A stretch of 46,182 nt of DNA from Jiulongibacter sp. (GTDB lineage: Bacteria > Bacteroidota > Bacteroidia > Cytophagales > Spirosomataceae). Position 1 is the stretch's first letter. Each line of letters starts with the position of its first letter. The translations under genes and the position numbers were made by a program. The stretch lies in assembly GCA_024645245.1 (NCBI GenBank), contig JAHEBN010000009.1, forward strand, positions 1 to 46,182, in the 5' to 3' direction. The notes under the pieces were generated by a model. That model saw nothing but the letters and a program-made list of their open reading frames with translations. It was not told the origin of the DNA and ran no database searches. Of this stretch, positions 1-46,182 are shown one piece after another.

Positions 1-138
1 ATTCAAGAGCTAAGAATATTTGAAAATTCAAGGATCAGGCTTGGTATTCTTGCCTTTTATGCGGTTCCTAATTATAGCTACGGGTCGCTTTATCGTGTAC
101 GTCGGTCAATTTTTCAGGGAAAAGGTATTAGTTTTTAG
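1..138 (+). CDS. C-terminal fragment of an unidentified protein
   Basis: The first reading frame is open from base 1 to a TAG at 136-138, giving 45 residues that end in ...RRSIFQGKGISF. The composition (aromatic and basic, with the stretch AFYAVPNYSYGSLYRVRR) looks like a real protein tail rather than noise, and the frame stops just before the repeat tract. The start and most of the gene lie outside the window. I do not recognise the family and assign no function. Confidence 0.5.
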   Translation: MQELRIFENSRIRLGILAFYAVPNYSYGSLYRVRRSIFQGKGISF

Positions 139-180
139 GGAGGTTCTTTTTTAATTCTGCATTCGAATTTAAGAAAATAC

Positions 181-292
181 TTGAATGGGTGAAACCTGGA
201 ATGGTTCAATGCGTGAATGCTTGAATGATTAAATGCGTGAATGCTGAAATGCTGGAATGCTTCAATGCTTGAATGATTGAATGCCGGAATAA
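181..292. repeat. Degenerate 8-bp tandem repeat (TGAATGCT-like)
   Basis: About a dozen degenerate copies of an 8-base unit close to TGAATGCT (variants TCAATGCG, TGAATGAT, TAAATGCG, TGGAATGC) run head to tail between the upstream gene and pyrE. No frame through it looks like protein. The period is far too short for a CRISPR array. Confidence 0.8.
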
Positions 293-305
293 TAATATCT
301 CAGAA

Positions 306-346
306 TTCCAATTCCGAAATCCCAAATCCCAAAATCCCAAATCCCC
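306..346. repeat. CCCAAAT-type low-complexity tract downstream of pyrE
   Basis: Repeated CCCAAATC/CCCAAAATC units lead directly into the pyrE stop codon. Together with 139-305, this fills the 208-base gap between the upstream fragment and pyrE with repeats. I see no clear terminator hairpin here. Confidence 0.65.
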
Positions 347-973
347 TCACCCCCACTTCGCCGGATTCCTTCTCCACTTTTTAAGCGACTCTATTTCAGC
401 GGCTTGTACGTAGTTTTGTTTCAGGGCTTCGTCTATCAGGAAATTGTAATTGGAGAGTGTGACCAGTGGGATATGGGCTGCGGCGAAATTATCATCGGCT
501 ATCTTAAATCCATAGGTAAAGATGGCGATCATACCTACTACTTCTATGCCCGCCGCCTGCAGGGCTTCCACTGCCTTCAGTGAGCTGCCGCCGGTGGAGA
601 TCAGGTCTTCCAATACCACTACTTTCTGGCCTTTTTCCAGGCGGCCTTCTATCTGGTTGCCCATGCCGTGCTCTTTCGGTTTCGGGCGTACATAGGCGAA
701 TGGCAATTTCAACTCATCGGCCACCAAGGCTCCTTGTGCAATACCCGCAGTAGCCACACCGGCAATAGCCGTAGCGGTAGGAAACTGCTTTTTGATGGCT
801 TTGGCCAGGGCTTTTTTGATAAAAGTACGGGCTTCTATATCCGATAGTGTAATACGGTTGTCGCAATAAATCGGCGAATTCCAGCCCGAGCTCCATTTAA
901 ACGGTGCGGCAGGACTTAACTTTACAGCCTGTGTTTTTAATAAGAATTGAGCTATTTTCCTTTGTGTTGTCAT
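347..973 (-). CDS. pyrE: Orotate phosphoribosyltransferase
   Basis: This 208-residue cytoplasmic enzyme joins orotate to PRPP to give OMP, the fifth step of UMP synthesis. The PRPP-binding motif VVVLEDLISTGGSS is at residues 118-131, and the flexible catalytic loop RPKPKEHGMGNQIEG at 96-110 carries the lysines and histidine expected of the family. Length is normal for bacterial PyrE. It stands alone, between repeat tracts, and not with pyrF or other pyr genes. Its base composition is richer in G+C (102 of 180 bases by hand at 541-720) than most of the window, so recent transfer or local composition bias is possible. Identification is secure. Confidence 0.97.
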   Translation of the reverse strand: MTTQRKIAQFLLKTQAVKLSPAAPFKWSSGWNSPIYCDNRITLSDIEARTFIKKALAKAIKKQFPTATAIAGVATAGIAQGALVADELKLPFAYVRPKPKEHGMGNQIEGRLEKGQKVVVLEDLISTGGSSLKAVEALQAAGIEVVGMIAIFTYGFKIADDNFAAAHIPLVTLSNYNFLIDEALKQNYVQAAEIESLKKWRRNPAKWG

Positions 974-1309
974 TATTAGGGATTGGGTTTTAGGGGTTAG
1001 GGATTAGTTTTTTTTGGAACAGGGAGAAAGGAATGGGTTTATTTAAGGGAATAGGAGTTAGGGAACAGGCAATAGTTTTTTTTGATTTCATAATTTCCAT
1101 TAAGATCAGTCTCAAAGGGAATAGGCATTAGGGAACAGGCAATAGTTTTTTTTTTGATTTCAAATCTCAATGCCAGGCAGTTAACACCTAAATCAGAACA
1201 AAATACTTCCAACCCAAAACTTTCCAACCTTAAAACCTTACAACTTAAAAACTTCGTGCTTCGTACTTAAAACCCTGAAATTTGAACCTTGAACTTTGAA
1301 CCTCAAAAC
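974..1309. other. 336-bp intergenic region made of low-complexity repeats
   Basis: This gap holds no credible gene. From the pyrE side it contains a GGGATTGGG/TAGGGGTTAGGG tract (974-1007), a near-perfect direct duplication of about 46 bases (1045-1090 and 1115-1162), then TTCGTGCTTCGTACTT (1252-1267) and a TTTGAACCTTGAACTTTGAACC tract (1280-1302, 8-base period). No TAnnTTTG promoter for pyrE is visible in it. Confidence 0.7.
1045..1162. repeat. Direct repeat pair of about 46-48 bp
   Basis: Copy one is 1045-1090 and copy two is 1115-1162. Both read AAGGGAATAGG, two or three variable bases, TTAGGGAACAGGC, AATAG, a T run of 8 or 10, then GATTTCA. They differ only at a couple of bases and in T-run length. 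Slippage or a small intergenic duplication explains it; no transposase is nearby. Confidence 0.85.
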
Positions 1310-2596
1310 CTACTCCGCCGCTTCAGCCTTAGTAACCAGCATCTTGTCGATCCGGTTCTTGTCCATATCCACAATCTCAAACTCATATTCCTGCCAGGTA
1401 AACTTATCTCCGGTATCCGGTATTTCTTTCAGGATATCTAAGGCAAAGCCTCCCATAGTATCGAATCCGGAGTATTCTTTCCGGTTGTTCAGTTCTATTT
1501 CAAACTCCTGCAAAAATTCGTCAAAAGGCATGGAAGCATCGATCAGGAAACTGCCGTCTTCCCGCTCGAACACGTCGTATTCAAACTCATTGGTTTCCGA
1601 AATGTCGCCTACCAGGGCATCCAGGATGTCGTTCATGGTTACAATTCCCTGCACATTGCCGTATTCATCTACTATCACCCCAAAGTGCTTACGCTCGCTC
1701 TGGAATTTTTCCAAGACTTGATAGGTATGGTTATTTTCCGGAATAAACAGAGCCTCACGCACGTGCTTATCCAGGTTTTTTATTTCGGTGGTGAGCGATT
1801 TGCCCAGTAAATCTTTGATATACAGCAGCCCGATGATGTTATTTATTCCATCTTTACAAACCGGGTAAATGGAATGACGCTTGTCAATGATTTTTTTACG
1901 ATTTTCTTCCGAAGTATCGTCAATATCCAGAAAGACCACGTCGTTCATGTTGGTCATAAGCGAAGTAGCCCGCCTGTCGCCCAAGTGAAACACGTTTTGC
2001 ACAATCTCGTGTTCAATTTCTTCAATAGCTCCGCCGGTAGCTCCCTCGCGGGTCATGGACTTGATTTCTTCCTCTGTTATCGAGTTTTCTGATTCTTGTA
2101 TACCGGTTAGCGAAAATAGGAACTTACTGGTTTTGGTAAGCAACCAAATAAACGGGGAAGTCATTTTAGAAAGTAGATTCATAGGAGCGGCCATTACTTT
2201 TGCGATGCCTTCCGGAGAGGCCATGCCTATTCTTTTGGGTACCAACTCGCCAAATATCAGGGAGAAGAAAGTCACCAACAAAGTAATAATGACTACAGAA
2301 AGTGTACTGGCATAGTGCTCGGTGAGTGGGAACTGCATAAAGAAGGGTTCTACATAAGCCCCTAGTCTATCGCCGGAATAAATACCCGTTAAAATACTGA
2401 TAAGCGTAATACCTACCTGCACAGTAGATAAAAACTTATTGGGTGAATTAGAAAGCTCCAGGGCAGCATGTGCTCTTTTGTCGCCATTTTTAGCAGCGAT
2501 TTCCAATCTTGTTTTGCGGGATGAAATCAGGGCAATTTCTGACATCGAAAAAACCCCATTAAGTAGAATTAAACAGAATAATATAAATATTTCCAT
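1310..2596 (-). CDS. CNNM/HlyC-CorC family membrane protein with CBS domains
   Basis: The protein has the DUF21/CNNM layout: an N-terminal membrane domain beginning MEIFILFCLILLNGVFSMSE with several hydrophobic segments up to about residue 170, a CBS pair (about 200-330), and a C-terminal CorC_HlyC transporter-associated domain ending near ...FEIVDMDKNRIDKM. Family members are linked to Mg2+/Co2+ efflux or homeostasis; the older name is hemolysin. I start it at 2596 (428 residues), because the longer frame to 2722 adds 42 charged, non-conserved residues before the classic N-terminus. GldE, the gliding-motility paralogue, is related, but no gld gene is adjacent, so I do not use that name. Confidence 0.9.
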   Translation of the reverse strand: MEIFILFCLILLNGVFSMSEIALISSRKTRLEIAAKNGDKRAHAALELSNSPNKFLSTVQVGITLISILTGIYSGDRLGAYVEPFFMQFPLTEHYASTLSVVIITLLVTFFSLIFGELVPKRIGMASPEGIAKVMAAPMNLLSKMTSPFIWLLTKTSKFLFSLTGIQESENSITEEEIKSMTREGATGGAIEEIEHEIVQNVFHLGDRRATSLMTNMNDVVFLDIDDTSEENRKKIIDKRHSIYPVCKDGINNIIGLLYIKDLLGKSLTTEIKNLDKHVREALFIPENNHTYQVLEKFQSERKHFGVIVDEYGNVQGIVTMNDILDALVGDISETNEFEYDVFEREDGSFLIDASMPFDEFLQEFEIELNNRKEYSGFDTMGGFALDILKEIPDTGDKFTWQEYEFEIVDMDKNRIDKMLVTKAEAAE

Positions 2597-2749
2597 TCGG
2601 TGTATCCGCCCTTCAGGGCAAAGACCAGTATTGTTTTGACTGCAAAATAAAACAATTTGCCTCTCCCTTTTAATGGTATTGGCAAAAAAATTATGAATAT
2701 TTGCCCTTTCGCTCGTAAACACGGCTTTCAGACCGTATTAAAATTCATT

Positions 2750-3457
2750 ATGCTGATATTTATTAAAGACAGACCCATTGATTTTGTCAATCATTTTTCA
2801 GAATCTCATTTTTCCACCTATCAATTTGATTTACAGCTAAATCCGGGTGATCCGGAATATAGCACTGCCAAATTGAAAGGCAAAGTATTGCTGGGGCATC
2901 TGGGTGAAAACCGGCTTATCGAGCTATTAGACTTCCTTACAGATCCAACATCAGAAAATCCGGAGCTTTTGGTTATTGAGTGTGACGATAAAACCAAAAT
3001 CAAAGCCTTGATTAAGAATTATTTTGAGGTGGTGAAAGCATCCGGAGGTATCATCGTCAACAAAGACGGGAATTTGCTGATGATAAAAAGACTGGGAAAA
3101 TGGGACTTGCCGAAAGGTAAACGGGAAAAAGGAGAAACGGCATCGGAATGCGGCCTACGCGAAGTGGAAGAAGAATGCAACATAAAGGTGAAGGTGGGTC
3201 CAAAAATTGTTACCTCCTGGCATACCTACTCCATGAAAAACCACAAAATGCTAAAGCAAACCAAGTGGTATGCCATGAAATGTCAGTCGGATAAAAACAT
3301 GAAGCCTCAAAAAGAAGAAGGGATTGAGGCTATAAAATGGATGAATGCTGCTGAAATAAAAGTGGCATTGAATGAATCTTATGCCTCCATATCTTATGTG
3401 ATTCAGAAAGGATTTAGTTTTCAGGCTTATCAAGCTGAAACGGCAGGTACTGACTGA
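2750..3457 (+). CDS. NUDIX hydrolase
   Basis: A 235-residue protein with a NUDIX box at about residues 123-145: G-x5-E-x7-REVEEE is intact, with Cys in place of the usual following Gly. Such enzymes hydrolyse nucleoside diphosphates linked to another group; the substrate cannot be read from the sequence. The first roughly 95 residues form a separate N-terminal region typical of the Bacteroidota version. I start at the ATG at 2750 (MLIFIKDRPIDF), the family-like N-terminus; the longer frame from 2657 would overlap the regulatory space shared with the divergent CBS protein. Its last 44 bases overlap the end of the convergent coaD. Confidence 0.9.
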   Translation: MLIFIKDRPIDFVNHFSESHFSTYQFDLQLNPGDPEYSTAKLKGKVLLGHLGENRLIELLDFLTDPTSENPELLVIECDDKTKIKALIKNYFEVVKASGGIIVNKDGNLLMIKRLGKWDLPKGKREKGETASECGLREVEEECNIKVKVGPKIVTSWHTYSMKNHKMLKQTKWYAMKCQSDKNMKPQKEEGIEAIKWMNAAEIKVALNESYASISYVIQKGFSFQAYQAETAGTD

Positions 3458-3881
3458 CATCCTGCCCAAAACTGTGCAATTCGCGTACGATAGTTGAGCT
3501 GATAGGTGCCAGATCGGGAGAAGTAATCAGAAAGATGGTTTCGAGGCCATTCACTATCTGGCGATTTACCTGTGAAATTGTATTCTCGTATTCGAAATCA
3601 GTGGTATTTCGCAAGCCTCTCAAAAGGAAATTGGCTCCATGCTCCCTAGCTACCTTGGCTGTAAGGTCATTATAATGAACCACTTGCACCCTTCCGTCGT
3701 CTTTGAAAGCCCCTTTTATAAGCTTGGTCATCAAATCCAAGGGGAAATACCTTTTCTTAGTGGTGTTGGTCCCGATGCCAATTATTATTTCGTCAAAAAG
3801 ATTTAAGCCTCTTTCTACAATATCTGCATGCCCTTTGGTAAAAGGGTCGAATGATCCGGGAAAAAAGGCGATGCGTTTCAT
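3414..3881 (-). CDS. coaD: Phosphopantetheine adenylyltransferase
   Basis: CoaD transfers AMP from ATP to 4'-phosphopantetheine, the penultimate step of coenzyme A synthesis. The 155-residue length fits. The nucleotidyltransferase signature FPGSFDPFTKGH is at 7-18 (TxGH) and the second motif ISSTIVRE near 127-134. The gene converges on the NUDIX gene with a 44-base overlap of coding sequence. A near-consensus -7 element lies upstream, but I could not define a full promoter. Confidence 0.96.
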   Translation of the reverse strand: MKRIAFFPGSFDPFTKGHADIVERGLNLFDEIIIGIGTNTTKKRYFPLDLMTKLIKGAFKDDGRVQVVHYNDLTAKVAREHGANFLLRGLRNTTDFEYENTISQVNRQIVNGLETIFLITSPDLAPISSTIVRELHSFGQDVSQYLPFQLDKPEN

Positions 3882-4020
3882 TTAAAGAGGTGATTTTGTA
3901 TTGTAAAGATTCAAATAAAGTGCAGAAAAACAAAATATAAGAAATTAAGCCTCTAAAAGCCGAATGAAATTGCCGGCAGAATTGGATTTCAGATAATGAG
4001 TCAAATTCATTTTCATTTGG

Positions 4021-4028
4021 TAAGTTTG
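4021..4028 (+). promoter_or_regulatory. Candidate -7 element (TAAGTTTG) for the ROK kinase run
   Basis: A perfect TAnnTTTG match lies 28 bases before the ATG at 4057. I see no well-spaced TTG at -33, so this is a partial promoter call. The rest of the 175-base gap from coaD holds nothing else I can name. Confidence 0.35.
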
Positions 4029-4056
4029 CAAGTAAAATCAGCTTAAATAATCAAAA

Positions 4057-4974
4057 ATGGCAATTGAAAAATACCTTTGGGGAATTGATCTGGGCGGCAC
4101 AAAAATCGAAGGTGTGCTGGTGGGAGCAGATACAGGTGAAATACTAATAAGGCAAAGAATACCAACTGAGGCCGAAATTGGCTACGAGCACATCATTTCG
4201 CAGATTAAAAAACTGATAGTTCAATTATCGGAAAAGACGGGAATTATACCGTCGGCGATAGGTTTCAGTACCCCGGGCACGTTGGATCCGGGCACCCAAA
4301 CCATGAAAAACTGCAATACAGTATGCATGAACGGGCAACCCATGAAAAAAGACCTGGAAAAAGCTTTAGGAGTGCGAATTGAGCTGGCTAACGATGCCAA
4401 TTGTTTTGCTTTAGCGGAAGCCACTATGGGGATTGTACCCGAAAAATATCCGGATGCCAAAATGGTTTTTGGGGTAATAATGGGTTCAGGCGTAGGTGGG
4501 GGCGTGGTGGTGAATGGTAAGGTAATTAGTGGTAAACACGGGATTGGCGGTGAATGGGGACATAATGTATTAGAAGAAAATGGCCCGATGTGCTATTGCG
4601 GTAAAAGAGGATGCAATGAAAATGTATTTTCGGGAAAAGCTTTGGAGAAATTTTATTTTGAACAAAGTGGCGAAAACCGAAAACTGAAAGAGGTAGTGGA
4701 AAGATATCGTGCCGGCACAGACCCACATGCGGATGCCACCATGCAACGCTTGTTTAAATCATTCGGCAAGGCAATACACTACATAATTAATGTATTAGAC
4801 CCCGATGTGGTGGTATTGGGTGGCGGCGTGAGCAATATTGATGAGATTTATACGCACGGGGTGAAAGAATTAGAAAACTATATTTTTAACCACAGAAAAA
4901 TAGAAACGGTATTTTTAAAACCTAAATTGGGAGACAGTGCAGGTGTTTTTGGTGCTGCTGAGCTGGTAAGATAA
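4057..4974 (+). CDS. ROK family sugar kinase
   Basis: A 305-residue hexose kinase of the ROK family. The phosphate-binding motif DLGGTK is at 11-16, the catalytic Asp in ND at 112-113, and the Zn site is E166-x-x-H169 followed by CYCGKRGC at 179-186. Without an N-terminal helix-turn-helix it is an enzyme, not a repressor. Glucose, fructose, mannose or N-acetylglucosamine are all possible substrates. It leads a tight run of three genes (3-base gap, then a 4-base overlap), but the next two genes do not clarify the sugar. Confidence 0.9.
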   Translation: MAIEKYLWGIDLGGTKIEGVLVGADTGEILIRQRIPTEAEIGYEHIISQIKKLIVQLSEKTGIIPSAIGFSTPGTLDPGTQTMKNCNTVCMNGQPMKKDLEKALGVRIELANDANCFALAEATMGIVPEKYPDAKMVFGVIMGSGVGGGVVVNGKVISGKHGIGGEWGHNVLEENGPMCYCGKRGCNENVFSGKALEKFYFEQSGENRKLKEVVERYRAGTDPHADATMQRLFKSFGKAIHYIINVLDPDVVVLGGGVSNIDEIYTHGVKELENYIFNHRKIETVFLKPKLGDSAGVFGAAELVR

Positions 4975-4977
4975 CGC

Positions 4978-5526
4978 ATGAAAAAAACACTTTTACTTAG
5001 TTTATTGCTTGGTTCATTTTGTGTTTCTGCCCAGGAACTGGAAAAATCACCCAAGAGAATCACTTTTGAAACGGGCTACAGCTATATCCGTAAAACCAAT
5101 ATTCCTGATTTGAGTAAAGCTGGGTTTGTGTTTGCATTTGATTACATGTGGCAGGTTTCGGGATTTAAGAATAAGCCCAAAGCCTTTATTTCAATTCCCC
5201 TGGGGTATATTTCTGTTCCACCGATAAAGGAAAACACCAAAAATCTGGGAATTGGCTATTACGGCGTACATGTGACCCATGAATTACGGCGAGATCAGAA
5301 AATCATTCCATTTATTGGATACAGTTTACTCTTTAACCAATTGCACAAACAAGATACAGAAGGCAGGGTGATTGGTCATGAAACCCGATTTGATGCCGGT
5401 ACTTATATTGGCAGTCGCTTTTTTCTGAAAGCCGAGTACAGCATCGGCAGTTTCCCAGCATTGGGCAAAAAAGAGTCGGATAAGCTGGGAACAATGGGAT
5501 TTAAACTCGGTTTCCGGATCAAATGA
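4978..5526 (+). CDS. Exported protein, probable small outer-membrane beta-barrel
   Basis: The N-terminus MKKTLLLSLLLGSFCVSAQ is a clear signal peptide with cleavage after SAQ or just before. The 160-residue mature part alternates hydrophobic and polar residues in strand-like blocks and ends in the aromatic/basic strand MGFKLGFRIK, as many small outer-membrane barrels do. No named family is recognised. Its stop overlaps the next start (ATGA at 5523-5526), so it is translationally coupled to the nuclease gene. Confidence 0.7.
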   Translation: MKKTLLLSLLLGSFCVSAQELEKSPKRITFETGYSYIRKTNIPDLSKAGFVFAFDYMWQVSGFKNKPKAFISIPLGYISVPPIKENTKNLGIGYYGVHVTHELRRDQKIIPFIGYSLLFNQLHKQDTEGRVIGHETRFDAGTYIGSRFFLKAEYSIGSFPALGKKESDKLGTMGFKLGFRIK

Positions 5527-6131
5527 GCCGTACTATCTTTCATTTTTACCCAACTCTTTTAAATGCTTACCGCAAGTATAAAGCAAACGAATCAGCGGAG
5601 ACTTTCCAAAGCTTAATTAACCGTATAAACCGGGTACCAGAAACAGACCCGGAAATTCTACAAAAATTTAAAAAAGGTATTTCATTTGAAGATGCAGTAC
5701 TTAAGAACAAACCAAGTGATATAGATCCAGAGCTTATTGAGCAAGTAAAAAAGCTTCTACCGGCTAAATACAAAACTCAGCAGAAATTAAGCTTTCAATA
5801 CCGCAACATACATTTCTACGGCTATGCGGATGTAGTAGGCGATAATAGAGTAATTGATTTAAAGTCAACCTCTTTGCACAAACCCGGCAGGCATGATTTT
5901 AATTTTCAAAACCTGTATTTATATGCCCTGAGAAACATGGGTTTCCGGCAAATGGAATACATTATTTGTGATTTTCAAGAGGTATATCAGGAAATTTATG
6001 AAATAGAATCCTATGATTTTGAACCCTTATTGGCAAAAATGGAGGAATTCGCGACGTTTGTTTTGGATAATAAAGATAGAATTCGTGATCAAAAAATTAT
6101 GAGCGAACAAAAACCCGATCTATTCGGTTAA
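5523..6131 (+). CDS. PD-(D/E)XK nuclease family protein
   Basis: A 202-residue protein with the RecB/Cas4-like core: YADVVGDNRVIDLKST contains the metal-binding D...DxK pair, and QNLYLYAL is the downstream helix with its conserved Gln and Tyr. The N-terminal part resembles the helical region of PDDEXK_1 proteins. Possible roles include DNA repair; no helicase or Cas gene is nearby, so a CRISPR or AddAB role is unsupported. It is coupled to the upstream exported protein by ATGA and overlaps the convergent VOC gene by 12 bases. Confidence 0.75.
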   Translation: MSRTIFHFYPTLLNAYRKYKANESAETFQSLINRINRVPETDPEILQKFKKGISFEDAVLKNKPSDIDPELIEQVKKLLPAKYKTQQKLSFQYRNIHFYGYADVVGDNRVIDLKSTSLHKPGRHDFNFQNLYLYALRNMGFRQMEYIICDFQEVYQEIYEIESYDFEPLLAKMEEFATFVLDNKDRIRDQKIMSEQKPDLFG

Positions 6132-6515
6132 AGTTTCAATCAGATCCCACAGATTTCCATACAAATCTTCAAAAACCAACACTTTTCCGTATTCCTCTTT
6201 AAGCGGGCCGCGTACTATCTTAATTCCATGCTTTTGCAAATTTTCCAGATCGAGATCCAGATTATCGGTATGTATAAATAAAAACACCCGTCCGCCGGTT
6301 TGATTGCCTATTCTTGATTCCTGCTCCTCTCCTACTGCTTTAGCCAGCAATAAGTTACAACCCGATCCGGCACCAGGGCTCACTACTACCCACCGTTTAG
6401 TTTCGCTCATTCTGGTATCTTCTACCAATGAAAAGCCCAACTTATTTACATAAAAATCCAGGGCTTCGTCGTAATTTTTTACTACCAAAGCAATTTGAAA
6501 AAGGCCTTTCCCCAT
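6120..6515 (-). CDS. VOC (glyoxalase/bleomycin-resistance) family protein
   Basis: A 131-residue single-repeat vicinal oxygen chelate protein. It opens GLFQIALVVKNYDEALDFYV, the usual first beta-alpha unit, and ends FEDLYGNLWDLIE, the usual last strand with its metal-binding glutamate. Family members bind a metal and act on varied small molecules; the substrate is unknown. Its ATG shares one base with the stop of the phosphatase gene (TAATG at 6513-6517), so the two are co-expressed. Confidence 0.88.
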   Translation of the reverse strand: MGKGLFQIALVVKNYDEALDFYVNKLGFSLVEDTRMSETKRWVVVSPGAGSGCNLLLAKAVGEEQESRIGNQTGGRVFLFIHTDNLDLDLENLQKHGIKIVRGPLKEEYGKVLVFEDLYGNLWDLIETLTE

Positions 6516-8140
6516 TATTTCAGTGCTTTAGATACGGGCTTTCCTACAGAACCATTCGGTTCCAGAATTTTGAGTAATTGAGCTATGGTGGGAGCAATAT
6601 CGCTAATATACGTAGGTTCGGTAGTCTCTCCCTTATTTATTCCCCAACCATAAAATAAAAGTGGCACATGTGTGTCATAGGCATACATGGTACCATGTGT
6701 AGTACCTGTTTTATACCCGCTAAACCAGGCCGGTTCGGGTAAAATCATCAATTCCCCACTTCGTTTAGGGTTGTAAATATTCCTGAGCTTCTCTTTGTAA
6801 TATTCCGGAATATTTTCTGATTCCAGGTCTTTAAGGCTGATCACATTATAAATACCCTCTTCCAAATTAAGTGTTTCCTTCAGAATATCCCGGATTTCTG
6901 TTTCAGTCACTTTCTTTTTACTCATTAATTCCTGATTCAGGTATAACTCGTAATTGTCGGTGTTAAGTATCCAATTCCCTTCACCTAAAGCTTTATTCAG
7001 GGCCTTATCCACCATTCCCTTGAACTCATTACCCAGGAAAAAACCGGCAGGTACATTGTGTTTTTTCAAAAACGCCGGAATTTCCGCAACTCCATGATCG
7101 GCACTCAAAAAAACGGAATAATTTCCTGCACCCAGTTCTGAATCCAAAGTAGTAAGCAACCTTTGAAAATCCAGATCCAACTTTAAATAAATATCTTCAA
7201 TTTCTTTGGATTGGGGGCCGAAAGCATGCCCGGCGTAATCGGGAGACGAGAAACTGATCGCCAGAAAATCGGTAAATTCACCCTTCCCCAGCTTTTCTCC
7301 TTTCATGGCGGCCAATGCAAAATCAAGGGTAAGTGTATTACCAAATGGAGTACTTGCCAGGCTACCCAAACTTATTTTATGTGGAAAAACTGGCTTTGAT
7401 TCACCTGAAATGTTACTTTCATAGCCTTGCTCGTCTTCTTCTGTTTCGGTATAATCCGATATCGGCATCAGTGTTTCCCATAAATTCTCACTGTATTTTT
7501 TGGCAAGACCCTGATTGTTAAATTCACTTGCCCAATCGGGTAAACTTTCTTGATAATAGCTGCTGGTGATCCAGTTACCTCCACGGCTGTCGAACCAATA
7601 CGCACTGCCGGTATGGCCTGCAGGTAGTATAGCACCGCGGTCTTTTATCGCCACGCCTATTACTTTTGATTGAAACTGAGATGCAATTCTCAATTGATCA
7701 GTAATAGTAGTCACTTTTAGCTGCATGGGCGACATTTTCCCGGCGGACTCACTACCTTCTCCCACCAATTTCACGTCATCATCCTGAACTACATATCTGT
7801 CTATTTTTCTTTGCTTGTCGTACCAATCATTACCCACAATACCGGATATTGCTGGTACTGAACCTGTGTAAATATGGGCATGTCCGGGACCGGTAACGGT
7901 AGATGCATAATGATATTGATTATTACGGCAATTGAAGCCTTCGTTCATTAATCGTTTAAGCCCGCCATCGCTGTATTTGTCGTAAAAACGATATAAGTAA
8001 TCATATCGCATCTGATCTACCACGATGCCAACTACTAACTTGGGTTTTGCCACAACCGGAGTTGGCTTTTGGTTTTTTTGAGCCACGCAAGAACTGGCAA
8101 AGACAAAAAAGAACAGGAATTTAAATATACTGTTTGCCAC
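6515..8140 (-). CDS. PafA-type alkaline phosphatase family protein
   Basis: An exported 541-residue member of the alkaline phosphatase superfamily, PafA branch, which releases phosphate from monoesters in the periplasm. The active-site residues line up with PafA at a constant offset: D42, nucleophile T83 in TVTGPGHA, N104, K166 and R168 (IKDRG), D301 and H305 (DYAGH), D348 and H349 (ADHG), and H482 (THGT). The N-terminus is a signal sequence ending ASSC or VAQ; lipidation at C18 is possible but the lipobox is weak. The full set of catalytic residues argues for an active phosphomonoesterase. It is coupled to the VOC gene downstream. Confidence 0.92.
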   Translation of the reverse strand: MANSIFKFLFFFVFASSCVAQKNQKPTPVVAKPKLVVGIVVDQMRYDYLYRFYDKYSDGGLKRLMNEGFNCRNNQYHYASTVTGPGHAHIYTGSVPAISGIVGNDWYDKQRKIDRYVVQDDDVKLVGEGSESAGKMSPMQLKVTTITDQLRIASQFQSKVIGVAIKDRGAILPAGHTGSAYWFDSRGGNWITSSYYQESLPDWASEFNNQGLAKKYSENLWETLMPISDYTETEEDEQGYESNISGESKPVFPHKISLGSLASTPFGNTLTLDFALAAMKGEKLGKGEFTDFLAISFSSPDYAGHAFGPQSKEIEDIYLKLDLDFQRLLTTLDSELGAGNYSVFLSADHGVAEIPAFLKKHNVPAGFFLGNEFKGMVDKALNKALGEGNWILNTDNYELYLNQELMSKKKVTETEIRDILKETLNLEEGIYNVISLKDLESENIPEYYKEKLRNIYNPKRSGELMILPEPAWFSGYKTGTTHGTMYAYDTHVPLLFYGWGINKGETTEPTYISDIAPTIAQLLKILEPNGSVGKPVSKALK

Positions 8141-8166
8141 TGAAGTGTTTTTTTTAAAAGTGTTTA

Positions 8167-8174
8167 CAAATGTA
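8167..8174 (-). promoter_or_regulatory. Candidate -7 element (TACATTTG) for the PafA-like gene
   Basis: On the minus strand TACATTTG matches TAnnTTTG and lies 26 bases before the ATG at 8140. No good -33 TTG is seen. Confidence 0.35.
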
Positions 8175-8208
8175 CAAAACCAGTAATAGAGGTCTAAACA
8201 TTTAAAAC

Positions 8209-8216
8209 TAAATTTG
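8209..8216 (+). promoter_or_regulatory. Candidate -7 element (TAAATTTG) for crtZ
   Basis: A perfect TAnnTTTG match 38 bases before the crtZ ATG, in the space shared with the divergent phosphatase gene. No clear -33 element. Confidence 0.35.
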
Positions 8217-8254
8217 CGTTATATAATCAATAAATCAATCGCGATCAGAAAAGA

Positions 8255-8707
8255 ATGCTGATAAAATTATCAATTATCATTGGAGTTTTTATGTTGATGG
8301 AAGGTGCTGCCTGGGCCGCACACAAATACATCATGCACGGTTTCGGCTGGAAATGGCACGAAGATCATCACAATCACCACAGTGGTTTTTTTGAGAAAAA
8401 TGATTATTACGCTTTGGTATTTAGTTTTTTAGCTTCTTCAAGTATAATTTACGGAAATACACATGAGGCATTCTGGTGGCTTACCTGGGCGGGTGTAGGG
8501 ATTACATGCTATGGAGTAGCCTATTTTGTTTTCCACGATTTGATCGTGCATCGTCGAATTAAATTTAAATACAAAGCCCGCACGGAATACATGAAACGTA
8601 TTATGAATGCTCATTTTGTACATCATAAAGTACATACCAAAGAAGGAGCAGAAGCTTTTGGTTTTTTGTTTGCCCCTAAAAAGTACGAAATACGAAAAAA
8701 GAATTAA
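8255..8707 (+). CDS. crtZ: Beta-carotene 3-hydroxylase
   Basis: A 150-residue di-iron membrane hydroxylase that adds 3-hydroxyl groups to the ionone rings of beta-carotene to make zeaxanthin. All four histidine motifs are visible: H23-x4-H28, H35-x-x-H38-H39, H94...H99 and H120-x-x-H123-H124, set among hydrophobic segments (4-20, 52-66, 73-93). The length matches short CrtZ proteins. No other carotenoid gene (crtB, crtI, crtY) is in the window, so the pathway must be elsewhere. The next gene follows after 24 bases on the same strand. Confidence 0.93.
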   Translation: MLIKLSIIIGVFMLMEGAAWAAHKYIMHGFGWKWHEDHHNHHSGFFEKNDYYALVFSFLASSSIIYGNTHEAFWWLTWAGVGITCYGVAYFVFHDLIVHRRIKFKYKARTEYMKRIMNAHFVHHKVHTKEGAEAFGFLFAPKKYEIRKKN

Positions 8708-8731
8708 TTCAACGACCTTTATTCTTCAAAA

Positions 8732-9379
8732 ATGGCAATTTTATTGCTCGGTGCCAGTGGGCGAACGGGAAAGATAATTCTTAAAAAATTAAATGAAAGG
8801 GATGAAAAGCTGACAATATTAGTTCGCAACAAAAACAAATTCAAAGATATACCGGAAAAAGTAAGAGTTATAGAAGGTAATCCTTACCTGAAAGCAGATA
8901 TCCAAAAAGCACTCAATGGGGTTAATTTGGTAATTTCCGCACTCAATCTTTCCCGTGCTAATGATTTCCCCTGGTCGCCACTTCGCAGTCCCAAAGACTT
9001 TTTATCCCATTCGATTACCAACCTCCTTGAATGTTCTGATTCTAAAGATCTTAAAATTGTAGCGATAAGTGCTTTTGGCGTAGGTGATTCCAAAGCTGAA
9101 ATGCCATTTTGGTTCCGCTGGTTGGTTTATAACAGTAATATTAAATTCCCTTATCTTGATCATGAAATTCAGGAGAATTTACTAAAAAATTCGGGAAAAA
9201 ATTTCGTAATAATCAGACCAGTCGGGCTTACAAATGATAAGGAAAAGTCTGAATATCAGGTTTTTACATACCTATCAATTCCAAAACTAACGATAAACCG
9301 TTCAAACCTGGCAGAATTCACCCTTAAGGCAGCAATAGGAAATGAATTCGATCGTAAAGTTGTAGTGATTTCAAGTTAA
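8732..9379 (+). CDS. NAD(P)H-binding atypical short-chain dehydrogenase
   Basis: A 215-residue Rossmann-fold protein of the NAD(P)H-binding (NmrA/BVR-B-like) group. The nucleotide-binding motif GASGRTG is at 7-13; VISALNLSR and VAISAFGVGDSK are the usual later strands, and NFVIIRPVGLTN the late strand-turn. It lacks a classical YxxxK pair, which is normal for this group. Substrate unknown. It probably shares a transcript with crtZ, but a role in carotenoid metabolism is only suggested by position. Confidence 0.82.
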   Translation: MAILLLGASGRTGKIILKKLNERDEKLTILVRNKNKFKDIPEKVRVIEGNPYLKADIQKALNGVNLVISALNLSRANDFPWSPLRSPKDFLSHSITNLLECSDSKDLKIVAISAFGVGDSKAEMPFWFRWLVYNSNIKFPYLDHEIQENLLKNSGKNFVIIRPVGLTNDKEKSEYQVFTYLSIPKLTINRSNLAEFTLKAAIGNEFDRKVVVISS

Positions 9380-9400
9380 TTTCAATATTTATTGAAATTA
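9377..9400. repeat. Perfect AT-rich inverted repeat after the SDR gene
   Basis: TAATTTCAATA and its exact complement (11-base arms, 2-base loop) begin at the stop codon of the SDR gene. It could act as a weak terminator between convergent genes, but there is no T run and no G:C clamp. Confidence 0.45.
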
Positions 9401-9485
9401 TAATTCATTCTATATTTTCAGTCTTTATGGTATATTTAAATAGTATTGTATATTCAATAATTACAACATATTCTGATTATACAAT

Positions 9486-10460
9486 TTATTTCGTACGTTC
9501 AATAGTAAATTGAATTAAATTCCGGAGGGATCTGCGGTAGGAAGTTTCCGGAAAAGTATCCAGAATTTCATTTGCCTCTTCAACATACCGGTGCATTACT
9601 TGTGTGGTATAGGCAATACCACCTGATTTTTTTACAAAATCGATTACCTCTGCCACCTTTGCCGGTTTTTCCGATTCATTTTTAATTAGCTTAATGATAT
9701 GCCTTTTAGTAGAGGAGTCTGTTTTATTCAAGGCATAAATAAGTGGTAAAGTCATTTTCTTTTCCTTAATATCTATACCTGTTGGCTTTCCTATTTCCTC
9801 ATCGCCATAATCAAAAAGGTCGTCTTTAATCTGAAATGCCATCCCGATTTTTTCGCCCAACAGTCTTGCCTTTTCCACTATCTCGGGCTCATCGGTAACC
9901 GAAGAAATACCTACCGAACAGCAGGAAGCGATCAAAGAAGCTGTCTTTTGTCGGATCACATCAAAATAAATATCCTCCGAAATATCCAGTCTACGGGCTT
10001 TCTCGATTTGCAGGAGCTCACCCTCGCTCATCTCGCGTATTGCCTTTGAAATAAGCTTGAGAGCCAGAAAATCTTCATTATCTACTGCCAGTAACATTCC
10101 TCGTGATAAGAGATAATCTCCTACCAAAACAGCAATTTTATTTTTCCATAAGGCATTAATTGAGAAAAAACCCCTACGGTAATTGCTATCGTCTACCACA
10201 TCATCATGCACCAGAGTGGCAGTATGCAAAAGCTCAATCATAGCCGCACCCCGATAAGTGGCTTCGTTTATTTCGCCCTTTAATCCAGCCGAGAGAAACA
10301 CAAACATGGGTCTTATTTGCTTTCCTTTTCGATGAATAATGTATTTCATTATCTGATCCAAAAGCATTACGTTAGTCTTCATCGACTGGCGAAACTTCTG
10401 TTCGAAGGCTGTCATCTCCGCCAGAATCGGAGCCTGAATATCTTTAATGTTTAGTGTCAT
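9486..10460 (-). CDS. Long-chain trans-polyprenyl diphosphate synthase
   Basis: A 324-residue trans-prenyltransferase that extends farnesyl or geranyl diphosphate with IPP. The two aspartate-rich motifs are DDVVD (86-90) and DDLFD (213-217), with KGKQIRP (45-51) binding IPP and GKPTGIDIKEKKMTLP after the second motif. The residue five before the first motif is Ala, the small residue associated with long products, and the overall sequence resembles octaprenyl/heptaprenyl synthases. In this phylum the product most likely forms the menaquinone side chain (inference). The gene stands alone and ends facing the SDR gene. Confidence 0.93.
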   Translation of the reverse strand: MTLNIKDIQAPILAEMTAFEQKFRQSMKTNVMLLDQIMKYIIHRKGKQIRPMFVFLSAGLKGEINEATYRGAAMIELLHTATLVHDDVVDDSNYRRGFFSINALWKNKIAVLVGDYLLSRGMLLAVDNEDFLALKLISKAIREMSEGELLQIEKARRLDISEDIYFDVIRQKTASLIASCCSVGISSVTDEPEIVEKARLLGEKIGMAFQIKDDLFDYGDEEIGKPTGIDIKEKKMTLPLIYALNKTDSSTKRHIIKLIKNESEKPAKVAEVIDFVKKSGGIAYTTQVMHRYVEEANEILDTFPETSYRRSLRNLIQFTIERTK

Positions 10461-10629
10461 CTGGATGTTATATCCGGCTAGCTAGCTGTTTTTAAAAGAT
10501 TTCTAATACAATTCTACAATTCTTAAACTTTAAATTGCTTGATGAAGTTTTTTTTGCCAAGTTTATCACTAAGAAGTACAAATATATTTCAAATTAAGTC
10601 AACTTTTAACTTTATACATAAAACTCTGA

Positions 10630-11544
10630 ATGAAAGCATTGGTTTTAGGAGGCGGCTCTTTGAAGGGGGCCTGGCAAGTTGGAGCCATACAGGCCGTATT
10701 AGAAAGTGGATTTAAACCTGATATGATTTATGGAATTTCAGCCGGAGCTTTAAATGCTACCTTTATGGTGAACGAAGCCGGGCATCAATTCGAAAAGAAT
10801 AAAAAAATAGACTGGGACATTGTCAATAAAAAACTCATTTCGTTTTGGATCGAAAACATTACAAAACCCACTGATATCGGAATTCTTAAATCGAAATGGC
10901 AGCTGGGAATTGAAACCTTACTTAGCCGTTTCGATGGCCTGTTGGACACTAATCCGCTATATGAAAAACTGAATAAGTATATCGACCTTACTACACTGAG
11001 AAGAAGCCCAATATTACTTAAAGTAGGAGCAGTAAATATAAATACCGGCGAAATGTATTATGCCGACCCACTCGAACAGTATTTTATTGATTTCGTAAGA
11101 GCTAGTAGTTCCATTCCTTTACTTATGCCAGTTGTACAAATAGGAGGTGACCATCGCAAAGCCTACCTCGATGGTGGACTCCGCGAGGTAGTACCGATTA
11201 AAAAAGCCATTGAAGACGGGGCTACTGAGATCATAGCGATAGCTACTCATCCCAAACACAGGGATATGGACGCAATAAATTACCGCTCGTTTTTCTCTAT
11301 GATAGATAGAATAAAAGACATTTCAATCAGTCAGTTTGAAAATAATGATATTGAATGGGCAGAAAAACACCAGGAAAATTGGTTAAACCTGGCAGGATTC
11401 AGCATCAACAAAAAGCTAAGTTTAAAAATTATCAGACCTCACAATCCTCTGAATATTCACCTCACCGAATTCAATTCAAAAAACATCAAAGATTTAATTA
11501 TTGATGGATACGAACATGGTTATAACAGCTTTCATGCCGATTAA
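10630..11544 (+). CDS. Patatin-like phospholipase
   Basis: A 304-residue serine acyl hydrolase with the patatin signature: oxyanion glycine-rich loop GGGSLKGAWQVG (7-18), nucleophile Ser37 in GISAG (35-39), and Asp181 in DGG forming the Ser-Asp dyad. No signal peptide or barrel domain is present, so it is probably cytoplasmic, unlike PlpD-type two-domain versions. Substrate is likely a glycerophospholipid or lipid ester. Its TAA overlaps the stop codon of the convergent MFS gene within a shared TTAA. Confidence 0.9.
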   Translation: MKALVLGGGSLKGAWQVGAIQAVLESGFKPDMIYGISAGALNATFMVNEAGHQFEKNKKIDWDIVNKKLISFWIENITKPTDIGILKSKWQLGIETLLSRFDGLLDTNPLYEKLNKYIDLTTLRRSPILLKVGAVNINTGEMYYADPLEQYFIDFVRASSSIPLLMPVVQIGGDHRKAYLDGGLREVVPIKKAIEDGATEIIAIATHPKHRDMDAINYRSFFSMIDRIKDISISQFENNDIEWAEKHQENWLNLAGFSINKKLSLKIIRPHNPLNIHLTEFNSKNIKDLIIDGYEHGYNSFHAD

Positions 11545-12701
11545 AAAAGTTTTACGCGTGTGGCCAGAAATGACCACATAATTGCTAACAAAACGCACAA
11601 GCTCATGGCAAGCTGTAAACTGCTTGCTTCGGAAACAAAACCGATTAGCACCGGACCAAAAAGGAAGCCACCCATAGCAAATGTATTCATAAGGGCAAGC
11701 CCTTTCCCTTTCCCCATACCTGGTACACGTGAGGCACTTGCATACAATATCGGTGCTTCGCAGCTTACACCTGCTCCCACCAGAGCAAAACCCAAAATGG
11801 CTGTCCAGGTGTATGGAAATACCAATGCAATGAGCAAACCCGATATAGTCACCATTCCTCCGTAAATTAAAATTTTATTTGCACCGATTTTAGGTATTAA
11901 ACTATCGCCAAAAAACCGGCCCAAGGCCATAAAAAAGGAATATCCGGCAAGACCCCAGCCTACGTAATATGGGCTGGTATTTACCACATCACGCATATAT
12001 ACTGAGGTCCAATCGGCCATGGTGCCTTCCGTAATATTACCGCACATAGCAATAATGATAATTATTAGTAATGGACCTTTGGGTAATTGAAGTCTGGTTT
12101 TTTCGCCTTTTTCATCTGTGCCTTCTTCCGCAATAGCCATTACCTGTTTTTTTATTATAGCCGCCAAAATCAAAATAAATGTTCCGGCCCCAATCATATA
12201 AAGGCCCGGTACTGCACCCAGCCCTCGTGCAAAACTGGCAAGTATCGAACTGATCATCAGGCCAATGCTAAACATCCCGTGACAAGTGGACATGATGTTG
12301 ATTGCAAAACTTTTTTCAATGTATGTGACTGCCGAATTCATGGAAACATTTATAATTGCAATGCTTGATCCACAAAAAAATAAAGCCAGTGGTAACATGA
12401 ATACCAGGTTCATATTAAGTGGTATCATGAATGCAAACCCAATCATGATCATGCCCAATAAAGTGCTTTTTCTGGCACCCAACCTGGTTACTAAAATAGC
12501 TCCGAGTGCATTCATAATCATACTACCAGCCGGCATACACAAGAGCATGAGGCCCAGTTCAGCATCATTGAGATTAAACTTTTCTTTTACATGGGGAATA
12601 AATGTAGCCCAGCTTCCGAATAAGAAGCCTAATGCAAAAAAAGCCATTCCCAATGAGAGGCTTTGTTTGTTTCGTAAGAAATCCCATGTCAAATGTTTCA
12701 A
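11541..12701 (-). CDS. MFS transporter
   Basis: A 386-residue inner-membrane protein with about twelve hydrophobic segments. It resembles the YbjJ/FucP-like branch of the major facilitator superfamily; the loop LVTRLGARKSTLLG after the second segment is the family's motif A region in divergent form. The transported compound is not apparent, and no neighbouring gene points to one. It shares 4 bases at its 3' end with the patatin gene. Confidence 0.85.
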   Translation of the reverse strand: MKHLTWDFLRNKQSLSLGMAFFALGFLFGSWATFIPHVKEKFNLNDAELGLMLLCMPAGSMIMNALGAILVTRLGARKSTLLGMIMIGFAFMIPLNMNLVFMLPLALFFCGSSIAIINVSMNSAVTYIEKSFAINIMSTCHGMFSIGLMISSILASFARGLGAVPGLYMIGAGTFILILAAIIKKQVMAIAEEGTDEKGEKTRLQLPKGPLLIIIIIAMCGNITEGTMADWTSVYMRDVVNTSPYYVGWGLAGYSFFMALGRFFGDSLIPKIGANKILIYGGMVTISGLLIALVFPYTWTAILGFALVGAGVSCEAPILYASASRVPGMGKGKGLALMNTFAMGGFLFGPVLIGFVSEASSLQLAMSLCVLLAIMWSFLATRVKLF

Positions 12702-12735
12702 GTAATTACTTTTTCAATGTTTTAATAAGTACATG

Positions 12736-12743
12736 CAAAAATA
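12736..12743 (-). promoter_or_regulatory. Candidate -7 element (TATTTTTG) for the MFS gene
   Basis: Perfect TAnnTTTG on the minus strand, 34 bases before the ATG at 12701. The -33 box is not recognisable. Confidence 0.35.
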
Positions 12744-12799
12744 GCCCTGCTTTCCTTTATTTTGAATACCCCTTGAAAGATATCCCAAACTAAGCAAAA

Positions 12800-13384
12800 T
12801 TAATACTCCTTAAATTCTATCCAGGGCAACAAAGCATCATATACCTTATGAATTGGCAATCCCATCACTGTATAAAAGGAACCTTGAATACGGGTAATTC
12901 CTACCATACCGATAAAATCCTGGATCCCGTATGCCCCTGCTTTGTCAAATGGTTTGCAGCTTTTAATGTAAAAATTTAATTCTTCATCGGTTAATACTTT
13001 AAAAGTAACCTCTGAGGTATCGCTAAATTTAAGTATTGAATCACCTCCTCCAATTGCAACTCCGGTAATCACTTTATGACTCTTTCCGCTTATTTTTTTC
13101 AGCATTACCCTAGCCTCATCTTCATCGGCAGGTTTATTTATAATTTCTCCATTCACCACAACCACGGTGTCGGCACATAAAACCAAAGAATCCGAACACT
13201 CTATTTCAAATTCGGCTAATTTTTGGGTGGCCAGAAACAAAGGCACTTCGTTTACGGGCATACTTATTGAAAAATCTTCGGAAGTGGGCTTCACCATTTG
13301 CACAAAAGGAAACCCAGCATTTTGTAGTATTTCTTTTCTACGTGGAGAATTAGACGCAAGAATTAATCTTTTTGATAAGTACAT
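12800..13384 (-). CDS. maf: Maf family nucleoside triphosphate pyrophosphatase
   Basis: A 194-residue protein of the Maf/YhdE type, which hydrolyses dTTP/UTP or modified nucleotides to monophosphates (house-cleaning) and in some bacteria affects septation. Motifs: SNSPRR at 11-16, ADT at 71-73 with the catalytic Asp, NKPADEDEAR near 83-92, and KPFDKAGAYGIQ. The last motif and overall form fit the dTTP/UTP subfamily. In many Bacteroidota maf sits with kdsC-like genes; here it is alone, divergent from marR. Confidence 0.94.
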   Translation of the reverse strand: MYLSKRLILASNSPRRKEILQNAGFPFVQMVKPTSEDFSISMPVNEVPLFLATQKLAEFEIECSDSLVLCADTVVVVNGEIINKPADEDEARVMLKKISGKSHKVITGVAIGGGDSILKFSDTSEVTFKVLTDEELNFYIKSCKPFDKAGAYGIQDFIGMVGITRIQGSFYTVMGLPIHKVYDALLPWIEFKEY

Positions 13385-13415
13385 AAGAAAAAATAGTTAT
13401 TCGAAACCTTTGGCA

Positions 13416-13423
13416 CAAAAATA
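13416..13423 (-). promoter_or_regulatory. Candidate -7 element (TATTTTTG) for maf
   Basis: Perfect TAnnTTTG on the minus strand, 31 bases before the maf ATG. It lies 7 bases from the palindrome at 13431-13455, so a protein bound there could affect maf too. Confidence 0.4.
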
Positions 13424-13430
13424 GAGTTTG

Positions 13431-13455
13431 ATATACAAGTGTAAATAATGTATAT
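13431..13455. promoter_or_regulatory. Candidate MarR operator (inverted repeat ATATAC-N13-GTATAT)
   Basis: An exact 6-base inverted repeat with a 13-base spacer, flanked by TTG on the left and ACAA on the right, sits 29 bases before the marR ATG and between the divergent maf and marR genes. MarR proteins commonly repress their own promoters through such palindromes. No experimental site is known to me. Confidence 0.4.
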
Positions 13456-13483
13456 ACAATCATTTCAATTAAAGTTCAAAGTT

Positions 13484-13942
13484 ATGAGTTTAGAAACAGA
13501 TATTAAACAGACAAAGCCATTTAAAAGTCAAATTGAAAAAACGTATGTCAATCTGATGTTTACCAGCAATTGGGCTGTGGATAAGCAGCACACCTTATTT
13601 AAGAAATATGGCTTGACTATTCAACAATATAATGTTTTACGCATTTTGAACGGTCATTATCCAGCTCCCATTACCATCAACGGAATTATAGACAGAATGC
13701 TCGATAAAATGTCGAATGCGTCACGTCTGGTCGATAAGCTTTTACAAAAAAAATTCGCAGTCCGGACTACCCGGACAGACGACAGAAGGGCTTGCGACGT
13801 TATTATCACCGACGAAGGCATTAATATTCTCGAAAAGGTAAATACCGAGTTGCAAATAATGAACAAAGAAATTACCGGAATAAATGAAAAAGAGCTGGAG
13901 CAATTAAATTTTTTATTGGACAAATTTCGAGATAGCAATTAA
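13484..13942 (+). CDS. MarR family transcriptional regulator
   Basis: A 152-residue winged-helix regulator. The HTH lies around residues 62-88 (ITINGIIDRMLDKMSNASRLVDKL), and the wing carries the family signature DDRRACD at 99-105 with the usual D-x-R-x-x-x-D pattern. I use the ATG at 13484 (MSLETDIK), not the upstream 13448, which lies in the putative operator. It is followed after 6 bases by the lipoprotein hydrolase, so that gene is the likely target. The inducing ligand is unknown; many relatives sense phenolics or oxidants. Confidence 0.9.
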   Translation: MSLETDIKQTKPFKSQIEKTYVNLMFTSNWAVDKQHTLFKKYGLTIQQYNVLRILNGHYPAPITINGIIDRMLDKMSNASRLVDKLLQKKFAVRTTRTDDRRACDVIITDEGINILEKVNTELQIMNKEITGINEKELEQLNFLLDKFRDSN

Positions 13943-13948
13943 TATTTC

Positions 13949-15154
13949 ATGAAAAAAGAATTTCGCGTTCCACATTTATACCTGTTAATTGTCATTCTAT
14001 TTGTCTTTAATCAAAGCTGTAAGTCAGATAAAGATCCCAATCCGGGTGAAAATCTTTTTATATCTGCCGAAGATAAAGGCAGTGTAAGCAAGCAAGAATT
14101 TAGTTCAAGCCTTAATCAGGCATTGGGCCCTAATTCCAATCAGATATCGCCATTTATACAATTTGGCTACGAGAAATACCGGATTATATATAAAACAACC
14201 AATACCGATGGCACGAAAATAAACGCGTCAGGAGCACTATTTGTACCTTTAGATAACACCCAACCAATGGCATTAGCCAGCTTGCAACATGGTACTATCA
14301 ATAATGAAGCAGATGCCCCATCTTATTTCAATCAGCAAAGTGAAGGTATTCTGGGTGCGTTTTTAGCTTCAACCGGAATTATTACAGCAATGCCCGACTA
14401 TATCGGATATGGGGAGTCCAAAGATCTGGAGCATCCCTATGAAACCCGTCAGGGGCTTTCACAACCTACTGTTGATTTTTTATTGGCCGTAAAGCAATTT
14501 ATTAACTCTAAATCATTGAACTGGAACGGAAATCTGATGTTGAGTGGCTATAGTGAAGGCGGCTATGCCAATATGGCCACCCAAAAACTCATTGAAAGTA
14601 ACTATAACGAAAACTTTAAATTAGTGGCTTCGGTTTCCGGTGCAGGGGCTTATAATAAATCTGCCAGTTTCGAATATTTGCTAAAGAATGGTACCACCGG
14701 TAATACCACATACAATCGATCCTATATTTGGGTTATCCTGAATTATAATCGTATTTACGGACTAAACAGGCCCATGACATATTATTTTAAGGAGCCTTGG
14801 GCAAGCGAGATTACCCAAAATGGGAAAAATGTAAGTATTGATTTAAGCCTGGGGGAAATAATTACAGATGAATTTAAGGATGGAATACTTTCAAAAACAG
14901 ACACACAGCTACTCAACGCCATAAAAGATAATGATATATATGACTGGAAACCTTCCACAATAACACGGCTATATCATGGCACTGCAGATAACTATGTGCC
15001 ATATCTAAATACCCAAACCGCATTCGATGCTATGAAAAAAAGAGGATCAGAAAATGTAAGCCTTTATGCCATTGAAGGTGGTGACCATGGAAGCAGTATT
15101 TCAGATTATATTTTTGGAACGTTCGAGTTGTTTACTGTAAGTAAAAACCTTTAA
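13949..15154 (+). CDS. Lipoprotein alpha/beta hydrolase (secretory lipase-like)
   Basis: The N-terminus has a hydrophobic segment and FNQSC, so C24 is a probable lipidation site. The mature 378 residues form an alpha/beta hydrolase with nucleophile Ser202 in GYSEGG, a candidate Asp347 in GTADNYVP, and His380 in GGDHGS, in the order expected for a catalytic triad. The layout recalls secreted lipases and esterases of the LIP type; the substrate is unknown. It lies directly behind marR, probably in one transcript controlled by it. Confidence 0.85.
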   Translation: MKKEFRVPHLYLLIVILFVFNQSCKSDKDPNPGENLFISAEDKGSVSKQEFSSSLNQALGPNSNQISPFIQFGYEKYRIIYKTTNTDGTKINASGALFVPLDNTQPMALASLQHGTINNEADAPSYFNQQSEGILGAFLASTGIITAMPDYIGYGESKDLEHPYETRQGLSQPTVDFLLAVKQFINSKSLNWNGNLMLSGYSEGGYANMATQKLIESNYNENFKLVASVSGAGAYNKSASFEYLLKNGTTGNTTYNRSYIWVILNYNRIYGLNRPMTYYFKEPWASEITQNGKNVSIDLSLGEIITDEFKDGILSKTDTQLLNAIKDNDIYDWKPSTITRLYHGTADNYVPYLNTQTAFDAMKKRGSENVSLYAIEGGDHGSSISDYIFGTFELFTVSKNL

Positions 15155-15164
15155 TTTTTGTAAT

Positions 15165-15195
15165 TTGCTCTTTCAGTCTGTAAGTTTTACTTTTG
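15165..15195 (+). promoter_or_regulatory. Promoter for the Dabb-propeller pair
   Basis: TTG (15165-15167), 20 bases, then TACTTTTG (15188-15195): both Bacteroidota primary sigma elements with good spacing, 21 bases before the ATG at 15217. This argues against translation starting further upstream. Confidence 0.55.
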
Positions 15196-15216
15196 CTGAA
15201 AATAAAAATAACCCCA

Positions 15217-15537
15217 ATGCCCGTACAAAAAACAGGATTTACCCATACCGTTTTCTTTTGGCTTAAAAATCCCGAAAACACTTCAGATAGGGAAGCTCTT
15301 CAAGCTGGATTACTAAAATTAGCCCAAATTGACCTGATTCAAGAAGCTTTTGTAGGAAAAGTAGCTGACACAAACAGAGAAGTAATAGATAGTACCTACG
15401 ATTTCTCCATTACCTTCCTTTTTGCTAATTCAGAAAATCAGGAAGCTTATCAAACCAATGCCGATCATTACACTTTTATAGATAACTGCTCACATTTGTG
15501 GAAAAAAGTTCAGGTTTACGATGCAATTAGTCTTTAG
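15217..15537 (+). CDS. Dabb (stress-responsive A/B barrel) family protein
   Basis: A 106-residue small dimeric ferredoxin-like barrel protein. Features are the opening FTHTVFFWLKN with its His on the first strand, the middle IQEAFVGKVAD, and the tail HYTFIDNCSHLWKKVQVYDA. Biochemical roles in the family range from polyketide cyclase to unknown stress functions. I start at the ATG at 15217 because an upstream TTG (15193) overlaps the promoter. The next gene starts 3 bases after its stop. Confidence 0.85.
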   Translation: MPVQKTGFTHTVFFWLKNPENTSDREALQAGLLKLAQIDLIQEAFVGKVADTNREVIDSTYDFSITFLFANSENQEAYQTNADHYTFIDNCSHLWKKVQVYDAISL

Positions 15538-15540
15538 TAA

Positions 15541-16839
15541 ATGAGATACCTTTTGATAAAAGTAAGTTGCCTGTTGTTGCTTACAACTCCTGCCTTGGCT
15601 CAAAATATAACTTTTGATGCAAAAGGAATGCTTTTTCTTACCGACTCAGATATGTCACCATTCGCCATTATGGACGGTAATCTGAGGAAAGTAAGTGGAA
15701 CAGAAGATAAGGTTTCTACCTTTACTTTTCCTTTACACTATGGAGCCGGCGATCAAATACAGTCCGACTTTGCCTCCAATTCTTTATTTTCGGGAAACAA
15801 AGAAGTAAGTATTACATCGGATCAAAAAATCGCCTATTTGCTGGAAAGCAAAGGAGAGGTACCAAAAGAGGTAAATAATTATGAAGATATTTATGCCGAT
15901 TTTCCGGATGGTCAGTACGTTACTGTTGCCGATATTACCAATTTAAAAAAGCCAAAATCACTATATCGGTTTCCGGTAGCAGCTAACCCCACCAATTTGC
16001 AGTTAGACCCATCCAATGAATACCTGGCCGTTACCTGTGACGCTTACAATAAAGAAATTCAGATATTTGAATTGGATAAAACAGGTAAGCCAATCCGGAT
16101 TATAAAGAAACCGGCAAATCTGACGCCAGGACGAATAACGGATCTGGTGTGGCATCCAAGCGGAGATTTTCTGGTATATCTAAATTCCGACACCCAGGAG
16201 TTAGGAATAATTAAAGCCATGAAGGATGGCCCAACAGGTCAAATTTTTCGATTAGATTTATTCGGAAACACCTTAAAAATCGGAGGAAACCCCAAGATGG
16301 GAATTTTCACTCCGGATGGTCGTTATTTTTTACTTCTGGACTCTAAAAAAGAAATTTCAGATGAAAGCAACAGTCAAAAGGGAGAATTATATGTTGTAAA
16401 ATTGAATCTGGACAGCCCGGAAGGAAATCATTATCTTTTATCAAAAGCAGAAGTAGACGAAAATCCAATTGGTATAGCAATACATCCGGAAGGTAATTTC
16501 ATATTGGTCAATAATATAAAAAGGTCCTTTTATCCACCTGAGAAATCGAATGTAAGTGCACAGGCATCAGTATCAGTGCTTTCACTTAATTTCGACGGAA
16601 GTATTCAAAAACTAGAAGACCAGCCAATTGAAGGCGTTTTCCCCTCCGCTGTTGTATTTGATAAAACCGGAAATAATGTTGCTGTTGCCATATCTCAATA
16701 CCTTACATTTGGTTATTCATTCGGGGGCATTGAATTTTTCAGATTTAATAGTAAAGCAAAAAAACACCTGGAAGTGCAAAGAGGTAAAATATATGTCCCT
16801 ACCGGAATTCATGGCTTAAAGTCAATAAATACTTACTAA
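15541..16839 (+). CDS. Exported beta-propeller protein (YncE/lactonase-like)
   Basis: A 432-residue protein with signal peptide MRYLLIKVSCLLLLTTPALAQ. Repeated units such as PTNLQLDPSNEYLAVTC, RITDLVWHPSGDFLVYL, PIGIAIHPEGNFILVNN and PSAVVFDKTGNNVAVAI are WD40/YVTN-like blades, about six or seven in all. It could be a periplasmic binding or scaffolding protein; catalytic residues of 6-phosphogluconolactonase are not evident. It follows the Dabb gene by 3 bases. Confidence 0.78.
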   Translation: MRYLLIKVSCLLLLTTPALAQNITFDAKGMLFLTDSDMSPFAIMDGNLRKVSGTEDKVSTFTFPLHYGAGDQIQSDFASNSLFSGNKEVSITSDQKIAYLLESKGEVPKEVNNYEDIYADFPDGQYVTVADITNLKKPKSLYRFPVAANPTNLQLDPSNEYLAVTCDAYNKEIQIFELDKTGKPIRIIKKPANLTPGRITDLVWHPSGDFLVYLNSDTQELGIIKAMKDGPTGQIFRLDLFGNTLKIGGNPKMGIFTPDGRYFLLLDSKKEISDESNSQKGELYVVKLNLDSPEGNHYLLSKAEVDENPIGIAIHPEGNFILVNNIKRSFYPPEKSNVSAQASVSVLSLNFDGSIQKLEDQPIEGVFPSAVVFDKTGNNVAVAISQYLTFGYSFGGIEFFRFNSKAKKHLEVQRGKIYVPTGIHGLKSINTY

Positions 16840-17000
16840 AAGAATACACCAATTCTTAAGAAATTATATCTTTTCGACTTCGCATTTAGGCTTTTCTTTT
16901 ATAAAATATCTTTTTTTATCTTATTCCGACCTATAGGCTTACCCATTAGACTTCAAAAAAAAGAATAAATGCCTATATTTATTAAATTTTTTTAATAAAA

Positions 17001-18203
17001 ATGGTTAAAATTCCCCTTTTCGGATTGTCTGATTCTCTGGTCGATAGAAAGAAAGGAAATTATTATATAATAATTTTACATCATTTATACGAAACAGGCT
17101 CATCATCCATAGCCGAACTTTCTAAAAAACTACATACAAGTGTACCATCCGTAACTACTTTTTTAAATGAACTCATCGCTATAGGCTGGGTAATTGAAGA
17201 AGGTGCGGGCAAAACGAAGTCTGGCAGAAGGCCAGTCTTTTATAACCTCAACAGTAGTCATAAAAACACCCTCGTTATCGATGTGAATATTTTTAAAACC
17301 AGATTGCTTTTATCTGACCTGCGAAACAATCTCACTGAGTTAATTAGCATTGAAAAAGATATTGACGACCCTGACTTTACTCCTTATCTAATCCGAAGTA
17401 TAAAGGAATTAATTGGTGGTTTGAATAATACCTGGGCTATTGGGCTCTGTCTGCCCGGCTTGGTAGATAAGAAATCAGGAATAGACCATACCCATCAGAG
17501 CTTAAACCTGAATAGTCTGTCTCTAGCGAAAAACCTCGAAAATTTATTTAAAATTCCTGCCTTTACCATACATGATTCCAAGGCTTCTTTAATGGGCGAG
17601 TACATGTGGGGATTGGCAAAAAACAAGCAGGATGTATTGCTGATCAATATTGATTGGGGTGTGGGCTTAGGAATTATGCTAAACGGAACCATCGTTGAAG
17701 GTTCACAAGGATTTGCCGGCGAGCTGGGGCATATACAAATCGATCCGGCTGGTGAGCTTTGTAAATGTGGGAAAATAGGATGTCTCGAAACGGTTTCTTC
17801 CGCATCCACATTAATAAAAAGAGCTCAAAAAGGATTAGAGGAGGGAAAAGTTAGTGTACTTTCCTTGTCGAAAAAGCCAATAAGCCTCGAATCTGTAATA
17901 AATGCGGCCAATAAAGGAGATGAATTTAGTATAGATTTACTTTTTGATATTGGCAGAGAATTAGGGAAAGGACTTTCAATTGCAGTTCATTTGTTTAATC
18001 CTGAAGTGATAATAATCGATGGAATATTAACTAACGCCGGTGATATGATTATTTCTACTCTCAAACAATCCATAAATAAATATTGCCTGAATGAGTACAA
18101 GCAGAATCTGGAGATCATAACTTCCCCTTTAGGAGAAAATGCGAAAGTATTCGGCACCAATACCATGGTATTTAACAAAATGACCGAATATCATGATAAT
18201 TAG
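17001..18203 (+). CDS. ROK family transcriptional repressor (NagC/XylR type)
   Basis: A 400-residue protein with an N-terminal winged HTH (about 20-85; SSSIAELSKKLHTSVPSVTT is the recognition region) fused to a ROK domain. The Zn site E241-LG-H244 and CKCGKIGC (254-261) is intact. The phosphate-binding motif of kinases (DxGGT) is replaced by DVNIFKTR at 94-101, so it should bind sugar without phosphorylating it. No transporter or sugar-catabolic gene adjoins it, so its regulon is elsewhere or it regulates distantly. The 161-base space before it (16840-17000) shows no clear promoter. Confidence 0.92.
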   Translation: MVKIPLFGLSDSLVDRKKGNYYIIILHHLYETGSSSIAELSKKLHTSVPSVTTFLNELIAIGWVIEEGAGKTKSGRRPVFYNLNSSHKNTLVIDVNIFKTRLLLSDLRNNLTELISIEKDIDDPDFTPYLIRSIKELIGGLNNTWAIGLCLPGLVDKKSGIDHTHQSLNLNSLSLAKNLENLFKIPAFTIHDSKASLMGEYMWGLAKNKQDVLLINIDWGVGLGIMLNGTIVEGSQGFAGELGHIQIDPAGELCKCGKIGCLETVSSASTLIKRAQKGLEEGKVSVLSLSKKPISLESVINAANKGDEFSIDLLFDIGRELGKGLSIAVHLFNPEVIIIDGILTNAGDMIISTLKQSINKYCLNEYKQNLEIITSPLGENAKVFGTNTMVFNKMTEYHDN

Positions 18204-18212
18204 AATGGTATA

Positions 18213-18242
18213 TTGCGACTACACTTAAAAATCTTAACTTTG
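18213..18242 (+). promoter_or_regulatory. Promoter for pyrB-nuoC
   Basis: TTG (18213-18215), 19 bases, TAACTTTG (18235-18242): a full Bacteroidota promoter, 18 bases before the pyrB ATG and 10 bases after the stop of the ROK repressor gene. The -7 element is identical to the one before carB. The short leader leaves no room for a PyrR-type attenuator. Confidence 0.65.
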
Positions 18243-18260
18243 TAAAACTTTCTTGAATAA

Positions 18261-19181
18261 ATGCATTCACTTACCACAAGGCATCTCCTTGGTATTAAAG
18301 ACTTAAGCACTTCAGATATCGAGCTTATACTCGAAACAGCAAAAGAATTTAAGGAAGTGATAAACAGGCCCATAAAGAAGGTTCCATCACTCCGCGATAT
18401 TACCATTGCCAATGTATTTTTTGAAAATTCGACCAGAACGCGGCTTTCGTTTGAACTAGCCGAAAAAAGGCTTTCTGCAGATGTAATCAACTTCTCTTCG
18501 GCATCGAGCTCAGTAAAAAAAGGGGAAACCTTACTCGATACAGTCAATAACATACTTTCGATGAAAGTAGATATGGTGGTTATGCGACACTCGAGCCCGG
18601 GTGCTCCCCATTTTTTAGCTAAAAATATAAAAGCCAATGTGATAAATGCCGGCGATGGTACTCATGAGCATCCCACACAGGCCTTGCTGGATGCTTTCTC
18701 GATGCAAGAGAAACTGGGCGATTTAACCGGCAAAAAAATTGCAATTATAGGGGATGTATTGCACTCCAGAGTAGCTTTATCCAATATATTTTGCTTGCAA
18801 AAATTAGGTGCAGAAGTTCGGGTATGTGGCCCGGCAACCCTAATCCCGAAATATTTCCCGGAATTGGGCATAAAGGTAATGTATGATGTACGTGAGGCCC
18901 TTGCCTGGTGCGATGTGGCCAACGTGTTACGCATACAGCTCGAAAGGCAACAACTCAAGTATTTTCCATCCCTTCGCGAATACACCCTTTATTTTGGCAT
19001 AAACAAAAAAATGCTCGACGAGTTAAATAAAGAAATTGTATTGATGCATCCCGGCCCTATTAATCGCGGTGTGGAGCTGAGCAGCGATGCCGCCGATTCA
19101 CATCATTCCATTGTTCTCAATCAGGTGGAAAATGGAGTGGCGGTAAGAATGGCCGTTTTATATTTACTTGCTCAAAACTAA
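18261..19181 (+). CDS. pyrB: Aspartate carbamoyltransferase catalytic subunit
   Basis: A 306-residue enzyme that joins carbamoyl phosphate to aspartate, the committed step of pyrimidine synthesis. Signatures: carbamoyl-phosphate loop STRTR at 57-61, GDGTHEHPTQALLDA in the middle, and HPGPINRGVE near the end binding aspartate. No pyrI (regulatory subunit) or pyrR is adjacent. NuoC begins 6 bases after its stop, implying a shared transcript. Identification is secure. Confidence 0.97.
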   Translation: MHSLTTRHLLGIKDLSTSDIELILETAKEFKEVINRPIKKVPSLRDITIANVFFENSTRTRLSFELAEKRLSADVINFSSASSSVKKGETLLDTVNNILSMKVDMVVMRHSSPGAPHFLAKNIKANVINAGDGTHEHPTQALLDAFSMQEKLGDLTGKKIAIIGDVLHSRVALSNIFCLQKLGAEVRVCGPATLIPKYFPELGIKVMYDVREALAWCDVANVLRIQLERQQLKYFPSLREYTLYFGINKKMLDELNKEIVLMHPGPINRGVELSSDAADSHHSIVLNQVENGVAVRMAVLYLLAQN

Positions 19182-19187
19182 ATTAAA

Positions 19188-19697
19188 ATGAATTTTCGAA
19201 ACTTTGATACACTTAGTACTCAACTGAATTCAGAATTCGGAGAATCGGTAATTTTGGAAATTGTAAAGGAGGCTATCCAACCTTATTTATTGGTTGCCTC
19301 TGAAAAATTACCTGAAATTTGCAAATTTCTTTACAAAACACCTGGATTTTATTTCGATTTCCTGAATTGTATCAGTGCCTGTGACATAGGCCCTGAAGTT
19401 GGAATTATAGAGATTTGGTATCACATAAGTTCCATTCCGCTTGAGCAGTCGATTATCCTTAAGGTACAGGTAAACAGGCCCTCAGATCAGGAAAAACTTC
19501 CCGAACTACCGAGTATAAGCTCTATCTGGCAAACTGCAGATTGGCATGAGCGTGAAGCCTATGATCTAGTTGGAATAAAATTCGTTGGTCACCCGGATTT
19601 ACGCAGAATTCTATTACCTGCAGACTGGCAAGGCTATCCGCTCAGAAAAGACTATCAGGAAGCAGAGAAATACCATGGAATTAAGATCAAATATTAA
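19188..19697 (+). CDS. nuoC: NADH-quinone oxidoreductase subunit C
   Basis: A 169-residue 30-kDa-type subunit of complex I. The family signature runs from about 119 to 156: WHEREAYDLVGI, then GHPDLRRILLP and DWQGYPLRKDY. It belongs to the peripheral arm and contacts NuoB and NuoD near the quinone-binding cavity. Neither is adjacent: the gene sits alone behind pyrB. The protein looks complete and not degraded, so it probably supplies a complex encoded elsewhere, or is a second copy. The 85-base gap after it contains no RNA gene that I can see. Confidence 0.93.
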   Translation: MNFRNFDTLSTQLNSEFGESVILEIVKEAIQPYLLVASEKLPEICKFLYKTPGFYFDFLNCISACDIGPEVGIIEIWYHISSIPLEQSIILKVQVNRPSDQEKLPELPSISSIWQTADWHEREAYDLVGIKFVGHPDLRRILLPADWQGYPLRKDYQEAEKYHGIKIKY

Positions 19698-19782
19698 TGG
19701 CTTTTTTCCCCATTGGGCAATACCTGCCTGAAGATTCTTCAAACAGAATAATTTGCTGAAACTGTTCTTATAATTCAGAAAA

Positions 19783-20271
19783 ATGAAAATAATAGGATTG
19801 ATTTCAGATACCCATGGTTTTATAGATCCGGCAATCTACACTTATTTTGAAAATTGCGACGAAATCTGGCATGCCGGAGATATAGGTGAGTGTCCGGAAT
19901 TTAAAGAATTAAGAGAATTCAAAACATTTCGAGCAGTTTTTGGTAATATTGATACGCATGAAAGGCAATATCTTTATCCTGAGAATGTCATTTGTGAAAT
20001 CGAAGGATTGAAATTTTTGATTACACATATTGCAGGCAGTCCGCCAAAGTTATCGGCAAGGGTAAAAAAAATCATAAAAGAAAATCAAATTGCGGTTTTA
20101 ATTTGTGGTCATTCGCATATTGTAAAAGTAGTAAAAGACCCACTTGTGGTTTATATCAATCCAGGGGCCGCGGGTAAGCAAGGCTTTCACCACCAAAGAA
20201 CTATCATGAGAATGCATGTGGAAAACAAAAAAATTGTAAATTTAGAATTAATAGATCTGGGAAAAAGGTAA
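19783..20271 (+). CDS. YfcE/MJ0936-type metallophosphoesterase
   Basis: A 162-residue single-domain phosphodiesterase. The metal ligands are in order: D9-x-H11 (SDTHG), D33 (GD), N55 (GNID), H82 (THIAG), and H110-x-H112 (GHSH). Relatives hydrolyse cyclic or bis-phosphodiesters such as bis-pNPP and some 2',3'-cyclic nucleotides in vitro; the natural substrate is unknown. The exported protein gene starts 7 bases after its stop. Confidence 0.9.
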   Translation: MKIIGLISDTHGFIDPAIYTYFENCDEIWHAGDIGECPEFKELREFKTFRAVFGNIDTHERQYLYPENVICEIEGLKFLITHIAGSPPKLSARVKKIIKENQIAVLICGHSHIVKVVKDPLVVYINPGAAGKQGFHHQRTIMRMHVENKKIVNLELIDLGKR

Positions 20272-20278
20272 ATAATTC

Positions 20279-21787
20279 ATGCTAAAAATAGTCTTCGTAA
20301 AAATATTTTTATTTCTACCTCGCATTCTGCTTTTCAGTGGCATCCTTTCTGGTTCACTGACATCGTATGGTCAATTGGTCGAAATTAAAAGAGTGGAAAT
20401 TCCATTAAGAGATGAGGATAATGATGAATTTAATGTTATACCATACGGTAATAATGGCCTGCTCGTACTAAATTCAAAAACAAACAATTTTGGCAGAGAT
20501 CTGGATTTACATTTTATTAAATACAGCTCCGATTTGCAACTTCTCTGGCATGGTCATTTTGCACCAGCCGATGGTTACCATATGGTAAGGTATTTCGATA
20601 CCGAAGATTACCTTTTCTGTCTTCTCAAGCAAGATGATAAACAAGATATTTCAATCCTACGATTAGACATTCAATCCGGCGATTTTATAATTAGTGAGGC
20701 TAAAATGCTTACCCGTATGGATATTGAGATGTTTTCAGTAATACGAAGTAAAATACTGATCGGCGGCAGATACAACGATCGCCCGGTGGTAGAGCTAATC
20801 AATCTGTTTGATCAAAGTGCCAAGGTACTTCCGGAAATACATGCTAACAACATTAAACTCAATAACATTGAGGTAAATGATGAACTGGGTCAAATCTATG
20901 TTCTGTTGAAAAACACCCGTAATTGTAAAATGAATATGAAAATATTTAATTACGAGGGAAAAATAGTCCGTACCGACATACTTGGAGATAAAAATAAGCT
21001 TCCTGTGAATGGTAAAATTCTCAAAATGCCGGGTGGTGAATTCATTTTGGCCGGCAATTATGCCGACAATTGTTCTGATTACTCAATTGGCTTCTATACT
21101 TATCCTATAAACGGAAATTCGGATAGTCATTTTTATGATTTTACAGACTTCAGCAACTACTTGAATTACATGCCCGAAAAAAGGCAGGTGAGAATGAGAG
21201 CAAGAATAGATAGCAAAAAAAATAAAGGAAAAGACGTAAAGCTAAGACAAAGGTTATTGCTTCATGACCCGGTACCCGGAAGGGATGGAATAATACTAAT
21301 CGGTGAAATATTTTATCCGGAATACAAAACTTACAATTCGGCCCTCTACCCGATTGCCCGTAATTACCGTTGGGGGGGCTCAAATTACACTTCTTACAAT
21401 AATTTCAGATATACCCATGCTTTGATATGCAATTTTGATGTCAATGGAAAATTAATTTGGGATAATAGTGTCAACCTTCACGATCTCCAAAGCCGTACTT
21501 TAGACCAGAAAGTACAATTAACACAGGTAAAAAGTCGCTATGCAGTTGCTTATCCGGATGAAGGTTTAATTAAAACGGTATTAATAGGACCTGAAAGTGA
21601 CAGTGAACCACTCGAAAACCTGGATCTAAAAAAAGTAGAAAACGAAAACATCATTGAAACATATGACAACGAATTAGCTGCCTGGTATAATCATAACTTT
21701 ATTGCTTATGGAGTACAATCCGTGCGACCGCCTGATGGATTGTATACCAGAGAAGTATTTTACCTAAACAGACTTACGTACAAATAA
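20279..21787 (+). CDS. Exported protein of unknown function
   Basis: A 502-residue protein with a long N-terminal hydrophobic segment (about 4-24) ending SLTSYGQ, a signal peptide. The rest is rich in beta-strand-like segments (LLVLNSKTNNFGRDLDLHFIKY, ILIGGRYNDRPVVEL, FILAGNYADNCSDYSIGFY), which suggests a propeller-like fold with loops. A lysine/arginine-rich stretch lies at about 305-325. I do not recognise a named family. It follows the phosphoesterase by 7 bases and ends 7 bases from the convergent DUF2905 gene. Confidence 0.72.
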   Translation: MLKIVFVKIFLFLPRILLFSGILSGSLTSYGQLVEIKRVEIPLRDEDNDEFNVIPYGNNGLLVLNSKTNNFGRDLDLHFIKYSSDLQLLWHGHFAPADGYHMVRYFDTEDYLFCLLKQDDKQDISILRLDIQSGDFIISEAKMLTRMDIEMFSVIRSKILIGGRYNDRPVVELINLFDQSAKVLPEIHANNIKLNNIEVNDELGQIYVLLKNTRNCKMNMKIFNYEGKIVRTDILGDKNKLPVNGKILKMPGGEFILAGNYADNCSDYSIGFYTYPINGNSDSHFYDFTDFSNYLNYMPEKRQVRMRARIDSKKNKGKDVKLRQRLLLHDPVPGRDGIILIGEIFYPEYKTYNSALYPIARNYRWGGSNYTSYNNFRYTHALICNFDVNGKLIWDNSVNLHDLQSRTLDQKVQLTQVKSRYAVAYPDEGLIKTVLIGPESDSEPLENLDLKKVENENIIETYDNELAAWYNHNFIAYGVQSVRPPDGLYTREVFYLNRLTYK

Positions 21788-21794
21788 CAAGGCC

Positions 21795-22019
21795 CTAATT
21801 TAATTTTCTTATCAGATAAAGAATTAAATTAATTAGTCCACTAATTAGCAACATACTCGTGATTGGGAAATAAAATCTGAAATTCTCTTTTTCTATACGA
21901 ATATCACCGGGCAATCGGCCAAACCAACTAAGTTTTTCATGAAAAAAATAAATAAGTACCCCCAGTAATACCAAAGCTATACCCAGGGCCATCAACCATT
22001 TACCAGTATTTGAAGACAT
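21795..22019 (-). CDS. DUF2905 family small membrane protein
   Basis: A 74-residue protein with two hydrophobic segments (about 8-26 and 52-70) separated by the conserved loop GRLPGDIRIEKENFRFYFPI, the hallmark of DUF2905. Function unknown. It is conserved across many bacteria as a short inner-membrane protein. Confidence 0.88.
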   Translation of the reverse strand: MSSNTGKWLMALGIALVLLGVLIYFFHEKLSWFGRLPGDIRIEKENFRFYFPITSMLLISGLINLILYLIRKLN

Positions 22020-22067
22020 TCGAAAAAAGTAATTTTAATTAAAAATCCGGCAGGACTTACTATAAAT

Positions 22068-22439
22068 TCAATCGTAGGATTTAAACTCAGTGAAAATAGA
22101 ATTTCCTCTGGAATTTTGATGTTCCAGGGTCCACTGGGAAGTGAATGAAGTTTGTAAAAGGGAATTACCTACGCGTCGGAATATTGAAATCTGAATGCCC
22201 AGATTGTTCCAGAAAAGTTCCTCTAATTCAACAACACTTAATTTAGGCGTAATTACTAAAGGTTTACCTTCTTTTATAGCAGAAACATAATTAAGGGAAT
22301 AATGTCTGTAATCCAGGGAGACCGGTTCCCCATTCTGGTAAATTTCCAATGCCAAAAATGGAAACAATTCATGAAATACATGAACCAACTCTCCAATTTT
22401 CATTTTACCATCAACCAGTATTTCCTTCATTGAGCTCAT
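22068..22439 (-). CDS. Small conserved protein of unknown function
   Basis: A 123-residue soluble protein. The C-terminal half, LEELFWNNLGIQISIFRRVG then SQWTLEHQNSRG, resembles a pattern I have seen in unnamed Bacteroidota proteins (...QVFRKSGN...WLETT...DWTLEQQN...), so it is likely a real conserved gene. The N-terminal half, GKMKIGELVHVFHELFPFLALEIY, appears to repeat the same helix-strand form as the C-terminal half. There is no signal peptide. The second Met (22430) could also be the start. No function assigned. Confidence 0.6.
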   Translation of the reverse strand: MSSMKEILVDGKMKIGELVHVFHELFPFLALEIYQNGEPVSLDYRHYSLNYVSAIKEGKPLVITPKLSVVELEELFWNNLGIQISIFRRVGNSLLQTSFTSQWTLEHQNSRGNSIFTEFKSYD

Positions 22440-22588
22440 AATCCTTCCAATTAATATTCAAAATTGATTTAAATTTTCATGGAGAAATATGAGCATACTC
22501 AGAAAGTCTTTTTTACTTTGGTTTAAGGTTTATATGAGGCTTGTCATAAATTTAAACTCTTATCTATCTTTAATTGCATCATATCTAT

Positions 22589-23833
22589 ATGGAGGTATCA
22601 AATACTATGCTCAGCAACGATGAATTCAGAGCAATTTTTAATTTTGCCAATGAGGCGATAATCATTGCTGATTATACTGGCAAAATTATTAAGGTTAATC
22701 CAAGTGCCGAAACTTTGTTTGGACACCCATCGGAGCAATTTATTCAGCTGGAAATCAATGATATTATACCTAATCGCTATCAACATTCGCATGACCAACA
22801 TATAAAAAATTATCAAAAAAATGCTTATCCCCGTAAGATGGGAGCTGGTCGGGATCTATGGGCCATAAAAAGTGATGGTACTGAGTTCCCAGTGGAAATA
22901 AGCCTGAGCCCGATCAATATACAGGAAATCCGTTATGTAGTTGCATTCATTATTGACATTTCCATAAGAAAAAAAGCCGAAGAGCAATCTAAAAATTATC
23001 AGATTGAACTTGAAAAAGAAGTTGAAGAAAGAACACTCATTCTGAGAGAAGCAATAAAAAATCTGGAGCAAACCAAGCTAAAACTTGATAATGCTCTTAA
23101 AAAAGAGCGTGAACTAAACCAGCTCAAATCTAAATTTATATCTATAGCTTCACACGAGTTCAGGACACCGCTGGCAACAATTCTATCCTCTTTGTCGCTT
23201 GTAGAGAAATACATTGCTTTAAAAGAAGACGAAAAAAGAATAAAACATATTGACCGGATTAAGAAGTCGGTAAAAAATCTTACTGAAATACTTGACGACA
23301 TTTTATCGGTAAACCGAATAGAAGAAGGAAAAGTAATAATCAATCCCACAAGATTTAATCTTTCTAACTTTCTGAATGAAATTTTATCAGAAGTAAGATT
23401 ACTGGCAAAAAAAGGACAAACCATGGAACTTAAAATGGGCTCGGGTATAGATGTAATCTTACAAGATCCAAAACTTTTGAGGCACATTATGCTTAATTTG
23501 CTATCAAATGCCATTAAATTTTCTGATGAGGGCCAAAGGATAAGAATTGAAACTAAATCTAAAAACGAAAATATTTATATTACAGTAAGTGATGATGGAA
23601 TTGGCATTCCGGAAAAAGATCAGGGTGCATTATTTACCCGTTTTTTCAGATCCGAAAATGCGGGACAAATACAAGGTACAGGTCTGGGATTATCCATCGT
23701 AAGCCATTATACCAAACTAATGAAAGGAATTGTAAATTTTAAAAGCACAGTGGGAAAAGGTTCTTCATTCGAAATCATTATTCCTCAAAATTATAATAAC
23801 ATCACAAACCATGAAGAAAATTTTATTAATTGA
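22589..23833 (+). CDS. PAS-domain sensor histidine kinase
   Basis: A 414-residue kinase: PAS domain at about 8-126, coiled-coil linker (127-180), HisKA with phospho-acceptor H189 in SHEFRTP, and HATPase with N303 (NLLSNAIKFS), DDGIGI at 335-340 and GTGLGL at 363-368. No membrane segment is present, so it senses a cytoplasmic signal through PAS; the ligand is not evident (no PAC-type heme or flavin motif seen). I start at the ATG at 22589; a second ATG at 22607 also precedes the PAS domain. It overlaps the response regulator by 23 bases, so the two form a cognate pair. Confidence 0.9.
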   Translation: MEVSNTMLSNDEFRAIFNFANEAIIIADYTGKIIKVNPSAETLFGHPSEQFIQLEINDIIPNRYQHSHDQHIKNYQKNAYPRKMGAGRDLWAIKSDGTEFPVEISLSPINIQEIRYVVAFIIDISIRKKAEEQSKNYQIELEKEVEERTLILREAIKNLEQTKLKLDNALKKERELNQLKSKFISIASHEFRTPLATILSSLSLVEKYIALKEDEKRIKHIDRIKKSVKNLTEILDDILSVNRIEEGKVIINPTRFNLSNFLNEILSEVRLLAKKGQTMELKMGSGIDVILQDPKLLRHIMLNLLSNAIKFSDEGQRIRIETKSKNENIYITVSDDGIGIPEKDQGALFTRFFRSENAGQIQGTGLGLSIVSHYTKLMKGIVNFKSTVGKGSSFEIIIPQNYNNITNHEENFIN

Positions 23834-24866
23834 AGATAATCCGGAGATCAGAGAAAACACTTCTGAAATACTTGAATTAGACGGCTATCAGGTAATAGCT
23901 GCCGAAAATGGTAAAATCGGAATTGAAATCGCCATTCGAGAACTACCGGATTTGATAATCTGCGATATAATGATGCCTGTTTTAGACGGATACAGCGTAC
24001 TTCATTTGTTATCTAAGAACCCGGACACGGAAAATATTCCATTTATTTTTTTGACCGCCAAAGCTGACCGCGGTGATTATCGTAAAGGTATGGAAATGGG
24101 TGCCGACGATTATATTACCAAACCCTTTGAAGACGTGGAGCTACTTAATGCAATTGAGAGCCGTTTTCGAAAGCAGGAAATTATCAATAAAAAATACATA
24201 CAAAACCAAACTGGCCTGGATCAGCTGGTGCGAGATGTGGGTGGCGATGAAGACCTGAAAAAACTAAACTCCAACCGTGAAAAACGGGTGTATAAAAAGA
24301 AGGCTGAAATTTTCAGGGAAAATAATTTTCCTTTCTACTTATTTTATGTGGAATCCGGAAAAGTAAAAACCTTCAAAACCAACGACGATGGCAAAGAACT
24401 GATAGTGGGTATGTATGGGCCCGGCGATTATTTTGGCTACGTAAACTTAATGAGCGAAGAGCCATACTCCGAATCTGCAGCAGCCTTACAGGATTGTGAG
24501 ATTTCTCTTATTCCGAAAGATGACTTTTTTGACCTGCTCCATAAAAACCGACAGGTTTCAAAAAAATTCATTTCAATTTTATCTCAAAACATCAAAGAGC
24601 ACGAGGAACAATTAATCAAGCTTGCTTACAATTCGGTTAGAAAAAGAGTATCTGAGGCACTGGTTAAGTTTTTTGAACAAACAGACGAAAAAGACAAACA
24701 GGTTGGTTTGAAAATAAGCAGAGAAGATATTTCGAATATGGCAGGTACTTCTTTAGAAACAGCTATTCGTACTATTTCTGATTTTAAGGAAGAAAAACTA
24801 ATTGAAATAAATTCTGGAAAAATAAGAATCCTGAATCTGGAAAAATTAAGAACCCTTAAAAATTAA
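23811..24866 (+). CDS. Response regulator with Crp/Fnr output (REC-cNMP-HTH fusion)
   Basis: A 351-residue protein with a receiver domain (1-120; E8, D9, phospho-acceptor D52, T82, K104), a cyclic-nucleotide-binding fold (about 150-260) and a Crp-type winged HTH (265-345; SREDISNMAGTSLETAIRTI). The phosphate-binding cassette at 207-225 lacks the conserved Arg: it reads SES at 220-222 where R-S/T is usual. Fnr-type cysteines are also absent. So control is probably by phosphorylation of D52 by the overlapping kinase rather than by cAMP or oxygen (inference). Targets are unknown. It overlaps rsmA by 21 bases at the 3' end. Confidence 0.9.
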   Translation: MKKILLIEDNPEIRENTSEILELDGYQVIAAENGKIGIEIAIRELPDLIICDIMMPVLDGYSVLHLLSKNPDTENIPFIFLTAKADRGDYRKGMEMGADDYITKPFEDVELLNAIESRFRKQEIINKKYIQNQTGLDQLVRDVGGDEDLKKLNSNREKRVYKKKAEIFRENNFPFYLFYVESGKVKTFKTNDDGKELIVGMYGPGDYFGYVNLMSEEPYSESAAALQDCEISLIPKDDFFDLLHKNRQVSKKFISILSQNIKEHEEQLIKLAYNSVRKRVSEALVKFFEQTDEKDKQVGLKISREDISNMAGTSLETAIRTISDFKEEKLIEINSGKIRILNLEKLRTLKN

Positions 24867-25628
24867 GTTGGTAAGCTCTACAAATTGGGTGTAATCCAAG
24901 GCTTCTGCTCGTAAATCAAGCAAATGACTTTCAAAGTGTACACCCAAGGGTTTTAATGCGTTTCGCAATGTTTTTCTACGCTGATTGAACGCCGTTTTTA
25001 CCACCAAATGAAATTTTTTATATTCGCAGCCCAATTCGCGACTGCGATTCCTTTTCAAACTTATCACCCCGGAATCTACTTTGGGAGGGGGATTAAAGGC
25101 ATCTGGCAAAACGGTGAAATTATATTCGATGTCGTAAAACGCCTGAAGCAAAACACTCAGGATTCCATAATCCTTATTTTTGGGCTTCGAAGCAATACGT
25201 TTTGCAACTTCCTTTTGAAGCATGCATACCACCTCTTCTACACAATCCCGGATTTCCAGAACTTTAAAAAAAATCTGGCTGGAAATGTTATAGGGGAAAT
25301 TGCCGATTATACCAAAAGACTCATTTTCAGATAATTGCAACTTTTCAACCAGATTCATTTTGAGAAAATCTTCTGAGAATAAATTCTGACAATTCTCCGG
25401 ATATTTATTTTTTAGAAATTCTACCGACTCCCTATCCAATTCCACCAAATATAAATCCAAGTCGCTTCTTTCTACTAAAAACTGAGTAAGTACACCCATT
25501 CCTGGGCCAATCTCAAGAATTTTACGAAAATTTCGGGATTTGTTTGCTAGTAGGGTAATATCTTTGGCCAAACTTTCATCTTTGAGAAAATGTTGTCCCA
25601 AATGTTTTTTTGGCCTTACTTTTTGCAT
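24846..25628 (-). CDS. rsmA: 16S rRNA dimethyladenosine transferase
   Basis: KsgA/RsmA dimethylates A1518 and A1519 near the 3' end of 16S rRNA late in small-subunit assembly. The 260-residue protein has the SAM-binding loop EIGPGMGVLT (39-48), the acidic end of beta 2 (VELDRES), and the catalytic NFPYNIS (110-116, usual NLPYNIS). Length and motif order are normal. It is read against the two-component regulator, with its stop inside that gene's last codons. Confidence 0.96.
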   Translation of the reverse strand: MQKVRPKKHLGQHFLKDESLAKDITLLANKSRNFRKILEIGPGMGVLTQFLVERSDLDLYLVELDRESVEFLKNKYPENCQNLFSEDFLKMNLVEKLQLSENESFGIIGNFPYNISSQIFFKVLEIRDCVEEVVCMLQKEVAKRIASKPKNKDYGILSVLLQAFYDIEYNFTVLPDAFNPPPKVDSGVISLKRNRSRELGCEYKKFHLVVKTAFNQRRKTLRNALKPLGVHFESHLLDLRAEALDYTQFVELTNLIFKGS

Positions 25629-25638
25629 AATATATTTG
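25610..25638 (+). promoter_or_regulatory. Candidate promoter for the hybrid kinase
   Basis: TTG (25610-25612), 18 bases, TATATTTG (25631-25638), on the plus strand. It overlaps the first codons of the divergent rsmA gene and would give a leader of roughly 65 bases before the ATG at 25708. Confidence 0.4.
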
Positions 25639-25661
25639 AATTATTCATTTGTTCAAAGGCT

Positions 25662-25669
25662 CAAAAGTA
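25662..25669 (-). promoter_or_regulatory. Candidate -7 element (TACTTTTG) for rsmA
   Basis: Perfect TAnnTTTG on the minus strand, 33 bases before the rsmA ATG; no obvious -33 box. Confidence 0.35.
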
Positions 25670-25707
25670 GGCATAATTTATTAATTTAAAGGTTTAGAAA
25701 AATTTAT

Positions 25708-28700
25708 ATGAGTTCCGAAGAAAACGAAATAAGTAAGTACGATGAATTTGACATTGATCATGTAGGTTACGAACTCATACGAGATCTGGTAGATAATACT
25801 TCCGAAATTATCATGATATTATCACCGGGTAGAAGGTTCTTATTTGTAAACTCAGCATTTAAAGAAGTACTGGGTTATTCATCAGAACAGCTCAAAAACA
25901 TGCGACTCGATGACATTTTACATGAGCAATTCAAAGACGATGTACTCGATAAACTTAACGAAATTGAGTCAGGTATTTCAATTCAGGATTTCCAGATGAC
26001 CGTTAGAAATAGCGAACGAAAACGGGTTTACCTGGCCGGAGACATAAATTGTAAATTTGAAAAAGGCAAACCTGTTAATTTCCGCTGTATTTTCAGAGAT
26101 ATTACGCAACGCCGAAGAGCCGAAAAAGCCCAGAATCTGTATTATTCAATTGCCCAAACCAATCTGAGTACTAAAAGTCTGGAAGAGTTTCTTCATCAGG
26201 TTCATAACGAGTTACAGAAGAATATTTTTGCAAATAATTTCTTTGTGGCAGTTTATGAGCCAGAAGAAGGCAGCATTTACTTCCCCTATCATGTTGATGA
26301 ATATTACGAAACCGAGCAAAGTTATTTACGCCGGAAACTGGGTAATGGTTTGATAGAATATGCCATGGTTCAAAACCGTCCTATTTTATTATATAAAGAA
26401 GATTTTCAAGAACTTATAGACCGGGAAAAAATCCATATGTATGGTAAAATGTTTCCGGAAGTACAGGTTATAGTACCTTTGAAAGTAAACAATAAGACTA
26501 CCGGTGTAATCGGAATAAAATCATATTCAGATGCCACAAAATTTGGTAGTCGTGACCTGGAACTACTTGAATTTGTTTCGGGTCAAGTGGCTTTAGCTTT
26601 AGTCAGAAAGAAAGCAGAAGCCGATTTGTTATTGCAAACTGCTCGCCTTAATGCAGTTTTTGACAGTAGCTCGCACCTGATCTGGACAGTTAACCGTAAA
26701 AGGCACCTCAGTTCTTTTAATTTGAATTATTCCAGACTCATAAGCGAACAATTAAAAATTCCGCCTCAAATCAATGTTAGTACAGAAAAACTGGGATGGC
26801 GACTAATTGATCCCGAAGACAGGCCCCTTCTCAGAGAAAAATACAATCAGGCTTTTGCCGGGAATCCTCAGTATTTTGAAATGCATTGGGGAGAGCCGGA
26901 TGGTGGTAGCGACTGGTACGAATTTTATTTAAATCCCATCTTATCTTCAGATAATGGAGAAATTGAAGAAGTTTCAGGTATTGCACGTAATATTACTGAA
27001 AAGAAAAATGCCTTATTATCCATTCAAAAAAGCGAAGAGAAATTTCGAAATATTATCGAATCATTCTTAGATATCTATTACCGCACCGATCTGGCTGGTA
27101 ATATTACTATGATTTCGCCTTCCGTTTTAAAACATACCGGGTATTCTGTAATGGAAGTAATGGGCAATAAAGTGGATCAGTTTTTTGAAAACGCCAAAGA
27201 CAGCTCTCAAAACATTAAATCGCTTCTCAAAAATGGCAGCCTAACCAATTTTGAAGTTAACGTGCGTAGAAAGGATGGAGTTACACGTCAATTTAACCTC
27301 AACATCCGGATGATCAAAGATGCGAAAGGCATCCCGACGGAAGTGGAGGGTATTGCAAGAGACATTTCAGAGTTGGTTCAGAGTGCCCGCGACCTGCAAT
27401 TGGCCAAAGATGAAGCAGAAAAGTCACTTAAGGTCAAAGAACAATTTCTGGCAAATATGAGTCATGAAATACGTACTCCGATGAATGGAATTATTGGGAT
27501 GATAGACGTACTCAATGAAACCAGACTAGGAAAAGAACAGAAAGATTATGTAGAAACAATTAAAAAATCTTCGGAAACACTGCTTACTATTTTGAACGAT
27601 ATACTCGATTTGTCAAAAATTGAAGCCGGAAAAATGGAGCTACACCCCCACCCCATAAGTATTGGGGATGTGCTTGATAACCTTATTGCACTTTTTAAAC
27701 AAAGAGCTTTCGAAAAAGGAAACGAAATTAATTATCAGATTGATAATAAGGTTTCACCGTATATTATTGCCGACAGAACCAGATTACTGCAGATTCTTTC
27801 AAACCTTACTTCCAACGCCCTCAAATTTACAGAAGACGGAAACGTAACAATTAAAGTAAGTTTAGTCGAAAGTATAGAAGATCACATCAGAATAAAATTT
27901 GAAGTAATTGATACCGGTATTGGTATTTCCGATGAGGATCAGAAAAAATTATTTACTTCTTTCCAACAATTGGATAACAGCACCTCAAAATCTTTTGGTG
28001 GTACCGGGTTGGGCTTGGCAATTTCGAAAGAATTATGCCGCAGTATGAATGGAGAAATGGGGGTAATTTCTAAACCTGGCAATGGTAGTAACTTTTGGTT
28101 TACCATTTCTGTGGAGCATACCCAGATTAAACCAGTAAAATCGGAATTTGAACCGGGTGAAACGAGCACAGCCCATTATTTCAAAGGAATAAAACCTTAT
28201 ATTTTGCTTGTCGATGATAATAAAATTAACCGAAAAGTGGCATCAGAAATACTTCATAGATCCGGATGCAAAGTAGTTCAAGCAGAATCAGGTGCCGAAG
28301 CTATTGATATTTACCGCAAAGATCAGAAGTTTGGTTTAATCCTGATGGATATTCAAATGCCGGAAATGGATGGACTCGAAACCACTCAGAAACTACGTAA
28401 AGAGTTTGGTGAAAAACTCCCCAAAATTGTGGCAATGACGGCTTATTCCATGCAAAATGACAGAGAGAAATTTCTGGAAAATGGAATGGATGATTATGTA
28501 GCCAAACCTATTCGTGCTCATATATTAATTAAAAAAGTAGGAGAGTTGATCAATTATGTACCTCAAGAAATAATTGTTAAAGAGCCAGTAGATGATAATA
28601 ATATTTATGGTATTGGAAGTGAAATTCCGGCATTTGATAAGGCAGTAATAGACAGCTTAACAGAAATGGTAGGAAAAGAAACCTTATATACTGTATTTGA

Positions 28701-28956
28701 AGATTTCGAAATCGAAGCAAAAGAGCAACTGGATTCAACCCTTAATGCTTTTAAAAACAGTGACGTAAAAACAATACAAAAAGAACTACATACATTAAAA
28801 GGTAATTCTGGTACTATTGGCCTTATGCGTATCCATGAAATTGTTAAGGATATTGAAGTACCAGCCAAAACCGGAAATCTCGAAAATTTTGAGGCTAAAT
28901 TTGCCTTATTGCAAAATGAGTTTGACACCTTTAAAAAAGAATATAAAAAGCTTTGA
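25708..28956 (+). CDS. Hybrid histidine kinase (PAS-GAF-PAS-PAS-HisKA-HATPase-REC-Hpt)
   Basis: A 1082-residue soluble hybrid kinase. Order: PAS (about 20-135), GAF (150-300), PAS (308-432), PAS (440-560), HisKA with H586 in SHEIRTP, HATPase (N-box near 699-707, DTGIGI at 735-740, GGTGLGLA at 764-771), receiver (830-950; DD at 836-837, phospho-acceptor D881, K933) and a C-terminal Hpt domain with H1028 in LHTLKGNSGT. The full His-Asp-His relay ends in Hpt, so a separate receiver protein should take the phosphate; none is adjacent. No membrane segments are seen, so signals are intracellular. It is probably transcribed separately from the peptidase downstream. Confidence 0.93.
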   Translation: MSSEENEISKYDEFDIDHVGYELIRDLVDNTSEIIMILSPGRRFLFVNSAFKEVLGYSSEQLKNMRLDDILHEQFKDDVLDKLNEIESGISIQDFQMTVRNSERKRVYLAGDINCKFEKGKPVNFRCIFRDITQRRRAEKAQNLYYSIAQTNLSTKSLEEFLHQVHNELQKNIFANNFFVAVYEPEEGSIYFPYHVDEYYETEQSYLRRKLGNGLIEYAMVQNRPILLYKEDFQELIDREKIHMYGKMFPEVQVIVPLKVNNKTTGVIGIKSYSDATKFGSRDLELLEFVSGQVALALVRKKAEADLLLQTARLNAVFDSSSHLIWTVNRKRHLSSFNLNYSRLISEQLKIPPQINVSTEKLGWRLIDPEDRPLLREKYNQAFAGNPQYFEMHWGEPDGGSDWYEFYLNPILSSDNGEIEEVSGIARNITEKKNALLSIQKSEEKFRNIIESFLDIYYRTDLAGNITMISPSVLKHTGYSVMEVMGNKVDQFFENAKDSSQNIKSLLKNGSLTNFEVNVRRKDGVTRQFNLNIRMIKDAKGIPTEVEGIARDISELVQSARDLQLAKDEAEKSLKVKEQFLANMSHEIRTPMNGIIGMIDVLNETRLGKEQKDYVETIKKSSETLLTILNDILDLSKIEAGKMELHPHPISIGDVLDNLIALFKQRAFEKGNEINYQIDNKVSPYIIADRTRLLQILSNLTSNALKFTEDGNVTIKVSLVESIEDHIRIKFEVIDTGIGISDEDQKKLFTSFQQLDNSTSKSFGGTGLGLAISKELCRSMNGEMGVISKPGNGSNFWFTISVEHTQIKPVKSEFEPGETSTAHYFKGIKPYILLVDDNKINRKVASEILHRSGCKVVQAESGAEAIDIYRKDQKFGLILMDIQMPEMDGLETTQKLRKEFGEKLPKIVAMTAYSMQNDREKFLENGMDDYVAKPIRAHILIKKVGELINYVPQEIIVKEPVDDNNIYGIGSEIPAFDKAVIDSLTEMVGKETLYTVFEDFEIEAKEQLDSTLNAFKNSDVKTIQKELHTLKGNSGTIGLMRIHEIVKDIEVPAKTGNLENFEAKFALLQNEFDTFKKEYKKL

Positions 28957-28986
28957 AATAAGCTATTACAATTCTTTATAAATTTG
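28953..28986 (+). promoter_or_regulatory. Candidate promoter for the M43 peptidase
   Basis: TTG (28953-28955) inside the last codons of the hybrid kinase, 23 bases, then TAAATTTG (28979-28986), 36 bases before the ATG at 29023. Confidence 0.45.
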
Positions 28987-29022
28987 AGGTTCAATTTACG
29001 ATGTCAGGAGAATCTATAACTA

Positions 29023-31500
29023 ATGAGGAAAATTCGCATTTTCATGATTTTTCTTTGTACCCTATTAATCGGAGAATTAAATGCTCAGATTACTTGTGGT
29101 ACTCCATCACCTCACGAATTGGATTCGAAATTATACCTTTCTAATAATTTAGCACAACTCCGGCAAACGGAAAGCCAGAAATACAGAATTCGGATAAACC
29201 CGATAATTGTACATCCGGAAAATGAACCTTCCGTATACTTTGAATCAGATGTTAATATGATTCTTAATCATGCAAATGAATATTTAAGTGAGATCAATGT
29301 CGAATTATTTATTATTCCTTCTGGCACTAAAAATGTTTTTAATGAAAAATTTGTCAATCTTAAACTGGAAGATGAGGCTGATCTAAGGCAAACCTATGAT
29401 GTGAATAATGCTTTAAATATTTATTTCCTGAAAAGCATTTCATTGCCAGATCAAACTTTCCTGAATGGTTACACCAATTTCCCGGCAAAAAGTCAAAACT
29501 CTAATCGCATTTTAATTAGCTATCTGGATAAAAATACCGAAGATTTTAAAACACTGAAAAACAAAATCTTCCTACATGAATTGGGCCATTATTTTGGCTT
29601 ACTTCATACTTTTCAGGACAGTAATAATCCGGATATCTCAAAAAGAGAATTGGTAACCCGGGTGGCTTCTTCAAATTGTGCTACTACGGGAGATCTCTTA
29701 TGTGATACACCTGCAGACCCATTCGAACGAGAACCACTGCTCTCATCATACTATTGCAACGATCCACTTCCGGCCACGCTACTTGATGCCCAGGGAAATA
29801 CTTTTCAGCCGCCGCTAAACAATATTATGTCATACCATATCCGATGTGGTGATGTATTTACCAATCAACAATACATAAGAATGAAAGCGGGCTTGGGTTT
29901 ACGAATTTCATCAGAAAATGAATATGATATTTTGGAGCAAAAGGTTGAAAATATAAGTTTTCTAAACTTCTCAAAAAACGCTTATTGCAAATCTGATTCC
30001 GTAAAAGTTGGATTTATTTCAAACTTATCAACATCATCGTATTATTTGGAAATATCTGATAATTATGGAAAAAATTTTCAAAGACTACCTTTCAATCTTG
30101 AAGAAAAAAATGTTTCCTTTCAAATTCCTGAGAACTTAGCCGAAGGAAATAATTATCTAATAAGACTTAGTAGTGAAAATCCTTCGGTTATTGGTATATC
30201 ATCCTCCCCATTCGCTGTAACCCAAATTGGTGAAATTAAAATTTCCTCTTTTAAAACAGAAATTAACGCTGGCGATGAAGTAAATCTAAGAATCGACATT
30301 TCAGGAAATGGCCCATGGTATTTTCAGCTTTCAGACGGTTCTTTTTTCAAAAACATTGTTGACAATACCCTCTTTATAAGTCGAAAACCTACTACTAATC
30401 AAGTATATTCAATTAAAAATGCGATTGGATATTGTGGCTTATTAAAAAACTCGGATTCTTTAAATGTTAAAGTTTATACACCGCAAATCACCATAGATAA
30501 TTCATTTAATAATATAATCTGTGAGAATTCCCTGGTAAGTCTGAAAGTTAATGGACTAAACAATGTAATTGAAAATAGTCATTCTGTAATTATAGAAGGA
30601 AACGGTCAAAGTTTTATCATCCGCCCTCAATTCTCAGCGGTAACAATGAATTTCTATTTACCCAATGAAATAAAAACGGATAAAGTATATAATTTAAGCA
30701 TAAGGGGAAATAATCCGGGAGCCTTCAGTTCTGAAAGAGAAATAATTGTTAGGAAACGTCCTGGCCAACCTTTAATAGCCTCCCCTTTGAAATTATGTTA
30801 TAATGACCCGGCCGAAAAATTAAGAGCCGAAGGACAAAATCTGAAATGGTATTTAAACGAAAATGACCTAAAAAGCTTGAGCGAAATTATTCCAAATTCA
30901 AAATCACCCGGTAAAGTCGAATATTTTGTATCACAATCCAATGAGTTTGGTTGTGAAAGCGATAAAAGTAAGATTGAAGTTTTAGTATCTCAACCTGTTA
31001 GTGCTATAATTGATGGGAACAATACAATAATAACTGGTGATTCTACGAGAATTCGAATTTCATTAACTGGCGATGGACCCTGGAAAATAAAACTAAACGA
31101 TGGCACTATCTTAAGCAGCAATATTCCCATTTTTGACTATTATGTAAAACCTTTAAATTCTACTGTTTACGAGGTGGAGCAAGTTAAAAGTAATTGTGGA
31201 ACAGGCATAGGATCTGGGTCTGCAGAAATTAAAGTTCTGAATCCATTAGCGGTAGAAATTGAAAATTCGATTAAATTATTTCCAAACCCTACAGAAGAAT
31301 ATTTAGATCTTATTGGCCTGGAGAATTATATTGGTGGAGAATATTCCATTTATAATTCACTTGGCATACATTTTTTGAAGGATTCTATTTTAAAGAAAAA
31401 TATCCCGATTAAAATAGATAAACTACCCGCCGGAAGATATTACATAAAATTATTAAATGGACCTTCACTTAATTACAGTATCAAATTTGAGAAAAAATAA
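29023..31500 (+). CDS. Secreted M43 (pappalysin-like) metallopeptidase with T9SS sorting domain
   Basis: An 825-residue exported protein: signal peptide ending LNAQ (residues 1-22), a metzincin catalytic domain with HELGHYFGLLH at 185-195 (Zn ligands H185, H189, H195, catalytic E186) and Met-turn NIMSYH at 267-272, and cysteines typical of pappalysins. It is followed by several Ig-like or PKD-like beta domains (about 310-740), and a C-terminal type A T9SS sorting domain from about 750 (LFPNPTEEYLDL ... LPAGRYYIKL ... SIKFEKK). It should cross the outer membrane through the type IX system and stay surface-attached or be released. The substrate is unknown. A strong terminator follows the stop. 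Confidence 0.92.
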   Translation: MRKIRIFMIFLCTLLIGELNAQITCGTPSPHELDSKLYLSNNLAQLRQTESQKYRIRINPIIVHPENEPSVYFESDVNMILNHANEYLSEINVELFIIPSGTKNVFNEKFVNLKLEDEADLRQTYDVNNALNIYFLKSISLPDQTFLNGYTNFPAKSQNSNRILISYLDKNTEDFKTLKNKIFLHELGHYFGLLHTFQDSNNPDISKRELVTRVASSNCATTGDLLCDTPADPFEREPLLSSYYCNDPLPATLLDAQGNTFQPPLNNIMSYHIRCGDVFTNQQYIRMKAGLGLRISSENEYDILEQKVENISFLNFSKNAYCKSDSVKVGFISNLSTSSYYLEISDNYGKNFQRLPFNLEEKNVSFQIPENLAEGNNYLIRLSSENPSVIGISSSPFAVTQIGEIKISSFKTEINAGDEVNLRIDISGNGPWYFQLSDGSFFKNIVDNTLFISRKPTTNQVYSIKNAIGYCGLLKNSDSLNVKVYTPQITIDNSFNNIICENSLVSLKVNGLNNVIENSHSVIIEGNGQSFIIRPQFSAVTMNFYLPNEIKTDKVYNLSIRGNNPGAFSSEREIIVRKRPGQPLIASPLKLCYNDPAEKLRAEGQNLKWYLNENDLKSLSEIIPNSKSPGKVEYFVSQSNEFGCESDKSKIEVLVSQPVSAIIDGNNTIITGDSTRIRISLTGDGPWKIKLNDGTILSSNIPIFDYYVKPLNSTVYEVEQVKSNCGTGIGSGSAEIKVLNPLAVEIENSIKLFPNPTEEYLDLIGLENYIGGEYSIYNSLGIHFLKDSILKKNIPIKIDKLPAGRYYIKLLNGPSLNYSIKFEKK

Positions 31501-31527
31501 AAGGGCAACATTTTTGTCACCCTTTTT
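31499..31527. terminator. Bidirectional intrinsic terminator
   Basis: AAAAGGG (31499-31505) pairs with CCCTTTT (31520-31526), and inner ACA with TGT, across a TTTT loop, with a two-base internal mismatch. A and T runs on both sides suit termination of both the peptidase gene and the convergent BON-LysM gene. Confidence 0.8.
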
Positions 31528-31540
31528 AAATTAATTTGAA

Positions 31541-31990
31541 TTAATCCAAATTTGGAATTCTTAAAACCTGGCCTGGATAAATCTTATCCGGATCCGAAAG
31601 CATAGGCTTGTTAGCTTCAAAAATAACCATGTATTTGTTTGCATCACCGTAATATGTTTTTGCAATTTTAGAAAGCCAGTCACCAGAAACTACGGTATGA
31701 TAACGAGCTTCTTCTTTTGGTTCTGCTACCTGTAATTGGTTATCAACAGATGAAACACCTTCCACATTACCTACTGCCAAAGCAATTTTTTCTGCGTCTA
31801 CCTGTTCAGCCACTTCACCAGTTAGTGTTACCACATCATCAGAAACTTTAATGCTAAGTTGCTTAAATGGCAAGCCTAATTTTTGAACATGTGCAAGCAA
31901 AGCAGAGGCCTTAACTTCAGGTTCTTCTTTCGTTGCAGTTCCGGGAAATATTTTTTCGCCTACTCCCTTTAAAAATGACATTAATCCCAT
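31541..31990 (-). CDS. BON-LysM domain protein (Kbp/YgaU-like)
   Basis: A 149-residue protein with a BON domain (about 27-90; LSIKVSDDVVTLTGEVAEQ) and a C-terminal LysM domain (97-147; YHTVVSGDWLSKIAKTYYG ... IYPGQVLRIP). This is the architecture of E. coli Kbp/YgaU, a K+-binding, stress-induced protein. No signal peptide is visible, as in Kbp. The role here is inferred by architecture only. Its promoter is covered by a perfect palindrome (32038-32064). Confidence 0.9.
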   Translation of the reverse strand: MGLMSFLKGVGEKIFPGTATKEEPEVKASALLAHVQKLGLPFKQLSIKVSDDVVTLTGEVAEQVDAEKIALAVGNVEGVSSVDNQLQVAEPKEEARYHTVVSGDWLSKIAKTYYGDANKYMVIFEANKPMLSDPDKIYPGQVLRIPNLD

Positions 31991-32027
31991 AGTAAAAATA
32001 ATTTTGAGGTTTAGTAAAAATTACATG

Positions 32028-32060
32028 CAAATTTATCATTTTTGAGGCATTATACCTCAA
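32028..32060 (-). promoter_or_regulatory. Promoter for the BON-LysM gene
   Basis: On the minus strand: TTG (32058-32060), 22 bases, TAAATTTG (32028-32035), 37 bases before the ATG at 31990. The TTG lies in one arm of the palindrome at 32038-32064. Confidence 0.55.
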
Positions 32061-32064
32061 AAAT
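32038..32064. promoter_or_regulatory. Perfect 10-bp inverted repeat, candidate operator
   Basis: ATTTTTGAGG (32038-32047), 7 bases, CCTCAAAAAT (32055-32064): exact complements. It occupies the interval between the -33 and -7 elements of the BON-LysM promoter and lies 70 bases before the divergent NTF2-like gene. A further half-site, ATTTTGAGG, is at 32001-32009 near the LysM start. No T run follows, so an operator is more likely than a terminator. Confidence 0.55.
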
Positions 32065-32134
32065 CTATAAATTAGACGCATAAAATATTAAGAGGTCACA
32101 AAACGTTTATTGATGCAACATTATTAAAATAAAA

Positions 32135-32671
32135 ATGAACAAATTAATTTTTCTATTTACTCTTCTTTTTTCCTTAACAGGGAATTTCCTATTTGCTCAA
32201 ACAGATGAAGAAATGATAAAAGCAACATTGATTAACTATCTTGATGGAGGAACAAACGGCGATCCTGATCAGTTTAAAAGTGCTTTTGTAGCTGATGCTG
32301 TTCAAAGATCAATAGGTAGCAAAGGTACCGTAATTGGCATGACAGTAGAAAGCCTGGCTTCGAAAATAAAGCCCGGTCAAAAAATGGATCGTGAAACTAA
32401 TATAATTTCATGGAGTTATGCAGGTATTTCTGCCACAGCAATTACAGAGACAAAATACCCCACTTCTAAAATAATCGATATGCTTAATTTGCTAAAAATT
32501 GGCAATGAATGGAAAATAGTTACCCGTGTGTATTCCAGAATCGAATCAGACGAAGAAGTTACCTCCTCGTCTCCGGTTTCATCTGTTGCTAAATCTTCAA
32601 AACCCGGCAGCTCAGCCGCAAAAGTTGCACCGGCACCTAAAAAGAAACCGGTTGCTGACGATGGTTGGTAA
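32135..32671 (+). CDS. Exported NTF2-like (lumazine-binding-type) protein
   Basis: A 178-residue protein with signal peptide ending LFAQ (1-22), a SnoaL/NTF2-like domain (about 24-135: EEMIKATLINYLDGGTNGD ... WSYAGISATAITETKY ... GNEWKIVTRVY), and a Ser/Pro/Lys-rich low-complexity tail (140-178). Family members of the Lumazine_bd_2 type are common exported proteins of unknown function in this phylum. Its stop is 2 bases from the convergent rfbA stop. Confidence 0.75.
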   Translation: MNKLIFLFTLLFSLTGNFLFAQTDEEMIKATLINYLDGGTNGDPDQFKSAFVADAVQRSIGSKGTVIGMTVESLASKIKPGQKMDRETNIISWSYAGISATAITETKYPTSKIIDMLNLLKIGNEWKIVTRVYSRIESDEEVTSSSPVSSVAKSSKPGSSAAKVAPAPKKKPVADDGW

Positions 32672-32673
32672 TT

Positions 32674-33534
32674 CTAATTTAAAATATTTAGCAAATATTC
32701 GCCATATCCTGATTTCACCAAGGGTGTGGCGACTTTTTTTAGCTGATCTTTATCAATAAATCCCATTCTGTACGCCACTTCTTCAATGCAACCGATTTTC
32801 AAGCCTTGTCTTTCTTCTATAACCTGTACGAATTGTCCGGCTTGCATTAATGAGGCAAATGTTCCTGTATCCAACCAGGCCGTTCCTCTGTTCATTACGC
32901 CCACTTTGAGCTTTCCACTTTCCAGATAAACTCGATTTACATCTGTTATTTCCAGTTCACCCCTAGGCGATGGTTTTATATTTTTAGCAATATTCACCAC
33001 TTCATTGTCGTAAAAATAAAGACCGGGAACAGCGAAATTACTTTTAGGCCTTTCCGGTTTTTCTTCTATCGAAATAGCCTTTTTATCAGCGTCAAATTCC
33101 ACAACACCATATCGCTCGGGATCATTTACAGAATAGGCAAATACCATCCCCCCATCGGGATTAGCACAAGATTGTAATAATTTGCTTAAGCCACTTCCAT
33201 AAAAAATATTATCCCCCAATATTAGAGCTACGGAATCCTTTCCAATAAATTCTTCACCAATAATGAAAGCCTGTGCCAAACCATCCGGACTTGGTTGTTC
33301 TGCATAGGATATCTGGCAACCAATTTGCGAACCATCTCCCAATAATTTCATAAAATGTGGTAAATCATGTGGTGTAGAAATGATCAATATCTCATGAATA
33401 CCAGAAAGCATCAAAATGGATAAAGGGTAATAAATCATTGGTTTATCATAAACAGGCATTAACTGCTTGCTCACAGCGAGAGTAAGTGGATGTAATCGGG
33501 TACCGGATCCACCGGCTAATATTATTCCTTTCAT
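32674..33534 (-). CDS. rfbA: Glucose-1-phosphate thymidylyltransferase
   Basis: RfbA/RmlA makes dTDP-glucose from dTTP and glucose 1-phosphate. The 286-residue length is that of the short form. The nucleotide-binding motif [11 protein letters not shown] is at 8-18, LGDNIFYG and [18 protein letters not shown] further on; the C-terminal part is typical of RmlA. Third in the run galE-rfbB-rfbA (30-base gap to rfbB). RmlC and RmlD are not in the window, so the final sugar is not defined here. Confidence 0.96.
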
Positions 33535-33564
33535 TTTTTACTTTTTTGATTTCAATTGTAAAGA

Positions 33565-34617
33565 TCAACCATACATTTCTTCGTAATACTTCTGGTATTC
33601 ACCAGATGTAATGTTTGCTATCCAATCCCAGTTACTCAGATACCATTCAACTGTTGCCTCCAGACCTTGTTCAAAGGTCACGGATGGCTCCCAACCTAAT
33701 TTTTTCATCAATTTAGAAGCATCTATTGCATAACGTAAGTCGTGACCGGCACGGTCTTTAACAAAGGTTATTAAGCCAGCTGATGTACCGGCAGCCCTTC
33801 CCAGTTTTTCATCCATTATTTTGCATAAGAGGTAAACCAAATCAATATTTTTCCACTCATTATTGCCACCTATATTGTAAGTTTCTCCATTTTCAGCACC
33901 GTGATAAATATCATCAATTGCCCTTGCGTGATCTATTACATAAAGCCAGTCTCTCACATTTTCCCCTTTTCCATAAACTGGTAATGGCAAATTATTCTTG
34001 ATGTTATTGATCATCAAGGGAATAAGTTTTTCAGGAAAATGGTTAGGGCCATAATTATTGGAACAATTAGAAATCACTGTTGGCATACCATAAGTATCGT
34101 GATAAGCCCTTACAAAATGATCTGAACTGGCTTTTGATGCAGAATACGGGGAGTGGGGATCGTATTTAGTGGTTTCTGTAAAAAATTCTTTCGGATCGAA
34201 GAGTTCGCCATAAACCTCATCTGTGGAAACATGATAAAAACGTTTACCTTCATAATTGCCATTCCATGCTTTTTTTGCCACATTTAAAAGGTTTACAGTA
34301 CCAATTACGTTGGTCATCACAAATGCCATTGGATCGCTAATAGATCGATCAACATGTGACTCTGCAGCCAAATGAATCACTCCAACGAAATCGTATTTTT
34401 TAAATAAGGTTTCTAAAAATCCTGCATCGGTAATATCCCCTTTCTCAAAAATGTAATTCTTTGCCTGATTTATATCCTTTAGGTTTTCGAGATTACCTGC
34501 GTAAGTGAGTGCATCCAGATTAACAATCTGATAATCCTTGTATTTATTAACAAATAAACGCACTACATGACTCCCAATAAAACCCGCACCTCCGGTAATT
34601 AATATCTTTTTATTCAT
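33565..34617 (-). CDS. rfbB: dTDP-glucose 4,6-dehydratase
   Basis: RfbB/RmlB converts dTDP-glucose to dTDP-4-keto-6-deoxyglucose. The 350-residue protein has GGAGFIG at 9-15, catalytic T132-D133-E134 (STDEVYG) and Y158-x3-K162 (YSASK), as expected of an SDR dehydratase. I start it at 34617, where the ATG overlaps the galE stop as ATGA (34614-34617); the longer frame adds 11 non-family residues. It is coupled to galE and followed by rfbA. Confidence 0.96.
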   Translation of the reverse strand: MNKKILITGGAGFIGSHVVRLFVNKYKDYQIVNLDALTYAGNLENLKDINQAKNYIFEKGDITDAGFLETLFKKYDFVGVIHLAAESHVDRSISDPMAFVMTNVIGTVNLLNVAKKAWNGNYEGKRFYHVSTDEVYGELFDPKEFFTETTKYDPHSPYSASKASSDHFVRAYHDTYGMPTVISNCSNNYGPNHFPEKLIPLMINNIKNNLPLPVYGKGENVRDWLYVIDHARAIDDIYHGAENGETYNIGGNNEWKNIDLVYLLCKIMDEKLGRAAGTSAGLITFVKDRAGHDLRYAIDASKLMKKLGWEPSVTFEQGLEATVEWYLSNWDWIANITSGEYQKYYEEMYG

Positions 34618-35630
34618 TTTGAACCAGCTAGTTTTAATTCCCAGTTCCATGCATCTTTAAGTGCATCTTCCAGGCTTTTTTCTGTTTTCCAATTTAATAA
34701 TTTATTTGCTTTTGAAACGTCACCATATATTTTAACGGTATCTCCGGGTCTCCTTGGTCCTATTTCATAATTGAGCTTCAGTTGATTTACTTTTTCAAAG
34801 GTTTTTATCAATTCCAGTACGCTATTTCCCCGACCGGTACCTATATTAAATACATCATAAAAAGGGCCATTTTTTTTCTGAGTATATTTGAGTGCTGCAA
34901 TGTGTGCATTTGCGAGGTCTACCACGTGTATAAAGTCGCGAATATTGGAACCATCCTGCGTATTATAGTCATTACCAAAGATGGTAAGCTTACTTCTCTT
35001 ACCGATTGCGGTTTGTGTAATAAAAGGAACCAGATTACTAGGCACACCCGAAGGCAACTCTCCTATTTCACCCGATTCATGAGCACCTATCGGATTAAAG
35101 TAACGCAGCGAAATAATTTGTAAATCCTCTCCAGATTTTACAAGGTCACTTAATATATCTTCGGCAATAGCTTTTGTATTTCCATAAGGTGAATTGGCAG
35201 GTTTTCGAGCAGCATTTTCATCTACCGGAATGTAGTCTGGTTCGCCATAAACTGTACAGGAAGATGAAAATACCAGTTTTTTCACATTAAACTCTCGCAT
35301 AACATGAATCATAGTAAAAATAGAACCTACATTGTTTTCATAATATTTCAATGGGTTTTCAACCGATTCCCCGACTGCCTTAGATGCAGCAAAATGTATG
35401 ATTCCATCAATATGATGATCAGAGAAAACCTTTCTTAAGAATTCAATATCATTACAATCCCCTTCATAAAAGTCAAAGACTTTGCCGGTTATTTTCTTGA
35501 TGCCTTCCAGTGCGGATTTTTCCGAGTTACTAAAATTATCAATCAAAACAGGAATCATACCTGCTTCATTTAAAGCTACAGCGGTATGCGACCCTATAAA
35601 CCCCGCACCTCCCGTTATGAGAATTTTCAT
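34614..35630 (-). CDS. galE: UDP-glucose 4-epimerase
   Basis: A 338-residue extended SDR that interconverts UDP-glucose and UDP-galactose, supplying galactose or, in some variants, N-acetylgalactosamine donors. GGAGFIGS at 7-14 binds NAD, catalytic residues are S124 and Y149-x3-K153 (YGNTK), and the downstream HVVDLANAH and RRPGD motifs are typical. First gene of the nucleotide-sugar run that continues with rfbB and rfbA; this points to surface polysaccharide synthesis. Confidence 0.95.
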   Translation of the reverse strand: MKILITGGAGFIGSHTAVALNEAGMIPVLIDNFSNSEKSALEGIKKITGKVFDFYEGDCNDIEFLRKVFSDHHIDGIIHFAASKAVGESVENPLKYYENNVGSIFTMIHVMREFNVKKLVFSSSCTVYGEPDYIPVDENAARKPANSPYGNTKAIAEDILSDLVKSGEDLQIISLRYFNPIGAHESGEIGELPSGVPSNLVPFITQTAIGKRSKLTIFGNDYNTQDGSNIRDFIHVVDLANAHIAALKYTQKKNGPFYDVFNIGTGRGNSVLELIKTFEKVNQLKLNYEIGPRRPGDTVKIYGDVSKANKLLNWKTEKSLEDALKDAWNWELKLAGSK

Positions 35631-35645
35631 TCATTAAAATTTTGC

Positions 35646-35653
35646 CAAAAATA
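35646..35653 (-). promoter_or_regulatory. Candidate -7 element (TATTTTTG) for galE-rfbB-rfbA
   Basis: Perfect TAnnTTTG on the minus strand, 15 bases before the galE ATG. The short leader and missing -33 box keep confidence modest. Confidence 0.4.
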
Positions 35654-35734
35654 AGGGTTCTAAAATTGTTTTGAAAGATATGTTTGGAGTTTTGCGTTGT
35701 GTGTTTGATTTTTAAGCATTAATTCGCAACAGAC

Positions 35735-36574
35735 ATGCTTTCAAGCAACGAAATTAAAGCACTTGTAACTTTACTTGACGACGACGACTTTGAAGTTTCT
35801 TATCTTGTTGAAAAACAAATAAGAGAATTGGGCTATGATGTTATTCCCCATCTGGAACAGCATTGGGAAGAAAGCGGCCTAAACAACAATATTCAAAAGA
35901 AACTGGAAGAATTAATTCATGAATTGCAATACGACAACTTCAGTACAGGTTTTATTAAATGGTATCAGGGCGGAGGCCTGGACTTACTTGAGGGAATGTG
36001 GCTGCTATGCCGGTATATTTATCCGGAAGTGGATATACAGAAACTTAAAACCGACATCAATCAAATATATTTTTCTGCCTGGCTTAAAATGCGGGACGAA
36101 TTACACCCGAATGATTCCATAAGGATTTTAAATGCAGTATTTTTTGATGAATACAAATTCTCAGGAAATACTAAAAACTTTCATTCACCTGCTAATTCCA
36201 TGCTTAATCAGGTACTGGAAACCCGAAAAGGAAATCCGATTTCACTTTGTGTGGTTTATATTTTGGTAGCTCAAAAGCTTGGTTTACCTGTATATGGCGT
36301 CAATTTGCCAAGTTTATTCATTTTGACTTATGATTCTGAACACGTTCAATTTTATATTAATCCATTTAATAAAGGCCTTTTATTTTCAAAGAAAGATATT
36401 GACCAATATCTTAAGCAAATGAATCTGGAGCCTAAGGAAATGTTTTATAAACCGTGTACAAATATTGAAATAGTTAGAAGATCACTATTAAACCTAATTG
36501 TTTCGTTTCAAAAAAATGGAGAAAATGAGAAAGTTATCGAATTGAATAAAATATATGACACGCTGAATAGCTAG
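35735..36574 (+). CDS. Transglutaminase-fold (SirB1/Transglut_core2) protein
   Basis: A 279-residue soluble protein with an N-terminal helical, HEAT-like part (1-65) and a SirB1-type papain-fold domain. The signature GNPISLCVVYILVAQKLGLP is at 166-185, with Cys172 in a plausible catalytic position. Where SirB1 homologues usually read PGHF, this one has LPSLF (191-195), so the usual histidine is missing. Activity is therefore doubtful and a binding or structural role is possible. A strong terminator follows. Confidence 0.8.
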   Translation: MLSSNEIKALVTLLDDDDFEVSYLVEKQIRELGYDVIPHLEQHWEESGLNNNIQKKLEELIHELQYDNFSTGFIKWYQGGGLDLLEGMWLLCRYIYPEVDIQKLKTDINQIYFSAWLKMRDELHPNDSIRILNAVFFDEYKFSGNTKNFHSPANSMLNQVLETRKGNPISLCVVYILVAQKLGLPVYGVNLPSLFILTYDSEHVQFYINPFNKGLLFSKKDIDQYLKQMNLEPKEMFYKPCTNIEIVRRSLLNLIVSFQKNGENEKVIELNKIYDTLNS

Positions 36575-36614
36575 TTCCAATTTTATAAAGAACTATCATT
36601 TTCTGATAAATTAG

Positions 36615-36646
36615 AAGAGCAAGATTAATCAACCTTGCTCTTTTAT
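36615..36646. terminator. Intrinsic terminator between convergent genes
   Basis: AAGAGCAAG (36615-36623) pairs exactly with CTTGCTCTT (36634-36642) across a 10-base loop, followed by a T-rich stretch on the plus strand. It serves the transglutaminase-fold gene and may also stop transcripts of the M1 peptidase. Confidence 0.8.
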
Positions 36647-36653
36647 TTAAATT

Positions 36654-38639
36654 TTAATTTGCTGGTGGTGCCTTATAAATAGTTGGCGACCAGCTGTTAT
36701 TTTTCTCATTCACATCAGGCAAGTGCCTATCCGGATCAATTATAACAGAAATAATTGGCGATGTACAATTGTACAAAAACTTCCACACCGGGCCTCTTTG
36801 CCATATTTCAACTGGCAATTTCACAAAATTGACAGTTCCATTTGATTCTTGAATTTTTAAGGTAACCGGCATCGGCAATTTTTCCATATTTTGAATTGTT
36901 ATAATTGCTCCCTGAGCCGGATCCTGATTAATATAGTACAATCCATCCACGGCCTGATCTATTTTCCAATCTTCAAAAAACCACCCTTTCCAAAACCAAC
37001 CCAGATCTTCACCAGCTGCATCTTCAATCGTATGGAAGAAATCAAAAGGGGTTGGATGTTTAAAAGCCCATCTGTTTACATATTCTTTTAAAGCATAATC
37101 AAAACGCTCCGGCCCAAGAATTTCATCACGTAATAAGGTCAGTCCCAGTCCAGGCTTAAAATACCCGGCTAAACCAAAATTACGTGACTGAATTACATCG
37201 GGTATGTTCATTATCGGGTCTTTATCGTAAAAATAAGGAGCATACTGACGCACATTCATAGGAGAATAAAACTCGGCATCATGAAAATTGCGTGAAGACA
37301 GGTCATTAATAAAAGTATTAAACCCTTCGTCCATCCAGGCATATTTTCTTTCATTGGTACCTACAATCATTGGAAACCAATTGTGCCCGAATTCGTGGTC
37401 AGTTACACCCCATAAATCTTCATTTCCATCACCAGCTCCGCAAAAAACAATCCCCGGATACTCCATACCTGATACCACTCCCGCTACATTAGTTGCTACC
37501 GGATAAGTGTATTCATACAAATATTCCGAATAATATTCAATGGCAGCTTTGACGTATTCAGTCGATCTGCCCCAATTGTTGATACCTGCACTTTTAAAAG
37601 GATAGACTGACTGAGCCAATGCCGTTTTACCACTTGGAAGATTAATTTTGGCCGCGTCCCAAATAAAACTTTCGGAAGCTGCCCAGGCAACATCCCGCGT
37701 TTGATTGCACCTGAATTTCCAGGTAAGTTTATCACTTGAAACTGGTCTACTTTCAGGCTTACCTACTTCTTCCGGCTTTATAATAAAAATAGTGGAGTCG
37801 CTCGAGGCAGCTGTTACCAATCTATTTACCTGAGTTTTAGTTAATACTTCCTCCGGATTTAAAAGTTCGCCGGAGCCCACCACAATTTGATTTTTGGGAA
37901 CTGTTATGTTGTAATTTATATCGCCGTATTCCAGATAAAATTCACCCTGTCCAATGTAAGGCAAAATATTCCAACCTTCTACATCATCGTAAACACACAT
38001 TCTGGGATACCATTGTGCAATTTCATAAATTGTTCCGTCAGCAGTATCAAATTTCCCCAACCTATCGGAACCGTATCGTGGAATTTTAAAAGAAAATTTC
38101 ATACTTATTGAAATCTGCTCTCCTTGCCTTAAAGGTTCATTTAGTCGAATTTGCATTCGGGTGTCCTCAATAATATGTGTTTGATAAACTGAGGTTGTAA
38201 AACTTTTCTTTTTCCCCTGTTTGATTTCTTTTATCGCTTTTATATCTGTCAGGTCATATCCACCTTCAAATCCCATATTACCATGCCTGCCACCTTCAAT
38301 AGGCGTGGTTTTACTTCCTCTTGAATCAGTTTTAAACTGATTCTGATCCAATTGTAACCAAACAAATGGCAATAAATCCGGGCTGTTATTGGTATACAAA
38401 ATACTTACTTCGCCATTTATTTCATTTGCTCCCGGATCTAAATTTACATTTATCGTATAATCTGCCCTATTTTGCCAGTATTGAGGCCCTGGGGCACCGG
38501 TTCCGCTTCGATAGGCATTTCCCGGATGGTAATTAAAGAGAGGATTAAAGGCTTCGCGATTATCGTAGTTAGATTTTGTTTGAGCCTGAAGTGTAAGCTG
38601 ACTTACAAATGCCAGCATCGTTAAAAAAGTAATTCTCAT
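36654..38639 (-). CDS. Exported M1 family metallopeptidase
   Basis: A 661-residue gluzincin: signal peptide ending LQAQ (1-20), an N-terminal beta domain, the substrate motif GMEYP (391-395, the family's GxMEN variant), and the Zn site HEFGH at 415-419 with the third ligand E438 in WMDEGF. Aminopeptidases of this family cut residues from peptide N-termini; here it should act in the periplasm or at the surface. No T9SS domain is seen at the C-terminus. It stands alone, 62 bases from xerC. Confidence 0.92.
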
Positions 38640-38701
38640 TATTTCGTTTCTGGTTTGTTGGTATTAAAGACATGATAAAAAGTATAACGTTGCAAATTAT
38701 G

Positions 38702-39580
38702 CTATTCAGCTTTTGGATGTGCTTTTTTATGAATTTCTTTTAATTTATCAATACTATTATGTGTATAAACCTGCGTGGCTGCCAGACTTGAGTGGCCAAG
38801 CAATTCTTTTATAGCATTTAAATCCGCACCTTTGTTCAACAAATGTGTGGCATAAGTATGCCGTAGAATATGTGGGCTTTTTTGTTTAAGTGAGGTAACT
38901 CTTCCCAAATATTTCTTTACCAATCTTTGAACAAAAACCGGGTATAATTTTTTCCCGGTATCGGTTAAAAATAAAAAGCCTGATTTTCCAAATTGCTCAT
39001 TTCTTAAATCCAGATAGGAATCCATTTTCGCAACCAATCCCCTGGTCAAAGGAATTTGCCGGTACTTATTTCTTTTGCCTAAAACCGTGATTTTATTGGC
39101 ATTAGAATCTATATCTTTAATTTCCAGACCGATCAGTTCCGACAATCGGATACCTGCTCCATAGAACAATTCCAAGACCATTAAATCTCTTATCCCGGAA
39201 AAATCATGCGTAAAAAAAGAATCATTCAGGAGATTATTAATAGATTTTTCTTCAACAAAAGACGGTAGTTTTTTCCCGGTTTTTAAAGATTTTACTTTTA
39301 TGGTAGGATCAACTTCAATCTTACTGAGTTTCAGCAAATAGGCATAGAAGGATCTTAAAGATGCAATTTTCCGATTAATACTTCGGGGATCATTCCCCTT
39401 CTCACTTAGGCTAACTATCCATGCACGTATCTCGTTAAAAGTTGCAGTTTGAGGTGTTTCTGTGTCGAACTCCCCTTCAAGAAAACCCTGAAATTGCAAC
39501 AAATCTGTGCGATAAGCTGTGATGGTATGCTTGCTGCTTCGTTTTTCGTATGTAAGGAAATTTATAAAAAAATCGACCAT
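38702..39580 (-). CDS. xerC: Tyrosine recombinase XerC
   Basis: A 292-residue site-specific recombinase that resolves chromosome dimers at dif. With the start at 39580 the catalytic residues are R145 (GAGIRLSEL), K169 (LGKRNK), H237-x-x-R240 (HILRH), H263 (LGHSS) and Y272 (VYTHNS), all present. An ATG at 39592 exists, but a promoter (39601-39632) would start transcription almost on it, and MVDFFINFLTYEKR is the family-like N-terminus. No dif site is seen in the window. Its position behind rpsU is a conserved arrangement in this phylum, so it is a housekeeping recombinase rather than a mobile-element integrase. Confidence 0.93.
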   Translation of the reverse strand: MVDFFINFLTYEKRSSKHTITAYRTDLLQFQGFLEGEFDTETPQTATFNEIRAWIVSLSEKGNDPRSINRKIASLRSFYAYLLKLSKIEVDPTIKVKSLKTGKKLPSFVEEKSINNLLNDSFFTHDFSGIRDLMVLELFYGAGIRLSELIGLEIKDIDSNANKITVLGKRNKYRQIPLTRGLVAKMDSYLDLRNEQFGKSGFLFLTDTGKKLYPVFVQRLVKKYLGRVTSLKQKSPHILRHTYATHLLNKGADLNAIKELLGHSSLAATQVYTHNSIDKLKEIHKKAHPKAE

Positions 39581-39600
39581 TTCTGATTTCAAGTCTTCCT

Positions 39601-39632
39601 CAAATATACGAGGAATAAAGCTATAGAATCAA
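39601..39632 (-). promoter_or_regulatory. Promoter for xerC
   Basis: On the minus strand: TTG (39630-39632), 21 bases, TATATTTG (39601-39608). The predicted start of transcription is near 39596, which leaves a short leader before the ATG at 39580. The -7 box lies inside a small inverted repeat (TTCCTC 39596-39601, GAGGAA 39610-39615). Confidence 0.55.
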
Positions 39633-39663
39633 AAATGGTCGAAATATAGAGAGACAATAGGAA

Positions 39664-39861
39664 TTAATCCTCCGTATGCTGTCCGTAAGTTCTCTGTTTG
39701 TAAGCTGCATTTAAAACTTCAAAGCGGCGTGATACAGATTTTTTCTCAAAAGCCTGGCGTGAACGCAACTGTCTCAAAATACCGGTTTTCTCAAACTTCT
39801 TCTTGAAACGCTTTAATGCTTTCTCAACTGACTCATTTTCTTTAACTTGTATATGTATCAT
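39664..39861 (-). CDS. rpsU: 30S ribosomal protein bS21
   Basis: A 65-residue basic protein, MIHIQVKENESVEKALKRFK at the start, typical bS21. It binds the small subunit near the 3' end of 16S rRNA. In Bacteroidota, bS21 with bS6 and bS18 helps hide the anti-Shine-Dalgarno sequence (published structural work on this phylum), which explains why most genes here have no Shine-Dalgarno. This gene is the exception: an extended one sits 6 bases before its ATG, pointing to feedback control. XerC follows 71 bases after its end or more. Confidence 0.97.
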   Translation of the reverse strand: MIHIQVKENESVEKALKRFKKKFEKTGILRQLRSRQAFEKKSVSRRFEVLNAAYKQRTYGQHTED

Positions 39862-39867
39862 CTTTTA

Positions 39868-39878
39868 CACCTCCTTTC
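39868..39878 (-). promoter_or_regulatory. Extended Shine-Dalgarno of rpsU
   Basis: The minus strand reads GAAAGGAGGTG, 11 bases that can pair with the CACCUCCUUUC at the 3' end of Bacteroidota 16S rRNA, and the spacing to the ATG is 6 bases. No other gene in the window has a comparable, well-placed site. Confidence 0.9.
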
Positions 39879-39896
39879 ATTTTGTAATTCGGGCTG

Positions 39897-39904
39897 CAAA
39901 GATA
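39897..39904 (-). promoter_or_regulatory. Candidate -7 element (TATCTTTG) for rpsU
   Basis: Perfect TAnnTTTG on the minus strand, 35 bases before the ATG, upstream of the Shine-Dalgarno. The nearest TTG is 24 bases further, slightly long. Confidence 0.45.
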
Positions 39905-39985
39905 TAAATAAGATTTTTGTATTCCATACAATCTTTTCGATTTGGAAAAATAAAAGCCAAATTTGCAGGGTAAACAAATCAACAA

Positions 39986-40894
39986 ATGCAAAAGGCGATA
40001 ATAGATTTAGGCACTAATACTTTTCATTTATTAATCATTGATGAAAATAAAAAAACCATCTACCGGGAATCTAATGCAGCCAAAATTGGGAAAGGTGGCA
40101 TAAATCAACAAGTCATCTTGCCGGAAGCAATGGATAGAGCTATAGGTGTGCTTCGGAGATGGTCGGAAAAAATAGTAAGGGATAACATTAAACCAGAAAA
40201 TGTCTTTGCTTTTGGCACATCGGCACTTCGAAATGCCAACAATGCCCATGATTTTACCGAAAGAGTTAAACAGGAAACCAGTATTGAAATCGAAATTATT
40301 AGTGGCGAAAAAGAGGCAGAGCTTATTTATTTGGGAGTTAAACAAGCCGTAGAAATCAAGGAAACCTCGCTAATAGTAGATATTGGTGGTGGCAGTGTAG
40401 AATTTATTTTATGTAATGAAGAAAAGGCACTTTGGAAACAAAGCATAGAGATAGGCGGTCAGCGATTGATGGAAATTTTCATGAAATCGGATCCGATTTC
40501 TAACTCAGCAATCGGCAAAATGGACGATTATTTTCGCGAAAAACTTTTGGACTTAATGAATGCCTGCCACCAATATCAGCCCACTGTAATGATAGGTTCA
40601 AGCGGTTCGTTCGACACACTAAATGATATGAGCTGGTATAAAAACATCGGAGAATTACCTCCAAAAGAAGTGGTTAGCTTCAAAATGGAAATACGTGAAT
40701 TTTATTTTTTCTACGAAAAATTGATATTCAGCAATAGGGAAGAAAGAATGGCAATACCAGGGATGGTAGAATTGCGGGTTGAAATGATAGTGGTGGCATC
40801 CTGTCTGATTAGATATTTAATTCAAACAATTGGAATTAAAGAATTGAAAATTTCCAATTTTGCTTTGAAGGAAGGCGTATTAAGTACTTTATAA
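39986..40894 (+). CDS. Ppx/GppA family phosphatase
   Basis: A 302-residue protein with the ASKHA fold of exopolyphosphatase and pppGpp phosphatase: DLGTNTFHLLI at 7-17, GTSALRNA at 77-84, SGEKEAELIYLG around 106-117 with the catalytic Glu, and DIGGGSVEF at 132-140. It is the short, two-domain form without the C-terminal HD-like domain of E. coli PPX. Substrate may be polyphosphate or pppGpp; sequence does not decide. The NFACT gene starts at the base after its stop. Confidence 0.92.
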   Translation: MQKAIIDLGTNTFHLLIIDENKKTIYRESNAAKIGKGGINQQVILPEAMDRAIGVLRRWSEKIVRDNIKPENVFAFGTSALRNANNAHDFTERVKQETSIEIEIISGEKEAELIYLGVKQAVEIKETSLIVDIGGGSVEFILCNEEKALWKQSIEIGGQRLMEIFMKSDPISNSAIGKMDDYFREKLLDLMNACHQYQPTVMIGSSGSFDTLNDMSWYKNIGELPPKEVVSFKMEIREFYFFYEKLIFSNREERMAIPGMVELRVEMIVVASCLIRYLIQTIGIKELKISNFALKEGVLSTL

Positions 40895-42475
40895 ATGCAA
40901 ACCAATTATTACTTTTTAAGACAGCTGGCACCTGTATTAGCCCAAAAACTCGTTGGTCTAAAACTAATGGAGTGTTTTAGTCAGGAAAAAGAAGAAATGG
41001 TTATAGGTTTTGCTGCTGCCCGTGGCATTAAAAGTAATTACAAGCAATTCTTTATCAGAATCAGCGTAAAGCCAGAATTTCCTTGCCTTTATCTGACAAA
41101 AGAATATCGAAGAGCCAATAAAAACACAGTGGATTTATGGAGCGATATATACGATTTGGAAGTTAAGTCAGTATCGGTTTTTGAGAACGAACGTGCAATT
41201 AATATTGAATTAGAGGAAAATATAAACATTGTAATTAAGCTTTTTGGTAATCGATCCAATATTCTGGTTTTTGAAAAAGAGGATATTAAATGGGTATTTA
41301 ATCAAAGTTTGAAATTAGATTTCGGGTTGAAGTTTTCTGCTTTAAACCGCCCTATTAACCAATCTTTCTCTGCGTTTAAAGATGAAAATGAAAACTACAA
41401 AAAGTTATTTCCCACTTTCGGGAAAATAGTTAATCATTACCTGGATCAAAAGTTTTCTAAAGACCTAACGGCAAATCAAAAATGGGCAGAGATTTCTGAG
41501 GTCATTAAAGCACTTGAAAGTCCAAAGTATTTCCTTAGTAAGATCGACGGCTCTTTGAATCTTATCCTTTTACCTATCGGCGAAATACATAAAGAATTTG
41601 AGGATGTAATAGAAGCCAGCAATGCGACCTTCATTTATGGAATAAAAGAAAAGCAGGCTGATAAAATAAAATCGGAGAATCTTAGAATCATAAGCCGGGA
41701 AATTAAGCACATTGATGTCTGGATTGCCCAGAATTCGGTTAGATTAGAAGAACTTCAGAATGGCTCCAGAAATGAGGAAATAGGGCATCTTTTAATGAGT
41801 AATTTACATCAGATTGCTTCTAATACTGAAAAAGTGGAGTTGGATGATTATTACCACAACAAAAAAATCTGGATAAAACTAAAAAAAGACCTCACTCCTC
41901 AAAAAAACGCAGAGAACTATTATAGAAAGGCAAGAAATGAGAAAAAAGAAATCGAAAATCTGGAGCAAAATCTAAAAAGTAAACTTTCGAGAAAAGAATA
42001 CTTAATAAAGAAAGGCCATTTTATTTCTGAAATTGAAAACATTAAGGAACTTAGAAAGGAGATAAGTGAGTTCGCTACGCTAAAACCACTGGAAAAAAAC
42101 AAAAAAGCTGCTGATTATTTCAAAGTACGAAAAATCGGAGGTTTTGAAATCTGGATTGGCAAAAATGCAAAAAATAACGACTTATTGACACTAAAATTTG
42201 CTAAAAAAGACGATATCTGGTTACATGCACGCGATGTCTCGGGTTCTCATGTGGTAATAAAAGCACAAGCAGGTCAGAAAGTCCCTGACTATGTAATTGA
42301 AAAAGCAGCGGCTATGGCAGCTTGGAATTCAAAAAGAAAAAATGATTCGCTTACGCCAGTGATTGTAACCCCGAAAAAATTTGTGAGAAAAATTAAGGGA
42401 AGTGCAGAAGGGCAAATGCTGGTTGAAAAAGAAACAGTAGTGATGGTAAAACCAGAGGATATCAGCGATTCTTAG
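40895..42475 (+). CDS. NFACT family protein (RqcH/Rqc2-like)
   Basis: A 526-residue protein with an NFACT-N domain (about 1-200), a coiled-coil middle (about 300-400, rich in Lys/Glu), and the NFACT-R domain DDIWLHARDVSGSHVVIKA from about 438. Bacterial RqcH binds obstructed 50S subunits and adds C-terminal alanine tails to stalled chains; older names are FbpA or fibronectin-binding protein. I could not confirm the catalytic Asp-Arg pair of RqcH in the N domain, so tailing activity is unproven. It directly follows the Ppx/GppA gene and overlaps the next, convergent gene by 14 bases. Confidence 0.88.
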   Translation: MQTNYYFLRQLAPVLAQKLVGLKLMECFSQEKEEMVIGFAAARGIKSNYKQFFIRISVKPEFPCLYLTKEYRRANKNTVDLWSDIYDLEVKSVSVFENERAINIELEENINIVIKLFGNRSNILVFEKEDIKWVFNQSLKLDFGLKFSALNRPINQSFSAFKDENENYKKLFPTFGKIVNHYLDQKFSKDLTANQKWAEISEVIKALESPKYFLSKIDGSLNLILLPIGEIHKEFEDVIEASNATFIYGIKEKQADKIKSENLRIISREIKHIDVWIAQNSVRLEELQNGSRNEEIGHLLMSNLHQIASNTEKVELDDYYHNKKIWIKLKKDLTPQKNAENYYRKARNEKKEIENLEQNLKSKLSRKEYLIKKGHFISEIENIKELRKEISEFATLKPLEKNKKAADYFKVRKIGGFEIWIGKNAKNNDLLTLKFAKKDDIWLHARDVSGSHVVIKAQAGQKVPDYVIEKAAAMAAWNSKRKNDSLTPVIVTPKKFVRKIKGSAEGQMLVEKETVVMVKPEDISDS

Positions 42476-42932
42476 AAAGTTTCACCGCTTCTTCGTTTCC
42501 GGCATAAGTATAAATCAAATTGATTCTTCCATTGGTATATAAATTCCATTTCCCTTCTTTATTTTTAAAAAATAAGCGGTGAGCTTGAAAATGGAAAACA
42601 TCACCCGTTTGGGCAATTTCCATTAAAGCTTCTAAATTAACTTCCTGATTACTCGTAATTCCGGCAATTTTTTGTCCTTTACGAATTAAATTAATCTCAA
42701 TTTGAGGAATATTCAGGCTTTTATCATTTAGTCCGTCAATCGCAAATGCCTCAATTTTAATCTTATTTTCCCCCTTAAAAAGCTTATCCTGTTGTGATAA
42801 AATTCTTTCGCCCGAAATAACTTTTAATTGAACATGAGATGGATTATAAACAGGTAAAATGGCAATTTCGCCTTGAGCCAAAATTTTAAAAGGAACTAAC
42901 AAAAAGAGGAAAAATACAATTTTTGTAAACAT
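42462..42932 (-). CDS. Exported protein of unknown function
   Basis: A 156-residue protein with signal peptide ending ILAQ (1-19). The mature part is strand-rich, with a possible GldM C-terminal-like segment (IAGITSNQEVNLEALMEIAQTGDVFHFQ), but this resemblance is weak and no gld gene adjoins. No family is assigned. It overlaps the NFACT gene by 14 bases at the 3' ends. Confidence 0.7.
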   Translation of the reverse strand: MFTKIVFFLFLLVPFKILAQGEIAILPVYNPSHVQLKVISGERILSQQDKLFKGENKIKIEAFAIDGLNDKSLNIPQIEINLIRKGQKIAGITSNQEVNLEALMEIAQTGDVFHFQAHRLFFKNKEGKWNLYTNGRINLIYTYAGNEEAVKLSKNR

Positions 42933-43014
42933 CAGGAAGACTTTATTGGGTTATAGAAATGCACGTAGACCAAAGTACGAAAACAAATTAGTTTTGTGCA
43001 AAAAAAGAAAGTTA

Positions 43015-43038
43015 TTTTTTCATATTTCCATGAAAAAA
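43015..43038. repeat. 9-bp inverted repeat upstream of carB
   Basis: TTTTTTCAT (43015-43023) and ATGAAAAAA (43030-43038) are exact complements across a 6-base spacer, 42 bases before the -7 element of carB. It could be a regulatory site, or chance in AT-rich sequence. Nothing else is seen in the 194-base gap apart from the promoter. Confidence 0.4.
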
Positions 43039-43080
43039 GCCAAAAACTGAGATATTTATTCGTATTCAAAAAATCTGTGC

Positions 43081-43088
43081 TAACTTTG
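43081..43088 (+). promoter_or_regulatory. -7 element (TAACTTTG) for carB
   Basis: Perfect TAnnTTTG 38 bases before the carB ATG, identical in all eight bases to the pyrB -7 element. A -33 TTG is not evident. Confidence 0.5.
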
Positions 43089-43126
43089 TGCTTCGATAAT
43101 AAAATCGAAAACCCCGTCTGTTTAAA

Positions 43127-45970
43127 ATGCCAAAAAATTCCAATCTTAAATCAGTCCTGATTATTGGCTCGGGACCTATCATCATCGGCCAAGCTTGTGA
43201 ATTTGACTATTCCGGTTCCCAAGCATCACGCTCACTTCGCGAAGAAGGCATTGAAGTTGCTTTGATTAATTCAAATCCTGCAACGATTATGACTGACCCG
43301 CTTAATGCCGATCATGTATACCTGTTGCCATTAGAGAAAAAGTACATTATTCAAATTCTGGAGAAGCACCAGGCCATGGGCAAGCCCATTGATGCTGTAC
43401 TTCCTACCATGGGCGGTCAAACTGCCCTTAATCTGGCCATTGATTGTGATAAAGCCGGAATCTGGGAAAAATACAATGTACAGATTATTGGAGTGGATAT
43501 TGATGCTATTGAAACTACTGAAGACCGTGAGCTTTTCCGTCTGAAAATGAATGAGCTGGGCATTAATGTTTGCAAAGGCAGAACAGCCAAATCATTTCTG
43601 GAAGGAAAAGAAATCGCTCAGGAAATTGGTTTTCCATTGGTAATACGTCCATCTTATACACTTGGTGGCTATGGAGGAGGATTTGTAAATACGCCTGAAG
43701 AATTTGACAAAGCGTTGAATAATGGCATGCATGCCTCGCCTATTCATGAGGTTTTGGTGGAGCAATCCATTTTGGGCTGGAAGGAATATGAGCTGGAATT
43801 ACTTCGCGATAACATTGGAAATATAGTAATCATCTGTACGATTGAAAATTTCGATCCTATGGGTGTGCACACCGGTGACTCTATCACTGTGGCACCTGCT
43901 ATGACTTTACCTGATACGGTTTATCAAAGAATGCGTGATTTGGCAATTCGGATGATGAATGGAATCGGTCAGTTTGCCGGTGGATGTAATGTACAATTCT
44001 CCCTTAATCCTGACAACGATGAGATTATAGCGATCGAAATCAATCCAAGAGTTAGCCGTTCGTCAGCACTTGCTTCTAAAGCAACCGGTTATCCGATTGC
44101 TAAAATTGCTGCTAAAATGGCCATTGGCTATAATCTGGACGAACTCATGAACCCGATTACGGGTAGTACTTCGGCATTTTTTGAGCCTGCCATAGATTAC
44201 GTAATTGTGAAAGTGCCTCGTTGGAATTTCGATAAATTTCCAGGAGCAGATCGCCATTTGGGATTGCAAATGAAATCCGTGGGTGAAACTATGGGTATTG
44301 GTCGCAATTTCCAGGAAGCCCTACAAAAGGCTTGTCAGTCTTTAGAAATAAGAAGAAATGGCTTGGGAGCAGATGGAAAAGAGTTGCGTGATCAGGAAGC
44401 TCTTAAGGAAAGCTTGAAACATCCATCCTGGAACAGACTTTTCCATATTTACGATGCTTTTAAAGCAGGGCTTTCATTCAATACGATTCAGAAACTTACC
44501 AATATAGATAAGTGGTTTTTGCATCAGATTGAGGAAATGATTCATCTGGAAAAAGAAATCGAAGCCTTTAACCTGAATAATCTTCCGGCTGATCTTCTGC
44601 TTAGTGCAAAACAAAAAGGATACGCCGACAGGCAAGTGGCTCATTTGTTAAGATGTAAAGAAAGTGAAGTATTTAATCGACGCCAGGAACTGAATATCAA
44701 TCGGGTATATAAATGTGTTGATACTTGTGCAGCTGAATTTTCTGCTGAAACACCGTACTATTACAGCACATTCAATATAACTCAAGGTGACCCTGAAAAT
44801 GAGTCGGTACCATCGGATAAGAAAAAAATTGTGGTGCTGGGTTCGGGACCAAACAGGATCGGACAGGGTATTGAATTTGATTACAGTTGCGTGCACGGTG
44901 TAATGGCCGCAAAAGAATGCGGTTATGAAACCATCATGATCAATTGTAATCCTGAAACGGTTTCTACTGATCCCGACATTTCAGATAAACTTTATTTTGA
45001 GCCGGTTTTCTGGGAGCATGTTTATGATATCATTAGACTGGAAAAACCGGAAGGGGTAATTGTTCAGCTTGGTGGGCAGACAGCACTTAAAATGGCCGAG
45101 AAACTCACAAATTACGGCATAAAAATCATTGGCACTTCCTGGGAAGCTCTTGATTTAGCTGAAGACAGGGGACGTTTTTCTGAAAAACTTGTTGAACTTA
45201 ATATTCCATATCCTCCGTTTACCACGGTTCGCACGGCAGATAAGGCAGTGGAAGTTTCGAAAGATTTAGGATTCCCGCTTTTGGTACGCCCGAGTTATGT
45301 ATTGGGTGGTCAAAGTATGAAAATCGTGATCAACGAAACTGAACTGGAGCAACATGTGGTAAAAATCCTAAATGATATACCGGATAATAATATATTACTG
45401 GATCATTTTCTGGAAGGGGCAATCGAAGCAGAAGCTGATGCCATTTGTGACGGAGAAGACGCCTACATTATTGGTATAATGGAACATATAGAACCTGCAG
45501 GTATACACTCGGGCGATTCTTACGCTTTATTGCCAGCATTTGATCTGTCCGAAAACGTGCTAAAACAAATCGAAGATTACACTAAAAGAATCGCTATCGC
45601 ACTGGATACCAGAGGCTTGATCAATATACAGTTTGCCATTAAAAATGAAATTGTTTACGTAATTGAAGCCAATCCGCGTGCATCGCGTACTGTCCCATTC
45701 ATTTGTAAGGCCTATCAGGAACCTTATGTAAATTACGCTACCAAAGTTATGCTGGGTCATAACAAGGTGAAAGACTTCAATTTCCAACCTGTGAAAAAGG
45801 GGTATGCAATTAAGATTCCGGTATTCTCTTTCCATAAATTCCCGAATGTAAATAAGGAACTTGGGCCTGAGATGAAATCGACAGGTGAAGGTATTTATTT
45901 CATTGATGATCTTAAAGATGAATTTTTCCTGAATATTTACAACGAAAGGAATATGTATATGAGTCGTTGA
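43127..45970 (+). CDS. carB: Carbamoyl-phosphate synthase large subunit
   Basis: CarB makes carbamoyl phosphate from bicarbonate, ammonia and two ATP, feeding pyrimidine and arginine synthesis. Both halves are present: the first starts VLIIGSGPIIIGQACEFDYS (about 10-29) with its ATP-grasp domain, then the oligomerisation region (about 400-545), and the second half starts VVLGSGPNRIGQGIEFDYS with its own ATP-grasp domain. At 947 residues it ends soon after EMKSTGEGIYF, so the C-terminal MGS-like allosteric domain of the E. coli enzyme (1073 residues) is missing. carA is not adjacent. A terminator follows. Confidence 0.95.
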   Translation: MPKNSNLKSVLIIGSGPIIIGQACEFDYSGSQASRSLREEGIEVALINSNPATIMTDPLNADHVYLLPLEKKYIIQILEKHQAMGKPIDAVLPTMGGQTALNLAIDCDKAGIWEKYNVQIIGVDIDAIETTEDRELFRLKMNELGINVCKGRTAKSFLEGKEIAQEIGFPLVIRPSYTLGGYGGGFVNTPEEFDKALNNGMHASPIHEVLVEQSILGWKEYELELLRDNIGNIVIICTIENFDPMGVHTGDSITVAPAMTLPDTVYQRMRDLAIRMMNGIGQFAGGCNVQFSLNPDNDEIIAIEINPRVSRSSALASKATGYPIAKIAAKMAIGYNLDELMNPITGSTSAFFEPAIDYVIVKVPRWNFDKFPGADRHLGLQMKSVGETMGIGRNFQEALQKACQSLEIRRNGLGADGKELRDQEALKESLKHPSWNRLFHIYDAFKAGLSFNTIQKLTNIDKWFLHQIEEMIHLEKEIEAFNLNNLPADLLLSAKQKGYADRQVAHLLRCKESEVFNRRQELNINRVYKCVDTCAAEFSAETPYYYSTFNITQGDPENESVPSDKKKIVVLGSGPNRIGQGIEFDYSCVHGVMAAKECGYETIMINCNPETVSTDPDISDKLYFEPVFWEHVYDIIRLEKPEGVIVQLGGQTALKMAEKLTNYGIKIIGTSWEALDLAEDRGRFSEKLVELNIPYPPFTTVRTADKAVEVSKDLGFPLLVRPSYVLGGQSMKIVINETELEQHVVKILNDIPDNNILLDHFLEGAIEAEADAICDGEDAYIIGIMEHIEPAGIHSGDSYALLPAFDLSENVLKQIEDYTKRIAIALDTRGLINIQFAIKNEIVYVIEANPRASRTVPFICKAYQEPYVNYATKVMLGHNKVKDFNFQPVKKGYAIKIPVFSFHKFPNVNKELGPEMKSTGEGIYFIDDLKDEFFLNIYNERNMYMSR

Positions 45971-46024
45971 TCTTTTGGGAAATTCCTTAATGGTATATTT
46001 AGCATAAAAAGAATAATTTTGAAG

Positions 46025-46052
46025 TGCCACAAAAGATGTTGTGGCATTTTTT
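46025..46052 (+). terminator. Intrinsic terminator after carB
   Basis: TGCCACAA (46025-46032) pairs with TTGTGGCA (46039-46046) across a 6-base loop, followed by six T. It ends the carB transcript 55 bases past the stop codon. Confidence 0.88.
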
Positions 46053-46105
46053 ATGTTTTTTTCTTTTGAAAAGCTTAACTTAGTTTTTCAAAACAACCCT
46101 TCATT

Positions 46106-46182
46106 ATGAAACAATTACTAATTTTAACAATTTTCAGCATATTTAACTTTCCTTCTTTTGCTCAATTTCCAAGCACAGAGCA
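46106..46182 (+). CDS. N-terminus of an exported protein, cut by the window end
   Basis: ATG at 46106 opens a frame MKQLLILTIFSIFNFPSFAQ followed by FPSTE, a standard signal peptide with cleavage near FAQ. Only 25 codons are inside the window, so the function cannot be told. Confidence 0.75.
   Translation, partial: MKQLLILTIFSIFNFPSFAQFPSTE

Follow-up and report, generated by a model that had tools for sequence, protein, structure and literature searches.

The window, the whole 46,182-nucleotide stretch of Jiulongibacter sp. DNA that was analysed, carries rpsU on the minus strand at 39664..39861. The gene was taken from the list of open reading frames, and its product, ribosomal protein bS21 (65 aa), matches the Pfam family Ribosomal_S21 (PF01165) with 63.4 bits. 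It aligns without gaps to bS21 of Flavobacterium johnsoniae (7jil_z) over residues 1-57, and Tyr54 is present in it. The start codon, an ATG at 39861, is preceded by the leader TATCTTTGCAGCCCGAATTACAAAATGAAAGGAGGTGTAAAAG-ATG. Within this leader lies an extended Shine-Dalgarno (SD) sequence, GAAAGGAGGTGT (39867..39878, minus strand), which is the complement of ACACCUCCUUUC and allows 12 pairs with the 3' tail of 16S rRNA; the spacer AAAAG (39862..39866, minus strand) separates it from the start codon. An earlier note on this DNA had described an 11-mer, GAAAGGAGGTG, at 39868-39878 and 6 bases before the ATG. That 11-mer stands where it was placed, but the match is one base longer: the T that follows pairs with the A of ..GGAACACCUCC, which gives 12 bases and a spacer of 5.

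Two further elements are found in the leader. The first is a putative promoter element, TATCTTTG (39897..39904, minus strand), 35 bases before the rpsU ATG, which fits TAnnTTTG, presumably the Bacteroidota -7 consensus. Similar elements are found in the leaders of all five clade relatives introduced below, and a sigma-70 scan returned no site at 39897-39904. The second is an upstream ATG (39878-39880), which shares the first G of the SD; the frame of 12 codons that begins there (39842..39880, minus strand) covers the SD and passes over the rpsU start in a different reading frame. This ATG is absent from the 60-base rpsU leaders of the five relatives. Downstream of rpsU, on the same strand and outside the regulation considered here, lies a gene for a XerC-like tyrosine recombinase (38702..39592, minus strand; Phage_integrase and Phage_int_SAM_1). 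The same neighbour on the same strand accompanies rpsU in 24 of 29 loci of the window's family, f1 (L231-L259; the other five gave no match), and at L182. As the recombinase is the neighbour both with and without the SD, the site has come or gone in place. A Ppx/GppA gene also stands close to rpsU in 19 of the 29 f1 loci, and is divergent in the window (38702..40894).

The organism's own 16S rRNA gene is missing from the assembly, which gave 0 matches to RF00177 and 0 to the conserved 3' motif, and the 16S 3' ends of relatives were used instead. The search covered 39 genomes, the window's own included, of which six gave matches, four of them extending to the 3' end. Two genomes of the same order (L111, L112) end in ACACCTCCTTTCT and two of the same family (L113/L117 from G020; L114 from G018) in ACACCTCCTTTTT, so that the tail in the four relatives reads ACACCUCCUUU(C/U)U. 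A 16S 3' end at odds with the leader had been named as grounds for abandoning the SD interpretation; the relatives' ends match it, the outermost base being C or U. The duplex (RNAduplex) has an energy of -21.5 kcal/mol with the ..UUUCU tail and -19.2 kcal/mol with the ..UUUUU tail of the two same-family genomes. Because the same-family ends read ACACCTCCTTTTT, the outermost pair in the window's family may be G-U. Both values pass the published cut-off of -13 kcal/mol, ours being obtained with RNAduplex and relatives' tails and the published ones with free_scan and 16S nt 1532-1544 (PMC9976891); all energies compared between genomes below were computed with the ..UUUCU tail rather than with each genome's own.

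Translational feedback through this site would need a 16S tail that contains ACACCUCCUU in the organism itself. An indirect indication comes from a gene near 26932 on contig C123 (L025 1400-1700), which we name prfB, for RF2, from its sequence. Here AGGAGGT is followed by CTTTGAC in a +1 frameshift site, AGGAGGTATCTTTGAC, and the RF2 frame goes on in +1. Since prfB keeps its AGGAGGT frameshift site, the organism's own 16S rRNA has probably kept the CCUCC core. The prfB site is also a second place of SD/anti-SD pairing in an SD-poor genome, and the text of PMC8710568 discusses prfB frameshifting among the ways in which Bacteroidia use rRNA-mRNA pairing.

The leader of a relative adds to this picture. 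In G020, whose own 16S ends in ACACCTCCTTTTT, the rpsU leader reads AAAAAGGAGGTGT and forms 13 Watson-Crick pairs. This bears on whether the conserved block might have a different role, say in protein binding or in transcript stability at the mRNA's 5' end, as its position near the putative promoter and transcript start would allow. We regard such a role as very improbable, given that the block is the complement of the 16S tail, that in G020 it fits that genome's own U-tail, and that the leader has no unusual structure (no greater than in shuffled sequences, z 0.19).

How exceptional the site is in its own genome was judged from 338 ORF starts in the window and 20 further genome stretches (395.5 kb). 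These starts were called mechanically from the first ATG, with a minimum length of 60 codons in the window and of 100 elsewhere, and some of them are wrong. By anti-SD pairing rpsU ranks first, at -21.5 kcal/mol against -10.9 for the next start. Among the 44 called ORF starts of the window itself the next best is -10.8, which bears out the claim that the window holds no comparable start. Apart from rpsU, a single ATG there has a strong core nearby (about 9010, -12.4), and the frame it starts has just 2 codons and lies within a longer one. SD sequences are otherwise scarce: counted against a mock window over the 338 starts, hits number 26 and 45 at -6, 9 and 16 at -8, 4 and 5 at -10, 1 and 3 at -12, and 1 and 0 at -14. 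The shortfall at -6 resembles the depletion that the text of PMC9976891 reports for Flavobacteriales. An exponential fit to the sampled start energies leads one to expect about 0.01 starts as strong as -21.5 in the sample and about 0.1 in the genome.

Pattern searches across the whole genome give a similar result, with one exception. AGGAGGT-N3-12-ATG occurs 91 times against 85 in the reversed control and RAAGGAGGT-N3-12-DTG 43 times against 52, both at control level; GGRGGTGT-N2-12-DTG lies above its control (66 against 44). With that qualification, the description of the genome as otherwise poor in SDs holds. We read 153 strong core-start pairs in context (for GGRGGTGT, the loci of 30 of the 66 matches) and asked for a plausible start, that is, at least 40 codons, no in-frame ATG upstream and no position within another frame of at least 120. 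Four pairs pass: rpsU (-21.5), L472 (-14.2), L006 (-13.4) and L008 (-13.4). L472 has a TTG start 19 bases from the edge of its stretch, the frame upstream lying outside, and L006 has 56 codons from a GTG. L008 is a GNAT acetyltransferase whose SD-like site falls in the last codons (KGGH) of the preceding gene and is probably due to chance. No second well-spaced SD of equal strength came to light, among the pairs read, at a plausible start of at least 40 codons; many such genes would have spoken against a special place for rpsU. Just under that cut, at position 165 (+) of L471 (contig C313), a site of -19.5 precedes a 39-codon frame over which no long frame runs, and this frame could be a small gene.

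Among ribosomal-protein genes, too, rpsU comes first of the 18 starts examined, the best other reaching -6.7. Of the remaining partners of the tail pocket, rpsF has -1.5 and rpsR -1.3, and rplI has -5.3. The value of -6.7 is the best of 14 starts in the S10/spc stretch, whose genes were named from their sequence and arrangement, except for L22, which a family search identified.

What such a site may do is known from F. johnsoniae. As the text of PMC9976891 (McNutt et al. 2023) describes it, initiation on rpsU mRNA is faster when the ribosomes are without bS21 or without its C-terminus, and this requires the extended SD. Replete ribosomes translate rpsU poorly, and output rises when bS21 or its C-terminus is lost; the bS21 residue mutated in that study is Y54. 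The same text holds that rpsU is typically the sole strong-SD gene in Flavobacteriales. It sets as criteria that rpsU be the best-pairing ribosomal-protein gene and that its energy be below -13 kcal/mol, and it counts about 20% of Cytophagales as having both, chiefly Cyclobacteriaceae, and no Bacteroidales (PMC9976891). The idea put forward in the earlier note, that bS21, bS6 and bS18 hide the tail and that bS21-free ribosomes favour rpsU, thus has the support of the F. johnsoniae work as far as its text goes.

We conclude, with a probability of roughly 0.86, that the 12-base site is an extended SD serving translational feedback on bS21. By analogy with F. johnsoniae, the 16S 3' tail would sit in a pocket formed by bS21, bS18 and bS6, as in other Bacteroidia ribosomes, so that ordinary mRNAs would use no SD. 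On 30S subunits without bS21 the tail would be free and could pair with the rpsU leader, and bS21 would be made; once bS21 is replete, the tail would be hidden again and initiation on rpsU would fall. The autoregulation proposed for this gene is in accord with the site, the 16S match and Tyr54, and it was already in print. As a circuit it is not new: control of rpsU by its SD here is a further instance of the published one, and for this organism it would hold by analogy.

Several observations count against feedback. One is the upstream ATG lying over the SD here, which might also draw off SD-independent initiation and thereby sharpen the feedback by bS21. Two others are the excess of GGRGGTGT near starts and the -19.5 site of L471 noted above. 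A further one is the distribution of the site, which is missing from 114 of the 134 parsed genomes of the order, with Tyr54 kept in 112 of those 114. It follows from this site-less majority that neither the pocket residue nor the supply of bS21 requires an SD on rpsU.

The distribution was obtained by order and family searches, which placed rpsU in 141 genomes (117 of 118, plus 24 more); 134 leaders were parsed, leaving out G075, G133, G066, G104, G115, G128 and G130. Pairing is below -12.5 kcal/mol in 20 of the 134, taken here as having the SD, and below -13 in 19. By family, the SD is found in 6/33 genomes of f1, 1/8 of f4, 4/7 of f19, 2/6 of f20 (one at -12.9) and 7/7 of f22, and in none of the remaining 17 families of the order. 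As families are grouped here, f1 lies outside Cyclobacteriaceae, because it is distinct from f19, the family of Algoriphagus (Cyclobacteriaceae); it is also distinct from f22 (Raineya and kin). All seven f22 genomes carry the site (L171, L172, L196, L293, L296, L319 and L323; six at -17.6 to -23.6 and L319 at -13.7), whereas for Cytophagales the published summary lists chiefly Cyclobacteriaceae (PMC9976891).

On a tree of rpsF, rpsR and rplI from 68 of 76 genomes (seven f8 members with small genomes and G130 were left out), the six f1 genomes with the SD (G000, which is the window's own, G018, G020, G021, G024 and G138) form one clade with support 100/99, and the presence or absence of the site requires 6 changes over the whole tree. 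In all six the segment GGAGGTGTA is invariant, with GGAGG 8-9 bases from the ATG, while the left extension varies. Among the genomes sampled, the rpsU SD is therefore a trait of a clade within f1, not of the family. That 27 of the 33 parsed family genomes lack the site could suggest a chance match or a decaying relic with no function. This is scarcely credible for a core and spacing kept in all six genera of the clade, at a strength expected for only about 0.1 starts in the window's genome.

Gln36 of bS21, which the first leaders had suggested as a partner of the SD, was rejected, since F. johnsoniae bS21 has Thr there and yet an rpsU SD is reported in the text of PMC9976891. Residue 36 is Q in 9, T in 6, A in 4 and K in 1 of the 20 SD genomes, and Q in 5 of the 114 without SD. 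The 80 named rpsU loci (65 with SD and 15 without) are a biased set, because one search peptide contained RQ. Viral contigs, scanned once with the window bS21, yielded no phage-encoded relative.

Within f1 the second pocket gene to consider is rpsR, whose leaders were compared in the 33 parsed genomes (L150, L260-L288, L370-L372). An rpsR SD at -8 or better is present in 0/6 genomes with the rpsU SD and in 15/27 of the others (Fisher 0.021); at -10 the counts are 0/6 and 13/27 (Fisher 0.06). Over all 68 rows of the tree there is no association between the two genes (p 0.18 and 0.42), and in independent pairs it is not significant and is lost after kinship correction. Both SDs occur together in six genomes, three in f19 and three in f22. 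That feedback on the pocket moved between genes in f1, with the SD on rpsU in the six-genus clade and on rpsR in 15/27 of the others, consequently strikes us as doubtful. If it were true, the pocket would be controlled via whichever protein limits assembly, and the family would offer a natural experiment on specialised ribosomes. An extended SD is also found on rplI (bL9) in two f1 genomes without the rpsU SD, L281 (G014) and L269 (G023).

These other genes lend some weight to the proposal that the SD simply gives constantly strong translation of rpsU, some ribosomes always having a loose tail, without feedback by bS21. Initiation can gain from an SD without regulation, in the order 30 of the 68 genomes on the tree carry one on rpsR (-8 or better), and rplI has one of -17.2 kcal/mol in G023 and -19.4 kcal/mol in G014. 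We consider this proposal unlikely: according to the text of PMC9976891, F. johnsoniae rpsU is low under replete conditions and raised on loss of bS21 or its C-terminus, and the excess length of the SD here, together with the rarity of SDs at the genome's other starts, points to a special use. Feedback on bS21 would account for that use. If it operates here, the proven case of specialised ribosomes extends to a family that the survey text of PMC9976891 apparently does not name, and relatives that do and do not carry the site at one and the same locus could show what bS21 feedback is used for and whether bS18 substitutes.

Among the titles and abstracts found on bS21, rpsU and the Bacteroidetes ribosome, none concerned the rpsU leader of the window's family; the supplementary trees of PMC9976891 may include members. 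SDs on rpsU and/or rpsR in Cytophagales are already in print in that paper's text, and rpsR (bS18) leaders with an SD have been reported for Cytophagales, Sphingobacteriales and Bacteroidales (Jha et al. 2021, as cited in PMC9976891 and PMC8710568). The cited rpsR leaders resemble the window's rpsU in placing an SD on the gene for a protein of the 16S-tail pocket, and differ in that here rpsR is without one (-1.3) and rpsU has it. In Chryseobacterium the text of PMC9976891 describes an rpsU leader complementary to an altered anti-SD, UCUCA. Complementarity to the 16S tail is thus shared with the window, whereas the tails of the four relatives have the usual CCUCC and only the outer C/U varies. 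The closest likeness is to F. johnsoniae itself. The experimental proof belongs to that species, whereas the window's organism is a member of Cytophagales, in a family different from that of Algoriphagus (Cyclobacteriaceae), and its own 16S gene is missing from the assembly. As far as the published text describes the system (PMC9976891), the two have in common an rpsU leader whose extended SD, with 9-13 pairs, is the strongest among the starts examined, depletion of SDs elsewhere, Tyr54 in bS21 and the same predicted feedback.
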